64,000 nt of DNA from Puniceicoccaceae bacterium (GTDB taxonomy: Bacteria > Verrucomicrobiota > Verrucomicrobiia > Opitutales > JAFGAQ01), in assembly GCA_028285755.1 (NCBI GenBank), contig JANQOQ010000006.1:496001-560000 (forward strand), written 5' to 3'. This document shows, one piece after another, positions 1-64,000 of the stretch. Every line of letters starts with the position of its first letter. Position 1 is the first letter of the stretch. The notes under the pieces are model-generated. The model saw only the letters and a list, made by a program, of their open reading frames with translations. It had not been told where the DNA came from and did not search any database. A program made the translations under genes and the position numbers.

Positions 1-548
1 ACAACCGGCTGGAACTCAAAAAGCGATTGTCCCTGGATAATCTGGCTCACCAGCTCAACACTCCGGTCCGCCGAAGCTTCCAGCGACTTTCGCAGCTCTC
101 CCTCCAAAGGCCTATCCATACGGGAAACCTGCTCAAATTGATCCTGTGGGATCACTTGGCTCAGCGCAAATGCATGATGGCCTGCCAGGCTCGCCTCCAG
201 GGCGCCCCCCACGGTGCCGGAGCTCAGCACCAGCGGCAAGGTCGCATTAAAACCAATATTGATGCCCGAGAGCACAAACGCAGGCCTTTCTTCCATCAGA
301 TTTCCCAGCGCTAGGTTTACACAATCCGCAGGGGTCCCATCGATGGAAAAACAACGATAGCGGTAGTCATGCACCTCAGTCACCTTCATGGGCTGGTGGC
401 GGGTGATCGCCTTGGCGATCCAGCTTTTTTGCGTCGCCGGAGCCGCGACGGTCACCTCATAATCACGGGCAAAGCGCTCCGCAAGTATGACCAGAAACTC
501 CGAACGATAGCCATCATCGTTCGTAATGAGGATTTTCGGTAAACTCAT
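1..548 (-). CDS. surE: 5'/3'-nucleotidase SurE (3' end cut by window edge)
   Basis: Translation of the complement from the ATG at 546-548 is open to the window edge (about 182 codons). It begins MSLPKILITNDDG, the SurE metal-binding N-terminus with the paired aspartates at residues 11-12. Further on are FSIDGTPADCV, the SGIN motif (about residue 88) and SGTVGGALE (about residue 103), all typical of SurE. The family is a metal-dependent phosphatase that removes phosphate from nucleoside 5'- and 3'-monophosphates and is linked to stationary-phase survival. The C-terminal quarter is outside the window. The start lies 3 bp downstream of the trhO stop, so the minus-strand order dgkA-trhO-surE is probably one transcript. 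Confidence 0.9.
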   Translation of the reverse strand, partial: MSLPKILITNDDGYRSEFLVILAERFARDYEVTVAAPATQKSWIAKAITRHQPMKVTEVHDYRYRCFSIDGTPADCVNLALGNLMEERPAFVLSGINIGFNATLPLVLSSGTVGGALEASLAGHHAFALSQVIPQDQFEQVSRMDRPLEGELRKSLEASADRSVELVSQIIQGQSLFEFQPV

Positions 549-551
549 AAA

Positions 552-1547
552 TTAATCTGCAGTGCTCTCCAACCGGGCCAGCTTGGCCTTCAGGTGGCGC
601 TCCTGCGTCTGGCCAAGGTGCTTTTCATTGCGATCATTGGCAAGCTGCATCTGCAGATTTCTTTGCTCCAGCCGGGCTTTTTTCTCAGGCGTCAACCGCT
701 CATAACAATGGGGACAAGACACCCCCTCCTCATAATACGGAGACCCCAGATCATCCCGCGAGAGCGGCATCCGGCAGGCATGGCACATATCATAGCTGCC
801 CTTCTCCAGATCATGATCCACCGTCACCCGATCATCGAATACAAAGCAATCCCCCTCCCAGAGACTCTCCTCCTCAGGGATGCGATTGAGATACTCCAGG
901 ATACCCCCGTTCAGATGATACACCTTTTCAAAGCCCTGCTGCAGCATGTAGGCGGTCGCCTTCTCGCAACGGATGCCCCCGGTGCAAAACATCGCCACCT
1001 TCTTCTGCTTCTTGGGGTCCATATTCTGGGCAACATACTCGGGAAAATCACGGAAAGACTTCGTTTCCGGATCAATCGCGCCCTTAAAGGTACCTACTGC
1101 AAATTCATAGTCATTGCGTGTATCCACGAGCGTGACTTCCGGGTCAGAGATCAGTGCATTCCAGTCTTCCGGCTCAATATACTCACCCACTTCCTGCGTA
1201 GGGTCAACGCCCGGCTGCCCGAGGGTGACGATCTCCTTCTTCAGCTTCACCTTCATCCGATGAAAAGGCATAAAACGCGCAAACGCCCGCTTGTAGTTTA
1301 GGTTCTCAAAACCGGGTAATGTCTTCAAATATTCAAAAAACGCTTCAACCTTTGGCTCCTCCCCCGCGATTGTCCCGTTTAAACCCTCATGCGCGACCAG
1401 CACAGTGCCCTTCAATTCTTGGCTGTGTGCCGCCTTTTCAATCTCCAGCTTCAACACCTCCGGCTCCTCCACCACCGCAAACTTATAAAATGCTGATACC
1501 AAATACCTCTGTGATTCCTCCTCACTCATAAACAAATTGAGTATCAA
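552..1547 (-). CDS. trhO: tRNA uridine(34) hydroxylase, rhodanese-domain protein (TrhO/YceA family)
   Basis: The 331-residue protein has the family layout: an acylphosphatase-like N-terminal domain (about 14-110, with AHEGLNGT near 52-59), a rhodanese domain (about 125-225), and a C-terminal cysteine segment (CHAC and CPHC pairs). The rhodanese loop CTGGIRC places the catalytic cysteine at residue 188. TrhO adds oxygen to uridine 34 of certain tRNAs in a prephenate-dependent, O2-dependent reaction in the cytosol. The first ATG overlaps the dgkA stop by 4 bp (ATGA type). A second Met at residue 7 (MSEEES) is an equally plausible start and better matches relatives. It sits between dgkA and surE on the same strand with tight spacing. 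Confidence 0.9.
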   Translation of the reverse strand: MILNLFMSEEESQRYLVSAFYKFAVVEEPEVLKLEIEKAAHSQELKGTVLVAHEGLNGTIAGEEPKVEAFFEYLKTLPGFENLNYKRAFARFMPFHRMKVKLKKEIVTLGQPGVDPTQEVGEYIEPEDWNALISDPEVTLVDTRNDYEFAVGTFKGAIDPETKSFRDFPEYVAQNMDPKKQKKVAMFCTGGIRCEKATAYMLQQGFEKVYHLNGGILEYLNRIPEEESLWEGDCFVFDDRVTVDHDLEKGSYDMCHACRMPLSRDDLGSPYYEEGVSCPHCYERLTPEKKARLEQRNLQMQLANDRNEKHLGQTQERHLKAKLARLESTAD

Positions 1548-1900
1548 AACAGGATTCTTGAATATTTAAACACCAAAATCAGCCCCACCCCCAGGCTCGC
1601 CAGGGAGGCGATTAGCACTGCACCTGCGGTGATATCCTTGATCCGGCCGATTTCAGGTTTACGCTCGGGCTCTACATAATCCGCGAGCTCCTCAAGCGCT
1701 GTATTGATTGCCTCCAGCGACATTACCAGCCCAATGCAGATGATAACGGCAAGCCACTCGCTTCGCTCAAAACCGACTATCAATCCAAATACCGTAATGC
1801 ACACAGCCGCGAGACACTGGATGCGCGCATTCCACCCACTATTTAGGAAATAAAAGATCCCCCTAAAAGCGTATAGGAATGAACTGAACCGGTCTTTCAT
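1544..1900 (-). CDS. dgkA: diacylglycerol kinase family, small integral membrane kinase
   Basis: The 118-residue protein has three membrane helices (about 27-44, 48-66 and 92-112). The DgkA/undecaprenol kinase signature is EAINTALEELADYV at about 63-76, with the catalytic Glu at 70 and Asn at 66, followed by KDITAGAVL at 88-96. Length matches the family (about 120). These trimeric inner-membrane enzymes phosphorylate diacylglycerol or undecaprenol with ATP, recycling lipid by-products of envelope synthesis. Sequence alone does not decide between the two substrates. It is the first gene of a minus-strand group (dgkA-trhO-surE) divergent from the flagellar operon, and its stop overlaps the trhO start. 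Confidence 0.9.
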   Translation of the reverse strand: MKDRFSSFLYAFRGIFYFLNSGWNARIQCLAAVCITVFGLIVGFERSEWLAVIICIGLVMSLEAINTALEELADYVEPERKPEIGRIKDITAGAVLIASLASLGVGLILVFKYSRILF

Positions 1901-1947
1901 AACTGCCTCGGCAAAATGTGCCTACAAATGTAAAAAAGAAACATATA

Positions 1948-1966
1948 ATCATTGGTAATCAATGAT
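1948..1966. promoter_or_regulatory. 7-bp inverted repeat with 5-nt spacer, operator-like
   Basis: ATCATTG at 1948-1954 and CAATGAT at 1960-1966 form a perfect inverted repeat in the 114-bp gap between divergent dgkA and fliP. The spacing is right for a dimeric regulator, but no regulator is known. The surrounding sequence is A/T rich. A role in either promoter is inferred from position only. Confidence 0.35.
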
Positions 1967-1974
1967 TTAGGTTA

Positions 1975-1992
1975 TTGGTATCGGGTGTGCTT
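1975..1992 (+). promoter_or_regulatory. candidate sigma-54-type promoter for the flagellar operon
   Basis: GG at 1977-1978 and GC at 1989-1990 are separated by exactly 10 nt, within TTGG and GTGC contexts, as in -24/-12 elements. The middle part of the -24 box departs from the consensus. The fliP ATG lies 25 nt after the -12 GC, leaving room for a short leader. No sigma-54 activator gene is in the window, so this is a weak prediction. Confidence 0.3.
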
Positions 1993-2014
1993 ATCGTGCA
2001 GGTGATTATTTACC

Positions 2015-2821
2015 ATGGATTATCTGCAACTAGATTTCAAAGACTTTAAGGTGAGGAGGAGCAAACTTTTTGTCGGTATATGCGCGGTTGCACTTCTGTT
2101 TGCAATAGCGACACCCCTGGCTGCTCAGACGACTCCTGCGCCCACTCAGGCCCCCGGGCTGAACATCTCACTCAATGGCCTGGGCGCTGAGCAGGATCTC
2201 GGTGTAGCCATCCAGATCGTGTTCCTGATGACGCTGCTGACCCTCGCACCGTCCATACTCGTTATGATGACTTCATTCACACGGATCATCATCGTATTGG
2301 GCTTTGTGAGAAATGCGGTGGGAGTGCCGGCTGCACCGTCGAATCAGATCATTATCGGTATTGCCCTGTTCCTGACGATCTTCGTCATGAGCCCCATACT
2401 CGACCGCATCAATAATGACGCCCTTCAGCCTTACCTGAACGACCAGATCACCTCCACTCAAGCGCTCGATAGTGCAAGTGAGCATATTAAGGACTTCATG
2501 CTCAGCCAGACACGGCAGAGCGATATCGAATTCTTTCTGGGCCTTTCCGGCATGGGTCCTACCAGTGTGCAAAATCTGCCACTCCGCATCGTCATTCCCT
2601 CATTTGTGATGAGTGAGCTGCGCACCGCATTCCAGATGGGCTTCCTCGTGTTTCTCCCTTTTGTGATGATCGACTTTCTCGTAGCGACCACCCTCATGTC
2701 CATGGGTATGATGATGATGCCGCCGGTGATCGTCTCGCTTCCCTTTAAGATACTGCTCTTTGTCATCGTGGACGGATGGTATCTCGTCATCAAATCCCTC
2801 ACCCAGAGTTTTACCTTATGA
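2015..2821 (+). CDS. fliP: flagellar export-gate protein FliP
   Basis: FliP is an inner-membrane component of the FliP5Q4R1 export gate of the flagellar type III secretion system. The 268-residue product has a signal peptide (about 1-38, ending LAAQ), then helices around 60-85 and 105-128. The PSNQIIIGIALFLT segment is characteristic, and a helical hairpin follows at 205-255. A periplasmic loop lies between. Length fits the family (about 245) plus a longer N-terminus. The ATG at 2015 is the only suitable start. Its stop overlaps the fliQ ATG (ATGA). First gene of the flagellar operon. Confidence 0.95.
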   Translation: MDYLQLDFKDFKVRRSKLFVGICAVALLFAIATPLAAQTTPAPTQAPGLNISLNGLGAEQDLGVAIQIVFLMTLLTLAPSILVMMTSFTRIIIVLGFVRNAVGVPAAPSNQIIIGIALFLTIFVMSPILDRINNDALQPYLNDQITSTQALDSASEHIKDFMLSQTRQSDIEFFLGLSGMGPTSVQNLPLRIVIPSFVMSELRTAFQMGFLVFLPFVMIDFLVATTLMSMGMMMMPPVIVSLPFKILLFVIVDGWYLVIKSLTQSFTL

Positions 2822-3087
2822 ATCCGGAAACTACACTCGAGCTTCTGCACTCCTTTATGAAAACCGCCCTGTTGCTGGCGACTCCTATACTCGGCACGGC
2901 AGTTGCCGTCGGTATCGGGGTAAGTATCCTGCAATCCGTCACCAGCATCCAGGAGCAGACGGTCCCATTCGTCGCCAAGCTATTCTCAGTGGGGGTCGTT
3001 TTTATCATCATCACTCCCTGGCTCATCCAGAGCCTCATCGAGTTCTCTGTATCCCTTTATAATCTTTTTCCCACGATGGTGCAATGA
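2818..3087 (+). CDS. fliQ: flagellar export-gate protein FliQ
   Basis: This is an 89-residue protein starting MNPETTLELLHSF, with two membrane helices (about 15-38 and 53-75) joined by a polar loop containing TSIQEQT. Family length is 89. Four copies pack around FliP/FliR in the export gate. The frame is open further upstream, but the ATG at 2818 overlaps the fliP stop by 4 bp and gives the exact family length, so it is chosen. Its own stop overlaps the fliR ATG in the same way, implying translational coupling of fliP-fliQ-fliR. Confidence 0.95.
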   Translation: MNPETTLELLHSFMKTALLLATPILGTAVAVGIGVSILQSVTSIQEQTVPFVAKLFSVGVVFIIITPWLIQSLIEFSVSLYNLFPTMVQ

Positions 3088-3842
3088 CCTTTGCGATCGA
3101 ATACATACTGGCTCTATTCCTGGTAGGCATCCGGCTCAGCGCTATGCTGTTCATGATCCCCATTTTCGGAGGCAGTTTTGTACCTGCACAAGTTCGCATC
3201 ATGCTCGGTTTTGCCCTGGCGATGATCATTGTGCCGATCATTGATACCACATTCCCCGAATCCATCAACGTATGGCTCATCGGATTTTACGGCCTGGGTG
3301 AATTGCTCGTGGGCTTATTCCTGGGCCTCGCCGTTCGCACTTTTTTTGGCATCATCGAAGTTGCCGGACACATCATCTCTATGGAAATCGGCCTCATGAT
3401 GGCGCAGCAGTTTGACCCCGAAAGCGGTGGGCAGACTCAGATGATCAGCGTCATCCTCTTCTATGTGGGTGCTATTCTCTTTCTGATCATGGGCGGGCAT
3501 CACATGGTCGTCGCTTCACTGGTTAAGAGTTATCAAATCATCGGACTGACCAAAGAAACCCTCGAAGTCGGAGACGTCCAGGGGGTTATTAACCTCATTA
3601 CCCAGATTTTCTCGCTCGCGGTATCCATCTCTGCACCCTTCATCGCTGTAAATTTCTTAATAACCCTCGGTTTTGGGGTACTCGGTAAGGTCGCCCCGAA
3701 AATCAACGTACTGCTCGTTAGCTTCTCCTTCCGCATATTGGGAGGCATCATCGTGTTTTTAATAACAACCAACCTCATTTTTAACTTTCTGCTGCAGTAC
3801 TCCGAGGAAATCCCCGGTAACATGCTGAGGCTCCTATTCTGA
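3084..3842 (+). CDS. fliR: flagellar export-gate protein FliR
   Basis: The 252-residue hydrophobic protein has about six predicted membrane segments and typical FliR motifs: an N-terminal helix leading into FGGSFVPAQVRIMLGFALA (about 27-45), then a central GEL-VGL-LGLAVRTFFG segment (about 75-90) and DPESGGQTQM near 113-122. FliR is the single-copy subunit that completes the FliPQR export gate and contacts FlhB. The start overlaps the fliQ stop (ATGA). It is followed after 1 nt by flhB. Confidence 0.95.
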   Translation: MTFAIEYILALFLVGIRLSAMLFMIPIFGGSFVPAQVRIMLGFALAMIIVPIIDTTFPESINVWLIGFYGLGELLVGLFLGLAVRTFFGIIEVAGHIISMEIGLMMAQQFDPESGGQTQMISVILFYVGAILFLIMGGHHMVVASLVKSYQIIGLTKETLEVGDVQGVINLITQIFSLAVSISAPFIAVNFLITLGFGVLGKVAPKINVLLVSFSFRILGGIIVFLITTNLIFNFLLQYSEEIPGNMLRLLF

Positions 3843-3843
3843 T

Positions 3844-4956
3844 ATGCCGGGCGAAGACAAAGATCAAAAGACTGAAGAGCCTACTGCCAAGCGCCTGGAA
3901 GAAGCGCTGAAGGAGGGGCAGTTTGCAAAGGCTCCTGAAATCCAGATGACCTTTATGATGGTGGCTGCTTTTTTTGTATTACTGTTTTATGCCACTTCAG
4001 TTGCACAGCAATTCAGGGACTTCGCAGTCAGCATTTTCAGCCATATCGGGGATATTGAAGTTGCTCCGGAAAACGTCACCCAGTGGTTCAATACCCTATA
4101 CAAATTAGTTATCCAGCTCGTGGCCCCCATTATGATGGCCTGCACTGGCGCGAGTATGTTTGCAGGAGGGCTGCAAAGCGGCTTCCGCCTTACCCCCAAG
4201 GTGCTCGCCTGGAAACCTGAGCGCCTGAATCCGGTCAAGGGATTTCAAAACCAGTTCGCCAAGCAAAAGCTTGCAGACTTTCTGGTCGAGTTCATGAAAT
4301 TTGCGGCAGTATTGCTGATCGTAATCAACGGCATTTACGTACTGATTGAAGATCCGATCTTTCACCACCCCGTCACTCCCCATTACGTTCTTCAATTCAT
4401 CCATAAAATCTTTCTGGTCATCTTTATCCGCCTGATCGTCGCACTTGCCATTATCGCCTTCATCAACTATCTCTTCCAGAAGCAGAAGACCCGCAGCATG
4501 CTCAAGATGACCAAACAGGAGGTCAAGGATGAGCGCAAAAGTGCAGAAGGGGATCCTATGGTTAAGGGTCGCCAACGACAGCTCGCCCGCAGCCTCATGC
4601 AACGCCAGATGCTCGATGCCGTGCCCAATGCAGACGTTGTGGTGACCAACCCGACCCACTTTGCAGTCGCTCTGAAATACGACCGCGACGAAGATGAGGC
4701 ACCCGTCATCCTCGCCAAGGGGCAAAACCTCTTTGCAAAACGTATCAAGGCCATAGCGAAAGAGCATGAAGTGCCCATGATCGAGAATAAGCCAGTGGCA
4801 CAAATGCTTTTCAAAATGGGCAAGGTCGGCAACAGCATCCCCTACGAACTCTATCAGGTCGTCGCTGAGATCCTCGCATCCGTCTACAAGACGCACCGTT
4901 ACTATTTCCACAAACTTAAGGCAAGACGACGCGAACTGCGTACGGCACAAAATTGA
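3844..4956 (+). CDS. flhB: flagellar export switch protein FlhB
   Basis: The 370-residue protein has the N-terminal KTEEPTAKRLEEA motif (about 9-22), four membrane helices (about 35-55, 85-110, 150-168, 185-212) and a cytoplasmic C-terminal domain. The self-cleavage motif NPTH is intact at residues 269-272, the same numbering as in Salmonella. Cleavage between Asn and Pro switches substrate specificity from rod/hook to filament proteins. The basic linker RSMLKMTKQEVKDE precedes the cleavage domain. It lies 1 nt after fliR and 9 nt before flhA, within the operon. Confidence 0.96.
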   Translation: MPGEDKDQKTEEPTAKRLEEALKEGQFAKAPEIQMTFMMVAAFFVLLFYATSVAQQFRDFAVSIFSHIGDIEVAPENVTQWFNTLYKLVIQLVAPIMMACTGASMFAGGLQSGFRLTPKVLAWKPERLNPVKGFQNQFAKQKLADFLVEFMKFAAVLLIVINGIYVLIEDPIFHHPVTPHYVLQFIHKIFLVIFIRLIVALAIIAFINYLFQKQKTRSMLKMTKQEVKDERKSAEGDPMVKGRQRQLARSLMQRQMLDAVPNADVVVTNPTHFAVALKYDRDEDEAPVILAKGQNLFAKRIKAIAKEHEVPMIENKPVAQMLFKMGKVGNSIPYELYQVVAEILASVYKTHRYYFHKLKARRRELRTAQN

Positions 4957-4965
4957 TTTTAAACC

Positions 4966-7149
4966 ATGGCAAGCATTCCATCAGGCGGTAATTGGGTATC
5001 CAAATTTCTGACAAAAAGTCCGGATATACTCTTTGTATTAGGTATCTTCGGTGCAGTATTCATTCTGGTATTACCGCTCTCCCCCCACTTCCTGGATATG
5101 CTCTTCGCCATATCCATCGGTATCTCCCTGATGGTGATGCTGGTGATCATCTATATTAAATATCCGCCCGAGTTTTCCGTTTTCCCCACGATACTGCTCG
5201 CGCTTACGCTCTTCCGGCTGGGGCTCAATGTAGCCTCCACACGGCTTATTCTGCTCGATGGTTACGCCGGTAACGTTATTAACTCCTTCGGGGAGTTCGT
5301 TGTGCGGGGCAACTACGTGGTCGGAGCCGTTGTCTTTCTCATCCTCGTAATCGTTAACTTCATGGTGATCACCAAGGGTGCCGGCCGTATTGCTGAGGTT
5401 GCCGCACGCTTTACCTTGGACGCCATGCCCGGTAAGCAGATGTCCATCGATGCCGAACTCAATGCGGGCCTTATCGACGAGCAGACCGCCAGTAAGCGAC
5501 GTGACAAAATTCAGAAGGAAGCTGACTTCTACGGATCTATGGACGGTGCGAGTAAATTCGTACGGGGGGATGCTGTCGCCGGAATATTAATTACCTTAAT
5601 TAACATTGTAGGGGGGTTCGCCATCGGGGTTGTTCAAAAGAACATGAGCCTCGTAGACTCCTTGCAGACTTATACGCTGCTTTCCGTGGGGGATGGACTG
5701 GTATCCCAAATTCCCTCATTGATCGTATCTTTCGCTGCCGGCTTATTGGTAACCCGTACCAACGAAACCGCCGACCTCGGTGAAAACATCGGCAAGACCG
5801 TCTTCGGCCAACCCCGTGCAGTGGCTATCGCCAGTGGGCTCATTGCACTATTTGCATTCCTGCCGGGTATGCCCGCAATTCCGTTTATGATGCTCGCAGG
5901 CGCAACAGGAACCGGCGCTTACTTCCTCTATAAGAAGAAGCGGGAAACGGAATCTTCACTGAAACTCATTGGCGCTGATGGGCAGACGCCTCAGCTGGAA
6001 GATGGAGAACCTCCAGATCCTGGTGACGTCTCCGCACGGCCCGATGCCACCCAAAGCTTCGAAACCCTCATCAATACCGATACTTTCTGCATTGAGCTGG
6101 GCTACGGACTCCTTTCACTTACCAATAAAGGCAACGGAGGTGACCTGCTCGACCGTATCACTGGCCTGCGTAAGAGTCTCGCCAAGGAGCTCGGCATCAT
6201 CATACCGCCTGTGGCAGTCAGGGATAATCTCGAGCTTGAATCCAACAACTACCGCTTTCTCCTACGAGGGAAGGAAATCGCAAGCGGCCAGATTATGCCT
6301 GAACGCTGGCTTGCCATGAACGTGTCCAACAGCTCCGCATCGCTTAAAGGCACTCCCACCAAGGAACCTGTATTTGGACTCGACGCCGTTTGGGTAACCG
6401 AAGCTGTCAAAAAGACTGCAGAGATCAACGGTTATACAGTCGTGGATTCCACCTCGGTCATGATCACTCACCTTTCAGAGACTCTCAAGGGAGTCGCAGA
6501 CCTGATCCTCGATCGCGAGGACGTTCAAAAGCTCATTGACCTCGTCAAAGAGAAGAACCCAACCCTCATCAACGAACTATTGCCGGACCTCGTATCTGTT
6601 GGCCTTATCCAGCGGGTATTGCGCAATCTTCTAAAGGAAGGTGTGCCCATCCGCAATCTCACCATCATTCTCGAAACCATCGCCGACTTTGCCGCTTTCA
6701 GCAAAAACCCGGATGATCTCTCCGAGCAGGTGCGCAAACGCCTGGGAGTTTACTTCATGTCCCAATATGAAACCGAAGAAGGCCAGGTACACGCCCTCAC
6801 CCTTGAGCCCAAACTCGACCAATTGATTTCCAGCCAGGTGAAGCGCACGCAAACCGATATCGGGCTCATGCTGGACCCGGGTCTCACACAGCATCTGCTC
6901 ACCGAACTCGAGAGCCGTATCACCGCAATGAACGAACAGGGCCTACAGCCTATACTCATCACCTCTGCAGAAGTGCGCTTGCCGTTCAAACGGTTCTTCG
7001 AGCCCTCCTTCCCAAATCTGACCATCGTATCCTATCAGGAATTTTCAGCCAAAACACAAATTCAGACATTCGGCATTATTACTATGCCCAATGAGCTGAA
7101 CACATTGATCTTCGAAAACCAGGAAAACCAATATGCAAAAGCAAGCTAA
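4966..7149 (+). CDS. flhA: flagellar export ring protein FlhA
   Basis: FlhA forms the nonameric ring that takes up export substrates and uses the proton gradient. The 727-residue protein has about eight membrane helices in residues 20-320, including the FHIPEP-family signature RLGLNVASTRLIL (about 83-95) and the cytoplasmic-loop motif DAMPGKQMSIDAELNAG (about 150-166). A large cytoplasmic domain (about 360-720) follows. The family usually has about 690-700 residues. The last 17 bp overlap the start of the flhF-like gene, so the two are probably co-translated. Confidence 0.96.
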   Translation: MASIPSGGNWVSKFLTKSPDILFVLGIFGAVFILVLPLSPHFLDMLFAISIGISLMVMLVIIYIKYPPEFSVFPTILLALTLFRLGLNVASTRLILLDGYAGNVINSFGEFVVRGNYVVGAVVFLILVIVNFMVITKGAGRIAEVAARFTLDAMPGKQMSIDAELNAGLIDEQTASKRRDKIQKEADFYGSMDGASKFVRGDAVAGILITLINIVGGFAIGVVQKNMSLVDSLQTYTLLSVGDGLVSQIPSLIVSFAAGLLVTRTNETADLGENIGKTVFGQPRAVAIASGLIALFAFLPGMPAIPFMMLAGATGTGAYFLYKKKRETESSLKLIGADGQTPQLEDGEPPDPGDVSARPDATQSFETLINTDTFCIELGYGLLSLTNKGNGGDLLDRITGLRKSLAKELGIIIPPVAVRDNLELESNNYRFLLRGKEIASGQIMPERWLAMNVSNSSASLKGTPTKEPVFGLDAVWVTEAVKKTAEINGYTVVDSTSVMITHLSETLKGVADLILDREDVQKLIDLVKEKNPTLINELLPDLVSVGLIQRVLRNLLKEGVPIRNLTIILETIADFAAFSKNPDDLSEQVRKRLGVYFMSQYETEEGQVHALTLEPKLDQLISSQVKRTQTDIGLMLDPGLTQHLLTELESRITAMNEQGLQPILITSAEVRLPFKRFFEPSFPNLTIVSYQEFSAKTQIQTFGIITMPNELNTLIFENQENQYAKAS

Positions 7150-8323
7150 TCCACCTGTAACTGCCAACCCACAGGCAGCCCCTGTTGAAACCGCAACACC
7201 GGGTAAAACTTACCGGCTTATCGTCAGCTCCGTTCAGGAAGGCGTCAGCATCATCCAGCAAAAGCTGGGGCCCCGCGCGACGGTGCAATCCGTTAAACAA
7301 TATAAACCCAAAGGTATGTCCAAGCTCTGGAACTCAGCCAAACTGGAAATTATTGTCAGCGTGCCGGATGACCAGCAGGCTCCGGAAACCTTTAAACTGG
7401 AAGCCCCAGAGGAACCCGCAGAGCAACCAAATGCAACCCCTCAGCTACCTGCTGCAGAGTCTACAGAGGATGCCATGCCCGATATGCAGGACACCTTGCA
7501 AAGTAAGGAAGATACGAGTGCCACACCTCAAACCTACAGCACAGCCAAACCTTCCGCCTCACTGAGCCCTTATAGTACCATCGATATTCAGCAGCTGCTC
7601 ATTAACTCAGGTTTCGACAATAATTTAATCACACGCCTGAACCAGCTACCCCAGTGGGAGTCCATTCAAAAGAAGTCACTGCAAAGCGGCCTCACTGAAA
7701 TCCTCAGTATTCTGAAGGACGAATTCCTGGCTACCCAAAACAAGCCCGTGAGTGCATTTACGGCATTTATCGGCACTCCGGGAGTAGGTAAATCCACTGT
7801 TTTACGCAAGCACGTAGCCAATCAGGTCTTCGTTCAGCGCAAAAAAGTGCAAATCCTGAAACTGGATGACGAGGACCCTAATCCGGACAACCTGCTGAGC
7901 GTTTTTTGCGACATCATCGGAGTTCCGCTCGTACGCGACCCGAATGATCTGAATCTGGGTACCGATACCCATCTTTACATTGATCTACCAGGACTTCAGC
8001 GCAGCGAAAAAAAGCGCATTTTCTACTTCAAACGCCTGCTGGACGACCTTGATATCGACTCCCGGGTCCTTGTGCTCAACAGCATGTATGACGAAAGCTC
8101 TTTGACTCAGGCATTTGAACTTGGAAGCGTCCTGAAAGCGACTCATCAGTGCTTCACACACCTCGATGAGCTTCAAAACTGGGGAAAACTCTGGAAATTC
8201 GTACTCAGAGGCAGCCTCCCCATGCTTTTCACAGGCCTGGGCGACGAAACGGCAAGTTATCCCCGCGAAGAGTTCCTCCCTTTATTAACCAGTAAAACTT
8301 TTCCAAATATTTTACTCAATTAG
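7133..8323 (+). CDS. flhF: FlhF-like SRP-family GTPase with altered GTPase motifs
   Basis: Position straight after flhA and the N-terminal start YRLIVSSVQEGVSIIQQKLGP match FlhF, the SRP-type GTPase that sets flagellar position and number. The 396 residues comprise a short basic N-domain (26-80), an acidic and proline-rich linker (about 80-145), a helical N region (150-200) and the G domain (208-396). The P-loop GTPGVGKST (214-222) is intact. The other motifs differ from the usual SRP GTPase: DDEDPNP (about 245) replaces the DTxR region, DLPG (284-287) replaces DTAG, and THLDE (342-346) replaces TKLDE. It may bind nucleotide without normal hydrolysis. No flhG follows. Identity is fairly sure; activity is not. 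Confidence 0.75.
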   Translation: MQKQANPPVTANPQAAPVETATPGKTYRLIVSSVQEGVSIIQQKLGPRATVQSVKQYKPKGMSKLWNSAKLEIIVSVPDDQQAPETFKLEAPEEPAEQPNATPQLPAAESTEDAMPDMQDTLQSKEDTSATPQTYSTAKPSASLSPYSTIDIQQLLINSGFDNNLITRLNQLPQWESIQKKSLQSGLTEILSILKDEFLATQNKPVSAFTAFIGTPGVGKSTVLRKHVANQVFVQRKKVQILKLDDEDPNPDNLLSVFCDIIGVPLVRDPNDLNLGTDTHLYIDLPGLQRSEKKRIFYFKRLLDDLDIDSRVLVLNSMYDESSLTQAFELGSVLKATHQCFTHLDELQNWGKLWKFVLRGSLPMLFTGLGDETASYPREEFLPLLTSKTFPNILLN

Positions 8324-8398
8324 CACTTAAATTTTTTTACAATTGAGCGATTAATTAAACAGCAAATGTAAAAAAAGTCGCGAAGTCCTTATAGAATT

Positions 8399-8677
8399 AT
8401 GAACACAGCACAACAACTTACCAAAATCGGAGGTTTCCTGGGATTCACCCTGGTGTTCGTTTTTATACTCTGGAAAGATCGCGATATTACCATCGCGTTG
8501 AGGGATGCCTCAATCTCCTGCCTAATTCTCGCCTTCACATTCAAGCTACTCTCGAGCTACATGCAATCCATGATCACGCAGGTAAAACTGCGCAACATCC
8601 AGGAAGCAGAACAAATCGAAGAAGTGGCCGACTCTCATAACCCTGAATTACAGTCCCTCACCGAACAACAATCGTAA
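8399..8677 (+). CDS. small two-helix membrane protein in the flagellar operon, function unknown
   Basis: I do not recognise this 92-residue protein. It has two predicted membrane helices (about 11-25 and 37-54) and a polar acidic C-terminal tail (about 62-92, rich in Glu and Gln). It occupies the place between flhF and fliA where flhG is often found, but it has no ATPase motif. The start ATG at 8399 has no Shine-Dalgarno sequence. The preceding 75-bp gap is A/T rich with poly-A and poly-T runs. Conservation of such a gene beside flhF in relatives would support a flagellar role. That role is inferred from position only. Confidence 0.65.
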   Translation: MNTAQQLTKIGGFLGFTLVFVFILWKDRDITIALRDASISCLILAFTFKLLSSYMQSMITQVKLRNIQEAEQIEEVADSHNPELQSLTEQQS

Positions 8678-8701
8678 TTCACATGGAAAGCATTATGTCC
8701 T

Positions 8702-9478
8702 ATGGCAACTCAGACAATCAAGAAACCACCTAAACAAGCACTCAATGCTTATGCCTCTACCGAGAGGTCTAAGGAAAGTGTTGAAGATATCGTCACTCAA
8801 CATTTGCCATTGGTAAAATCAATAGTCGGCAAAATCAAAATGCGTTTGCCCGACCATATCGACTTTAATGATCTTTACAGTGTCGGGGTAGCGGGCCTCA
8901 TATCTGCAGTCCAGAAATACGATCACACGCGCAATAAGTCTTTTTCCAGTTTCGCATTTATCCGTATTCGCGGTGCGATCATTGATGAGCTTCGCCGACT
9001 CGATTGGATGCCGCGTGGTAATCGCGCCCAGGCAAAAATGCTACAGGACACAATCGCACAAATGGAAGCACGTCTGAAACGCCCTGTCGAAGAGCATGAA
9101 ATTCGCAAGGAGCTTGGGCTGTCCATTGAAGATTACGCAAAGCTCATGAAAAAGGTTCGCCCGATTTCCGTGGTCTCACTTGATCAAAGCGCAGACAGCG
9201 GAAGTGAGGACAGCCCTCCGCTCAAGGAAGCAATCGCAGACAGCTCTCAGGCAGCTATTCAGGAAAAAGTCGAGAAGAAGGAAATGATCAGCATGCTCAA
9301 AAAGAAAATTTCCACCCTGCCGGATTCTTCCCGCAAGGTTCTCGCTATGTATTACTTCGAAGGCATGCGCCTCTCCGAAATTGCAGAAGTCTTTGGCCTC
9401 ACTGAATCCCGTATTTGTCAAATTCATGCTCAGGCCATCACCAGCCTTCGTGCCTATGTCGATAAAGTAAACCAATAA
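8702..9478 (+). CDS. fliA: flagellar sigma factor FliA (sigma-28 family)
   Basis: The 258-residue protein has all family regions: region 2 (about 30-105, with HIDFNDLYSVGVAGL and FSSFAFIRIRGAIIDELR), region 3 (about 110-160) and region 4 with a helix-turn-helix (about 200-255, LSEIAEVFGLTESRICQIHAQA). The RGAIIDELR segment is diagnostic of FliA/WhiG-type sigma factors, which direct RNA polymerase to late flagellar and chemotaxis promoters. An acidic stretch at about 160-180 (SADSGSEDSPPL) matches other FliA proteins. It lies between the small membrane protein gene and motA (10 bp away). No anti-sigma factor flgM is seen. Confidence 0.93.
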   Translation: MATQTIKKPPKQALNAYASTERSKESVEDIVTQHLPLVKSIVGKIKMRLPDHIDFNDLYSVGVAGLISAVQKYDHTRNKSFSSFAFIRIRGAIIDELRRLDWMPRGNRAQAKMLQDTIAQMEARLKRPVEEHEIRKELGLSIEDYAKLMKKVRPISVVSLDQSADSGSEDSPPLKEAIADSSQAAIQEKVEKKEMISMLKKKISTLPDSSRKVLAMYYFEGMRLSEIAEVFGLTESRICQIHAQAITSLRAYVDKVNQ

Positions 9479-9488
9479 GCCTTATACC

Positions 9489-10349
9489 ATGTTTGTAATC
9501 ATAGGATTTGTGATAGTCTTAGCCTCCACTCTTGGAGGTTTTTCGGTAGCTGGAGGGAAACCTGCAGTATTGATCCACTTATCCGAAATTATCGTAATTG
9601 TGGGCATTACAATCGGGCTTATCGTGGTTGCAGCACCCCTACCTACTTTGATGGCTACCCTGAAGGGCGTTATGGGAACCTTTACGGGAGGAGGTCCCTC
9701 AAAAGATGATTTTATGGATCTGCTGAAAATGCTCTATGAGATGTTTACCCTCGGCAGACGTAACGGCCTCATCGCTCTGGATGAACACGTAGAAGACCCT
9801 TCGCAAAGCGCAATCATATCCAAATACAAGTCCTTCGTCAGCGACGACGAGAAAACCGATTTTTTAGTAAGTAATCTACGCCCCTTGATCGATGGTAAAA
9901 TTAAGCCCGATCAAATCTCATCACTCATGAATGCTGAAATCAAAAATAAGCATGATGAAGGAAAGGGACCGATTGAAGTATTGCACCTAGCAGGGGATTC
10001 CCTGCCGGGAATTGGAATTTGCGCAGCGGTTTTAGGGATTATCATCACCATGGGCGTTATTGATCAGGGTGCAGGCGCAGTTGGCTACAAAGTATCCGCA
10101 GCACTGACAGGAACTTTTCTGGGAGTATGGTTATCATACGGATTTATTAACCCCTTAGCCGGGCGTTTACATGCGCTGCAGGAAAGCCAAATAGTCTATT
10201 ATAAAATTTTGGCTGAAGCTTTAGGCGGATTTGCCAAGGGGCTTGCTCCCGCGATGGCCATTGAAGTGGCACGCAGGGCACTTCCCAAAGATGCGCGCCC
10301 AACTGCAACTGATCTCGAAGCAATGCTGAAGGAGCTAACCTCCAAATAA
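9489..10349 (+). CDS. motA: flagellar motor stator protein MotA
   Basis: The 286-residue protein has four membrane helices (about 3-20, 30-50, 170-190, 200-222) and the large cytoplasmic loop of the stator A subunit. LGRRNGLIALDEHVEDP (about 91-107) carries the Arg and Glu that contact the rotor. DSLPGIGICAAVLG (about 167-180) holds the helix-3 proline needed for torque. MotA with MotB forms the ion channel that powers rotation. The coupling ion cannot be read with confidence. The start lies 10 bp after fliA, and motB follows after 1 nt. Confidence 0.95.
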   Translation: MFVIIGFVIVLASTLGGFSVAGGKPAVLIHLSEIIVIVGITIGLIVVAAPLPTLMATLKGVMGTFTGGGPSKDDFMDLLKMLYEMFTLGRRNGLIALDEHVEDPSQSAIISKYKSFVSDDEKTDFLVSNLRPLIDGKIKPDQISSLMNAEIKNKHDEGKGPIEVLHLAGDSLPGIGICAAVLGIIITMGVIDQGAGAVGYKVSAALTGTFLGVWLSYGFINPLAGRLHALQESQIVYYKILAEALGGFAKGLAPAMAIEVARRALPKDARPTATDLEAMLKELTSK

Positions 10350-10350
10350 C

Positions 10351-11124
10351 GTGAGTAAATCTCCTCCAGAAAAACCCGCTTTAAACCATGAAGCCGCCCA
10401 GATAGAGACAGCCAAACATCATGGCGGCGCCTGGAAAGTGGCCGCTGCAGACTTTTTCACAGCGATGATGGCTCTGTTCATGGTCATGTGGATCCTCTCA
10501 CAGGATGATGAGCTACTTGAGCAAACCGCATTCTTTTTCAACAATCCATACACCGCGTTGGGTGAAATGGAAAAAAGCATGAACCCCATCGATCTGGGTG
10601 GCAGCAACTCGCTCACCGGTGATGAAGATTCCAATATGTCAGGTGCGGGTAAGCGGGACTTTGTAGAACAACTCGCCCAGGAATTTGTAAAACATCTGAA
10701 TATCAACGCGGATGATCAGGAATCTCCGCTTTCCGTAAACAGCACCTCGGATGGTTTAATCTTAACGGTATTTAATCGCTCTCAAAAACCGCTTTTCGAT
10801 ACCAATACCTCCGAATTTACCGAATGGGGCATTCTCGTAATGCGAAACATTGCATGGTTAATCGACCGTTACGATCTCAACGTTCGCATCGAAGCCCACA
10901 CCATGCCCAACTTTGAAGGCAATGAGGATTACAGTGCATGGGAATTGAGCGCAGATCAGGCAAACGCAGTGAGACGTACCCTGGTATACTACGCTCTTGA
11001 TGAAAAAAAGCTTTCCAGAGTCACCGCTTTCGCCAATACTCGCCCTATACAAGGAGTGGATCCGGCCTCCGAATCTCACCAACGCATTGAGATCAGCCTG
11101 GAGCCCAAGAATTATACATCATAA
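10351..11124 (+). CDS. motB: flagellar motor stator protein MotB
   Basis: The 257-residue protein starts at a GTG one nt after the motA stop. The single N-terminal membrane helix contains AAADFFTAMMALFMVMW (31-47), with the ion-binding Asp at residue 34. A linker (about 60-120) leads to an OmpA-like peptidoglycan-binding domain (about 125-255). GAWK before the helix is the usual MotB motif. MotB anchors the stator to peptidoglycan and carries the ion path. No ATG lies near the start, so GTG is well supported. Confidence 0.93.
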   Translation: MSKSPPEKPALNHEAAQIETAKHHGGAWKVAAADFFTAMMALFMVMWILSQDDELLEQTAFFFNNPYTALGEMEKSMNPIDLGGSNSLTGDEDSNMSGAGKRDFVEQLAQEFVKHLNINADDQESPLSVNSTSDGLILTVFNRSQKPLFDTNTSEFTEWGILVMRNIAWLIDRYDLNVRIEAHTMPNFEGNEDYSAWELSADQANAVRRTLVYYALDEKKLSRVTAFANTRPIQGVDPASESHQRIEISLEPKNYTS

Positions 11125-11127
11125 ATC

Positions 11128-11370
11128 ATGGAAAGCTACCTGAAAGGCAAAAAACGCCTGGATGAACCCTCTGCAAAACTCAGCGAGCTTAAAAGTATGA
11201 GTCAGGCTAGCAGCGGCATACCTGCCCAGGACTTAAATAAAGTGGAAATTGCGAGTGGTGAAGATGCCGCCCGGGTTGAGTGTGTTACCCAGGATGGCCG
11301 AATTACAAAAATCATTGTTTACTGCAAGTGCGGAGACCAGATTGAGCTGAACTGCAAGTACGGCGCTTAG
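11128..11370 (+). CDS. small four-cysteine protein at the end of the flagellar operon, unknown
   Basis: This 80-residue protein starts 3 nt after motB and is probably co-transcribed. I do not recognise it. The N-terminal half is polar and Ser/Lys rich. The C-terminal half (about 38-80) looks folded and contains four cysteines at 52, 66, 68 and 76 (VEC, YCKCGDQIELNC), a spacing that could hold a metal ion. There is no signal peptide or membrane helix, so it is probably cytosolic. The codon pattern and tight spacing make it a likely real gene. Metal binding is a guess from the cysteines. Confidence 0.7.
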   Translation: MESYLKGKKRLDEPSAKLSELKSMSQASSGIPAQDLNKVEIASGEDAARVECVTQDGRITKIIVYCKCGDQIELNCKYGA

Positions 11371-11422
11371 CTCAAAACGCAGCTTACTCGTATCGTTTAG
11401 AGCTTAGCTATTCGCTTGACAG

Positions 11423-11450
11423 TTATTCACATATTCACAAGTTATTCACA
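11423..11450 (+). repeat. three DnaA-box-like direct repeats
   Basis: TTATTCACA occurs at 11423-11431 and 11442-11450, both exact matches to the DnaA-box consensus TTATNCACA. A third copy with one mismatch (ATATTCACA) sits between them at 11431-11439. The cluster lies in the 206-bp gap between the motility operon and the tolC-like gene. It could be a DnaA-controlled promoter or a DnaA titration/origin element. No clear A/T-rich unwinding region is next to it. Confidence 0.45.
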
Positions 11451-11474
11451 TGTGATTAGGAACTGCGTGGAAGC

Positions 11475-11520
11475 TTTTTTCTCGCCTTCATGGATATTAC
11501 CATTGATCGAGGCGAAAAAA
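11475..11520. repeat. nested palindrome upstream of the tolC-like gene
   Basis: A run of six T and TCGCCT (11475-11487, with one bulged C) can pair with AGGCGA and a run of A (11510-11520). Within the loop, ATGG (11490-11493) can pair with CCAT (11500-11503). The A-run is on the 3' side on both strands, so it is not a standard intrinsic terminator. It lies 25 bp from the DnaA-box-like repeats. Confidence 0.4.
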
Positions 11521-11576
11521 TTGTCATCACTAGTAACCGTTCAGACAATTATTCGAATATTCAATCTATCTTATTC

Positions 11577-13004
11577 ATGAAACACTATTTTCGATTTCCG
11601 ATTCTCCTAATTGTACTTTCCTGGCTGAGCAGCTCTCTAAACGGTCAAGGCAGCATTTATGACTACACCCCCGAAAACCTTTATCCTGAACTACGGGCGG
11701 TGCTCAAAGAAGCGGAAACAAATGCCCTGGGTTATCAAAACCTCGATTACAGCCTGGCTGAGGCCCGCATCAATAACCGGCTCGCCAGAACGAACAATCG
11801 CCCATCTGTTGGACTAAGTACGGGCGGTGGTTTTTTTGCTTCAAGTTTTGATAATGGGAGAGATGATGATCCTAATACACCGGAAGATGAGACTATTGAA
11901 AGCACAGCTTACCAACCTCAATTTGGTATTAATGATTTAAATCTCGGCCTCAGTTATACAATCTATCAGTGGGGAGCTAAAAGGGCCAATCACCGCATTG
12001 CGGATAAGAGCTTTGAAAATTACCTGATCGGATACAAACAAAGTGTTGAGAGTTTTGCTCAAGACATACGTGTCCAATTCATGCAGCTTATCATTCAAAA
12101 ATTTAATCAACGTAGCCTCAATTTGCAGATTGAAATCGCTCAGGATAATATTGCACAGGAAGCCATTCTCTACGAAGAAGGTAAAATTTCAGATGATAAT
12201 TATACCCGTCTCTCCAACTCACGTAAGATGTTCATTCTCGATCTGGAACAAACTAAGCGCTATTTTGATCGTGCCCTGGAGGATTTCCGTAAGGTAACAG
12301 GCGTACAGAATTTTAATGAAAGTCAGATCCCGACCAACATTCCTCAGGTTGAAATTAATAATAACCAATTTATATCTCTGGCAAACCAGACTAAAAGTCA
12401 GGATTTTGCAGACCTCACATCCATACAACAGGCAAAAATTTCCGTAGATATTGCAGAAGAATCCATAATAACAACGCAGGCGGGATCACGGCCATCACTA
12501 TTTGCATATGCCGGTTCCAATTTTGACGTTGAAGCTACTGAGGGTAACGAACGTATTTTTGAATACTATGGTGGTCTGAGACTTGGCTGGACGATCTATA
12601 ATGGCGGCGCGACTCAGATGAATATGCGTAAGGCATATAGCCGTCGGGTACAGCGTATGGTGGATTTGGAAGATGCAAAACTGAATGCATCCATTGGCCT
12701 AGAACGCCAATTAGTAGATTTGGATTATCGTTTACGGCGATTGGAAATCGGTGAAGCCGACTATCAACTTGCACTCCAGAATTACGAAAAGTCCAAGGAT
12801 GAATACGCACGCGGGCGCATGTCTGATATCCAATTCAAGCAGGTCGAAAACCAAAGGTTGAATGAAGAGCAGGCCGTGTATTCCCGCCGTCGGGACTACA
12901 TCGTCCAGGTATCTAACTTTCTGCGTTTCATCGGTAAAGATCCTATCTTCAATGTACTCACCTTACCTGAGAACAAGGATCTGAGCCACTTGAAGACTCG
13001 CTAA
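11577..13004 (+). CDS. TolC-family outer-membrane efflux protein
   Basis: From the ATG at 11577 the 475-residue product begins MKHYFRFPILLIVLSWLSSS, a clear signal peptide. The frame is open upstream to 11490, but that would bury the signal peptide. The rest is the repeated coiled-coil architecture of outer-membrane efflux proteins: helical blocks at about 45-75, 140-250 and 290-455 separated by beta-strand regions with many Tyr and Gly (for example GLRLGWTIYNGGATQM near 350-365). It would form the outer-membrane channel of the exporter encoded by the next three genes. Substrate cannot be inferred. Confidence 0.85.
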   Translation: MKHYFRFPILLIVLSWLSSSLNGQGSIYDYTPENLYPELRAVLKEAETNALGYQNLDYSLAEARINNRLARTNNRPSVGLSTGGGFFASSFDNGRDDDPNTPEDETIESTAYQPQFGINDLNLGLSYTIYQWGAKRANHRIADKSFENYLIGYKQSVESFAQDIRVQFMQLIIQKFNQRSLNLQIEIAQDNIAQEAILYEEGKISDDNYTRLSNSRKMFILDLEQTKRYFDRALEDFRKVTGVQNFNESQIPTNIPQVEINNNQFISLANQTKSQDFADLTSIQQAKISVDIAEESIITTQAGSRPSLFAYAGSNFDVEATEGNERIFEYYGGLRLGWTIYNGGATQMNMRKAYSRRVQRMVDLEDAKLNASIGLERQLVDLDYRLRRLEIGEADYQLALQNYEKSKDEYARGRMSDIQFKQVENQRLNEEQAVYSRRRDYIVQVSNFLRFIGKDPIFNVLTLPENKDLSHLKTR

Positions 13005-13028
13005 GCAAAATCCGCATGTATTTCATTG

Positions 13029-13053
13029 ACAACCGATCCATTTGATCGGTTGT
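13029..13053. promoter_or_regulatory. perfect 10-bp inverted repeat before the membrane-fusion gene
   Basis: ACAACCGATC (13029-13038) and GATCGGTTGT (13044-13053) flank a 5-nt spacer. It lies 25 bp after the tolC-like stop and 40 bp before the next start. No T-run follows, so a terminator is unlikely. Size and symmetry fit an operator for a TetR-like or similar dimeric repressor. A possible promoter (TTGATC 13042, TAAATA 13064, 16-bp spacer) overlaps it. Confidence 0.45.
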
Positions 13054-13092
13054 GTTGAACGCTTAAATAGATTGATTATCTAATATAGCGCA

Positions 13093-14247
13093 ATGTCAGC
13101 AAGTAAGCGATCTCCTAAAACAGGCTTAAAGTCTATTTTGTCATTCAAAGTTCTTCGCTGGGTCATACTCCTAGTTATTCTAATAGGAGTAGGCTTGGGA
13201 TTTTATTGGAACACAATTCCCGAAGCTGAAGTTTCGAGAGCTACCCGGGAAACCGCACAAGATATCGTATTGGGAACTGTGAAGGTCGAGGAATATCACT
13301 TGCTCGAACTTCGCGCAGAACGCGAAGGCATGGTGCTCGAAAGTCCCATGGAAATCGGGGATCAGGTAACGCGTGGCCAGATACTCCTTAAGCAGGACAC
13401 CGAAGACAAACAACTTGAATTGGAACGTCTGCTCATCGAAAAGGACACACTCGAAAAGAACTACGCCATTACTCATCCTGAAGAGTATACGCTTATTAAA
13501 ATCGATGAGGATCTTGAAGATCTGCGACGGGATGTTCAGCGCGGTATTCGCCCGGAGCGGGAACTGGAGCTAGCATTAAGAAACCGCCAACTGCATATCG
13601 AAAACATGGAACGGCGGGAAATAAACGAGCAAACAAATCTGAGTCAAAAAGACCTCGAAATCCGCAAACACCGCCTGGACATCGAAAAAATGACCTTACG
13701 TAGCCCTGTGGACGGCGAAATCATCGAAGTCTTCTCACGTGAAGGGGATCTGGTGAACGGGGGCCAAACGGTGTTTCACATCATCGACAGCCGTCGTCTG
13801 GTAACTGCAGAAATTTCCGAAGAAGATTACGACAAGGTAGAAGTGGGGTTACCGGCACTCATTAAATTTCTCGCCTACCCGGAACAAACTTTTAACGCTA
13901 CAGTGACTCAATTATTGCCGACCGCCAATGCGATCACCCAAAGATATATTATCTATCTTGAAGTCCTGGATATTGAACCTGAACGACTAACCCCGGGTCT
14001 TACCGGTGAAGTCAGTATTATTGCAGACCGCCGCGAAAACTCTGTGCTTATTCCCAGTCAGGCACTCATCGGTAATAATGTGCTACGGGTAAAAGGCGGA
14101 CAGGTTCAGTTCGTAAAGGTGGTTCCCGGCTTCCGCAGTCTACTGAAGATCGAAATACTTGAAGGCATTCAGGAAGGCGATGTGGTGATTACTGAGGATC
14201 TCACCAGCTTCCGGGATGGTGAACTCGTTAGGACCAGTTTTCAGTAA
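13093..14247 (+). CDS. HlyD/MacA-family periplasmic adaptor (membrane-fusion) protein
   Basis: The 384-residue protein has one N-terminal membrane helix (about 21-42), a split lipoyl (biotinyl-like) domain (about 65-100 and 200-230, with SPVDGEIIEV), a coiled-coil hairpin rich in Glu, Arg and Leu (about 100-200), and beta-barrel and membrane-proximal domains (about 235-384). This is the architecture of adaptors that link an inner-membrane transporter to a TolC channel. The gene follows the TolC-like gene and is 23 bp before the permease gene. Together with the permease and ATPase it most resembles MacAB-TolC-type exporters. Confidence 0.85.
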   Translation: MSASKRSPKTGLKSILSFKVLRWVILLVILIGVGLGFYWNTIPEAEVSRATRETAQDIVLGTVKVEEYHLLELRAEREGMVLESPMEIGDQVTRGQILLKQDTEDKQLELERLLIEKDTLEKNYAITHPEEYTLIKIDEDLEDLRRDVQRGIRPERELELALRNRQLHIENMERREINEQTNLSQKDLEIRKHRLDIEKMTLRSPVDGEIIEVFSREGDLVNGGQTVFHIIDSRRLVTAEISEEDYDKVEVGLPALIKFLAYPEQTFNATVTQLLPTANAITQRYIIYLEVLDIEPERLTPGLTGEVSIIADRRENSVLIPSQALIGNNVLRVKGGQVQFVKVVPGFRSLLKIEILEGIQEGDVVITEDLTSFRDGELVRTSFQ

Positions 14248-14270
14248 TTAAGAGATTTAGCGGCTAAATC

Positions 14271-15521
14271 ATGTCACCAAACTTAAGGATAGCGATCCGG
14301 TTTCTTGTATCGAAGAAACGAACAATGATCATGAGTCTCACCGGCATTGTGCTCGGGGTTGCGCTATTCATCCTGGCACTCTCAATGACCACTGGATTTG
14401 AGCAGCTCTTTATTAAAACCGTTTTAGGGGCAAATGGGGCCGTACGTGTACAAGATAAATTTCAGGAAAACCTGGTAAGTTATCAAATCAGCCAGCAAGA
14501 AACCGGTAATCAGTTTGAATTTGGCCGCGCTGCGGGTCGTAAATATCGACCGGGCGTGGAACATGCGGATAAAGTGATCGAGGGCATTATGGAATTTAAA
14601 AATGTCATCGCCGCATCCAAAGTATTACGCGGGGGTGTTGAGGTATCCAATAATTTTAAGGAGGAACCGGGTCAACTCTACGGCATCGAAAAAGATACAC
14701 ACCTGCTGGTATCCGACTTGGAAGAGCAAATCGTATTCGGCTCCCTGCTGGAATTTCAGCGTAACCCTACCGGAGTCATGATCGGCTCAGTTCTGGCAGA
14801 TCGCATGCTCTTGGAGCCCGGTGAATCCATCATCATTTCCGAGGCAAATGAACCCTACCGGTTTATCGTAGAAGCCATTTACGAAACCGGTTACCGCGAG
14901 ATCGACCGCGAACGTATCTTCGTTGATATTAATCAGGCGCGCACCGTTTTTAAGCGCCCCCACGAAACCTCCTACGTGCAAGTCAGCCTTTTTGATCCTG
15001 AAAAGGCGGATGATGACCGCTTTATGATGGAAGCCGTTGTCCAGCATATCGTCGCCCCGTGGCAGGAACGCGAAAAAGTCTGGCTGCAATTCTTTAAGGC
15101 ACTCCGCGTTATTTCCAGCGCCAGCCTGCTCTCAATCATCATCATTGCTGGCCTGGGCATGTATAGCACACTGGCAATCATCGTTATGGAAAAAACCCGC
15201 GAGATATCGATTCTACGCTCCATGGGATACACCCGCAAAGACGTTACCAACATTTTTATTTGGCAGGGTTTCATTGTGACCTTGATCGGCATCGGATTTG
15301 GCTGGCTAACGGGTGCCTTCCTTACCTATACCATTTCACGCATACCCATTCGTATCCGCGGTATATTTTCTACAGATACCTTTGTTGTGGATTGGTCGTT
15401 TAGCCACTACTTACTCGCGGCAGTGATCGCATTCTTTATCGTAATGACCGCTTGTATATTACCTGCGCGTCGTGCTTCCCGGCTTGAACCTGCAGATGTG
15501 GTGAGGGGGACCAGCGGATAA
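14271..15521 (+). CDS. ABC exporter permease, FtsX/LolE-MacB type
   Basis: The 416-residue protein has one N-terminal membrane helix (about 20-42), a periplasmic domain of about 225 residues, and three C-terminal helices (about 285-310, 330-355, 378-402). EKTREISILRSMGYTRKDV (about 305-323) is the coupling-helix signature of LolC/LolE-like FtsX permeases, and the end PARRASRLEPADVVRG is also typical. It would work as a homodimer with the ATPase encoded immediately downstream; the stop overlaps that ATG by 1 nt. The gene is in line with the adaptor and TolC-like genes, suggesting a tripartite exporter rather than a plain lipoprotein-release complex. Confidence 0.85.
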   Translation: MSPNLRIAIRFLVSKKRTMIMSLTGIVLGVALFILALSMTTGFEQLFIKTVLGANGAVRVQDKFQENLVSYQISQQETGNQFEFGRAAGRKYRPGVEHADKVIEGIMEFKNVIAASKVLRGGVEVSNNFKEEPGQLYGIEKDTHLLVSDLEEQIVFGSLLEFQRNPTGVMIGSVLADRMLLEPGESIIISEANEPYRFIVEAIYETGYREIDRERIFVDINQARTVFKRPHETSYVQVSLFDPEKADDDRFMMEAVVQHIVAPWQEREKVWLQFFKALRVISSASLLSIIIIAGLGMYSTLAIIVMEKTREISILRSMGYTRKDVTNIFIWQGFIVTLIGIGFGWLTGAFLTYTISRIPIRIRGIFSTDTFVVDWSFSHYLLAAVIAFFIVMTACILPARRASRLEPADVVRGTSG

Positions 15522-16225
15522 TGCACGAGGGAGATCCATCAAAGGCCGTCCTATCCTGCCGGGGCGTACATAAGTATCTGGGGGATGAAACCCAGCAAGT
15601 ACACGTACTCAAAGGTGTGGATATCAACCTTTACCGGGGTAATACCTACGCCATTGTTGGACCCTCCGGCTGTGGTAAAAGCACGCTCCTGTATACATTG
15701 GGCTTGCTCGACCGTCAGGATGAGGGGCATATCAATATCGACGGTATCGATGTCACGAAAGCAAGCGATGAAGAGCGCACCCAGATTCGCAATGAAAAAA
15801 TCGGCTTCGTCTTTCAGTTTCACTTTCTTTTACCTGAATTCACAGCCACCGAGAATCTGATCATACCGATGTGGAAACGCGGCAACCGCAAGGCCCTGAC
15901 AATGGAACGCCGGGCGCACATGCTTTTGCAGTCCGTCGGTCTGGGGGATAAAACGCACCGCCTGGCTAACCGTCTCTCCGGAGGTGAGCAACAACGCGTG
16001 GCCATAGCCCGTGCCCTGGCAAACGACCCCCCCATTGTCCTTGCCGACGAGCCAACGGGTAATCTGGACGTGCGCAACTCCAATATCGTTTTCGACCTGC
16101 TCTATCAACTCTCCAAAAAGAACAATCAGGCAGTACTTATCGTGACTCACAACCCCGATATTGCACGTCGCTGCGACTTTATCCTCAAAATGCGCGACGG
16201 GGTTTTCACTACGATGGATTCCTGA
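15521..16225 (+). CDS. ABC transporter ATP-binding protein, LolD-like
   Basis: The 234-residue protein is a complete nucleotide-binding subunit: Walker [10 protein letters not shown] (47-55), Q-loop segment [18 protein letters not shown] (about 96-113), signature [15 protein letters not shown] (about 147-161), Walker [13 protein letters not shown] (about 167-178) and H-loop VTHN. The Q-loop segment closely resembles that of LolD, the lipoprotein-release ATPase. It powers the FtsX-type permease whose gene it overlaps by 1 nt. Whether the system moves lipoproteins or another amphiphile is not shown by the sequence. Confidence 0.88.
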
Positions 16226-16277
16226 TTTTCGAGCATTGCGCATTGACTTATCACCGGCATCTTCGTTCCTATATCCT

Positions 16278-16829
16278 ATGGATGACGAAATCGCCAAAGT
16301 TATATTTGATAGCCAGCAAATCAAAACCCGCGTGGAAGAACTGGGTAGTCAAATCTCGAAGGATTTCGCAGGCGAAGAATTGGTCGTAATCTCGATCATT
16401 AATGGGGCACTCCTGTTTACAGCCGATTTGATACGTACGATTGAGATACCCGTAAAGTTGGATTGCATTCGTGCACGAAGCTCGTTTTCAGTCTATACAG
16501 ATCGTTCCTCGCCGAAAATCATTGACACCCTGCGCCTGGATATCAGCAACCAGAATGTTCTGGTCGTCGATGATGTAGTGGACACCGGAAATACGCTCAG
16601 CCAGGTAGTTAAGCAACTCAACCTGCTTCAGGCGAAAAAAGTGAAGACCTGTGTGCTCTTACACAAAAACCCCTCCACTCCCTCGTCCTTTGCCTGCGAC
16701 TATGTGGGCTTTCATATAGAGCAGGACTTCGCAGTCGGTTATGGGCTAGACTTTGCAGAACGGTATCGCTATCTCCCTTATATTGGAGTACTCCGGCCCG
16801 ATTTGCTAAACCCGCCCGAATGGGCATAA
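16278..16829 (+). CDS. hpt: hypoxanthine (guanine) phosphoribosyltransferase
   Basis: From the ATG at 16278 the protein has 183 residues, the usual family length; the open frame further upstream has no family similarity. The PRPP-binding signature VLVVDDVVDTGNTL is at 94-107 and INGALLFTADLIR at 41-53. The N-terminal start DEIAKVIFDSQQIKTRVEELG is typical of Hpt. The enzyme salvages hypoxanthine and guanine to IMP and GMP using PRPP in the cytosol. The flexible-loop region (about 66-78) differs from the common SSYG form. The gene follows the exporter operon by 52 bp and precedes the permease pair by 19 bp. Confidence 0.88.
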   Translation: MDDEIAKVIFDSQQIKTRVEELGSQISKDFAGEELVVISIINGALLFTADLIRTIEIPVKLDCIRARSSFSVYTDRSSPKIIDTLRLDISNQNVLVVDDVVDTGNTLSQVVKQLNLLQAKKVKTCVLLHKNPSTPSSFACDYVGFHIEQDFAVGYGLDFAERYRYLPYIGVLRPDLLNPPEWA

Positions 16830-16848
16830 ACGCTGGCCGGACTCAGTT

Positions 16849-17829
16849 ATGATCCGGTTTATACTACAGCGTTTCATTCAATCGGTGTTGCTCATTTACA
16901 TTGTCGCAACACTGGTCTTTTTGTTGGTACGCATCACACCGGGAGGTCCCTTTAGTCAGGATCGCAATCTGCGTCCTGAGCAAATCGTACAGCTTGAGGA
17001 GCAATACGGTTTGAGCGAAACCGGATTCCATCAATACTATAAATTCATTTATAGCCTAAGCCCCAAGCAGCTAAACCCTGTCGGCCTCATACAATGGGAT
17101 ATTGAAAAGGCATTCGGAGTCGATCTCGGGTATTCGATGCGTTACGAGGGCCGTCGGGTAAACCAGCTCCTTCAAGATTCTCTCCCGACCTCATTTGAGC
17201 TGGGCCTCTACGCACTGCTACTCGCCATGGTAGTGGGGGTTATCAGCGGTGTAGCCGCTTCAGTTTATCCCGACCAATGGCCCGATCGCGCACTCAGCAT
17301 CTTCTATACACTAGGCATCTGCATACCGGCGTTGGCACTGGCACCAATTCTTATCGGGTTTTTCGGTTTTATGCTGCCCTCGTCGCTTCAATTGCCCGTT
17401 ATGCACTGGGACTCACCATCCCACAAAGTATTACCGGTTCTCGCTTTGTCGTTTTATTATTTGGGCAGCCTGGGACGACTCACACGTGCATACATGCTGG
17501 AGGTTTCGTCCGCACCTTACCTAAAAGCGGCTCGCGCAAAAGGCCTTGGTACATGGAAGATCGCATTTAAGCACGGCCTGCTTTCTACCCTATCCCCCAT
17601 CATCGCTTACATCGGGCCCACCGCTGCCCATTTACTGACTGGTTCCTTTGTAGTGGAAGCTATATTCAACATTCCCGGGATGGGGATGCACCTCGTGAAC
17701 AGCGCGCTCAACCGCGACTACTCGCTGCTCATCGGCTGTGTTTTAGTCTACACGGTCTTAATTGTAGTTCTGAATACGATAGCAGATATCATCGCCTATT
17801 ATTTAAACCCACAAAGCCGGGAATCATGA
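16849..17829 (+). CDS. oligopeptide/dipeptide-type ABC permease, OppB/DppB family
   Basis: The 326-residue protein has six membrane helices. The N-terminal IRFILQRFIQSVLLIYIVATLVF opening, the RITPGGPF motif (about 28-35) and the EAA loop YLKAARAKGLG (about 224-234) followed by HGL are diagnostic of the OppB/DppB family. It forms a heterodimeric pore with the product of the next gene, whose ATG overlaps its stop (ATGA). No substrate-binding protein or ATPase gene is adjacent, so the importer is incomplete here. Substrate (peptide, nickel or other) is undetermined. Confidence 0.88.
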   Translation: MIRFILQRFIQSVLLIYIVATLVFLLVRITPGGPFSQDRNLRPEQIVQLEEQYGLSETGFHQYYKFIYSLSPKQLNPVGLIQWDIEKAFGVDLGYSMRYEGRRVNQLLQDSLPTSFELGLYALLLAMVVGVISGVAASVYPDQWPDRALSIFYTLGICIPALALAPILIGFFGFMLPSSLQLPVMHWDSPSHKVLPVLALSFYYLGSLGRLTRAYMLEVSSAPYLKAARAKGLGTWKIAFKHGLLSTLSPIIAYIGPTAAHLLTGSFVVEAIFNIPGMGMHLVNSALNRDYSLLIGCVLVYTVLIVVLNTIADIIAYYLNPQSRES

Positions 17830-18656
17830 TCAGCCGTCTAAAAAAACTATGGCAATATGAGCCTGGGCTGGTGGGCTGCTCAGTCGCTTTTCTGGGTATC
17901 GCTACGATTTGTTTCCTGGGTGGGCTCCTGATTCCGCATGATCCCCATGTTCAAAACTTACCACTCGGACCGACTTCACCCAGCCTTGAGTATTGGCTGG
18001 GCACCGATTCTCTAGGGCGTGATCTGCTTGCACGCATTCTCCAGGGAGGCAGAGTTTCTCTCCTCATTGCGCTATCCGCAGCCTTTATCGCGACCAGCAT
18101 TGGTGTCACCTATGGCTCAATATCCGGATATCTAGGAGGCTGGATCGATGCGGCGATGATGCGTTTATTGGATATTCTATATGCTATCCCTTTCATTCTT
18201 TTGGTGATCCTGTTGATGGCTGTTTTTGGTCGTAGTTTTTGGGTTCTGTTTATCGCGATTGGGAGTGTGCAATGGCTTACACTGGCGCGCATTGTCCGTG
18301 CAAACATCATTCAACTAAAATCTAAAACGTTCGTGGAAGCCGCAGAAACCTTCGGCCAATCCCGGGCAAACATACTGATTAGGCATTTGCTGCCCAACTT
18401 GATCGGCCCGGTAATCGTTTACTCCACCCTACTTTTACCCACTGCCATCCTTATGGAATCTGCACTCAGCTTCCTGGGACTCGGAGTGCAACCGCCGGAC
18501 AGCTCTTGGGGTAGCCTCATTCGCGATGGCGCCGATAAGATGGTCAGCTACCCCTGGCTCATGGCATTTCCTACGGTCTTTTTTGTGGGTACACTGCTTT
18601 GCCTCAATCTGCTCGGGGATCGCCTGAGAGACCACCTGGATGTACGAAAGCTCTAA
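17826..18656 (+). CDS. oligopeptide/dipeptide-type ABC permease, OppC/DppC family
   Basis: The 276-residue protein has the OppC/DppC plan: an N-terminal helix (about 18-36), the motif [22 protein letters not shown] (about 58-79, partner-permease signature), then five more helices. The EAA loop [23 protein letters not shown] is at about 168-190, and [16 protein letters not shown] near 214-229 is typical. It pairs with the preceding permease. Its stop overlaps the stop of the convergent minus-strand gene by 4 nt (18653-18656), leaving no room for a terminator between them. Confidence 0.88.
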
Positions 18657-20629
18657 AGCTTATCGATAATTTCTGCTAAATCCTTAGTGGGAAGTAAGCA
18701 CTGCTGCCCCACGCATAACTGAAAATCTTGCCCACCAAGTTCAGCACTACGCTCTATATGCAAAGGCCTCCAGGATTTTTCAGCAATTGCCTTCAAGAGA
18801 TCCCCCACATCTATCCCAGCACCTATCTTGAGCACCGCGATCCCAATCGCATCCCAGGTGAAACCTTCCAATGCATAGCTGATACCACTCGGCATACGCG
18901 AAGCCTTATCAGAATAAGCCACCCTAAGCTTTGCCAATACCTTCTCGTATTTTGCATCCCCGGTGATCGCATAGAGTCGGGAAAATACATGCACGAGTAC
19001 TGCGTTTCCAGATGGGTAAGCATTATCGAGCCATTCCTTCTTGCGAACTACCAGATCCGTCTGATTTTTACCCGTAAAGTAAAATCCCATGCCGTCCACT
19101 GCACCAAACTCATTCATTAGTTTTTCGACCAGCTCTTTCGCGCGATTGAGGTAAGCTTCCTGACTATCCGTTTCAATCCACTCCGCATAAGCCGCATACT
19201 GCAGATTCGCATAGGCGAAATAGGCATAATCATCAATAAATCCTGCAGGGCTCTGGCTTTCCTCACTCTCATAAATGACTGCCTTGAGAGAACCGCTCTC
19301 GCCTCGTGCCCTGTCCCAGAGCGTATCCAGACCTCTTTTTGCCATTTCCAGGTAGCGTTTACTGACTTCAGTTGCACCTGCAACAGCGAGACCCTTGAGC
19401 AGCAACGCGTTCCAGCCTACCAGGACTTTGCGGTCGATGACCGGCTTATCCCGACTCTCACGTGCAGTTTTAAGCAGCTTCAGGCTTTCCTGATAACCGG
19501 CAAAGTCTTCTTCAGTCATTTTCCACGGGTAAGGATTGGAAGGTTTACCAGCCGAGATTTGAAAATCCTTGGAAAATACGGAAGCGTCATCGCCCAGTAC
19601 TGCCTCAACCGCTTCCTGCGTCCACATATAATATGCACCTTCGCCATCTTTGCTGTCGGCATCCATCGCGGCGGCAAACAAACCCGTATCGTTCATAAAT
19701 TCCTGCTCCAGGAACGTCACCGTATCTTCAATCACCCGCGGGATTGCGGATACATCGTAAATCGTCGATGCTTTCGCAAGGGTTTCGATGAGCAGTGCAT
19801 TATCGTAGAGCATCTTTTCGAAATGCGGGATACGCCACTCCGCATCTACACTGTAGCGATAAAACGCACCCCCCAGCTGATCATAAAGGCCACTGTAAAT
19901 CATCGCATTTGCGGTCGTTTGCACACTTTGGTCAATCGCTGCTTCAAGCTCCACGGTGCAGGCCTCCGCACTGCGAATCGCCATCAGATATCCCAATATC
20001 TGGCTCGGTGGAAACTTGGGGGCACTGCTAAAGCCTCCGTATTCCTTATCCAATTGACCTGTAATACCCCGAGCACCCTGCAGCAAATATTGATTATTCC
20101 AGGGAGTCTCTTCGGTTCCAGCCTGTTGGGAGATATGTTGTATGTTTTGAGTGATTGCATCGGCATTGCCGACGAGATCATCTTTCTGCTTCTCATAAGC
20201 CTCGTGAATACGAACCAACAGATGGGGCCAGGGGATAATGCCGTGGCCTCGGTCTTCTGGAGGAAAATAGGTGCCTCCCATAAAAGGTCTTTTATCCGGT
20301 AGACAAAACACATTCAGGGGCCATCCGCCTTGCTGATTGAGCATCTGTACAGCCTCCATATAAAAGTGATCCACATCCGGCCGCTCCTCCCGATCCACTT
20401 TCACGCAGATGAAATGCCGGTTCATGATACCTGCGATATAATCATCTTCAAAGCACTCATGCGCCATCACATGACACCAGTGACAGGAGGAATACCCGAT
20501 GGATACCAGCACCGGCTTGTCCTCTTCTTTTGCGGTTTCAAAGGCTTCCTCGCACCAGGGCCACCAGTGCACGGGATTATCCGCATGCTGCTTCAGATAA
20601 AGGCTCGATTCTTTATTTAGACGATTCAC
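18653..20629 (-). CDS. yyaL: YyaL/DUF255-type thioredoxin-domain protein
   Basis: The 658-residue protein has an N-terminal thioredoxin-like domain (about 1-170) with the DUF255 signature [10 protein letters not shown] (46-55; the cysteines are at 49 and 52), NPVHWWPW (18-25), KVDREERPD (about 77-85) and GGWPLNVF (about 98-105). A long alpha/alpha-barrel domain resembling N-acylglucosamine epimerase or glycosidase folds follows (about 230-650). The family (relatives of human SPATA20) is widespread, but its biochemical role is unclear. Length is typical. It is convergent with the permease operon and divergent from argH. Confidence 0.9.
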
Positions 20630-20660
20630 ATTATTGGGTATGAGTGATTATAGGCATTAA

Positions 20661-20829
20661 AACCTATCTCAAATTCAATAAATGATCATGGTGCGAGCAA
20701 AAAAGTGAGCAGCGCAAGGCGGCTTGTCCTGTTGTGTGCATGCGCACATGAAGGTCAAGCTAACGCCGCGAACTCACTTTTTAGCAGCATCCTACTAGCA
20801 CAAAGCCCTTTACGGTTTTAAGATAGGTT
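20661..20829. repeat. large nested inverted repeat between divergent yyaL and argH
   Basis: Outer arms AACCTATCTCAAA (20661-20673) and its near-exact complement (20817-20829) match at 12 of 13 positions. Inside, AAAAGTGAG (20701-20709) pairs with CTCACTTTT (20773-20781), and GGCGGCTTG (20718-20726) pairs partly with CAAGC and GCCGC (20756-20769). A central near-palindrome GTGTGCATGCGCAC is at 20734-20747. The 270-bp gap holds no gene. The element resembles a REP/MITE-type repeat or a cruciform-forming site. As it lies between divergent starts, it is unlikely to be a terminator. Confidence 0.55.
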
Positions 20830-20899
20830 CCAGTAAACCCTCGTTTTCATTTGGATAATTGCTCTTGATTTCAATAACTTCAATTAACATTCTACTTAG

Positions 20900-22300
20900 A
20901 TGCAAAACGGCAGCCAGGCAACCTGGGGAGGTCGATTCAAAGATCTGCCTGCCCAGAATATGATCCAAATGGGGGAATCCGTGTCCTTCGACTACAAGCT
21001 CGCGCCCTATGATATCGCTTGCAGCCGTGCCCATGCCCAGATGCTGGCTAAAGTAGGAATTCTCACTACTGAAGAGCAACAGGCCATTGACGAGGGCCTC
21101 CAGGCACTACTCAAAACGATCGAAGCCGGTGAATTCGACTGGAACCCCACACTGGAAGACGTACACATGAATATTGAGCAGGCGTTGCTCAAGATCACAC
21201 CTGCAGCAGCTAAGCTCCACACCGCCCGTAGCCGTAACGACCAGGTCGCAACCGATACGCACCTCTACATAAAGGACGTATCCGCAAAGCTCATCGCCAA
21301 AATTAAAGCCTGCACACTCGCTTTCGTAGATCATGCCGCTGCCAATCTGGAGCAACCGGCCCCCAGCTACACCCACTTGCAGCGAGCTCAACCCATCACC
21401 ATTGCACACTACTGCCTGGCCTGGGTGGAAATGCTCTATCGCGATATTCTGGAATTTGAAAATGTAAACGAGCGCGCGAACGTATGCCCGCTTGGCTCCG
21501 GCGCATTGGCAGGCACTACCCTGCCCATTGATCGCGAATATACCGCATCACTCCTGGGTTTCGTGGATTCCAACGGGAACCCACGAGTCACGACGAATTC
21601 ACTGGATGCTATCGCCTCGCGCGACCTCATCACCAAGTTCGCTTTTGCATGCTCGCAGCTTGCCAACCACTTTTCGCGACTTGCGGAAGACTGGATACTC
21701 TGGGCGAGTGCAGAGTTTCAATTTATCCACTTGCCGGATGCCTATACCACAGGCTCGAGCCTGATGCCGCAGAAACGCAACCCGGATGCTCTCGAGCTTA
21801 CCCGAGGCAAAGCATCCCGCGTGCAGGGAAACCTGATGACCCTGCTCAGCCTCAGCAAAGCACAGGCTCTCACTTACAATCGTGACTTACAGGAAGATAA
21901 GCCCGCTGCCTTTGATTCGGCCGAACAGGTCTCCATGATACTCGATACCTTTGCGGATTTACTGCCCAAAGTTGCCTTTAATCATGCAAAGCTGAAGGAA
22001 GCTGCTCTCGATCCTATACTCTTTGCGACTGATATCGCGGACTATCTTGTAGAGAAGGGAGTGCCCTTCCGGGATTCGCACCACATTGTGGGTCAGCTGG
22101 TTGCAGAGGCCGAAAAATCAGGGATGGCGCTCAACGAGATCCCACTCGAGACTGCGCAACAAATCTCAACTCAGTTAGCTGAAGATTTTTATCAGGTTTT
22201 CGATTTCGAACGCTCTATTTCCAAGCGTATTGCAACCGGAATGCCAAATCCCAGGTTGAATGCCGGGCTGATCGAACAGTGGCGTCAAAAAATAAGCTAA
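20900..22300 (+). CDS. argH: argininosuccinate lyase
   Basis: The 466-residue protein has normal family length and begins with WGGRFKDLPAQ, typical of ArgH. The fumarase/lyase signature GSSLMPQKRNPDALE is at about 283-297, including the catalytic-loop serine. TARSRNDQV near 110-118 and THLQRAQP near 157-164 are further family motifs. ArgH cleaves argininosuccinate to arginine and fumarate, the last step of arginine synthesis, as a cytosolic homotetramer. It stands alone, with no other arg gene adjacent. The start ATG at 20900 has no Shine-Dalgarno sequence. A 111-bp palindrome-rich gap separates it from gyrB. Confidence 0.96.
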   Translation: MQNGSQATWGGRFKDLPAQNMIQMGESVSFDYKLAPYDIACSRAHAQMLAKVGILTTEEQQAIDEGLQALLKTIEAGEFDWNPTLEDVHMNIEQALLKITPAAAKLHTARSRNDQVATDTHLYIKDVSAKLIAKIKACTLAFVDHAAANLEQPAPSYTHLQRAQPITIAHYCLAWVEMLYRDILEFENVNERANVCPLGSGALAGTTLPIDREYTASLLGFVDSNGNPRVTTNSLDAIASRDLITKFAFACSQLANHFSRLAEDWILWASAEFQFIHLPDAYTTGSSLMPQKRNPDALELTRGKASRVQGNLMTLLSLSKAQALTYNRDLQEDKPAAFDSAEQVSMILDTFADLLPKVAFNHAKLKEAALDPILFATDIADYLVEKGVPFRDSHHIVGQLVAEAEKSGMALNEIPLETAQQISTQLAEDFYQVFDFERSISKRIATGMPNPRLNAGLIEQWRQKIS

Positions 22301-22309
22301 ACAATTCAT

Positions 22310-22338
22310 TATAAGTTACTGAAAAACAATAACTTATA
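22310..22338. repeat. 9-bp inverted repeat in the argH-gyrB gap
   Basis: TATAAGTTA (22310-22318) and TAACTTATA (22330-22338) are perfect complements separated by 11 nt, starting 10 bp after the argH stop. There is no T-run downstream, so it is a weak terminator candidate at best. It may be an operator or a supercoiling-sensitive cruciform. Confidence 0.4.
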
Positions 22339-22339
22339 G

Positions 22340-24922
<2,583 letters not shown>

Positions 24923-24952
24923 CGCCCCCCTACCCCTAAACCTATATAAACT

Positions 24953-27370
<2,418 letters not shown>

Positions 27371-27375
27371 ACGAT

Positions 27376-27399
27376 TGGGTTATTAATGTTGATAACCCA
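27376..27399 (+). terminator. hairpin after gyrA, possible weak terminator
   Basis: TGGGTTAT (27376-27383) pairs perfectly with ATAACCCA (27392-27399) around an 8-nt loop, 5 bp after the gyrA stop. Only a short broken T-run follows (TTGATTTTC), and the priA ATG is 9 bp further on. It may partly separate priA from the gyrBA transcript or affect priA translation. Confidence 0.4.
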
Positions 27400-27408
27400 T
27401 TGATTTTC

Positions 27409-29643
27409 ATGCAGATAGTTGAAGTCAGGGTTTTCTCGAACGTAGACAAAACCCTGCACTATCGGGTGCCCCCAGATCTGCAAATTCCGGCTGTTGGCTC
27501 GTTGGTTAAAGTGCCTTTGATGAACCGCTGGGATACCGGTATTGTTCTATCCCATACGGATCAAGTTGATTTTGACCCGGCGAAGCTAAAGAACATCCAT
27601 TCAGCGATATTTCCAGAACCGGTCATTACCCGGGACCTGCTCAAGATGGTGGATTGGATCGCCAACTACTACGGGCATTCTGCTGCGCAGATACTGGACG
27701 CGATGCTGCCCCCTACCCTGCGCAATCCGCCCAAAGCCAAAAAAATCGCTATGCTACAGCTCACCGATGCCGGGAAATCGCTGGATATCGACTCTCTCCC
27801 CAAATCCGCCAAAAAGCAAAAAGCCTTGCTCATCGCACTGAGAAATACGGCTAAATCCGTTCCCAAACTGGACTTCCTCAAAGGACAAAATATATCCACC
27901 GCAATCGCCAAATCACTCATCGAAAAAGCCTACCTCCAGGAAACTTTTATCGATTCCGAACGCCTGGGATATACGGATGAACTCGCTACAATGGACGCCC
28001 TCAAACCCAAAGCCTTTGAACTCTCTGAGGAGCAAAGAGAAGCCGTAGATTCAATTGTGCAAGCCGTTCGTATGCAGCAATTTAAACCCACCCTACTTCA
28101 TGGGGTAACGGGCTCTGGAAAGACAGAAGTTTATGTGCGTGCCATACAGGAAATCTTGAAAAATCCGACCGCCTCAGCACTGTTTTTGGTACCCGAGGTT
28201 GCACTTGCACCTCAAACCGTAGGAACATTACGAAATCGCCTCGAATCCGAAGGCTCCAAAGTCGTCGTGTGGCACAGTCATTTATCGGAAGGAGAGCGTC
28301 GGGATAGCTGGCTTAAAATCGCCCGGGGGGAAACACGCATCGTCGTGGGTGCACGCTCAGCTGTTTTCACCCCGATCCAAAATTTGAAGCTAGTCGTTGT
28401 CGATGAAGAGCACGAGCCCGCTTACAAACAGGATGAAAATCCACGTTATCACGGTCGGGATATCGCTGTATATCGGGCCAAGCTTAATAATTGCTGCTGT
28501 ATACTGGGCTCCGCAACCCCTTCACTCGAGTCGCTCTACAATGTGAAAGCCCGAAAATACGAGGTAATCCGCCTGACTAAGCGGGTCGATGACCGCGAAC
28601 TGCCCAAAATTCACATCGTGGACATGCGACTCGAATTCCGCAAAAACAAAAAAGAGGAGATACTATCCCAGAAACTCAAAGATGAGCTCCAAAACCGTCT
28701 CGAACGCCAGGAACAGTCCATCCTTTTCCTCAATCGCCGTGGATTTACTAAAAACTTGATCTGCCGGGAATGTGGCTGGGTAGCCATGTCGCCGGAGTGC
28801 AGCATCCCCCTCACCTATCATCAGTTTGACCACCGCTTACGCTGCCATATTTCCGGCTATGAAGCACCTGCTCCCAGGCAATGCCCTGAGTGCAAATCGA
28901 AGAATATCCATGGGGAAGGCTTTGGCACACAAAAGGTGGAAACGGTCGTCAAAGCACTCCTACCCAAAGCCCGTGTCATGCGCATCGATACGGATACCAT
29001 GTCCAAAAAGAACCGACTGCGTGAAATCCTCGCTGATTTCCGGAAAGGGAAAATCGACATCCTTGTAGGCACCCAAATGATCGCCAAAGGCCTGGATTTC
29101 CCAAATGTCACACTAGTATCCCTCGTCAATGCCGATCAATCTCTGTACATGGAGGACTTTCGCGCTGCCGAACGTACTTTCCAGCTGCTTGTGCAAGTCT
29201 CCGGGCGTGCAGGGCGCGGAGATCGGGCCGGTGAGGTCATCATCCAAACCTCAACACCCCATGCGGCCCCCATCCAGTTCGCCCGGCACTCCGACTTTGA
29301 CGGCTTCCTTGAAGACGAAATCGAACTCCGCCGCGAATTCAACTACCCCCCTTTCCGCCATTTAATCCGCCACCTCATACGCGGACCCAATGAAGATAAA
29401 GTACGTTATTTCGCGGAAAATTGGCGTAAGTCATTAGATGAGAAAAACTTGGACTACCTGGATATTCGAGGGCCCATCCCCGCTCCCATTGAAAAAATCA
29501 ACTCAGAATACCGCTACCAGATCTGGTATTTTACCAATCAGATTATAAAAACAATCGAGCAGTTAAATACTCTCAGAGCCGATTTTCTCTGGGAAAAATC
29601 AATCACCCAAGTCCTGGATGTCGATGCAATCAATCTACGCTGA
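27409..29643 (+). CDS. priA: primosomal protein N' (replication-restart helicase PriA) with an altered zinc site
   Basis: The protein has 744 residues from the ATG at 27409; a TTG at 27400 is a possible alternative. It has an N-terminal DNA-binding domain (1-100), a superfamily 2 helicase core with Walker A GVTGSGKTEVY (about 233-243) and DEEHEPAYKQDENPRYHGRD (about 336-355), then a zinc region (about 450-500), and motifs GTQMIAKGLDFP and QVSGRAGRGDR. PriA reloads DnaB at stalled forks. The zinc region reads CRECGW, SPECSIP, RCHIS, CPEC. Compared with E. coli, the positions of C445 and C466 are serines, so one of two zinc sites keeps only two cysteines. The rest appears intact. Confidence 0.93.
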   Translation: MQIVEVRVFSNVDKTLHYRVPPDLQIPAVGSLVKVPLMNRWDTGIVLSHTDQVDFDPAKLKNIHSAIFPEPVITRDLLKMVDWIANYYGHSAAQILDAMLPPTLRNPPKAKKIAMLQLTDAGKSLDIDSLPKSAKKQKALLIALRNTAKSVPKLDFLKGQNISTAIAKSLIEKAYLQETFIDSERLGYTDELATMDALKPKAFELSEEQREAVDSIVQAVRMQQFKPTLLHGVTGSGKTEVYVRAIQEILKNPTASALFLVPEVALAPQTVGTLRNRLESEGSKVVVWHSHLSEGERRDSWLKIARGETRIVVGARSAVFTPIQNLKLVVVDEEHEPAYKQDENPRYHGRDIAVYRAKLNNCCCILGSATPSLESLYNVKARKYEVIRLTKRVDDRELPKIHIVDMRLEFRKNKKEEILSQKLKDELQNRLERQEQSILFLNRRGFTKNLICRECGWVAMSPECSIPLTYHQFDHRLRCHISGYEAPAPRQCPECKSKNIHGEGFGTQKVETVVKALLPKARVMRIDTDTMSKKNRLREILADFRKGKIDILVGTQMIAKGLDFPNVTLVSLVNADQSLYMEDFRAAERTFQLLVQVSGRAGRGDRAGEVIIQTSTPHAAPIQFARHSDFDGFLEDEIELRREFNYPPFRHLIRHLIRGPNEDKVRYFAENWRKSLDEKNLDYLDIRGPIPAPIEKINSEYRYQIWYFTNQIIKTIEQLNTLRADFLWEKSITQVLDVDAINLR

Positions 29644-29826
29644 TAAGCGAGACCGCGCCTCTTTAATAAGCGCCTCCTGACGTGCCTTCTCGTTGTTGGA
29701 GAGATAGTTATCGATCTCCTTCACGGCTTTCTCCATTGTTTCTGTCACATACTTAAGGCCACAAATGTAAAATGACCCATCCTGCTGCTTATAGATGGTA
29801 TAGCCTTTATATTCGTTCGTTACCAT
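29635..29826 (-). CDS. small hypothetical protein
   Basis: I do not recognise this 63-residue protein. It begins MVTNEYKGYTIYKQQDGSFYICGLKY, which looks like a small beta-sheet unit. A helical, charged second half follows (about 27-63), with Glu, Lys and Arg. There is no signal peptide or membrane segment. It is convergent with priA, and the two ends overlap by 9 bp. It is separated from the divergent polysaccharide locus by a 128-bp A/T-rich gap. The plausible amphipathic pattern and good initiation context suggest a real gene, but no function can be given. Confidence 0.55.
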   Translation of the reverse strand: MVTNEYKGYTIYKQQDGSFYICGLKYVTETMEKAVKEIDNYLSNNEKARQEALIKEARSRLSA

Positions 29827-29897
29827 TATTACCTAAGATTATTGATATGAAATACTTAAGATACGGACAACCCACTCAATACTGAAGAGCGTTTTCT

Positions 29898-29917
29898 AAT
29901 TTTATAAAAATAAAATT
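29898..29917. repeat. A/T inverted repeat in the promoter region of the polysaccharide locus
   Basis: AATTTTAT (29898-29905) and ATAAAATT (29910-29917) are perfect complements with a 4-nt spacer. They lie 38 bp before the first gene of the locus in a very A/T-rich gap (29827-29954). Such a sequence may act as an UP-like element or a binding site for a nucleoid protein; this is inferred from composition and position only. Confidence 0.3.
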
Positions 29918-29954
29918 TGGTGTTATGCTTAAAATAAATAATATTTGAACTAAA

Positions 29955-31034
29955 ATGCACGGCAAACAACATCCCTATAACCAACAAGTCACTTTCAGAT
30001 TACAGTACTATAAGAAGCGCTTTTCTTGGGTATTTGGAATCATTGCAATCCTAAGCGCCTTATTACCAATAATAGGGGTATTGATTTCACTCATTTTGCC
30101 CAATCACCATTTTACTGCGGATGCATTCCTTTTCATCCCTCCCATCTTGCTAATCTATGCCTACATATTTAGTAGCATTGTATTTCTTATCGTCAGACCT
30201 AGAAGAATATCTGTCGTAATCGCCATTGCATTGTTTGCAGTGATGCAAAGCCTGCTCGGCTTTGAATATCGGCTCCCTGATAACAAGGCTATCAAAACAG
30301 AGCATATCAATGTAATCACTTGGAATTGCGGTCAAAATAAAGGTTACTCTCTCGATTCCACAATCAAACGTAAAAAAGTTAACATGGTATTGTTGCAAGG
30401 GGGAACCCAACACAACTCCAAGTTATTGGAAGACAGAGACTTTTGGAGATCGCACCACCGCGAAGGCGAGTATAGAGTATTTACAAATCATGAACTGCTC
30501 GAAATCGAAAAGCTAACAGCATTAGGAAAGGTACCTTACCACTATGGGATGCGTTATTTATTGAAAATTCGCGAAGGGCAGACCCTGGCGGTCTACAACA
30601 TCCACCTACCAACATTTAAAGATCCCATACTGGCAATTCGTAGCGCATTGTTTGCATTCGATATCAAAGGTTGCTTCAGTGCCCTGAACGAGCTTGGCAA
30701 AATCTGGCAAATTCATCATGATTGCAGTCTCGCGCTAATGCGCAAAATCCGATCTGAAACTGAGACCTTTTTAGTCGGCGGAGACTTCAATTCTACACCC
30801 CATACTTGGATTCATCGTAACCTGGCTCAATACAGTACAGACTCTCATGATGGGCTCGGGTATGGCTATGGATGGACTATCCCCGGACGCAATAATCAAG
30901 CGCTGATTCTCCCCGATTCCATCTACCGAATAGACTACATTTTCGCTTCAAAAGAGCTGGAATTGCACAAGCAAAGTGTTCTAAAAGCGCCGTTAGCACA
31001 GCATAGGCCTGTATTCTGCTCTCTCAGTTTTTGA
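29955..31034 (+). CDS. membrane-anchored endonuclease/exonuclease/phosphatase (EEP) fold protein, likely altered active site
   Basis: The 359-residue protein has three membrane helices (about 25-49, 56-80, 84-103) and a periplasmic or cytosolic EEP-fold domain (about 115-359). Motifs retained: ITWNCG (N124), YNIHLP (H217), GGDFNSTP (D277, N279), RIDYIF (D327) and HRPV (H350). Two active-site acids are changed: LLQG in place of LLQE (Gly149 for the metal-binding Glu), and QH in place of DH (Gln349 for Asp). The domain may therefore be inactive or have another role. It is the first gene of the locus, 57 bp before the next start. The family hydrolyses phosphodiesters in lipids or nucleic acids; the substrate here is unknown. 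Confidence 0.75.
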   Translation: MHGKQHPYNQQVTFRLQYYKKRFSWVFGIIAILSALLPIIGVLISLILPNHHFTADAFLFIPPILLIYAYIFSSIVFLIVRPRRISVVIAIALFAVMQSLLGFEYRLPDNKAIKTEHINVITWNCGQNKGYSLDSTIKRKKVNMVLLQGGTQHNSKLLEDRDFWRSHHREGEYRVFTNHELLEIEKLTALGKVPYHYGMRYLLKIREGQTLAVYNIHLPTFKDPILAIRSALFAFDIKGCFSALNELGKIWQIHHDCSLALMRKIRSETETFLVGGDFNSTPHTWIHRNLAQYSTDSHDGLGYGYGWTIPGRNNQALILPDSIYRIDYIFASKELELHKQSVLKAPLAQHRPVFCSLSF

Positions 31035-31091
31035 TTGTAATTTATTACAAAAAACATTGGATAGTGACCATCTATTCAATAATTGACCAAC

Positions 31092-31520
31092 ATGAATACA
31101 CAAAATAAGTTCACTCTTAGTTCACCCGTACGTGGCCTTTGCTTTGCAATTGTAGCCACTCTTATGTTCAATTTATCAGCCGTAGCTCAGGATGCTGAAG
31201 CTGATAGTATTGATGTCTCAGGAGTTACCGGGCTCTTCACTGCGCTTAATGATGAAGCCATCGAAGATGCAATCGCTGAACTACTTGAAGATGAAGATAT
31301 GACACCTGTAAGGGCAGCTCAGTTACTACAAAGTCTTCTCGAGTTTGCAGCAGGAATTGACAGCATTTCGGAGACTTACATTTTCGAACGCTTCAACGCT
31401 GCGCTGATAAAAGCAGGTCTATCATCCGAATTCATTGAAGAAATTGGCCAGAGCTTCTCACCTTTTGCAGGCTTCTTGGCAACTCCGGGCGTGCTCGATG
31501 TGCCTGAAAGCAATTTCTAA
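31092..31520 (+). CDS. small acidic exported protein, unknown
   Basis: From the ATG at 31092 (a TTG 9 bp upstream is also in frame) the 142-residue protein has a signal peptide ending SAVAQ at residues 29-33. The mature part is strongly acidic (about 22 Asp/Glu against 3 Lys/Arg) and predicted mainly helical, with a Leu-rich middle (DEDMTPVRAAQLLQSLLEF). There is no lipobox, membrane tail or PEP-CTERM motif. I do not recognise it. It stands 65 bp before the outer-membrane barrel gene and is probably co-transcribed, so a periplasmic role in polymer export is possible but unproven. Confidence 0.7.
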   Translation: MNTQNKFTLSSPVRGLCFAIVATLMFNLSAVAQDAEADSIDVSGVTGLFTALNDEAIEDAIAELLEDEDMTPVRAAQLLQSLLEFAAGIDSISETYIFERFNAALIKAGLSSEFIEEIGQSFSPFAGFLATPGVLDVPESNF

Positions 31521-31585
31521 AATCGGCAAAATCAACAAACTTAATAAACTGATTAAACAAAGTCCTATCAAAATCCATTTCTAAA

Positions 31586-32995
31586 ATGAAAACTGAAAAC
31601 TACACTAATTCTTGGTTTAACATCAAACAAAGCGCCAGGCTGTTCCTACTTGGTGGTATAGCATCCCTGGTGCTTTGTTTGACAACTGTCGCTCAAATCG
31701 ATTTGACCGACGATGTTGTTGACGGTTCTGCAAGGGCCTACAATATACGAATTGGTGAGCTGCAGCTCGATTTAAGTGCAGGACTTACTGCAACTTACGA
31801 CAGTAATGTAAACCTGAGGGAAGATGAATTTAAAGAAGAAGGCACTGCTATCACCCCTCAAATTACTACTGCTGCTTTCTGGGCAATAACCCCGAACGTT
31901 ACACTTAATTCAAGTGTTAGAGTGGCATACCGTAGCTACGTTTCTGGTGATGGTGAGGATGGTTTATTCATTACTGATGAACAAGGTGGATCCGACGCTA
32001 CCATCGATTTTGATTTCTTGCTCAGTGATGATTCTCTTTTTACCATTGGAAACACCCTCTCGGCGGACATTAGCACAATCACCCAAGTCGTTTCCAGAAC
32101 TAACAATGAAACTCAAAATCTCGAGTATAATCGTTACGCATACACACTCAGTGGTGATTACGCTCAACGTTTGACTCCCTATACCCGCTTAAACCTGGGT
32201 GGTCATTATGGCCTGCATTGGACTACAGACGACGTTTTTGACTTCAATGATTATACATCCACTGGATTCACGGGATCAATCGTCACTGAGATTAATCCAG
32301 ACCTCACAGGCGGTATAACTGTCGATTACACAACACTGGATTATGATTCTCAAATTCGCGTAATCCAAAGAGATATAGATGGTGACGGGGTGATCGATGG
32401 CGATCCTAATAGTGCAGAAACTACAGTGACCCAATTTGCACGCAATGACCAGGACTTACTTACAATTGCGGGCACATTCAATTATACAACTGAGGCGGGA
32501 GCAACTTTCCAAGGTCGTGTAGGTGCAACCAACGTTGAAGTCGATGTTGCAAATGACCTCTCAGCAACCGAATCAGGTGACTGGATCCCGCATTTGGAGT
32601 TGTCGCTTAATTTCTCATCGGGGGCATTTCTTACCCATATTTTAACTGCAAGTAACGCGGTTACACGTTCAGAAGCTTTCGTGGTAAATCAGGCAGATCC
32701 GGATGATTTCATATTTTCAAACTATGCAGAAACCCAATCACTGGGCTATAGCTTAAATTATTTGTTAAATGAGGCTATAAATATGTCTCTTGGATACAGT
32801 TTTACCGATTCTGAAGAGTCTGACGGTGGTATTGAATACAAGGCAAACAACTTCACTGCCGGGGCAATATACAGTAACACCGATAACTCCAGCATCTATG
32901 TTAATCTACAATATGAAGATCGATTTGATTCAAATTTCGACGGTGTTGATTATCAGAGATTCCTGGTTAACGGAGGTTTTCAATATAACTTCTAG
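31586..32995 (+). CDS. outer-membrane beta-barrel protein of an exopolysaccharide locus (EpsL-like)
   Basis: The 469-residue protein has a signal peptide (about 1-36, ending TVAQ). After it come many alternating hydrophobic/polar strands with aromatic ends (for example LSAGLTATYDSNVNLRED near 59-76), and a terminal Phe in FQYNF, the BAM-recognition pattern. Strand pairs separated by acidic turns (DSDGDG-like, such as RDIDGDGVIDGDPN) suggest an extracellular calcium-binding loop. It resembles barrel proteins of exosortase-associated Eps loci, thought to form the outer-membrane pore for polymer or anchor secretion. It precedes the Wza-like gene by 14 bp. Confidence 0.75.
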   Translation: MKTENYTNSWFNIKQSARLFLLGGIASLVLCLTTVAQIDLTDDVVDGSARAYNIRIGELQLDLSAGLTATYDSNVNLREDEFKEEGTAITPQITTAAFWAITPNVTLNSSVRVAYRSYVSGDGEDGLFITDEQGGSDATIDFDFLLSDDSLFTIGNTLSADISTITQVVSRTNNETQNLEYNRYAYTLSGDYAQRLTPYTRLNLGGHYGLHWTTDDVFDFNDYTSTGFTGSIVTEINPDLTGGITVDYTTLDYDSQIRVIQRDIDGDGVIDGDPNSAETTVTQFARNDQDLLTIAGTFNYTTEAGATFQGRVGATNVEVDVANDLSATESGDWIPHLELSLNFSSGAFLTHILTASNAVTRSEAFVVNQADPDDFIFSNYAETQSLGYSLNYLLNEAINMSLGYSFTDSEESDGGIEYKANNFTAGAIYSNTDNSSIYVNLQYEDRFDSNFDGVDYQRFLVNGGFQYNF

Positions 32996-33009
32996 CCAAA
33001 TATAACCCT

Positions 33010-33936
33010 ATGACTTCACTGATACTAAAGGTTACAGCAAAACTATTCATCATTGCACTTATTGTTACCCAATCCAATGCCCAATCGGGTAGCATCTCAA
33101 CGAATAGTTTCGAAAGTCCAATCGTCAGTGAAGTCGTAAAAGTCGGTCAAGAATTACTTATCACCCTGAAAGAAGACGAAAGCTTCAATTTCAGGGGACA
33201 AGTTGGTCAATCCGGTAAAGTAGAACTCCCCTACTTAGGGGAGTTTTCTGTTGCCGGAAGAACCCTCCAGTTCATACAAAATTCTCTAACTGAGATTCTG
33301 TTAGAAAATTATTACAATACAGTAACGCTTTCAGTTAGCATATCAGGTAGCGGCAGTGGCCAGATATACATATATGGCGCAGTTCAGGAACCTGGAACTT
33401 TAACGATAGAAGAGAACCAGCAATTAACCATTCCTCAGGCAATATCTCTTGTAAACGGTCTAACCTCATGGGCTAACCCTGCGAATGCCTACATTTTGAG
33501 AAACGTTGCAAACGGTCAGCAAATCGAAATCCCAGTGGATATTCGTAGAATTATCTCTAACCGAGGTCGCCAGGACAGTGAATTTATTTTACAAGATCAG
33601 GATGAACTTTATATCCCCGGCATTGATAATGACGAATCCCAGTTACTCATTAACGATGAACGAGAAATTATTGTGGTAGGCCAAGTAAACACACCTGGTA
33701 TCATTACATTTGCCCCTGGTGAAGATTGCACCTTAATGAGGTCCATATTTAAAGCAGGCGGATTAACTAAGTTTGCGAGAGGAAATAGCGTTCGTCTTAT
33801 TCGCTACCGAGGTGGCGATAGAACTGTACAAGTCGTAGATATTGAAGCGATCATAGAAGAAGGTTATCTCGACCAAGATATTGAATTATTTGCAGGGGAT
33901 ATGCTAATTGTCCCCCAAAAGCTAGTGAATTTCTAG
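33010..33936 (+). CDS. polysaccharide export protein, Wza/EpsA-like, with SLBB domains
   Basis: The 308-residue protein has a signal peptide (1-24, SNA before Q25), a poly-export domain (about 38-118, VKVGQELLITL and GQVGQSGKVELPYLGEF), and two SLBB-type domains (about 118-190 with YIYGAVQEPGTL, and about 220-300 with VVGQVNTPGIITFAPGED). It lacks the lipobox cysteine of Wza and the C-terminal outer-membrane helix looks absent, so the neighbouring barrel may provide the pore. Such proteins line the periplasmic path for the polymer. It is followed by a 248-bp gap and the Wzc-like kinase gene. Confidence 0.85.
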   Translation: MTSLILKVTAKLFIIALIVTQSNAQSGSISTNSFESPIVSEVVKVGQELLITLKEDESFNFRGQVGQSGKVELPYLGEFSVAGRTLQFIQNSLTEILLENYYNTVTLSVSISGSGSGQIYIYGAVQEPGTLTIEENQQLTIPQAISLVNGLTSWANPANAYILRNVANGQQIEIPVDIRRIISNRGRQDSEFILQDQDELYIPGIDNDESQLLINDEREIIVVGQVNTPGIITFAPGEDCTLMRSIFKAGGLTKFARGNSVRLIRYRGGDRTVQVVDIEAIIEEGYLDQDIELFAGDMLIVPQKLVNF

Positions 33937-33967
33937 TAGCATAACGGATTATGCCCACACTTTTTTG

Positions 33968-33994
33968 TTGGTAAACCAAACTAAGGCTTACCAA
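33968..33994 (+). terminator. hairpin in the gap before the Wzc-like gene, weak terminator candidate
   Basis: TTGGTAA (33968-33974) pairs with TTACCAA (33988-33994), followed by TATTTTATTC. It lies 32 bp after the export-protein stop. The T-run is interrupted, so termination would be partial. The rest of the 33937-34184 gap is A/T rich with no gene. It may hold a promoter for the kinase, but no clear -35/-10 pair stands out. Confidence 0.35.
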
Positions 33995-34184
33995 TATTTT
34001 ATTCAATAAAGGCAATTTTTAATTCTAAAAGTTTCAAAAGCTTGCTAAACCAGAGCAGAGATGTGTTTGTTTAAAAGGTCTAGACGATCATAAAATTGAA
34101 TCAATGCGATTAAATCACCGCAAGTATTTGAGCTAAAGAATCACCATATCAGTTTGTCCATAAAACTTAAGTAGCTTTACAATT

Positions 34185-36551
34185 ATGAAATTTCCTGACA
34201 ATGACAAGAATCCTTCAAACCGGCTAAGTTACGGACCTAAAAACGGGGATGGTCCGGGTTATGGTAGCGGCCCGGGTTATGGGCAAAACGGTATATTGGA
34301 TGATGACGAGGAAAATTCTACTAATTTACTAACGGATCCTTTAGCGATCTTATTTTTATTGCTGGATAAGTGGTGGATAATCGCAATAACCACGCTACTG
34401 GTATCCATCGCAGGTATAGGCTACATTTATTTCACTAAACCCTATTACCGCTCTTCGGCTCGGATAGAAGTCGTTACCGATTCTCGTTTGGCAACCGCCA
34501 GAGTATCTGATTTCCAGAGGTTAAACCGATCCTTAAATCGTCATATATTAGTATTTCAAAGCCCCGAATTAAGTTACACAGTATCTAAAAATTTGGAGCC
34601 AATATGGGGCGATATACTGAATGAAGAGGAACGTATTGTTGAAAAGAACTTCGAAATAGTGAGGGCTTCCAACAATACTATGCTTGATATTACAGTTGAT
34701 GCTGTCGACGTTGAGTACGCGCAGCAATACTTGGAGCAAATGATTGAGGTCTACCGGGATCAACGAATCAGAGATCAGGTTGAAGTAAATGAAAATGCAG
34801 TTTCAGGGCTCAAGGTTGAAGAAGCTACCGTACTGAAAGATCTAGAACTGGCCAAACAAGAGCTACGGGAATTTGAGGCGATAAATAATGTATATATCGC
34901 CCAACAAAGGGAAGTGGCTGACAGTGCAATGCTGAATCAACTGGTTGCACAGCTCAAAAAGATTAAAATGGAGAAAACGCTGCTGGAAAGTCAGTATAGC
35001 TCTATTCTGGAGCAAGATGCAGCTACCATTCGGGAAGTATTACTTATGACCCGTAAAACGATGAGTACCGCTTCAGATATTGTGGAGCCGACAAGCTCAT
35101 CTACAGCAAATCAAAACAGATCCGTCACTCGGTTCCTATCAAATGACCAGGAATCAGCCATGGACACTACGGATTCCAACGCGATAGTTGAATGGGAAAA
35201 TCAACTGGAAGGTTTATCCTCATTAAAGGCTGAGTATGAAGAAAGGCTAAAAGTATTTAAGCCCACACATCCAAGTATGGTATCCATGAAATCAGAGATC
35301 GATACCATGGAACTCAATTTAAACAATAAAGCAGATATCGCTTTAAAGAGATTTACTGCCTATTATGACGCCCTGATTATGCAGGAAGAGGGCTTGGAAA
35401 CTGCAATTAATGATTGGGAGCAGGAACAAACAGTATCAATTCAATTGCTCAACAAATACAACCAGCTCGTTTCGCAGGTAGACCTGCTGGAAAAAAAGTA
35501 CGATCTTGTGTATGCTCGTTTACTGGATAGCTCTAACGAAAGTGATATACTTTATATAAGAACGCTTAAAGCCCCAGATATTCGTGAGACCCCTGTTAAA
35601 CCTGACAGATTACGTATCTTCATTGTCGCCATAGTAGCAGGTGCGGCAATGGGAGTTGTTATCATTTTGCTCCTGGAAGTGCTCAAACCACAACTCATCA
35701 ACTTTGAAGATATCGAAAAATCATTTAATTTAAATTGCCTCGCGAGTATACCCAGGTGGGACATGGTGCTAGGCAAAAAATTTGATATTAACAGCAGTCC
35801 ATTTGTGATTCAAAATGATGATCACAGCCCCGCACTTGAGACCTACCGTGCCATTCGCTCAAAATTGGCGATGCTGTTTGAAGATAAGGAACAATTTGTT
35901 CTTACGCTTACTTCACCTAAAACCGGTGATGGCAAATCGTTCACTACTGCCAATATCGCACTACCCTATTCATGGGATGGAGTTCGCGTATTGGTCGTAG
36001 ACGCTGATTTTAGAAAATCATCACTCACCCGCAACCTACTAAAAACGAATACCCGATTCGGACTCACCAATTATATGCGGGGTGAAAATGTCAATTTGGA
36101 TGATTTGATCTGCACGATCTATGGAACACAGTTAGACTTTCTACCTTCAGGCCAATACAGTAATTCCATTCCAGAACTGGTTAAGGAACGTAAAGTAAGA
36201 GAGCTATATAGTTACCTAAAGAAAAAATACGATGTAATACTCGTAGATACAGCTCCCGCTACGATGGTCGTCGAAACTGCAAATTTGTGTAGAGCAGCCG
36301 ATGGAACGTTGATAGTAGCAAGCGAAAATAGCAGAAAAACCGACTTCAAATACATTTTGAGGGAATTGAACCAAGTGAATATCATTGGTTTCTGTATCAA
36401 TCAACTTACCCCCTTAAGACGTAAAGCCTACAGCTACTATGAGTATCGATATGGTAACTACCGCCAGTATGCGCAATATGGATATGGCTACGGATACTCA
36501 AATACACATGGGCAAGCGGGAAAAAGACATAAGCATGCTACATCCAAGTAG
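34185..36551 (+). CDS. Wzc-like polysaccharide co-polymerase and tyrosine autokinase
   Basis: The 788-residue protein has a Gly/Tyr-rich N-terminal segment with a repeated PGYG unit (about 24-35), a Wzz domain with two membrane helices (about 62-84 and 475-498) around a long coiled-coil (about 200-450), and a C-terminal BY-kinase domain (about 540-735). The kinase has Walker A GDGKSF (about 580-585), Walker A' VVDADFRK (about 603-610) and Walker B VILVDTAPA (about 684-692). The tail (about 748-773) is packed with tyrosines, the autophosphorylation cluster. Cycling of phosphorylation controls polymer length and export. Wzc-type, both parts fused in one chain. Confidence 0.9.
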   Translation: MKFPDNDKNPSNRLSYGPKNGDGPGYGSGPGYGQNGILDDDEENSTNLLTDPLAILFLLLDKWWIIAITTLLVSIAGIGYIYFTKPYYRSSARIEVVTDSRLATARVSDFQRLNRSLNRHILVFQSPELSYTVSKNLEPIWGDILNEEERIVEKNFEIVRASNNTMLDITVDAVDVEYAQQYLEQMIEVYRDQRIRDQVEVNENAVSGLKVEEATVLKDLELAKQELREFEAINNVYIAQQREVADSAMLNQLVAQLKKIKMEKTLLESQYSSILEQDAATIREVLLMTRKTMSTASDIVEPTSSSTANQNRSVTRFLSNDQESAMDTTDSNAIVEWENQLEGLSSLKAEYEERLKVFKPTHPSMVSMKSEIDTMELNLNNKADIALKRFTAYYDALIMQEEGLETAINDWEQEQTVSIQLLNKYNQLVSQVDLLEKKYDLVYARLLDSSNESDILYIRTLKAPDIRETPVKPDRLRIFIVAIVAGAAMGVVIILLLEVLKPQLINFEDIEKSFNLNCLASIPRWDMVLGKKFDINSSPFVIQNDDHSPALETYRAIRSKLAMLFEDKEQFVLTLTSPKTGDGKSFTTANIALPYSWDGVRVLVVDADFRKSSLTRNLLKTNTRFGLTNYMRGENVNLDDLICTIYGTQLDFLPSGQYSNSIPELVKERKVRELYSYLKKKYDVILVDTAPATMVVETANLCRAADGTLIVASENSRKTDFKYILRELNQVNIIGFCINQLTPLRRKAYSYYEYRYGNYRQYAQYGYGYGYSNTHGQAGKRHKHATSK

Positions 36552-36594
36552 CTTATAGTTTTCCCATGTAAAATACAGTTAGGGGCAATATGAT

Positions 36595-38385
36595 ATGCGT
36601 AATGGTATCATAGTAATTACCACCCTTGCCCTGTTTAGTGTAATATTTGCCTATTCGCTATTTTATGGGCGTGAAACATGGGTCATACAGCTCACATTGT
36701 GCTGCGTCATAGGCCTCTTTGGCATTCACTTAAAACAGATATCACTTAATCAGTCAGACATTGTATTATTAGCATTCCCCGCACTTATTGTATTAAGTTT
36801 AATTCCGTTGCCTGCATTTCTTACTTCGCAACAAACCGATTATCATAAGGAAGCTTCTATTATTCTGCAGGAATTATCCGATATACTTGCTGAAGAATCA
36901 CCTACACAGTCAGATCACATAGATGCTAAAAATAGACACTTTACGCCTTTAAGTCTAAATACTTCTGGATCTACCCGCTATTTGGCTACCATTGTTCTCT
37001 GTATAGTGGTGTTCTGGATTGCCCGATCACTCAATCCTATGATACCATTAGGGATAGTATTCCTATTCCTCCTTATCAATACAATTACCGGGCTGGTTTC
37101 ATACTACATAATCCCTCAGGAAAAAAGCGTACTGTGGATTACTCCAGTGACCTTTGGAAATCCAGTCGGTGCCTTTGTAAATCCCAACCACTACGCGTTC
37201 TCAAATCTGATACTGATAGGCTTAGCCTTATCCATATTTAACCTATTGAGGGAGATTCAGCCTGCTGTAAAGTATAGCCTATTAGTCATTTGTATTCTAT
37301 TAGGAACAACGGGTATACTGATATCCACGTCCAGAGGTGCAATTGTAGCTGCCATTGTCGGCGCAGGGGCCTGTATATTCTATTTAATCTCTCGCAAATC
37401 ACTTCGAAGTCTGGGATTTGCAGGTTTGGCAATTCTGCTATTTTCATGGCTTTTAATACTCGCCCCCATTCAGGAGCTTACTGATAAGGTAGACAGCCTT
37501 AAGGATCCACTGAATACGCTAAGCGCTCAAACGAGAATAAGCTCGTGGATAGATGCAATGTCCTACTGGAAAGAATACCCCCTATTGGGAAGTGGCCCAG
37601 AAAGCTTCCGGGCCGTTTTTCCCATCTATCAGACTATCAATTCCAGACGCTCCTTCGTCTATGCGGAGAATGAATACGTCCAGGCACTTTGCGAAATTGG
37701 TGTAATTGGCATTATTATACTCGGATTTGTCCTATGTTTTTCGGGCGGCAAAATAGTAAGTAATTTGCGCAATAGGGATATTTCTCTGATTCCATTTATC
37801 TGGTTAATGGCGGTCACGATGACCCATTGTGCGCTTGATTTTCCACTACGTCATCCGCTTAACAGCTTGAGCCTGGTTTTAATTCTCTCAAGCTTGGCCT
37901 TTACAGGCCAAATCAGAGATTCACTGAACAATGATAACTCATACAAATTCCAAAATTTCAAGATACCGATATTCGGCACCTTAGTGGTGGCAATGCTGGT
38001 ATTTCTGCTATTAGGGCCATCTATAATCTCCAAAGATACTCGCGAGGCATTCGCAGAGGGTACCGTCCAACAATCCGTAGCTGCAATTAAATCCTCGCCA
38101 ACCTATCCTGGACCCTGGCGTTTCCTCGGATTAAAATTGATTCAAAAAACCCAGGATACCGAGCTATCGCTCTTGCAAAAGCAAAAGCTCGCAGATTTGG
38201 CTATTCGATGCCTTCAAAAAGCAGCTGAATACAATGCCAGTAATTATACTAGCTGGGTTGTATTGGCCGAGGCACAAGCAAGCCTCGGCAGGATGGAGGA
38301 TGCCCGATACTCTGCCACCAAAGCCATTGAATTACGCCCCTATCTCGAAAAGAGATTAAAGAATATATTTAAAAGTTATGAATAG
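36595..38385 (+). CDS. O-antigen polymerase/ligase family protein (Wzy/WaaL-like) with C-terminal TPR-like region
   Basis: The 596-residue protein has about ten to twelve membrane helices (about 5-450), a large periplasmic loop (about 295-360), and the family segment GNPVGAFVNPNHYAFSNL (about 184-201). The loop motif GSGPESFRAVFPIYQ (about 332-346) is typical. After the last helix (about 455-480) a helical region with TPR-like repeats (about 500-595) is predicted. Such proteins polymerise undecaprenyl-linked repeat units or transfer polymer to an acceptor. The gene lies just after the Wzc-like kinase, in line with a Wzy-type export route. Confidence 0.85.
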   Translation: MRNGIIVITTLALFSVIFAYSLFYGRETWVIQLTLCCVIGLFGIHLKQISLNQSDIVLLAFPALIVLSLIPLPAFLTSQQTDYHKEASIILQELSDILAEESPTQSDHIDAKNRHFTPLSLNTSGSTRYLATIVLCIVVFWIARSLNPMIPLGIVFLFLLINTITGLVSYYIIPQEKSVLWITPVTFGNPVGAFVNPNHYAFSNLILIGLALSIFNLLREIQPAVKYSLLVICILLGTTGILISTSRGAIVAAIVGAGACIFYLISRKSLRSLGFAGLAILLFSWLLILAPIQELTDKVDSLKDPLNTLSAQTRISSWIDAMSYWKEYPLLGSGPESFRAVFPIYQTINSRRSFVYAENEYVQALCEIGVIGIIILGFVLCFSGGKIVSNLRNRDISLIPFIWLMAVTMTHCALDFPLRHPLNSLSLVLILSSLAFTGQIRDSLNNDNSYKFQNFKIPIFGTLVVAMLVFLLLGPSIISKDTREAFAEGTVQQSVAAIKSSPTYPGPWRFLGLKLIQKTQDTELSLLQKQKLADLAIRCLQKAAEYNASNYTSWVVLAEAQASLGRMEDARYSATKAIELRPYLEKRLKNIFKSYE

Positions 38386-38494
38386 CTCAAAATTTAGATA
38401 TTCTTGACGTTTCAAACCTTAATTGAAAGCAATTGAATACATAGATCCATTCCGCACCAAAGACGCTCAGCCCACTCCTTCTAAGCAACGTACA

Positions 38495-39880
38495 ATGACT
38501 ACATACCAAAAACTGACTACACCTCTGACTTCAAGTTATGGTAGAAGATGGGTATTATTTGATTTCGTTGCCGGTTTCATCTGTATGCTTTTGGCCTTGG
38601 AATTAACCCCTTACGAGGATGTTGCTTACGAAACCAATCGCACTGCCCTAGCCTTTGCTTATGGTATAATTCTTGCCGGGTGCTTACGCCTTGCCGGCCT
38701 CAACACCCATCGAATGGAGCATATCTTAAGTTACTATGAGATAGTCATGTTCTCATTTATCGGAACCTTGATGGCTTTTATCATTGTAGCCCTGGTAGTA
38801 AACTTTACTCACTTCCATATATTCGGTCGATATGTCATTATAGCGGTGCTGATTTCTACTTTTCTTGTTATCTCTATACAAAGGATAATCTTAAAAAAAG
38901 TAGTAGGTACAACTGCACTCAAAATCGTATTATTGGGCACCGATGACCAGCTGAAACTACTCACCGAAAGAGTTGAGAATAGTAAACGCTTTGTGTTAGC
39001 AGAAGATTCATTCAGCAAAGTGGATATCGAAAAAGTTGAAGAAACCGAGGATGAGCAATCCGCACGCCTTTTAGCTGATCAATATTGTCAAAATCTTAAA
39101 AATGCAGGTGTGGATCTTGTAATCACCTGCTATAGCGAAGAAATTCCAACTGCAGTCGCCCATGTTGCAGAGCGTCTCCCATTTCATGGCCTGGATGTTG
39201 TTAACAAAGAATACTTTTTGGAAAGCTACTACAAGGAAATCACCGTCGACTTTCAAAATCTGCATTGGTTAATGTCACAATCATTTACTCCATTAACCAG
39301 TGCACACATTTTCTTAAAGCGAGGCTTGGATACTATGGTAGCCCTTATAATCGGCTTAATGATTTTACCCCTTATTCCAATAGTAGGATTACTCATAAAA
39401 TTGGATAGCCGGGGACCCATATTTTACTCTCAATATCGAGTAGGATTAATGGGGAAAAAATTCAGGATCTACAAGTTTCGCACTATGAAACAAAATGCAG
39501 AAGCGGATGGCGCGAAGTGGGCAACTACTAACGATCCAAGGGTCACCAATTTGGGAAAATTCTTACGTATTTCACGTATTGATGAGCTTCCGCAAATATG
39601 GAATGTGATCAACGGCGATATGTCTTTAATAGGGCCAAGGCCCGAAAGGCCCGAATTTGTCGAAACCCTGATGAAAGCAGTTCCCCTTTATGAGTGGAGG
39701 CACCTCATCAGACCAGGCCTCACGGGTTGGGCACAAATACGCTATAAATATGGTGCATCTGTAGAAGACGCGAAAAAGAAGCTACAATACGACCTGTATT
39801 ATATCAAGCGAGCCTCTATACTCTTGGATATACAGATTTTCTTTCAAACGATCCCACTGATCATGAAAGGAAGTCGATAA
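38495..39880 (+). CDS. initiating sugar-phosphate transferase (WcaJ/EpsB_2-like polyprenyl glycosyl-1-phosphate transferase)
   Basis: Starting at the ATG 38495 the protein has 461 residues; a TTG at 38423 would add 24. It has four N-terminal membrane helices (about 20-130), a Rossmann-like middle (about 140-245), one more helix (about 285-310) and the bacterial sugar transferase domain (about 275-461). Key motifs: KRGLDTMVA, YKFRTMK, RISRIDELPQIWNVINGDMSLIG, RPGLTGWAQI. The end YGASVEDAKKKLQYDLYYIK resembles transferases of exosortase-associated Eps loci. It transfers a sugar phosphate to undecaprenyl phosphate, starting repeat-unit synthesis. The preferred sugar is not evident. Confidence 0.9.
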   Translation: MTTYQKLTTPLTSSYGRRWVLFDFVAGFICMLLALELTPYEDVAYETNRTALAFAYGIILAGCLRLAGLNTHRMEHILSYYEIVMFSFIGTLMAFIIVALVVNFTHFHIFGRYVIIAVLISTFLVISIQRIILKKVVGTTALKIVLLGTDDQLKLLTERVENSKRFVLAEDSFSKVDIEKVEETEDEQSARLLADQYCQNLKNAGVDLVITCYSEEIPTAVAHVAERLPFHGLDVVNKEYFLESYYKEITVDFQNLHWLMSQSFTPLTSAHIFLKRGLDTMVALIIGLMILPLIPIVGLLIKLDSRGPIFYSQYRVGLMGKKFRIYKFRTMKQNAEADGAKWATTNDPRVTNLGKFLRISRIDELPQIWNVINGDMSLIGPRPERPEFVETLMKAVPLYEWRHLIRPGLTGWAQIRYKYGASVEDAKKKLQYDLYYIKRASILLDIQIFFQTIPLIMKGSR

Positions 39881-40020
39881 ACTCATTTCCTCAATAATTG
39901 AATAACTCAATGATTCTTATCTTGTGGCCATCGAAAAAGGATAAATGCCGCACCAATAGTCATTGTGTTCATTTAATATTGACCTTTTAAAACAAAACCC
40001 ACAGTATCACGTGAAAATTT

Positions 40021-40049
40021 GCACTTGTTGAAGAACCTTCACCAAGTGC
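40021..40049 (+). promoter_or_regulatory. strong hairpin in the leader of the ABC-export operon
   Basis: GCACTTG (40021-40027) pairs with CAAGTGC (40043-40049), and inside this GAAG (40030-40033) pairs with CTTC (40037-40040) around a 3-nt loop. No T-run follows, so it is not a normal terminator. Just downstream is GCGGCAGCATA (40048-40058), which loosely resembles the ops pause element used by RfaH. It lies in the 215-bp gap (39881-40095) before wzm, with no gene seen in the gap. Confidence 0.45.
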
Positions 40050-40095
40050 GGCAGCATACCTGAATCAAGGGGCGCCAGAACAACAAAAATCATCT

Positions 40096-40953
40096 ATGGA
40101 AACCAGTAACAGTTCGTGGGATCTTATCATCAAACCTCAATCCAAGTGGTTTGATCTACATCTCAGAGAATTATGGAAGTACCGTGACCTCGTCTACTTA
40201 TTTGTAAAACGGGATTTCGTAACCCTCTACAAGCAGACGATACTCGGTCCCGCCTGGTTGATCATCAACCCATTGATTGCCACTCTTATGTACACGGTCG
40301 TTTTTGGGAACATAGCGGGTCTCAGCACAGATGGCTTGCCACAAATGCTGTTCTATATGGCAGGCACCATAACCTGGGAGTATTTCTCTCAATGCCTCCT
40401 AAATACGTCCGCTACTTTCCAGGCAAATGCCAATATCTTTGGCAAAGTATATTTTCCAAGACTGGCTATTCCTTTTTCGATTACCCTATCTCAGTTGCTT
40501 AAGTTTGCGCTACAATTTCTGTTCTTCATGGCCTTCTGGCTTTATTTTTCACTCAATAATGCAGAAATATCGATAACCTGGGCCGCATCGCTTTTCCCAC
40601 TGCTGGTGTTGATTATGGCTATTCAGGCACTGGGACTTGGCATACTGATCAGTGCACTCACAACGAAGTACAGAGACGTCCAGAATTTGATGACATTTGG
40701 TGTTAGAATGGCAATGTACGCGACTACTGTCGTCTACCCACTATCGTCAATGCTGGAAGGGTCCACAAAGCGATTATTCATATTAGCGAATCCTATGACG
40801 CCAGTCATTGAAACCTTTCGATTCGGTTTTCTTGGAACCGGAACCTTTTCATGGATTCACCTATCATACTCGGCAGCTAGCGGGTTGATTTTAATAATCT
40901 TGGGCGCAATCGTATTCAACAGGGTCGAAAAGAATTTTATGGATACCGTGTAG
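40096..40953 (+). CDS. ABC-2 polysaccharide exporter permease (Wzm-like)
   Basis: The 285-residue protein has six membrane helices (about 60-80, 85-110, 130-155, 160-185, 195-215, 255-275) and the ABC-2 family features LRELWKYRDLVYLFVKRDF (about 24-42), ILGPAWLIINPL (about 50-61), VYFPRLAIPFS (about 117-127) and TKYRDVQNL (about 190-198). It forms the membrane channel of an ABC exporter for lipid-linked polysaccharide, with the Wzt ATPase encoded 22 bp downstream. This is a separate export route from Wzy/Wzc, so two polymers or a hybrid system are implied. Confidence 0.92.
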   Translation: METSNSSWDLIIKPQSKWFDLHLRELWKYRDLVYLFVKRDFVTLYKQTILGPAWLIINPLIATLMYTVVFGNIAGLSTDGLPQMLFYMAGTITWEYFSQCLLNTSATFQANANIFGKVYFPRLAIPFSITLSQLLKFALQFLFFMAFWLYFSLNNAEISITWAASLFPLLVLIMAIQALGLGILISALTTKYRDVQNLMTFGVRMAMYATTVVYPLSSMLEGSTKRLFILANPMTPVIETFRFGFLGTGTFSWIHLSYSAASGLILIILGAIVFNRVEKNFMDTV

Positions 40954-40975
40954 GTAGGCCGCATTTAAGCTAAAA

Positions 40976-42250
40976 ATGGCAAAGACCGTCATTCAGGTAG
41001 AAAATCTTTCTAAACAATATCGTTTAGGTTTAGTGGGAACAGGCACTCTTCAGCATGATCTAAACCGTTGGTGGCATAAAATACGTGGACTTGAAGACCC
41101 CTACCTTAAAGTCACAGACAGCAATGATCGATCTAAGTCTGGCAGCTCGGAATACGTATGGGCTCTCCGGGATATTAGTTTCAAAGTGAATGAAGGAGAA
41201 GTCTATGGAATCATTGGCAAAAATGGGGCAGGAAAATCTACGCTGCTTAAGCTACTTAGTCGAGTAACGGGACCATCCACCGGTAAAATTAGTATAAAGG
41301 GGCGTATCTCATCTTTGCTCGAAGTGGGCACGGCATTTCACCCAGAACTTACCGGCAGAGAGAATGTATATCTCAACGGCGCCATCCATGGTATGGATAG
41401 GCGTGAAGTAAGCCAGAAGCTTGATGAAATCATCAATTTTTCAGGTTGTGAACGCTATATTGATACCCCCGTCAAACGCTATTCTTCTGGGATGACTGTG
41501 AGGCTCGGCTTTGCAGTCGCTGCTCACCTTGAACCAGATATTTTAGTAATTGATGAGGTATTGGCAGTTGGAGACGCAGAATTTCAAAAAAAGTGCATTG
41601 GCAAGATGAAAGACGTAGCAGGTCACGGCAGGACTGTTCTCTTTGTTAGCCATAATATGGCTTCCGTTAAATCCCTTTGTAATCGAGGTATATTAATGCA
41701 AAATGGACGGATTACTCATGAAAATGAAATATCAGAAATTGTTAGCCATTATTTATCATTGAACATCAGTGACAATATTTCGATTAATCAGGCATCATTC
41801 GATCCGCTCCACAAGTATCCAATAGAGCTAAAGCAGATTCTTGTATATAATACACTCAATAAAAGCCCTGCTATAAAAACAGGTGATCCGGTAACCGTCT
41901 CAATTGACCTCTATAATACATTAGGCACAGAAGCATCCACTTCGATAGATATTACCCTCATTATTAAGCATGAGGATATTCCAGTTACTACATTGTCGAC
42001 AAGATTTGTAGATTCACTGTCATCCGTAAACTCCTTAACCCATAGGATACAATGCCAGGTATCAAACCTCGGATTATTACCTGGGGAGTATACTGTTTTT
42101 GTTTGGCTGGGTGTAAATGGAGAGACAGTGAATCGTGTAGAATCGGCAATGAAGTTAGTCGTGGAAAGAGATCAAACTAGCTGGGCACGCATCCAACCTT
42201 CAATTTCAAAATATGGACCACATGTCATTGATCAACAATGGCAATTATAA
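40976..42250 (+). CDS. ABC polysaccharide exporter ATPase with C-terminal carbohydrate-binding domain (Wzt-like)
   Basis: The 424-residue protein has an ABC domain (about 1-250) with Walker A GKNGAGKST (81-89), signature YSSGM (169-173) and Walker B ILVIDEVLAVGD (189-200), the last strongly typical of Wzt/TagH. The N-terminal extension LQHDLNRWWHKIRG is also family-like. The C-terminal domain (about 270-424) is a beta-sandwich resembling Wzt-C, which in known systems recognises the terminal modification of the sugar chain. The two methyltransferase genes immediately downstream could supply such a cap; that link is inference. Confidence 0.92.
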   Translation: MAKTVIQVENLSKQYRLGLVGTGTLQHDLNRWWHKIRGLEDPYLKVTDSNDRSKSGSSEYVWALRDISFKVNEGEVYGIIGKNGAGKSTLLKLLSRVTGPSTGKISIKGRISSLLEVGTAFHPELTGRENVYLNGAIHGMDRREVSQKLDEIINFSGCERYIDTPVKRYSSGMTVRLGFAVAAHLEPDILVIDEVLAVGDAEFQKKCIGKMKDVAGHGRTVLFVSHNMASVKSLCNRGILMQNGRITHENEISEIVSHYLSLNISDNISINQASFDPLHKYPIELKQILVYNTLNKSPAIKTGDPVTVSIDLYNTLGTEASTSIDITLIIKHEDIPVTTLSTRFVDSLSSVNSLTHRIQCQVSNLGLLPGEYTVFVWLGVNGETVNRVESAMKLVVERDQTSWARIQPSISKYGPHVIDQQWQL

Positions 42251-42273
42251 ACAACAAAAAAACAAACTAAGGC

Positions 42274-42957
42274 ATGACACCTGAAGAGAGAGAAAATTGG
42301 AGATATGGCGAGTTGGGTGCTGGTAATCCCATAGAAGAAGAAGAACAAATATTATTCGAATCTGCCAAAAAAATATACAATACTGACTCCTCAAAGTTAC
42401 TGGATGTGGGTTGCGGTATCGGAACAATAACACAGGAACTCATAAAAATAGGCTTTGATACAATAGGCATAGATTTTTCTGCTAAAGCCATAGAAATTTG
42501 CCATACCAAGCATCTTAATGCCAAACATGTAGACGTAGATAAAGAGGGGCTCCCGTTTGATAACGACCACTTTGATGTTGTTTGGATGGGTGACGTCCTC
42601 GAGCACGTTTTTGACCCGATCAATCTACTTGAAGAAGCGAATAGGGTTTTAAAGCCCGGCGGGCGTCTGCTCCTAAGTGTTCCGAATGATTACACCCTAG
42701 CAGTAAGGTGGCGCGTATTTAAAACTGGCAGAGCAATACAATCACCCATGTACAGATCCATGAGGCAGTGCAAGCACCATACCTACTTTTCATGGGAGCT
42801 TCTCTATTACATGCTAAAAGTGAGTTCTTTTAAAATTACCGAGCTGAAGGCTCCTACCAAGATGCCCTTCCATAAAAAGGGCAAAATCGTTAATAAAGAA
42901 TTACTCGCAAAGCTATATGGCTACAGCTTTGTACTAACGGCACAAACATCAGCATAA
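42274..42957 (+). CDS. class I SAM-dependent methyltransferase
   Basis: The 227-residue protein has the class I SAM-binding motif LLDVGCGIGTITQELIKIG (about 46-64) with an acidic residue at the end of strand 2 (IGIDFS). Motif II is VVWMGDVLEHV (about 104-114), and a post-motif region has VLKPGGRLLLSVPN (about 128-141). Length and motifs fit a Methyltransf_11/23-type enzyme. It follows wzt by 23 bp. In other loci such enzymes methylate a terminal sugar or act as chain terminators; this role is inferred from position. Confidence 0.85.
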   Translation: MTPEERENWRYGELGAGNPIEEEEQILFESAKKIYNTDSSKLLDVGCGIGTITQELIKIGFDTIGIDFSAKAIEICHTKHLNAKHVDVDKEGLPFDNDHFDVVWMGDVLEHVFDPINLLEEANRVLKPGGRLLLSVPNDYTLAVRWRVFKTGRAIQSPMYRSMRQCKHHTYFSWELLYYMLKVSSFKITELKAPTKMPFHKKGKIVNKELLAKLYGYSFVLTAQTSA

Positions 42958-42964
42958 TCTCCAA

Positions 42965-43642
42965 ATGATAATTGTTAAGATTGTAAAATACTCTTATGAT
43001 TTCATTGAGAATGCTCTCCTTTATCAATGGAATAAAATCAACCCGTTTATTAATAATACAGTAAGAGCAACTAATCAGCTAAAATTGTTAAGATTTAGAC
43101 GAAGTGAAGTTGCTATTGATGCAGGAGCAAACATAGGAACTTACACGCGTATACTAGCTAATCATGGGGCCGAAGTTATTGCTTTAGAGCCCAATAAAAT
43201 AGCTTTTAACTCTTTAAACCAAAAATACTCTAACAATCCTAAAATAAAAATTGTTAATAAGGGTCTCTACGATATAAACTGTAAGATGCCACTCTATATG
43301 CACAAAAACGCAGAAGAGGACCCTCTACTCTACTCTATTGGTTCCTCTATAATAAAAAGCAAAGGTAACGTAGGAGAAAACAGTGAAAATATCGAACTAA
43401 TAGGAATATGTGAATTAATAGATTCAATAGACAAAAAAATTAAGTTATTAAAAATGGATGTTGAAGGTGCCGAAAACAAAATCCTACTCAAATTAATTGA
43501 TACGGAATATTACAAAAAAATAACTCATATATTTGTAGAAACACACGATGCCGATATTCCTGAATTAAAAGAAGAGACTGATCACATCCGTCAGCTTATT
43601 CGGAAAAAGCGAATTAAAAACATCAACCTGAATTGGGTTTAA
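42965..43642 (+). CDS. FkbM-family methyltransferase
   Basis: The 225-residue protein carries the FkbM-type SAM motif AIDAGANIGTYTRILANHGAEVIALEPN (two parts: about 50-60 and 67-78) and the conserved LLKMDVEGAENKIL (about 160-173). FkbM enzymes O-methylate hydroxyl groups in sugars or polyketides. The gene lies 7 bp after the preceding methyltransferase gene and 6 bp before a glycosyltransferase gene. Its DNA is clearly more A/T rich than the upstream genes, which suggests recent exchange. Confidence 0.85.
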   Translation: MIIVKIVKYSYDFIENALLYQWNKINPFINNTVRATNQLKLLRFRRSEVAIDAGANIGTYTRILANHGAEVIALEPNKIAFNSLNQKYSNNPKIKIVNKGLYDINCKMPLYMHKNAEEDPLLYSIGSSIIKSKGNVGENSENIELIGICELIDSIDKKIKLLKMDVEGAENKILLKLIDTEYYKKITHIFVETHDADIPELKEETDHIRQLIRKKRIKNINLNWV

Positions 43643-43648
43643 CAAAGA

Positions 43649-44749
43649 ATGCCAATTCTACATAGAATAGTTAAAAAAGTTAAAAGCATATACCATTTTA
43701 CTATTTTTGGCACTAATAGAGATGCTAACTCAGCCATCATTCATTTTGGGAAACACATACCTGATCGCACCCATCACGGCCTTAAGGGAGGTGCAGTCAA
43801 ACTCCAACGTCTCCAAGAGCACTTTAAAGTATCTGTCAAAAAATGTAATATTCTCTACTTAGTAAGCAGTTCACTTCCCCCCCGCTTTGAACAATGGATA
43901 AAAGTCGCAAAGCGCCGTAATATTGCAATCGTTTGGAACCAAAATGGAGTATCCTACCCGGCCTCTCAATCACCAGACTGGCAAAATGAAAACCATAGAA
44001 TGAAATCCGGTCTTCACCAGGCCGATTACGTGATTTACCAAAGTCAATTTTGTAAAGAATCTGCGGATGAGTTTCTCGGGGCCTTTACAGGGCCTTCCCA
44101 GATTATCTACAACTCAGTAGATACGAGTAGATTCAGCGAAAAAAAGAATAATGCCCGCAAGCACTCTTTGACCCTACTCTTAGGCGGTAACCAATATGCG
44201 CAATATCGGCTGGAAACAGCAATTCGTACGATTGCAATATTGGCAGAACGTGGAATAGAAGCAAAACTCATCGTAACGGGCAAAGTCGCATGGGATGGCA
44301 AGAGTGAGAAAGAATGTCGCCAATTAGCTGCAAATCTCATTCAGGGGCTGGGTATACAAAATCAAGTCGAATTCACAGGTCAGTATGAGCAGTCCTCAGC
44401 ACCTGAGATTTATGGGAAGGCTGATATCTTGCTACACACTAAATGGCGTGACCCTTGCCCGGGCCTTGTAATTGAGGCAATGGCCTGCGGGCTGCCAGTG
44501 GTCTATTCCAAAAGTGGAGGTATGCCGGAGCTGGTCGATGCGACTTCGGGCATCGGTGTAAGTGCAGGTGGAAGCTGGGAGCAGATTGACCCTCCTGACC
44601 CACAAGAACTGGCTGAAGCAGTTATCTGTATCTCTGAGGATCTGGAAAATTACTCTCGAAACGCGCGAAAACGCGCTAAGCAACTATTCGATATAGACGA
44701 GTTTATAGAATCTCACCGAGTGATCTTCAAAGAAGTCCTAACCCATTAG
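43649..44749 (+). CDS. GT4-type glycosyltransferase (GT-B fold)
   Basis: The 366-residue protein has an N-terminal acceptor half (1-165) and a C-terminal GT1/GT4 nucleotide-sugar-binding half (165-366). The motif DPCPGLVIEAMACGLPVVYSKSGGMPELV (about 268-296) contains the E-x7-E type pair of retaining GT4 enzymes. It transfers a sugar from a nucleotide donor to the growing chain in the cytosol; donor and acceptor are not evident. It is 14 bp upstream of the next glycosyltransferase gene. Confidence 0.85.
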   Translation: MPILHRIVKKVKSIYHFTIFGTNRDANSAIIHFGKHIPDRTHHGLKGGAVKLQRLQEHFKVSVKKCNILYLVSSSLPPRFEQWIKVAKRRNIAIVWNQNGVSYPASQSPDWQNENHRMKSGLHQADYVIYQSQFCKESADEFLGAFTGPSQIIYNSVDTSRFSEKKNNARKHSLTLLLGGNQYAQYRLETAIRTIAILAERGIEAKLIVTGKVAWDGKSEKECRQLAANLIQGLGIQNQVEFTGQYEQSSAPEIYGKADILLHTKWRDPCPGLVIEAMACGLPVVYSKSGGMPELVDATSGIGVSAGGSWEQIDPPDPQELAEAVICISEDLENYSRNARKRAKQLFDIDEFIESHRVIFKEVLTH

Positions 44750-44762
44750 CTTCCGCCGACTA

Positions 44763-45782
44763 ATGCCACCTAAAGTAACCGTCTTGATGTCTGTTTATAA
44801 CGGGGCTCAATACCTTCAGAAATCACTCAACAGTGTATTACAGCAAACTTACAAAGACTTTGAATTCATCATAGTGAATGATGCTTCTACTGATGAGACT
44901 TCAGCTATTCTTAACCAAATTGCACATAAAGAACCGCGTATCGAAATAATCAATAACGAAGAAAACTTAGGCTTAACAAATTCACTAAATAAAGGCTTAG
45001 CCATTGCAAAGGGTGAGTACATCGCCCGAATGGACGCAGATGATATTTCGCTACCTAACCGCCTTCACACTCAGGTGAATTTTCTGGAGCAAAGCCCAGA
45101 AGTTGGATTAATAGGATCAGCATATCATATCATAGACAAAGATGATAATTTTGTTACGACTAATCAAGAGCCGCTTTCACATACAGAGTTAGCCTGGAAA
45201 TTACATTTTAGAAATGCATTCTGTCATAGCTCTGTGATGTTCAGAAAAAAAGTGCTGAATATAGTGGGTCTATACAATCCAGACTATAGGCAAACTCAGG
45301 ACTATGAACTTTGGGCCAGAATCGCCAGAGTGTCGGTTGTAAAAAACACTTCTGAGCCGCTCATTAAATTCAGGCAGCACGGTTCGAGTATCACCCAAAC
45401 CCAAACTCTCAAACAGCAAAGAAACGCAGAAAATGTATCTAAAAGGGAGTTACAATTAACATATCACTATGCCAATGAAAAACAATTTAAAGAATGCCTT
45501 TCTAAATTCTACCCTAAGTTGCCGCACCCATTGCCCGATAAATCATTAAAAGCATTAATACACTTATTTAAGCTACTATTTATCTTTAAGAATCTACCCT
45601 CTATCCAAAAATACGACTACTCTAGGATATTAAAAGGCTACTATGATCGCTTTGCAGAAGTAACTAACGCTTCAGAATGGTTTATAAAATATAGGCCTGT
45701 AGTTTTTTTAATGTTAAGGAAAAATCCTGCCTTATTTTTATCCTCTTTGATTCGAGTAAAACTGTTCAAATATGGCTTTTGA
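44763..45782 (+). CDS. GT2-family glycosyltransferase
   Basis: The 339-residue protein opens with VTVLMSVYNGAQYLQKSL (5-22), the nucleotide-binding start of GT-A fold GT2 enzymes. The metal-binding DXD-type motif RMDADD is at about 92-97, and QDYELWARIA (about 180-189) matches the conserved ED/W region. The C-terminal part (about 230-339) is basic and helical, probably membrane-peripheral. It is an inverting transferase of unknown linkage. The end overlaps the next gene by 11 bp. Confidence 0.87.
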   Translation: MPPKVTVLMSVYNGAQYLQKSLNSVLQQTYKDFEFIIVNDASTDETSAILNQIAHKEPRIEIINNEENLGLTNSLNKGLAIAKGEYIARMDADDISLPNRLHTQVNFLEQSPEVGLIGSAYHIIDKDDNFVTTNQEPLSHTELAWKLHFRNAFCHSSVMFRKKVLNIVGLYNPDYRQTQDYELWARIARVSVVKNTSEPLIKFRQHGSSITQTQTLKQQRNAENVSKRELQLTYHYANEKQFKECLSKFYPKLPHPLPDKSLKALIHLFKLLFIFKNLPSIQKYDYSRILKGYYDRFAEVTNASEWFIKYRPVVFLMLRKNPALFLSSLIRVKLFKYGF

Positions 45783-46716
45783 TTTATCGATCGCTATCTG
45801 TAGTTATAATCGGGCTCAATATTTGCCAATCGCTCTCGATTCTATCCTCAATCAGAATTATGATTTAGGCTGCATCGAGTTACTGCTAATCGATAATAAC
45901 TCTACTGATAACACGAAAGAAGTGTTTGATGTATACTCTAAGAGGATACCCAATTTCAGGTATTTTTTCGAGATCAAACAGGGACTCTCACACGCAAGAA
46001 ACCGCGCTATCTCTGAGTGCGATTCAAACTACCTAGGTTATCTAGATGATGATGCAGAAGCCCCAAAACACTGGATTAACCACGCTTTAAGAATTATTAA
46101 GGATATCGGACCTGATGCATTTGGTGGACCATTTATACCCTTGCACCTAGAAACCCCACCTAAATGGTTTAAAGATTCCTATGAAAGCTCATGGTCAACG
46201 GATGATGCGGGATACATCCACGAAAACTATCTTAATGGTGGAAATATGTTTTTTCGAAGACAACTATTAGTAGATTTGAATGGTTTTTCCAGTAGATATG
46301 GAATGGCTGGCAATAGTATAGCCTACGCAGAAGAAATAGAACTTCAAAATCGAATTCGGCAATCAGATCAAAATCACAAAATATACTACGATCCTGATTT
46401 ATTTATCCGTCATCTCGTAAGACCTATAAAATATACCCTGAAATGGCGATATAAATCAATATATGCGAATGCTAGATCCAGAACTCTTTCAAGGTTAACG
46501 AATATTGAGTATATCCCTAAGAAAAGAAGGCTAATTTTCGAATACTTAAAAAACCTATTGCTGTATAGATATTCCATTTCGATTTTATCGCTTCTACGTG
46601 ATCGCAACATCTACCCATACTATCAGCAGTTTGTATATGAAGTATCAATACCTAAGCACGTTTCAGAAATAGGTAGAATTAGTATACTACTAAAATCAGA
46701 TTCTCATGGAAATTGA
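45772..46716 (+). CDS. GT2-family glycosyltransferase
   Basis: The 314-residue protein has the GT-A start DLSIAICSYNRAQYLPIAL (4-22), IDNNSTDNT (about 41-49), the metal motif YLDDDAEAP (about 90-98), and the acceptor-site region YAEEIELQNRIRQS (about 184-197). This is the layout of GT2 enzymes that resemble WcaA/hyaluronan-type transferases. It overlaps both neighbours by 11 bp. A/T rich. Confidence 0.85.
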   Translation: MAFDLSIAICSYNRAQYLPIALDSILNQNYDLGCIELLLIDNNSTDNTKEVFDVYSKRIPNFRYFFEIKQGLSHARNRAISECDSNYLGYLDDDAEAPKHWINHALRIIKDIGPDAFGGPFIPLHLETPPKWFKDSYESSWSTDDAGYIHENYLNGGNMFFRRQLLVDLNGFSSRYGMAGNSIAYAEEIELQNRIRQSDQNHKIYYDPDLFIRHLVRPIKYTLKWRYKSIYANARSRTLSRLTNIEYIPKKRRLIFEYLKNLLLYRYSISILSLLRDRNIYPYYQQFVYEVSIPKHVSEIGRISILLKSDSHGN

Positions 46717-47710
46717 CACTAACCAAAAGCTACCGATTCTCTTTTGTCACTACGGGAACACGCACTACTTACGCTACACAATGAAGTGTGCGCAACTGAC
46801 TAACCCTGATACGCGCATCATATTACTAGGTGACTCCAAAAATCAATGGCTGTCGAAATATGTAGAACATCATCACTTTTCTGATTATGAAAACAGTAAG
46901 TTACTGAAAGAATTTGAAAGTGTATATCGAGTCGTAGCTGGCCCCAAATCACCCTTAAGAAAAGAAGGCGACCTCAAACGAGACTGGATTAACTTTGTTT
47001 TCAGAAGGTGGTATATCGTTCACGAATTTTGCAAGCAAAAGGGCATCGACTCTTTTTGGCACTTTGATTCCGACAACATGATCTTAGATGAACTGGCAAA
47101 ACACTTATATAAATTTCAGGATTATGATTGTACCGAAAAATGTAATGGAACTTGTATAAATGGCTACGTTAATAATATAAAAGTTATAGAGAATTACTTA
47201 CTCAAGATCTTACAGATCTTTAAAGAGCGTAATGATTATTTGGATCTACTTCAAAAAGATTTCGACACCAAAAACCCTACTTATGCTTTCACCGAAATGA
47301 GAGCATATCAGTTATACAGAGACGAAGAAAAAATAAAATCCATACGCATGACAACAGTAATTAATGGTGAATACTTTGATGATTGTTTAGCGCAACAACA
47401 CGGCATGGAGCTTGAAGAATATACTCACGGAAAAACTCTTAAAAAAGTCTCGGTCTACAATCGTCAATTCTACACTAAAAGAGTAAATACGAATAAGGCG
47501 CTAAGGCTAATATCCGTCGACCTCAGTTGGCTACCCTTTTATTTTTTTGAAATCGTATACAAGCAACTAAAAATCATAAATCATAAAAGCAACTCTTCTA
47601 AAGCCTTAAGTTTAACCCAACTCTGCCCAGCCACAAAGAAAAAGTATAGAACCATTGAGTTCCTAAAAAGAGCACCACAACGTATTCTAAAAAAAATCGG
47701 ATTCGAATAA
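46706..47710 (+). CDS. putative glycosyltransferase of unknown family with DXD-like motif
   Basis: I do not recognise the family of this 334-residue protein. The N-terminus (LPILFCHYGNTHYLRYTMKC, 9-28) reads like a GT-A strand-helix opening. FWHFDSDNMIL (117-127) looks like a metal-binding DXD motif (DSDN at 121-124). A cysteine cluster DCTEKCNGTC (141-150) follows. Late conserved-looking elements are HGMELEEYTHGKTLKK (about 234-249). No membrane segment is clear. It sits among glycosyltransferases and overlaps the previous gene by 11 bp, so a role in sugar transfer is likely but unproven. Confidence 0.6.
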   Translation: MEIDTNQKLPILFCHYGNTHYLRYTMKCAQLTNPDTRIILLGDSKNQWLSKYVEHHHFSDYENSKLLKEFESVYRVVAGPKSPLRKEGDLKRDWINFVFRRWYIVHEFCKQKGIDSFWHFDSDNMILDELAKHLYKFQDYDCTEKCNGTCINGYVNNIKVIENYLLKILQIFKERNDYLDLLQKDFDTKNPTYAFTEMRAYQLYRDEEKIKSIRMTTVINGEYFDDCLAQQHGMELEEYTHGKTLKKVSVYNRQFYTKRVNTNKALRLISVDLSWLPFYFFEIVYKQLKIINHKSNSSKALSLTQLCPATKKKYRTIEFLKRAPQRILKKIGFE

Positions 47711-47712
47711 AA

Positions 47713-48570
47713 ATGGAAGTTGGCGTGGCCATATTTAGCTATAACGAAGGCAGCTTACTTGAGAGAGCCATCAATAGTGTACTCCAACAAACATACGAAG
47801 ACATTTACATTTACATATTTGATGATGCTTCGACATGTTCTAAAACACTAGATATATTAAATAAATACCGCTCATACCCAAAAGTAGAGGTTATTGTTCG
47901 CAACCAAAATCTAGGTATTGTTAAGAATAAAAGCTTGGGGTTACTAGAAATACAAAATCAACTAATCAGCTATCTTGATGGAGACGATTTTTACTACCCT
48001 AAGAAAATTGAGTGCGAAGTAGAAACACTTATTAAAAACAATGCAGATATTGCATTTTCTTCATTTAAAATTGTTGACGAAAAAGGAGAAATCAAACAGT
48101 GGGAACTGAAGAACAAAAATTATTTAAATTCAGAAACTTGGTTGAGAGACATTATACTTTTTAATTTACCGTATAAACTCGGATATCGATATGAATTATC
48201 TAAAAAAGAAATCTATGAAAAAGTCGGTTATTATGATACAACACTCGATGCCTACGAGGATTGGGATTGCAGAATAAGATATAACAAATACTGTACGTAC
48301 GCTTATAGTGAATACACCGGATCCGCATATTGTCACTCTGCTACCAGCATAAGCAGAAATATTCAGAAGCGAAAGCTTGTATTAAGAAGCAAGATTAAAG
48401 TGATTCATAAATGCTTAGAGATGGAGATATCCAAGAATATAGCATTTAAAAAAATCCTAAAAAAGCACTTATATAACACTAGAATTGAACTTTTAAAATA
48501 TATAACCCCCATTCATAGATCGTACAAAATAAGGACATTATTTGATAAAATTTTTAAAAAGACTCTCTAG
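47713..48570 (+). CDS. GT2-family glycosyltransferase
   Basis: The 285-residue protein starts with VGVAIFSYNEGSLLERAINSV in two parts (3-13, 14-23), a normal GT2 opening, with FDDAST at about 36-41 and the DXD-type motif YLDGDDFYYP (about 87-96). YEDWDCRIRY (about 181-190) is the conserved ED region. The C-terminus is short, helical and basic. It lies 2 nt after the preceding gene and overlaps the following acyltransferase gene by 29 bp. Strongly A/T rich. Confidence 0.85.
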   Translation: MEVGVAIFSYNEGSLLERAINSVLQQTYEDIYIYIFDDASTCSKTLDILNKYRSYPKVEVIVRNQNLGIVKNKSLGLLEIQNQLISYLDGDDFYYPKKIECEVETLIKNNADIAFSSFKIVDEKGEIKQWELKNKNYLNSETWLRDIILFNLPYKLGYRYELSKKEIYEKVGYYDTTLDAYEDWDCRIRYNKYCTYAYSEYTGSAYCHSATSISRNIQKRKLVLRSKIKVIHKCLEMEISKNIAFKKILKKHLYNTRIELLKYITPIHRSYKIRTLFDKIFKKTL

Positions 48571-49276
48571 ACTCATTTATTTAGTCAAACTCAATCTCTG
48601 GAAGATAGAAAATAGGGACAAAATTGATGAGCGACTTAAGTGTAGATTCAAAGCACTAAATGTAAAATTAGGTGAAACTATCCTCATTAGTGAGGATAGT
48701 TATGTAGGAAATTTTAGTTCTCTGGGAGATTTCAGCATATTAAAATCAAGCTCAATAGGGCGCCACACCTATTTGGCAAATAATACTGAAATCCATAACA
48801 CCGTTATTGGCAATTATTGCTCCATTGCTCCCTATGCGATCATTGGTTTAGCAAGGCACCCTACAGAACTCGTATCCACACATCCCTCATTCTTTAACCC
48901 AGACCACAAAAGCTTGAGCAAGCATTACTGTAGCACAAAAATATTTGATGATTCTGTCCCCAAAACAATCATTGAAGCAGATGTCTGGATTGGAATGCGT
49001 ACGACGATCATTGGGGGTATTAACATAGGAGTAGGTTCCGTTGTAGCAGCCGGTTCTATTGTTACAAAAGATGTTGAGCCATACTCCATTGTAGGGGGAA
49101 ATCCAGCTAAGCTTATCCGGAAACGATTCAATGATCAAGTCATCGAAGATTTAATGCAAATTAGATGGTGGGAATGGGATGACAGTGCAATTGAAAAGTA
49201 TTCCACTTCGTTCCATAAGCCAGAAACTCTAATTAACGCTTATAGATCAGACCCTAATAATCCTTCTGGATATTAA
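48542..49276 (+). CDS. left-handed beta-helix acyltransferase (CatB/XAT type)
   Basis: The 244-residue protein shows hexapeptide repeats between about 45 and 190 (for example GDFSILKSSSIGRHTYLANNTEIHNTVIGNY in shorter units), the catalytic His region GLARHPTE (about 100-107), VWIGMRTTIIGGINIGVGSV in parts (about 140-160), and VGGNPAKLIRKRF (about 181-193), all typical of the xenobiotic/sugar acetyltransferase family. It probably O- or N-acetylates a sugar of the repeat unit. The start is a TTG at 48542, because no ATG or GTG occurs before the conserved region. It overlaps the previous gene. Confidence 0.82.
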   Translation: MIKFLKRLSRLIYLVKLNLWKIENRDKIDERLKCRFKALNVKLGETILISEDSYVGNFSSLGDFSILKSSSIGRHTYLANNTEIHNTVIGNYCSIAPYAIIGLARHPTELVSTHPSFFNPDHKSLSKHYCSTKIFDDSVPKTIIEADVWIGMRTTIIGGINIGVGSVVAAGSIVTKDVEPYSIVGGNPAKLIRKRFNDQVIEDLMQIRWWEWDDSAIEKYSTSFHKPETLINAYRSDPNNPSGY

Positions 49277-50198
49277 AGCATACCCTAAAATAAGCATTAT
49301 AGTCCCTTCATATAATCAAGGTTCATATTTACTTGATACCCTGACATCGTTGGTTTCTCAGAGATATAGTAATCTCGAAATTATTGTGATCGATGGGAGA
49401 AGTGCTGACGATTCTCTAGAAATCATCAAAAGTTTTGAACCTCACTTGACATATTGGGTAAGTGAGCCGGATAACGGCCAGGCCCAGGCTATCAATAAAG
49501 GAATGGCACAGGCCACAGGAGATATCGTGAACTGGCTAAATTCAGATGATATGCTGGAACCGGGTGCACTTGAAAGTATAGCAGATAGATGGCAAAGCTT
49601 TTACAATAATCCGCACAATGCCGATAAGCATCTGCTTATTTGCGGGAATGCACGCTTTATTTACGAAGATGAACCGCAAAAAAATTATTTAGAAACGCTT
49701 TATGGTATTAATCTCGAAAACATGATTTGCTACTGGCGCGAAGCCTGTGAGTGGGAGCAGCCAGCAATGTTCTTCCCTCTTAGGCTCTTTAACGAGGTCG
49801 GTGGTTGCGATGAAAGCCAGGATATAGCGATGGATTACGATCTATGGTGCCGTTTGCTGCAACATGCTAAGGCTTTATATACGCAAAAACCATGCGCCAT
49901 AATAAGACGACATGCAGATGCAAAAACCGTCAAATGGGATTATCGCTGCTGGATCGTAAACAGACCTATTTCAAAGCGTTATTGGAATGCCCTCAATACA
50001 CCTGTCAAGCGAAGTGAGTTTAAGTCAAAATACTCAGCCCACTGCACCCGCAAGAGTATAAATCTCTTCTATGATAAAAGGTTTAAAGCATCACACAGCA
50101 TTTTTCTAAGCGGGATGTACATAAGCCCCTTCAGGACGATAAAAAATCTCTTAATGCACAGTATTTCGAGGATTCGCAAGTTACTCCACTTTCGCTAA
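49272..50198 (+). CDS. GT2-family glycosyltransferase with non-standard start codon
   Basis: The frame encodes AYPKISIIVPSYNQGSYL before the first TTG (49350); these residues are the essential GT2 opening strand. The true start must therefore lie upstream, where only CTG (49266), ATT (49272) and ATA occur. ATT at 49272 overlaps the preceding stop TAA and is chosen tentatively, giving 308 residues. Other motifs: VIDGRSADDS (about 41-50), WLNSDDML (about 92-99, DXD-like) and the region MDYDLWCRLLQ. A sequencing error or base change that removed an ATG is possible. Confidence 0.75.
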   Translation: MKAYPKISIIVPSYNQGSYLLDTLTSLVSQRYSNLEIIVIDGRSADDSLEIIKSFEPHLTYWVSEPDNGQAQAINKGMAQATGDIVNWLNSDDMLEPGALESIADRWQSFYNNPHNADKHLLICGNARFIYEDEPQKNYLETLYGINLENMICYWREACEWEQPAMFFPLRLFNEVGGCDESQDIAMDYDLWCRLLQHAKALYTQKPCAIIRRHADAKTVKWDYRCWIVNRPISKRYWNALNTPVKRSEFKSKYSAHCTRKSINLFYDKRFKASHSIFLSGMYISPFRTIKNLLMHSISRIRKLLHFR

Positions 50199-50215
50199 AA
50201 AGTTTCCTTCGTAAC

Positions 50216-51388
50216 ATGCACAAAGCACTTACAGTCTGCCTGTTTGATCGAACTATTTGGGCGGATACTTTACCGCGTAATTCGCACCAAATGGCTCGAG
50301 CTTTATCAAAATACTGCAATGTTATTTATTTTGAGGCCCCTCAAATATCTCTATTGGAGTGTGTTAAAAAGCCATGGAGGCTTTTTTATTTCATAAAAGT
50401 GCTTTTTGCGTGCCCTGTAGTTCTTGATCCAGACTATAACATACATGTAGCCAAAACACTATCCGTGTTTCCTAAACACCGCACATATCAAGGCAAAAAA
50501 TGGGACTCAACACTGCTCAAATATTTCATTAATAAGAGCTTAAAACGGCTAAAGGTGAACAAACCTCATATTTGGGTTTATCGATTATACGCCCTATTAG
50601 CGATTAAAAATGTCAATTATGCCGGTTTAACACTTTCAATAACCGATTCTATTGAGAGTTTTCCACAAAACACAAACCTCCAGAGGCAAGATTTGCTAAG
50701 CCTAGAAGTGAACGCCATGCAAAATGCAGATGCTATTTTTTGCACATCTGAACTTCTTGTAACAAAGGCAAGGCAATATAATTCAAACGTACATTTCCTT
50801 TCAAATGCAGTAGATTATGAATTTTTCGCAGCATCCCATGATCTTCCCAAAGATATCTTGTCAATAGAGAGACCCATTTGTGGCATATTCTCGGTAATCA
50901 ATGAATATAAGACTGACTTAAAATTACTGGAGCAGCTTGCTGATTTGAAAAAAGATGTCTCCTTTTTAGTCATAGGGCCAATAGAGTACAGCGATAACCT
51001 GAGCACCATTGACTTACCTACTCGCCCTAACATCCATTGGTTGGGTTACAAGTCGTATAATAACATCGCCAAGTATCAATCAGCGATGGATATTTTGCTT
51101 ATCACAAACAAGCAAAATTCAAATACTAAAAGTAGTTTTCCCCTTCGCTTTTTTGAGCATTGTGCCACTGGTAAACCCATTATTAGCGTTCCGATGCCTT
51201 CATTAGCTAAGTATTCAGATTATTATTTTGAAGCCAGCGACGCTCCAAGTTTTGCTATGCATATAGAGCATATTTTAGTTTCTGGCATATGCGAACATGA
51301 GGTTGCCGCCAGGCAAAGTATCGCAGCAAAAAATTCCTGGAATGTAAAAGCCCAACAGGCTTTGGAAATCATAGCTAACATTAATTAA
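50216..51388 (+). CDS. GT-B-fold glycosyltransferase (TuaH-like)
   Basis: The 390-residue protein has an N-terminal half with LPRNSHQMARALSKYCNVIYFEAP (19-42, split across a helix and strand). The middle has IFCTSELLVTKARQYNSNVHFLSNAVDYEFF (about 170-200). The donor half (about 215-390) includes FLVIGPIEY and FPLRFFEHCATGKPIISVPMP (about 310-330). This matches the TuaH-type GT-B group that also includes the gene at 54605. The substrate is unknown. Confidence 0.75.
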   Translation: MHKALTVCLFDRTIWADTLPRNSHQMARALSKYCNVIYFEAPQISLLECVKKPWRLFYFIKVLFACPVVLDPDYNIHVAKTLSVFPKHRTYQGKKWDSTLLKYFINKSLKRLKVNKPHIWVYRLYALLAIKNVNYAGLTLSITDSIESFPQNTNLQRQDLLSLEVNAMQNADAIFCTSELLVTKARQYNSNVHFLSNAVDYEFFAASHDLPKDILSIERPICGIFSVINEYKTDLKLLEQLADLKKDVSFLVIGPIEYSDNLSTIDLPTRPNIHWLGYKSYNNIAKYQSAMDILLITNKQNSNTKSSFPLRFFEHCATGKPIISVPMPSLAKYSDYYFEASDAPSFAMHIEHILVSGICEHEVAARQSIAAKNSWNVKAQQALEIIANIN

Positions 51389-51396
51389 TACGTATA

Positions 51397-52575
51397 TTGA
51401 AAATCCTCGCCATCACATCCGAGCTGCCCTACCCTCCCACTTATGGCGGTGCGAGACTCAGACAGTTTGAGTTGCTTAAAAGACTTAATGAACCGCATGA
51501 TGTGCATCTCGTTACATTTTGGGAAACGGATGAAGACCAAGAGTTAAATAAGGACCTCAATCAATATCTCACTACTGTAAGTGGCGTCATGAAACCATCA
51601 CCGAGACCCGTTTCAAGCATCGAGGATCGATTTCAGGCAAAGTATTGGCGGTTGACCTGGTCCGAAGAGATGCGCCAACTGATTCAAAAACAAGTGGAGT
51701 CTCTTTCGCCGGATGTTGTTTATGTCAGCCCTGCGCATATGGCGTTTTATCGGGGTACTTTTGGAGATATCCCTTGCTGGTTGGATTTAACCGATTCTGG
51801 CGTGTTGCATACGCAAGCAGATCTAAAACTCGCAAGCGGACTCAAAGCAAAATTGAGGCAACGTCTGAAACTCTCGGCTATTCAGAAATTTGAAAACCAA
51901 TGGATATCTAAATATCAGGCTTGCAGCCTTGTCGCTGAACCAGATGCAAATCAGCTTACAAAACAATTACCCCAGATGCCCATACACGTCATAGAAAACG
52001 GCGTTGATACGGAATATTTCAAGCCCCTGGAAAATATAAAGCCGGAATGTCGGGTAGTGTTCACGGGAACTATGGATTTTGGCCCCAATATTGACGCAGT
52101 CACCTGGTTTTGCACGGAAATATTCCCTACATTAAAGGAACAACTTCCTGAAATTCAATTTGATATTGTGGGGCGTGTGCCCACCCAGGAAGTACAAGAA
52201 CTGGGTAACATAGCAGGCGTAAATGTGCACGGGTATATAGAGGATCTACGCGAAGTTGTCCAAAGAGCCTCAGTTTATGTCTGCCCTATGCGAACCGGCG
52301 CAGGCATGAAGAATAAGATACTCGAAGCAATGGCTATGGGTATGCCGATTGTGACCACACGCGCAGGGGCAGCAGGGCTGAAGATTACTCCGGGTAAAGA
52401 AATGTATATCCAGGATCAGGCAGATAGTTTTGCCAGCACTGTTTTAAACATACTCAAACACCATTCTCGACACAATACAATGAGAGAAGAAGGGCGAAAC
52501 TATGTATTAAAAAACCACTTGTGGCAAAATTCCGCTAGAAAACTATCCACAAAGTTACAAGATTTGATAGAGTAA
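51397..52575 (+). CDS. GT4-type glycosyltransferase similar to exosortase-associated sugar transferases
   Basis: The 392-residue protein starts at TTG 51397 with MKILAITSELPYPPTYGGARLRQ split over the conserved strand and loop (1-23). The donor half has VFTGTMDFGPNIDAVTWF (about 218-235), VGRVPTQEV (about 255-263) and PMRTGAGMKNKILEAMAMGMPIV (about 305-327). This pattern resembles the sugar transferase associated with the exosortase/EpsH1 system. It lies 8 bp after the previous gene. Cytosolic, membrane-peripheral; sugar specificity unknown. Confidence 0.8.
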   Translation: MKILAITSELPYPPTYGGARLRQFELLKRLNEPHDVHLVTFWETDEDQELNKDLNQYLTTVSGVMKPSPRPVSSIEDRFQAKYWRLTWSEEMRQLIQKQVESLSPDVVYVSPAHMAFYRGTFGDIPCWLDLTDSGVLHTQADLKLASGLKAKLRQRLKLSAIQKFENQWISKYQACSLVAEPDANQLTKQLPQMPIHVIENGVDTEYFKPLENIKPECRVVFTGTMDFGPNIDAVTWFCTEIFPTLKEQLPEIQFDIVGRVPTQEVQELGNIAGVNVHGYIEDLREVVQRASVYVCPMRTGAGMKNKILEAMAMGMPIVTTRAGAAGLKITPGKEMYIQDQADSFASTVLNILKHHSRHNTMREEGRNYVLKNHLWQNSARKLSTKLQDLIE

Positions 52576-52594
52576 ACACCACCATTAACAGACA

Positions 52595-53467
52595 ATGCTA
52601 CAGAAAATAAAAAACATTAAGCGCAAAATCTTCAAAAAAAATCCATATCTGGTTGATGTTATCAAGACCAGCCCAACTGAAATCGAATCGTTAATATACA
52701 AACGGTTTTACAACCAACCATTTAGTAATGAACCCCTCGGTAACCGGAATGAGTATTTATCAATTTGGGAAAAAGCCAAAAGCGAATCCTTCCCAAAGAT
52801 TGACGAAGTTGAGGCAAAATATGGTTATGCGATTGACATCGAATGGATGCATGAACTGGCGCTCCAAACACAGGTAGTAAAGAAAGAGTCTGATATTTGT
52901 TACCAGCATGGCAGATTATTGTATACGACACTCTCCCACTACATTTCAGAAAACAGTTCAAATTACATAAATATTTTGGAGACGGGCACGGCACGGGGAT
53001 TTTCCAGTCTATGTATGGCTAAAGCGCTTCATGACAATAAAGCGAATGGCAAAATACTTACCTTGGATGTACTACCTCATACGACTGAAATGTATTGGAA
53101 CTGTATTGAGGATACGAATGGCCCATGCACACGTGAATCTCTGCTTAGTAAATACAAGGATCTCACGGAAGAATATATCATATACTCTCAAGGATACACT
53201 GATGTTCAACTCAGCAAAATCTCTATACCCAGAGTCCATTTCGCCTTCCTGGATGCAGCGCATACCTTTGATGCAGTTATGAATGAATTCAGCTATGTAG
53301 AAAACAAACAATCACAGGGAGATTACATATTTTTCGATGATTATACGCCTGCCTTGTTTCCTGGTGTGGTTGATGCGATCGATAAAATCTGCGAAGAAAA
53401 TCAATATTCTAAAGAAATAATCACCATTAGTGAACAAAGGGGTTACGTGATTGCCCGCAAGCTTTAG
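52595..53467 (+). CDS. SAM-dependent methyltransferase-like protein (Methyltransf_24 type)
   Basis: The 290-residue protein has a charged N-terminal region (1-110), then a Rossmann-type domain: ILETGTARGFSSLCMAKAL (about 128-146) as the cofactor-binding loop, LDVLPHT (about 158-164) as strand 2, VHFAFLDAAHTFDAVMNEF (about 214-232) and YIFFDDYTP (about 243-251). This is the plan of class I methyltransferases resembling cephalosporin-hydroxylase or macrocin-type enzymes. The end overlaps the next gene by 17 bp. Function in sugar methylation is inferred from position. Confidence 0.7.
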   Translation: MLQKIKNIKRKIFKKNPYLVDVIKTSPTEIESLIYKRFYNQPFSNEPLGNRNEYLSIWEKAKSESFPKIDEVEAKYGYAIDIEWMHELALQTQVVKKESDICYQHGRLLYTTLSHYISENSSNYINILETGTARGFSSLCMAKALHDNKANGKILTLDVLPHTTEMYWNCIEDTNGPCTRESLLSKYKDLTEEYIIYSQGYTDVQLSKISIPRVHFAFLDAAHTFDAVMNEFSYVENKQSQGDYIFFDDYTPALFPGVVDAIDKICEENQYSKEIITISEQRGYVIARKL

Positions 53468-54608
53468 CAATCTTAACGCTATCGAGTTTCCTGCAAAAGT
53501 CGCTCACCTCGTTATCTCGCTTAATAACGGAGGTCTTGAAAATCTCGTTTGCCTTTGGGCGAATGAGCGGAATAACAAACATCCCAGATCAACTTTCGTT
53601 ATTTGTTTGGATGAATTCGGCGAACTCTCATCCAGAATAAATGCAGATTCTCTTTTCTGCGCAGACGCAAAACGTAGCAAGTTCCCGTATGATCGCGCCG
53701 CAGTAAACCGAATGCAGAACTTTCTGCAAAAGAATGGCATTCAGCTTATCCATTCCCATAACCTCACTGCGCATCAGTATGGTGTTCTCTGTAGCAAAAA
53801 AGCTAATACAAAGCACATCCAGACATTGCATGGTTTTAACCTTCATGGCGACAACTGGAAGAACCGTCTGCGCGGGAGTATGCTCAGCAAATTAACACCC
53901 ATGCATACAGCTGTGTCGCAAAATGTCGCTACATGGGCTCAAAAAAACTACCGAATTCCCGACAAGAAAATCGAGGTTATTCAAAACAGCGTACAAGCCC
54001 ACAACCCAACAGACCCAGAAGAACTAAGGGGCATCCGATCGGCTCTAAATATTGATGAAACATCCCTCATTTTAGGTTCCACGGGCAGACTCGCACATGT
54101 GAAAGGGTGGGATCTCTTTTTTCCGGTATTCAAGAAATTGATAAGTAACTTCCCGGACACCCGAATTCATCTTGTATTGGTGGGCGATGGGTCGGAAAAA
54201 ACACGTTTGGAGTCGCTCGCAGATGAATTGGGCATTGCTGATCAAGTCCACCTTGCTGGATTTCAACAAAACTGTACGCCCTACTACGATTTGTTTGATC
54301 TGTTTATTATGCCATCCCGAAGCGAAGGGCTTTCGGTGGCGCTCTTGGAAGCCATGGCAGCCGGATGTCCCTGTATTGTCACAACTGTAGGAGAGCATAC
54401 GAGGATCATTCAGGAAAGCATGGGTGGAGACTTACTTGAACCGGACAAAACAACCCATTGGGAAAACACTATAGCTCCATTTATTAAATACAGCGAAAAG
54501 CGAAGCGCTGCGGGCATGCATGCTCAGCAATATGTATCCAAGCATTATATGCTTGAGCAAACGATGCAGGCCTATGAAGGACTTTATAATCAATTAGTAT
54601 CGGCATGA
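53451..54608 (+). CDS. GT4-type glycosyltransferase
   Basis: The 385-residue protein starts at a TTG (53451) and has VAHLVISLNNGGLENLV (17-33), the GT4 N-terminal glycine-rich loop. Also present are LIHSHNLTAHQYG (about 98-110), a donor-half strand LGSTGRLAHVKGWDLFFPVF (about 209-228) and PSRSEGLSVALLEAMAAGCPCIV (about 292-314) with the E-x7-E motif. It is a retaining transferase in the cytosol. Start and end overlap the neighbours (17 bp and 4 bp), so it belongs to the same transcript. Confidence 0.87.
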   Translation: MPASFSNLNAIEFPAKVAHLVISLNNGGLENLVCLWANERNNKHPRSTFVICLDEFGELSSRINADSLFCADAKRSKFPYDRAAVNRMQNFLQKNGIQLIHSHNLTAHQYGVLCSKKANTKHIQTLHGFNLHGDNWKNRLRGSMLSKLTPMHTAVSQNVATWAQKNYRIPDKKIEVIQNSVQAHNPTDPEELRGIRSALNIDETSLILGSTGRLAHVKGWDLFFPVFKKLISNFPDTRIHLVLVGDGSEKTRLESLADELGIADQVHLAGFQQNCTPYYDLFDLFIMPSRSEGLSVALLEAMAAGCPCIVTTVGEHTRIIQESMGGDLLEPDKTTHWENTIAPFIKYSEKRSAAGMHAQQYVSKHYMLEQTMQAYEGLYNQLVSA

Positions 54609-55735
54609 GTGGCTTTGTCGTATTTACGAAAGACTGGAATGACATTCCCACGAGCGGAATGCACATCCCCTGGCGTCTTGGTAAAATCGACAACCTATTA
54701 TGGATTAGCTCGATCGGAACAAGAAAGCCTGCTTTATCATCCGGACGAGACATGGGGCGTATCTTCAAACGCCTCAAATCCATATTCTCAAAAGCAAATC
54801 ACAAAAAAGACAAAATATGGGTTAAAGTACCGGTTCTCTTACCCAAAGCTTCCAGTAAATTGGAAATTACTATCAATCGCTGGCTATTAAAATGGCAACT
54901 CAAAGGGGATTTAAAGCGGCTCAGAATTTCTAACCCTGAGGTTTGGAGCTTCGTCCCCAACAGTGGCGATTACATTGATATTTTTGATCCCTCCAAAAAA
55001 GTCTACTATTGTGTAGACGATTGGGGAGAAATGAAGGGTTTGGATAAGGACTGGATCCAGCCAAAAGAAGATGATCTGCTAAGTAAATGCGACTGGATAT
55101 TTGCCACTTCCAAGTATCTCCAGAGTAAGCTGCAAAAACGAACCTCTAATACGATAAACTACGCCCCCCATGGTGTTGATTTTGAGCATTTTTCCAAGGC
55201 AGTTGACAGAAATCTTCCTATTCCCACCCAAGCACAAAGCCTGAGGCGGCCTTTAGTTGGATTTATTGGCACCCTGGATCACCGTATCGACTTAGAATTA
55301 CTTTCAAATATCATCAAAGCACTCACAGATTTTGATTTCGTATTTATTGGACCGGAACGAGTTGATTTTTCGAGTCTAAAACAGTTCAGTAACGCTCATT
55401 TTCTGGGCTTGCAGCCGTACTCTATACTGCCTGATTTTTGCCAAGCTTTTGAATGCGCGATTATCCCATACAAGGCAAATGACATTTATAATCAAAGTAT
55501 AAACCCAATCAAAGTTAAGGAATTTCTAGCAGCAGGGGTACCTGTGATCGCTTCAGGCTTACCTGAACTCTCAAAAATGCCCCATGTGACCATTGCTGGC
55601 AGCTTAGAGCAATGGATCAAAAGTATTTCAAACACTCAAGATAGCTGTGACAGGCATACCATATCCTCAAGCGTACAGGCCGATAGCTGGGATAAACGGT
55701 TTTTGGAAATTCGCAGCACTCTGGAAGGCAGGTAA
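54605..55735 (+). CDS. GT-B-fold glycosyltransferase (TuaH-like)
   Basis: The 376-residue protein begins SGFVVFTKDWNDIPTSGMH (2-20), with a helical middle containing YYCVDDWGEMKG (about 139-150) and IFATSKYLQSKLQ (about 168-180). A donor half follows with VGFIGTLDHRIDLELL (about 220-235), FVFIGPERVDFSS and NPIKVKEFLAAGVPVIASGLPEL (about 300-322). It is related in layout to the gene at 50216. It probably transfers one sugar of the repeat unit. The ATG overlaps the previous stop (ATGA). Confidence 0.8.
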   Translation: MSGFVVFTKDWNDIPTSGMHIPWRLGKIDNLLWISSIGTRKPALSSGRDMGRIFKRLKSIFSKANHKKDKIWVKVPVLLPKASSKLEITINRWLLKWQLKGDLKRLRISNPEVWSFVPNSGDYIDIFDPSKKVYYCVDDWGEMKGLDKDWIQPKEDDLLSKCDWIFATSKYLQSKLQKRTSNTINYAPHGVDFEHFSKAVDRNLPIPTQAQSLRRPLVGFIGTLDHRIDLELLSNIIKALTDFDFVFIGPERVDFSSLKQFSNAHFLGLQPYSILPDFCQAFECAIIPYKANDIYNQSINPIKVKEFLAAGVPVIASGLPELSKMPHVTIAGSLEQWIKSISNTQDSCDRHTISSSVQADSWDKRFLEIRSTLEGR

Positions 55736-55738
55736 CTT

Positions 55739-57799
55739 TTGACTGATAAAAAAAGCAAAAAGCTGGAAACCATCCGCGTTGGCTTGATAGGCGCAGGCAA
55801 TATCTCCCAATTTCACCTTCAGGCACTCGGGCGAATCAAGGAAGTAAGTGTTGAGATCATTGTAGACCTTGATGAAACCATGGCTGAGAACCGGGCGGCT
55901 GAGTATGATATTCCTGCATTTAGTTCCAACATTTCAGATCTTTACACGCATAAGCTTGATGTCGTCCATATCGCAACACCGCCTTCAACGCATGCTACCC
56001 TAGCCTGTGAAGCACTCAACAAAGGGTGCCATGTGATAGTGGAAAAACCTATGGCGACTACACAGGAAGATTGTCACCGCATGATCGACACAGCTAAAGC
56101 TGCAAATCGGCATTTGACGGTGAATCATTCATTACTTTTTGACCCATTTATCCGAAAAGCACTTAATTGGGTGGATGCGGGTAAAATTGGTGAGGTAATC
56201 GCTGTGGATTACTTTAGATCTTCAGACTACCCACCTTTTCCTGCGGGAAAACTCCCTCCCCAGTATCAGGAAGGAGGATATCCATTTAGAGATATTGGCA
56301 TCCATGGCCTGTATTTGATAGAGGCATTGTTGGGAAACATCCTGGATGCAAAATTGCAACATTGGAGACGAGGCGGAGACCCCTATCTATTCGCAGATGA
56401 ATGGCGTACGCAAATTGAATGCGAACGAGGCACCGGTCAAATGTGGTTATCCTGGAACAACCGTCCACTCGAAAACCGCCTTTACGTTCGAGGCAGCCTA
56501 GGGGTCATTGAAGTGGACTTGTTTTCAATGTATGTAACTTGCAAAAGGAAATTACCCGGACCCCAAATCGCCAGTCGTATCCTTAACCCGATTTTTGCAT
56601 CCCAATCCACATTCAATCAAGTCGCATGGAATGTCACAAAGGTTTTCCGGAAGAAGCTACGCCGCTTTCATGGAGTGCAATCTTTTGTAGAGGATTTTTA
56701 TGAGCAGTTAAAACAAGAGAACCCACCCACAGTAAATGCCGAAGATGCGATGCGGGTAACTGACTGGAATGAACGGCTTGCAGCGCCTGTTGATCACGCA
56801 AAACGTGATGCGCTCAAGTCTTTGAAATACACTATTGGGACGGAAACACTGGTAACCGGAGGAAATGGATTTATAGGTTCACAACTCGTTAAAAAACTCA
56901 TAAACCAAGGTGAAAAAGTAAGACTGCTGGTGCGCCGTACCCCGAAGGTTATAAACTTTGAAAATATTGAATATCATGTTGGGGATCTGGGAGATACAGA
57001 ATTCGTAAACAAGGCGATGGTGGGCATTAAGACGGTGTATCACCTGGGTGCCGGGATGAAGGGAGCCGCCGAAGACTTTAAACGCAGTACGATTGCCGGT
57101 ACTCAAAACGTAGTGGATGCAGCGATTAAAGAATCTGTAGAGAATTTCATATATATAAGCTCGATGAGTGTCATCCACGCTTTGGATAAAAGTAAAAAGC
57201 CGATTGACGAGGAGTCAGCGCTGGAAACACATCCAGAAAAAAGGGGGGCATACACCCAAACTAAACTCGAAGCAGAAACCCTCATCCAAAAGGCAATTAC
57301 AGAACGGCATTTACCTGCAAAAATTATTCGTCCCGGGCAAGTATTTGGAGAGGGAGTTCCGTTGATAAATGGGGCGGTTGGCAGAAAAACAGGCAATCAT
57401 TATGTGGTTTTTGGAAATGGTAAGGTAATACTCCCGCTCATATATGTAGAAGACCTCGTAGAAAGTATTTTGCTCGTCGCAACCCGGGGCAGTAACGGTC
57501 AATTATACCACGCCATTGATACTGCTCATAAAGTGGATCAAAACACCCTGCTCAAACTGTATCATAAAGATAGCGGTAAAACGTCCATTAAGCACATCCC
57601 ACTAATATTTATTGATTTACTGGGATTTGGTGCTGAATTGCTATTTCGCATACTCGGCAAACGGGTACCCATTCGGTATCGTATTCGATCAGCATCATCG
57701 AGCCTGCATGGCCCCTGCAAACCCCTGGAAAATCTGGGCTGGAAGGCGCGGGTTGGCGTCCTGGAAGGTATCCGGCGTGTGATTGAGGCAGAGTCATGA
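55739..57799 (+). CDS. fusion of Gfo/Idh/MocA oxidoreductase and SDR-type sugar epimerase/dehydratase
   Basis: This 686-residue chain starts at TTG 55739. Residues 11-350 form a Gfo/Idh/MocA domain: VGLIGAGNISQFHL (14-27, NAD loop), VEKPMATT (101-108, conserved EKP) and GIHGLYLIEAL (187-197). Residues 367-686 form an extended SDR: TLVTGGNGFIGSQL (370-383) and the active-site YTQTK (505-509) with a preceding serine in ISSMSV. The two halves could act in successive steps on a nucleotide sugar or linked sugar. A short linker joins them with no sign of frameshift. It overlaps the next gene by 4 bp. Confidence 0.85.
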   Translation: MTDKKSKKLETIRVGLIGAGNISQFHLQALGRIKEVSVEIIVDLDETMAENRAAEYDIPAFSSNISDLYTHKLDVVHIATPPSTHATLACEALNKGCHVIVEKPMATTQEDCHRMIDTAKAANRHLTVNHSLLFDPFIRKALNWVDAGKIGEVIAVDYFRSSDYPPFPAGKLPPQYQEGGYPFRDIGIHGLYLIEALLGNILDAKLQHWRRGGDPYLFADEWRTQIECERGTGQMWLSWNNRPLENRLYVRGSLGVIEVDLFSMYVTCKRKLPGPQIASRILNPIFASQSTFNQVAWNVTKVFRKKLRRFHGVQSFVEDFYEQLKQENPPTVNAEDAMRVTDWNERLAAPVDHAKRDALKSLKYTIGTETLVTGGNGFIGSQLVKKLINQGEKVRLLVRRTPKVINFENIEYHVGDLGDTEFVNKAMVGIKTVYHLGAGMKGAAEDFKRSTIAGTQNVVDAAIKESVENFIYISSMSVIHALDKSKKPIDEESALETHPEKRGAYTQTKLEAETLIQKAITERHLPAKIIRPGQVFGEGVPLINGAVGRKTGNHYVVFGNGKVILPLIYVEDLVESILLVATRGSNGQLYHAIDTAHKVDQNTLLKLYHKDSGKTSIKHIPLIFIDLLGFGAELLFRILGKRVPIRYRIRSASSSLHGPCKPLENLGWKARVGVLEGIRRVIEAES

Positions 57800-58800
57800 A
57801 ACCAACAGTAACCGTATTTATTCCCTGCTATAATGAGGAATTCACAATAGTACGACTGTTGGATGCACTTGCCACCCAATCCTATCCACAGGAGAACATC
57901 GATATTCTCCTGGTCGATGGGATGTCTACAGATAAGACACGGAGAATCGTCGAGGATTACCTCGCTGAAAGAACCCTTAAACTAAAGATACTCGACAATC
58001 CCCGACGCATCATTCCTGCAGCACTCAATATTGGAGCAAACGCTGCAACGGGGGAAGTACTGATCCGCATGGATGCCCATTCAGTGCCGAATCCCAATTA
58101 CGTAGAACTGTGCGTTGAGAATCTGATTGCAGGCAAAGGAGACAATGTGGGCGGTAAGTGGAATATCCAGGCTGCACAAACTAGTTACACTGCAAAATCC
58201 ATCGCTATAGCAGCAGCACATCCCCTGGGGTCAGGAGGTGCAAGTTATCGTTCAGGAGACGAGGCTAAAACAGTAGATACCGTACCTTTTGGAGCTTTCT
58301 ACAAAAAAACCTACATAGCCAATGGGCCTTTTGATGAAACACTGCTTGCGAATGAGGATTACGAATGGAATGCCCGCTTGATTAAAAACGGCGGTAAAGT
58401 ATGGTTCGACCCGGCAATTGAGTGTATCTACTTTTCCAGGTCCAGTTTATCCGGGCTCAGAAAACAGTATTTCAACTATGGATACTGGAAGCTCAAAATG
58501 CTCCAAAGATACCCGGATACGCTCAGACTCAGGCAATTGATACCCCCTCTCGCATGCCTAATACTATTAGGCAGTTTGATTTTAGCACTAATATTTTTAG
58601 GCCTGGGGAAACTACTCATAGCTTCCGCCGTTTTTAGTATAATAGCACTCTATGTTACTCTATTATACGCTGTCCTCATGTTTACTCGACCCAATAAACT
58701 TTCCCTAATTCCAGGCATTACTTTGTCTGTCATAATCATGCAGCTTAGCTGGGGCGCTGGCTTCTTATTTAGTTTTGTAAAAAGAAGCCCAAGCTATTAA
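57796..58800 (+). CDS. GT2 glycosyltransferase with C-terminal membrane helices (ExoA-like)
   Basis: The 334-residue protein has PTVTVFIPCYNEEFTIVRLL (3-22), LLVDGMSTDKT (about 37-47), IRMDAHSVP (about 91-99, DXD-type), FDETLLANEDYEWNARLIKNGG (about 178-199), and three membrane helices after residue 250. The layout and the segment GEVLIRMDAHS are close to succinoglycan-type ExoA transferases. It probably adds a sugar to a lipid-linked intermediate at the inner membrane. The start overlaps the fusion gene by 4 bp. Confidence 0.88.
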   Translation: MKPTVTVFIPCYNEEFTIVRLLDALATQSYPQENIDILLVDGMSTDKTRRIVEDYLAERTLKLKILDNPRRIIPAALNIGANAATGEVLIRMDAHSVPNPNYVELCVENLIAGKGDNVGGKWNIQAAQTSYTAKSIAIAAAHPLGSGGASYRSGDEAKTVDTVPFGAFYKKTYIANGPFDETLLANEDYEWNARLIKNGGKVWFDPAIECIYFSRSSLSGLRKQYFNYGYWKLKMLQRYPDTLRLRQLIPPLACLILLGSLILALIFLGLGKLLIASAVFSIIALYVTLLYAVLMFTRPNKLSLIPGITLSVIIMQLSWGAGFLFSFVKRSPSY

Positions 58801-58847
58801 AATCTTGAAAAGGTGACGATCTAAATACTAAGAAACGTGAAAAGCAC

Positions 58848-60140
58848 ATGGCCATTTTCTTCATAAGCCTTTTTATTTTAGCTAACTTAATTCGTCCTTT
58901 TGAGTGGTTGTGGCCAGAATTGCAACAATTCCAAATCCTGGATATTCTAGTACTTTGCGCGATTTTTTTCACCGTATTAGATATGATCCAAAGACGTGAG
59001 AAATTACCGAAGGAATCTCCATGGCTTTGGCTTATGGTAGGCTTGTTTTTTTCTGTTGTTGCTTCCCACGCTTACCATACATACTTTGGGGGAATTATAG
59101 AATCCGTGAGGGATTTTGCCCGAATAGCCGTTGTTTTTATCCTAATAGTCATTAATACCAAAACACTCACACAGATTCGCTGGTTGGTATTACTATTTAT
59201 TACATCCGCTCTTGTTGTCTCCTTTCATTGTTTACTGCAAAAGTACACGGGAAGAGGTTTTGCTAATCTTGCGCCGATGGTTCACTATGTAGGTGATTGG
59301 GTTAGAACAAGATCTTACTATTTTGGAATATTCTCTGACCCAAATGATACGGCATTATTTCTTGTATCTAGTTTACCGCTTGCGTGGGCCTACTTCTGGG
59401 ACGGTACTAAAAAAATCTCATATCTCGCAATCGTTTGCGTTACGATTATCTTTCTGGCCATTATTACGACTGAATCCCGCAGCGGATTCATGGCTTTAGT
59501 ATTCTTAGCGGGTGCATACATTTTGCTCAAATTTCCAATTAACTGGTTATGGACTATTGTACCAATAGCATTCGTGGCCTTAGTCTCCGCACCTATATTG
59601 ATGGCACAGCTAGGCTGGACTGATGAATCCGCTATGGATCGCTTCAATTATTGGGGTGAGGCAAATTTTGCGTTTAAAAGCAGTCCCATCTTTGGGGTAG
59701 GATACGGATTGATTAATGACTTCACCTACCAGAGTGCTTCCGTGCATAATTCGTTTATAACTGCATATGCAGAACTCGGTGTGATAGGATACACCTTCTG
59801 GTTAGGGCTGATAATCTTTGCATTATTCGGTATGTTGCGGCTCAATAAAATGATAACGGAAACGACTGAAGATCTGCAAATACAGGCATTATCTACAGGA
59901 TTATTTGCTTCTTTGATAGCTACCTGTACATCCGGATTTTTCCTTACCCGGACCTATTATTTGCCGCTATTTATCGTTTTAGCCATTACAGCAGCACTCT
60001 ACAGTAACATGGCAAATAAATTAGGGTGGACAGTGCTCAACCAATATTGTGGATGGAGTATAAAGAATGTGTGGTTGGCGTCCGGCATATCTCTGGGCTC
60101 GATAGTTTATATCTACCTATTCATTGTTGCGCTAAACTAG
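58848..60140 (+). CDS. second O-antigen polymerase/ligase-like membrane protein
   Basis: The 430-residue protein has about eleven membrane helices and a periplasmic loop with the family-like motif SRSGFMALVFLAGAYI (about 207-222) and FKSSPIFGVGYGLINDF (about 277-293), then NSFITAYAELGVIGY (about 301-315). These are typical of Wzy/WaaL O-antigen ligase family proteins. It is shorter than the protein at 36595 and lacks the TPR-like tail. The locus thus has two such proteins, perhaps one polymerase and one ligase; which is which cannot be read from sequence. Confidence 0.82.
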   Translation: MAIFFISLFILANLIRPFEWLWPELQQFQILDILVLCAIFFTVLDMIQRREKLPKESPWLWLMVGLFFSVVASHAYHTYFGGIIESVRDFARIAVVFILIVINTKTLTQIRWLVLLFITSALVVSFHCLLQKYTGRGFANLAPMVHYVGDWVRTRSYYFGIFSDPNDTALFLVSSLPLAWAYFWDGTKKISYLAIVCVTIIFLAIITTESRSGFMALVFLAGAYILLKFPINWLWTIVPIAFVALVSAPILMAQLGWTDESAMDRFNYWGEANFAFKSSPIFGVGYGLINDFTYQSASVHNSFITAYAELGVIGYTFWLGLIIFALFGMLRLNKMITETTEDLQIQALSTGLFASLIATCTSGFFLTRTYYLPLFIVLAITAALYSNMANKLGWTVLNQYCGWSIKNVWLASGISLGSIVYIYLFIVALN

Positions 60141-60150
60141 ACGATAAGCA

Positions 60151-61344
60151 TTGCAGTTCATCTTCTTATCGAACCTTTTTCCCACTCCGGTTGAACCTCA
60201 TAAGGCTACTTTCAACTCTCGCTTGATCCATGCCATCTCCAGAGTGAACGGCAGTATGAATACCCATGTTCTTACGGTTAATTATTGGTGTCAGATAATC
60301 GATCCATTATTGAGAAAACGCAAAAAACCACCGAAACAATTTGTCTGGGGAGATTTAAATGTAGAATCAGCAGATGCATTTTACACGCCCGGTCTTTTGC
60401 GCAGTCATCATCATTGGATGTATCGTAAATCCATCGCAAATAGTTTAAGAAACTTAGTTAGAAAGGTACGAATCAATGATGAGAAGACTCACATAATGCT
60501 TGGTTTTATATACCCGGATGCAGTCGCGATGGCACCCATTTGCAAAGAACTGGGAGTCCATTACTCAGTGAGGGTAAATGGGAGTGATTTTCGTTCACGT
60601 ATTCAAAATCCGTATGCGAAGAAACTTGTATTAAAATGCTTACATGAAGCACCGCTTATTTTCTGCCCGGGAGAGATGCTTCGCGAGGACATGATTCATG
60701 AAGGCATTTCCGCAGATAAAATCCATTCATTTAATAATGGTATTGAAATAGAGGTCTTTAATTTGGGTATACGAACTAACCAACAACTCAACCAACAAAA
60801 ATCAATCGTGTTCGTAGCCAATTTGTTGGAGGTAAAGGCTCCTCAACGACTGATTCATGCGTTTACTGCCTTAAAGCAAAATCAAGCGTTTGCAGACTTA
60901 AAGTTGGATATCATTGGGGATGGCCCCTTGCGTAACTCATTGAAGGAGTTAACTCAGCATTTAAAGATCGGCGAGCAAGTTAAATTTCATGGCAGACAGC
61001 CTCCTGAAATAGTTGCGAAGTTTATGCAGCAGGCAAGCTGCCTTTGCTTATGCAGTCGATCTGAAGGGATGCCGAACGTTGTGGTGGAAGCTTTGGCGTG
61101 CGGATGCCCCGTAGTCGCCACGAATGTTGGTGAAATCCCAAACCTGATTCAGAATAAGCAAAATGGGTATATCATCCCCATAAAAGATCAGTCTGAAAAT
61201 GATATCATAGACAATTTAACTCATAATCTGGAAAGGGTACTGAACGGCAACTGGGATCATTCCAAAATATCTAATGCCATGAGCGGGTATTCCTGGGATG
61301 CTGCTGCAAGTATGATTCTGTGTGAAACCCAATCACTAAACTAG
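60151..61344 (+). CDS. GT4-type glycosyltransferase
   Basis: The 397-residue protein starts at TTG 60151 with MQFIFLSNLFPTPVEPHKATF split over strand and loop (1-21). HIMLGFIYPDAVAMAPICKELG (about 114-135) and the donor-half motifs FVANLLEVKAPQRLIHAF (about 224-241), LDIIGDGPLRNSL (about 254-266) and CSRSEGMPNVVVEALACGCPVVATNVGEI (about 302-330, with E-x7-E) are typical of GT4 enzymes. It may be a capsule or repeat-unit transferase. It is 17 bp upstream of the epimerase gene. Confidence 0.87.
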   Translation: MQFIFLSNLFPTPVEPHKATFNSRLIHAISRVNGSMNTHVLTVNYWCQIIDPLLRKRKKPPKQFVWGDLNVESADAFYTPGLLRSHHHWMYRKSIANSLRNLVRKVRINDEKTHIMLGFIYPDAVAMAPICKELGVHYSVRVNGSDFRSRIQNPYAKKLVLKCLHEAPLIFCPGEMLREDMIHEGISADKIHSFNNGIEIEVFNLGIRTNQQLNQQKSIVFVANLLEVKAPQRLIHAFTALKQNQAFADLKLDIIGDGPLRNSLKELTQHLKIGEQVKFHGRQPPEIVAKFMQQASCLCLCSRSEGMPNVVVEALACGCPVVATNVGEIPNLIQNKQNGYIIPIKDQSENDIIDNLTHNLERVLNGNWDHSKISNAMSGYSWDAAASMILCETQSLN

Positions 61345-61361
61345 TAAAGTAATCTAAAGTT

Positions 61362-62330
61362 ATGCAAACCTACTTAGTTACCGGAGCTGCCGGGTTTATT
61401 GGCTCAAACTTAGTGGAACACCTTTTAAGCGAGGGGCATCGGGTCATAGGTATGGATAGCTTTACAACCGGTCATGCCCATAACCTCGAATCCGTAAATA
61501 GCCATCCAGCATATAATTTTATAGAAGGGGACATCCGAAATCTGGAGAGCTGTCGCTCAGCTTGCGAAGAGGTCGATATCATATTGCACCAGGCAGCTTT
61601 GGGTTCTGTGCCAAGGTCAATCAACGATCCACTGACCAGTAATGAGGCGAATGTCACCGGGTTTCTCAATATGCTGATCTCGGCCAGAGACCATAATGTA
61701 AAGCGATTTGTATATGCAGCAAGTAGCTCCACCTATGGGGACAGCAAATCTATGCCCAAACAGGAGGATATTATTGGCAGGCCGCTCTCACCTTATGCAG
61801 TAACCAAGTATGTCAACGAGCTCTATGCAGACGTTTTTGCAAAAACCTATGGGATGGAGTGCATCGGACTCAGATACTTTAACGTATTTGGCCCCAGGCA
61901 GGATCCAAACGGAGCCTATGCGGCCGTCATTCCCAAGTTCATCATTCAATTCTTAAACGGCGAAAGCCCAACGATCAATGGGGATGGCTCATTCTCCCGG
62001 GATTTCACATACATAGAAAATGTGATCCAGGCCAATATGCTGGCTGCCAATACCCAAAATCCGGTGAGTATCAATCAAGTTTATAATGTTGCCTACGGAC
62101 AGCAAACCGATCTGAAAACCATGACGGAAGTACTCAAAGAGGAGCTAAGCCAGTTTCGCCCTGAGATTGCAGATATTCCGATCATTTTTGGTGAAGAGCG
62201 CAAAGGTGATGTGCCCCACTCTCTGGCAGACATAAGTAAAGCACGCGAACTTCTGGGTTATGACCCGAAGTATGACTTTAAGAAAGGCATCCAAAAGTGC
62301 GTTAAATGGTATTACGAAAACTACAGTTGA
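61362..62330 (+). CDS. UDP-N-acetylhexosamine 4-epimerase (WbpP/TviC-like)
   Basis: The 322-residue extended SDR has the NAD loop TGAAGFIGSNL (7-17) and HQAALGSVPRSINDP (about 75-89), the segment typical of WbpP/TviC-type UDP-GlcNAc/UDP-GalNAc epimerases. The active-site serines are in AASSSTYGD and the catalytic YAVTK is at about 145-149. The RYFNVFGPRQDP segment is at about 173-184. It supplies UDP-GalNAc or the corresponding uronic acid as a donor. The end overlaps the next gene by 25 bp. The exact substrate is inferred from motif similarity only. Confidence 0.82.
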   Translation: MQTYLVTGAAGFIGSNLVEHLLSEGHRVIGMDSFTTGHAHNLESVNSHPAYNFIEGDIRNLESCRSACEEVDIILHQAALGSVPRSINDPLTSNEANVTGFLNMLISARDHNVKRFVYAASSSTYGDSKSMPKQEDIIGRPLSPYAVTKYVNELYADVFAKTYGMECIGLRYFNVFGPRQDPNGAYAAVIPKFIIQFLNGESPTINGDGSFSRDFTYIENVIQANMLAANTQNPVSINQVYNVAYGQQTDLKTMTEVLKEELSQFRPEIADIPIIFGEERKGDVPHSLADISKARELLGYDPKYDFKKGIQKCVKWYYENYS

Positions 62331-63466
62331 TATTATTTACTGCTTTATTTGCTCTCGCTAATTTGCCAAATTTTCTAGTGGCGAGTGCCCAACTCAACTC
62401 TGCGAACTTTCATACATTTGAACAAAAGCATAATGCTTATTTAAATATCTGTGGCGCAGATGAAAGCTGGCTTGAGCTCGACCGTAATAGCGAAAAAATT
62501 ATACGAGTAGCCAGTGATGACGAATTACGCTCGGCCCTAGAGGAAGCTTTACCCGGCCATCATATCATCCTTGAGCCCGGGACTTACAAACCCATTCGTA
62601 CTACACTCAAAGGCACTTCTAGAAGCCCAATACGTATTTCTGCAGCGCCGCATCACTCGGCAATCTTTAAAAATGGAGTCGATGGTTTGAGCCTTAGCGA
62701 TAGCCAGTATGTGGTGATTCGCGGCTTAACCTGTAATCATAATGAACGCAGTGGCATCCATATCGTGGAGTCCAGCCATATTGCCATAAAAGATTGTGTC
62801 ACCAGGCATAATGGGCGTTGGGGCATTTTTACCGGATTCGTCGAGCACCTGATTATTGAACGCAACCTATGCACATTCTCAGCCACTGAGCATGGTATTT
62901 ATGTATCCAATAGCTCAGACTTTGTGACTATTCGGAGGAATATGGTTATGGATAACGCAGCTTCAGGCATCCAAATCAATGCAGACCGGCACATGGGGGG
63001 CGATGGGATCATCACTTACTGCATCGTTAGCAATAACGTAATCCTAAACAATGGCCTTAAAGGGGGAAGCGCCATTAATCTCGATGGCATCCAGTATACC
63101 CTGATTAGTCATAATAGTTTAATTAATAACCAGGCTGGTGGAATCGCCTTATATCAATTTGATGGAACACAAGGATCCTCCCATAATGTGGTATACAAAA
63201 ACTCCATCTACCAGGCGGTAAACGGGCGCTGGGCGATCAACATAAACAGCAATAGTATTGAAAATCAGATTATTGAAAATTATATCTACACTCAGCACGA
63301 ATGGCGTGGATCGATAAGCCTGGATGAAAGCAGTGCAGCTGGCTTTCGGTCTAGCCAGAATACCCTAAGCCCATGGTTCAGCATGGATGGTGGAGAGACA
63401 CGTATCTCTCTCAAAAAATGGAAGTCCCTGGGTTATGGTCAGGGCAGTGTAGCCCTCAACGAATAA
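62306..63466 (+). CDS. exported right-handed parallel beta-helix protein
   Basis: The 386-residue protein starts with MVLRKLQLILFTALFALANL, a signal peptide (about 1-29, SAQ). The mature part contains many beta-helix turns with the pattern VxIRGLTCNHNERSGIHI (about 136-153), and repeats such as IERNLCTF, IRRNMVMDN and ISHNSLINN. It resembles polysaccharide lyase- or C5-epimerase-like folds (PbH1 repeats). Catalytic residues cannot be assigned. It may process or modify the exported polymer. ATG 62306 is chosen over TTG 62327 because it keeps the Arg/Lys n-region of the signal. Confidence 0.8.
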   Translation: MVLRKLQLILFTALFALANLPNFLVASAQLNSANFHTFEQKHNAYLNICGADESWLELDRNSEKIIRVASDDELRSALEEALPGHHIILEPGTYKPIRTTLKGTSRSPIRISAAPHHSAIFKNGVDGLSLSDSQYVVIRGLTCNHNERSGIHIVESSHIAIKDCVTRHNGRWGIFTGFVEHLIIERNLCTFSATEHGIYVSNSSDFVTIRRNMVMDNAASGIQINADRHMGGDGIITYCIVSNNVILNNGLKGGSAINLDGIQYTLISHNSLINNQAGGIALYQFDGTQGSSHNVVYKNSIYQAVNGRWAININSNSIENQIIENYIYTQHEWRGSISLDESSAAGFRSSQNTLSPWFSMDGGETRISLKKWKSLGYGQGSVALNE

Positions 63467-64000
63467 ATGATGGTCAAAGCAATCGATAAATGGCTCTTAC
63501 CCTACCTTAAGCGGCACCTATCGCTAAAGACGCCTAAAGGACCAAAACACCTAATCCTCACAGTTTGTGACCATTATGAGCCGTTGTCTCCAAGAGCATC
63601 TAAAACTATCCAACAGGGTGAAGATCGGGTAAACCGGTGGCTCGACGAGTGGCCTGATATATCCCAGCGGCACCAAGACAGTGATGGAAAGAGCCCCGTG
63701 CATAGCATCTTTTTCCCTGCAGAAGCGCCGGAAAGGCCCGATCATTTTATACCCATGCTTGAGCCTTTGGTAACTAAAGGGCATGCGGAAATCGAAGTGC
63801 ATCTGCATCACGATGATGATACCGTGGAATCCCTTACACCGATTTTGGAAGAGTTCCGGGACTACCTCCATGAAAGAAAACTATTGGGTATCGATGCAGA
63901 CGGAAACCCGAGATACGCCTTTATTCATGGTAACTGGACGCTCTGCAATGGCAGACCCGATGGCAAATATTGCGGGGTCAATGAGGAACTTGATGTGCTG
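63467..64000 (+). CDS. polysaccharide deacetylase-like protein (truncated by window end)
   Basis: The frame is open from the ATG at 63467, directly after the preceding stop (TAAATG), to the window edge (178 codons). It contains LTVCDHYEP (about 31-39), IEVHLHHDDDT (about 109-119) and FIHGNWTLCNGRPDGKYCGVN (about 152-171, in two parts). This His/Asp pattern is found in polysaccharide-deacetylase-like proteins of exopolysaccharide clusters. Two methionines stand at the start. The remainder, including any C-terminal half, is not visible. The actual activity is untested. Confidence 0.75.
   Translation, partial: MMVKAIDKWLLPYLKRHLSLKTPKGPKHLILTVCDHYEPLSPRASKTIQQGEDRVNRWLDEWPDISQRHQDSDGKSPVHSIFFPAEAPERPDHFIPMLEPLVTKGHAEIEVHLHHDDDTVESLTPILEEFRDYLHERKLLGIDADGNPRYAFIHGNWTLCNGRPDGKYCGVNEELDVL

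Follow-up and report, generated by a model that had tools for sequence, protein, structure and literature searches.

Loss of cysteines from the second zinc site of the restart protein PriA in two families of Opitutales

The PriA protein encoded in a 64,000-nucleotide stretch of DNA from a Puniceicoccaceae bacterium (the whole stretch analysed here, which we call the window) has serines in place of two of the four cysteines that make up the second zinc site of E. coli PriA. The loss of site-2 cysteines is a clade trait: it is found in all six readable genes of two Opitutales families, f1, to which the window belongs, and f3, and was not seen in any other readable PriA that we examined in the order or the phylum. 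The sequences give good support to the view, already put forward in the first-pass annotation of this DNA, that ordinary zinc binding at site 2 has been lost, since two ligands (f1) or three (f3) are gone and none has been gained. The metal at site 2 appears to be dispensable in both families, because the motor and the other zinc site look intact.

The window encodes a PriA protein with intact helicase motifs

The priA gene (primosomal protein N') lies at 27409..29643 on the + strand and encodes 744 amino acids from an in-frame ATG at 27409; the open reading frame at 27400-29643 (+ strand, 747 amino acids) offers a TTG at 27400 as an alternative start. The protein scores 624.2 bits against the curated PriA model TIGR00595 (cut-off 230.35), and it contains the PriA 3' DNA-binding domain (PriA_3primeBD, 77.5 bits, cut-off 22.7), PriA_C (54.8 bits, cut-off 26.9) and Zn_ribbon_PriA (32.3 bits, cut-off 26); its scores against the narrower NCBI subfamily models PRK05580.x remain below their cut-offs. 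In an alignment with E. coli K-12 PriA the two proteins are 37% identical across almost the full length. By these general family tests the protein is, judged from its sequence, a PriA, although one that lacks the eight-cysteine feature. The gene is present as a single copy in the window genome.

None of the superfamily 2 helicase motifs I-VI is disrupted in any of the six f1 and f3 genes. In the window, motif I (Walker A, LHGVTGSGKTEVY) is found intact at 28096..28134 (+ strand), and both GSGKT and DEEH are unaltered, so the protein does not show the altered Walker A and B motifs of the Deinococcus-Thermus type. The gyrB, gyrA and priA genes are consecutive on one strand at 22412-29643 of the window; in one relative (G002), gyrA and priA are on separate contigs. 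Elsewhere in the window, a 686-amino acid open reading frame in a polysaccharide gene cluster (55739-57799) encodes a GFO/IDH/MocA oxidoreductase fused to an NAD-dependent epimerase.

Two cysteines of one zinc site are replaced by serine

The zinc-binding cysteines of E. coli PriA are divided between two sites, which we take from published structures to be site 1 (C436, C439, C476 and C479) and site 2 (C445, C448, C463 and C466). The cysteine-rich region of the window PriA reads CRECGWVAMSPECSIPLTYHQFDHRLRCHISGYEAPAPRQCPEC; residues of the window protein are given below in P0001 numbering, with E. coli K-12 PriA as the reference. Site 1 is complete, with both of its knuckles intact: C451-x-x-C454 (E. 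coli C436 and C439; 28762..28773, + strand) and C491-x-x-C494 (E. coli C476 and C479; 28882..28893, + strand). Site 2 retains two of its four cysteines, C463 (E. coli C448; 28798..28800, + strand), which is kept in f1 and is serine in f3, and C478 (E. coli C463; 28843..28845, + strand), which is kept in both families. The alignment places S460 (codon TCG, 28789..28791, + strand) at E. coli C445 and S481 (codon TCC, 28852..28854, + strand) at E. coli C466. Thus, both the paired serines and the four remaining cysteines of the other site are as the first-pass annotation had described them for 28741-28920.

The fact that both losses fall in one site has little meaning in the window gene alone, as two cysteines lost from eight would share a four-cysteine site with a chance of 12/28 (0.43), and it is the relatives that carry the weight. 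The chance that the two losses in f1 and the three in f3 would all hit site 2 is approximately (6/28)x(4/56), or 0.015; the pattern goes beyond chance because it is conserved across f1 and recurs in f3.

Site-2 loss marks two Opitutales families

Nearly all of 52 related genomes yielded a complete or partial PriA. We read 131 loci, 130 of which have a readable region, and all four site-2 cysteines are present in 122 of these 130 (duplicates included). The eight deficient loci correspond to six genes, with the window gene occurring as two loci. Four of the six are the readable genes of the window's own family (the window, G001, G002 and G004; G001 is also JAQVLM010000010.1, Opitutales bacterium isolate STF1_11), and in the fifth f1 genome (G003, 77% complete) PriA was not found. 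The other two are from the two genomes of the second family, f3 (G006 and G031). At the places of C445, C448, C463 and C466, in that order, the f1 genes have Ser, Cys, Cys and Ser, except that G001 has Thr at the last, and the f3 genes have Ser, Ser, Cys and Ser, with three of the four cysteines lost. The substitute is therefore Ser at all places save the one Thr. The f1 members differ from one another at ∼38% of the protein, yet have this loss pattern in common.

Scores against PF18319 overlap near 1e-8 between genomes with an intact region and f1 genomes, and this model does not separate genomes that have lost the site from those that retain it; we therefore used DNA patterns and direct reading, in a survey that covered the order and the phylum. 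The full eight-cysteine DNA pattern is present in 331 of the 372 genomes of the order, although one of these matches (G172) is, from its letters, suggestive of a low-complexity chance match, and the PriA of that genome is a fragment. Among the 41 genomes without the pattern, six are those of f1 and f3 and one (G133) has eight cysteines with altered spacing. The remaining 34 have no complete readable PriA region: the PF18319 match is absent or weak, or, for part of them, the protein search returned fragments or nothing, and in one (G122) the PF18319 match is at a contig edge. In a directed check of 65 genomes, the pattern was found in 61, and the four misses were f1 and f3 controls. For the phylum, the pattern required a complete site 1, both histidines and a codon with a second base other than G at the C466 place; it matched 12 of 387 genomes, and only the matches in G000, G002 and G006 are PriA, while the other nine have no tblastn match to PriA. 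This pattern is blind to AGY, CGN and GGN codons at the C466 place, so it would miss G031, which has AGT there, if that genome were drawn.

A different departure is seen in f28, a family of Opitutales with reduced genomes of 0.8-1.0 Mb (L143/G152, L145/G133 and L148/G036). Their PriA proteins are without the GKT of Walker A and have an altered DEEH, but retain all eight zinc cysteines, the mirror image of f1 and f3; they are candidate pseudohelicases outside Deinococcus-Thermus.

One loss or two

In a tree based on PriA only, from which the zinc columns had been removed and which included 36 of 49 rows after the exclusion of 13 that were long or partial, f1 and f3 each form one group on an unsettled backbone, and a single origin of the loss is not rejected (AU p 0.26). 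We sought GyrA in 30 genomes and left out the four in which none was found at threshold (G001, which is an f1 genome, G012, G015 and G017). In the resulting PriA plus GyrA tree (26 genomes, 1505 columns), f1 clusters, with support, with f2, f10, f11 and f18, f3 is placed beside f22, and a single origin is rejected (AU p 0.034), such that two changes are needed. When the similarity of the cysteine-rich region is scaled to that of the remaining protein, the value between f1 and f3 is 1.04, slightly above those to intact relatives (0.92 and 0.83); this likeness fits convergence of the surroundings of the site, but may also reflect exchange or a shared ancestor. We consider that f1 and f3 likely lost site 2 separately, although this is not proven.

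The cysteine-rich region is otherwise conserved

To test for decay, we divided the identity of the region to 36 intact relatives by the corresponding identity of the remaining protein. The ratio is 0.81-0.97 in the six f1 and f3 genes and 0.849 +/- 0.065 among the 36 intact rows; there is therefore no sign of decay. Apart from the lost cysteines, the region shows normal conservation, and its decay is not supported.

The window protein and an intact relative (L053) were modelled with AlphaFold from the same 30 sequences; the two models have matching strands in the region, with confidence at residues 451-500 of 77-89 for the window protein and 71-84 for L053, and the best solved-structure match of both is the PriA structure 8fak. 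Modelling of this domain, which the first-pass annotation had proposed as a check, thus predicts a fold like that of a zinc-bearing relative; these models are metal-free and prone to fold the region anyway, and the stability of the apo site is beyond their reach.

A probable working PriA with a zinc-free second knuckle

On balance we think it probable, from the sequences and models, that the f1 and f3 proteins are working and otherwise ordinary PriAs in which the second zinc knuckle is free of zinc and its fold is kept. At the hairpin base, hydrogen bonds and packing would stand in for the metal, while site 1 would still anchor the domain. PriA would still help to reload the replicative helicase, presumably with DciA in this lineage, and unwinding would be unchanged or modestly retuned. 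The part of this explanation that invokes two losses is weakened because the PriA-only tree permits a single origin and because f1 and f3 are alike in the region. The idea of a knuckle that works without zinc is weakened by two reports on E. coli PriA. The Cys-to-Gly mutants of Zavitz and Marians (1993) were reportedly, going by the title, helicase-deficient with ATPase kept. In vitro, according to PMC7290993, the primosome is not assembled without the zinc fingers.

The position of site 2 makes an effect of its loss on DNA handling plausible, because in the model the two halves of the site bracket a predicted hairpin (strands 468-470 and 475-477; 28813..28842, + strand) and a hairpin of this kind in the cysteine-rich region of E. 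coli PriA is reported to be essential for unwinding (PMC10175261). The same paper describes a swing of this region that forms a pore for lagging-strand ssDNA (PMC10175261). It names D438, S481, T482 and H483 as the residues that contact PriB (PMC10175261), and these adjoin the site-1 cysteines C436, C439 and C479, all of which have counterparts here. With site 1 complete and site 2 not, any effect is therefore expected on the hairpin rather than on a PriB-like docking surface. PriB itself is not widely conserved outside the gamma-Proteobacteria, as stated in a review (PMC13220808). PriC was found in none of 35 related genomes and DnaT in none of 11, and DciA was found in all 11; the DnaT and PriC of the enterobacterial PriA-PriB-DnaT pathway are thus not found in these genomes. 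The earlier suggestion that contacts with PriB- or DnaT-like partners may be altered is not supported, given an intact site 1 at the known PriB contact and the PriC and DnaT results.

A rather doubtful alternative is that both Opitutales families independently and convergently dropped site 2, either resetting the hairpin, with the wedge tuned separately while fork recognition and loading were kept, or producing a zinc-sparing PriA; the lineage concerned is one in which DciA is found and DnaT and PriC are not.

We regard as unlikely, on our analysis, the main rival reading, a natural separation of function of the sort reported for E. coli zinc-site mutants, in which a weaker hairpin wedge would leave fork binding and helicase loading in place with poor unwinding. 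The Cys-to-Gly title mentioned above would be in line with it. So would the bracketing of the hairpin by site 2, given the need for the hairpin in E. coli (PMC10175261), the wild-type growth and recombination that PMC3325207 attributes to priA301 (C479Y), and the pseudohelicase PriA of Deinococcus, as described in PMC4504706. However, the motor motifs are all intact and the hairpin is as conserved as it is in relatives, a sign that selection for unwinding probably persists.

It is less likely still that site 2 continues to bind metal, with C463 and C478 joined by Ser, an acid at 461 or 462, H479, H470 or water. The f1 proteins retain C463, C478, H470 and H479, and each of the four f1 rows has an acidic residue at 461 or 462. 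The f3 proteins, however, also lack C463 and have no acid at either place, and H470 and H479, like C478, are invariant in zinc-bearing relatives too, and are therefore not new ligands. In an alignment of 49 PriAs (the six from f1 and f3 and 43 others), no conserved Cys or His column is gained in f1 and f3. The columns that set both families together apart from 90% or more of the 43 others are 460 and 481, where the cysteines are lost, 462, 456 (W) and 186. The possibility raised in the first-pass annotation, that His or Asp substitutes at these places, is thus not borne out: there is no new Cys or His, and the acid seen in f1 is absent from f3. A C463-C478 disulfide is conceivable for f1 but would not serve both families, since f3 keeps a single site-2 cysteine. 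Residue 462 (28795-28797), within the first CxxC of site 2, is His in 31 of the 43 others and Glu, Gln or Asn in all six site-2-deficient genes, a change that may accompany the loss.

Relaxed constraint, in which the site would decay without replacement and without meaning for function, would account for two or three ligands gone with nothing gained. We consider it very improbable, as the replacements are nearly all Ser and do not vary between genera, conservation elsewhere in the region is normal and the f1 members, despite their divergence, have the same pattern. A sequencing or assembly error, which the first-pass annotation had allowed for, has virtually no chance of being the explanation and was rejected, given that relatives bring the same loss to six genomes, that the S460 codon TCG is two base changes from either Cys codon and that the reading frame is open.

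Comparison with known PriA proteins and zinc ribbons

PriA is the restart protein retained by most bacteria, and its actinobacterial members depart strongly in the cysteine-rich region; across PriA as a whole, the loss of zinc may thus be less unusual than it is among the relatives surveyed here. In the literature covered, which included few subscription papers, we found no report of a PriA that naturally lacks one of its zinc sites. Cys-free variants are known for zinc-ribbon ribosomal proteins, in which the fold is kept, but these are usually regulated paralogs beside a zinc-bearing copy, whereas only one priA was found in the window genome.

The PriA of the window resembles those of E. coli and K. 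pneumoniae (8fak, 4nl4) in all of its domains, its motor motifs, its site-1 cysteines and its overall fold, and differs from them in having Ser at two of the four site-2 cysteines and in coming from a group, the Opitutales, in which the partners PriC and DnaT were not found in the genomes searched. It is like the E. coli zinc-site mutants (the Cys-to-Gly set and priA301, C479Y) in being short of ligands while possibly still active in restart, as far as accounts of those mutants go. The substitution in priA301 falls in site 1, while those seen in nature affect site 2 and are fixed in entire families. The PriA of Deinococcus-Thermus likewise departs, at the level of a clade, from a conserved feature of the protein (PMC4504706); there it is the Walker motifs that are altered, and these are intact in the window PriA. 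The f1 and f3 proteins are natural proteins with which to ask what each zinc site of PriA does, and the loss of site 2 poses the question as one of partner docking near site 1 versus the hairpin and unwinding near site 2.
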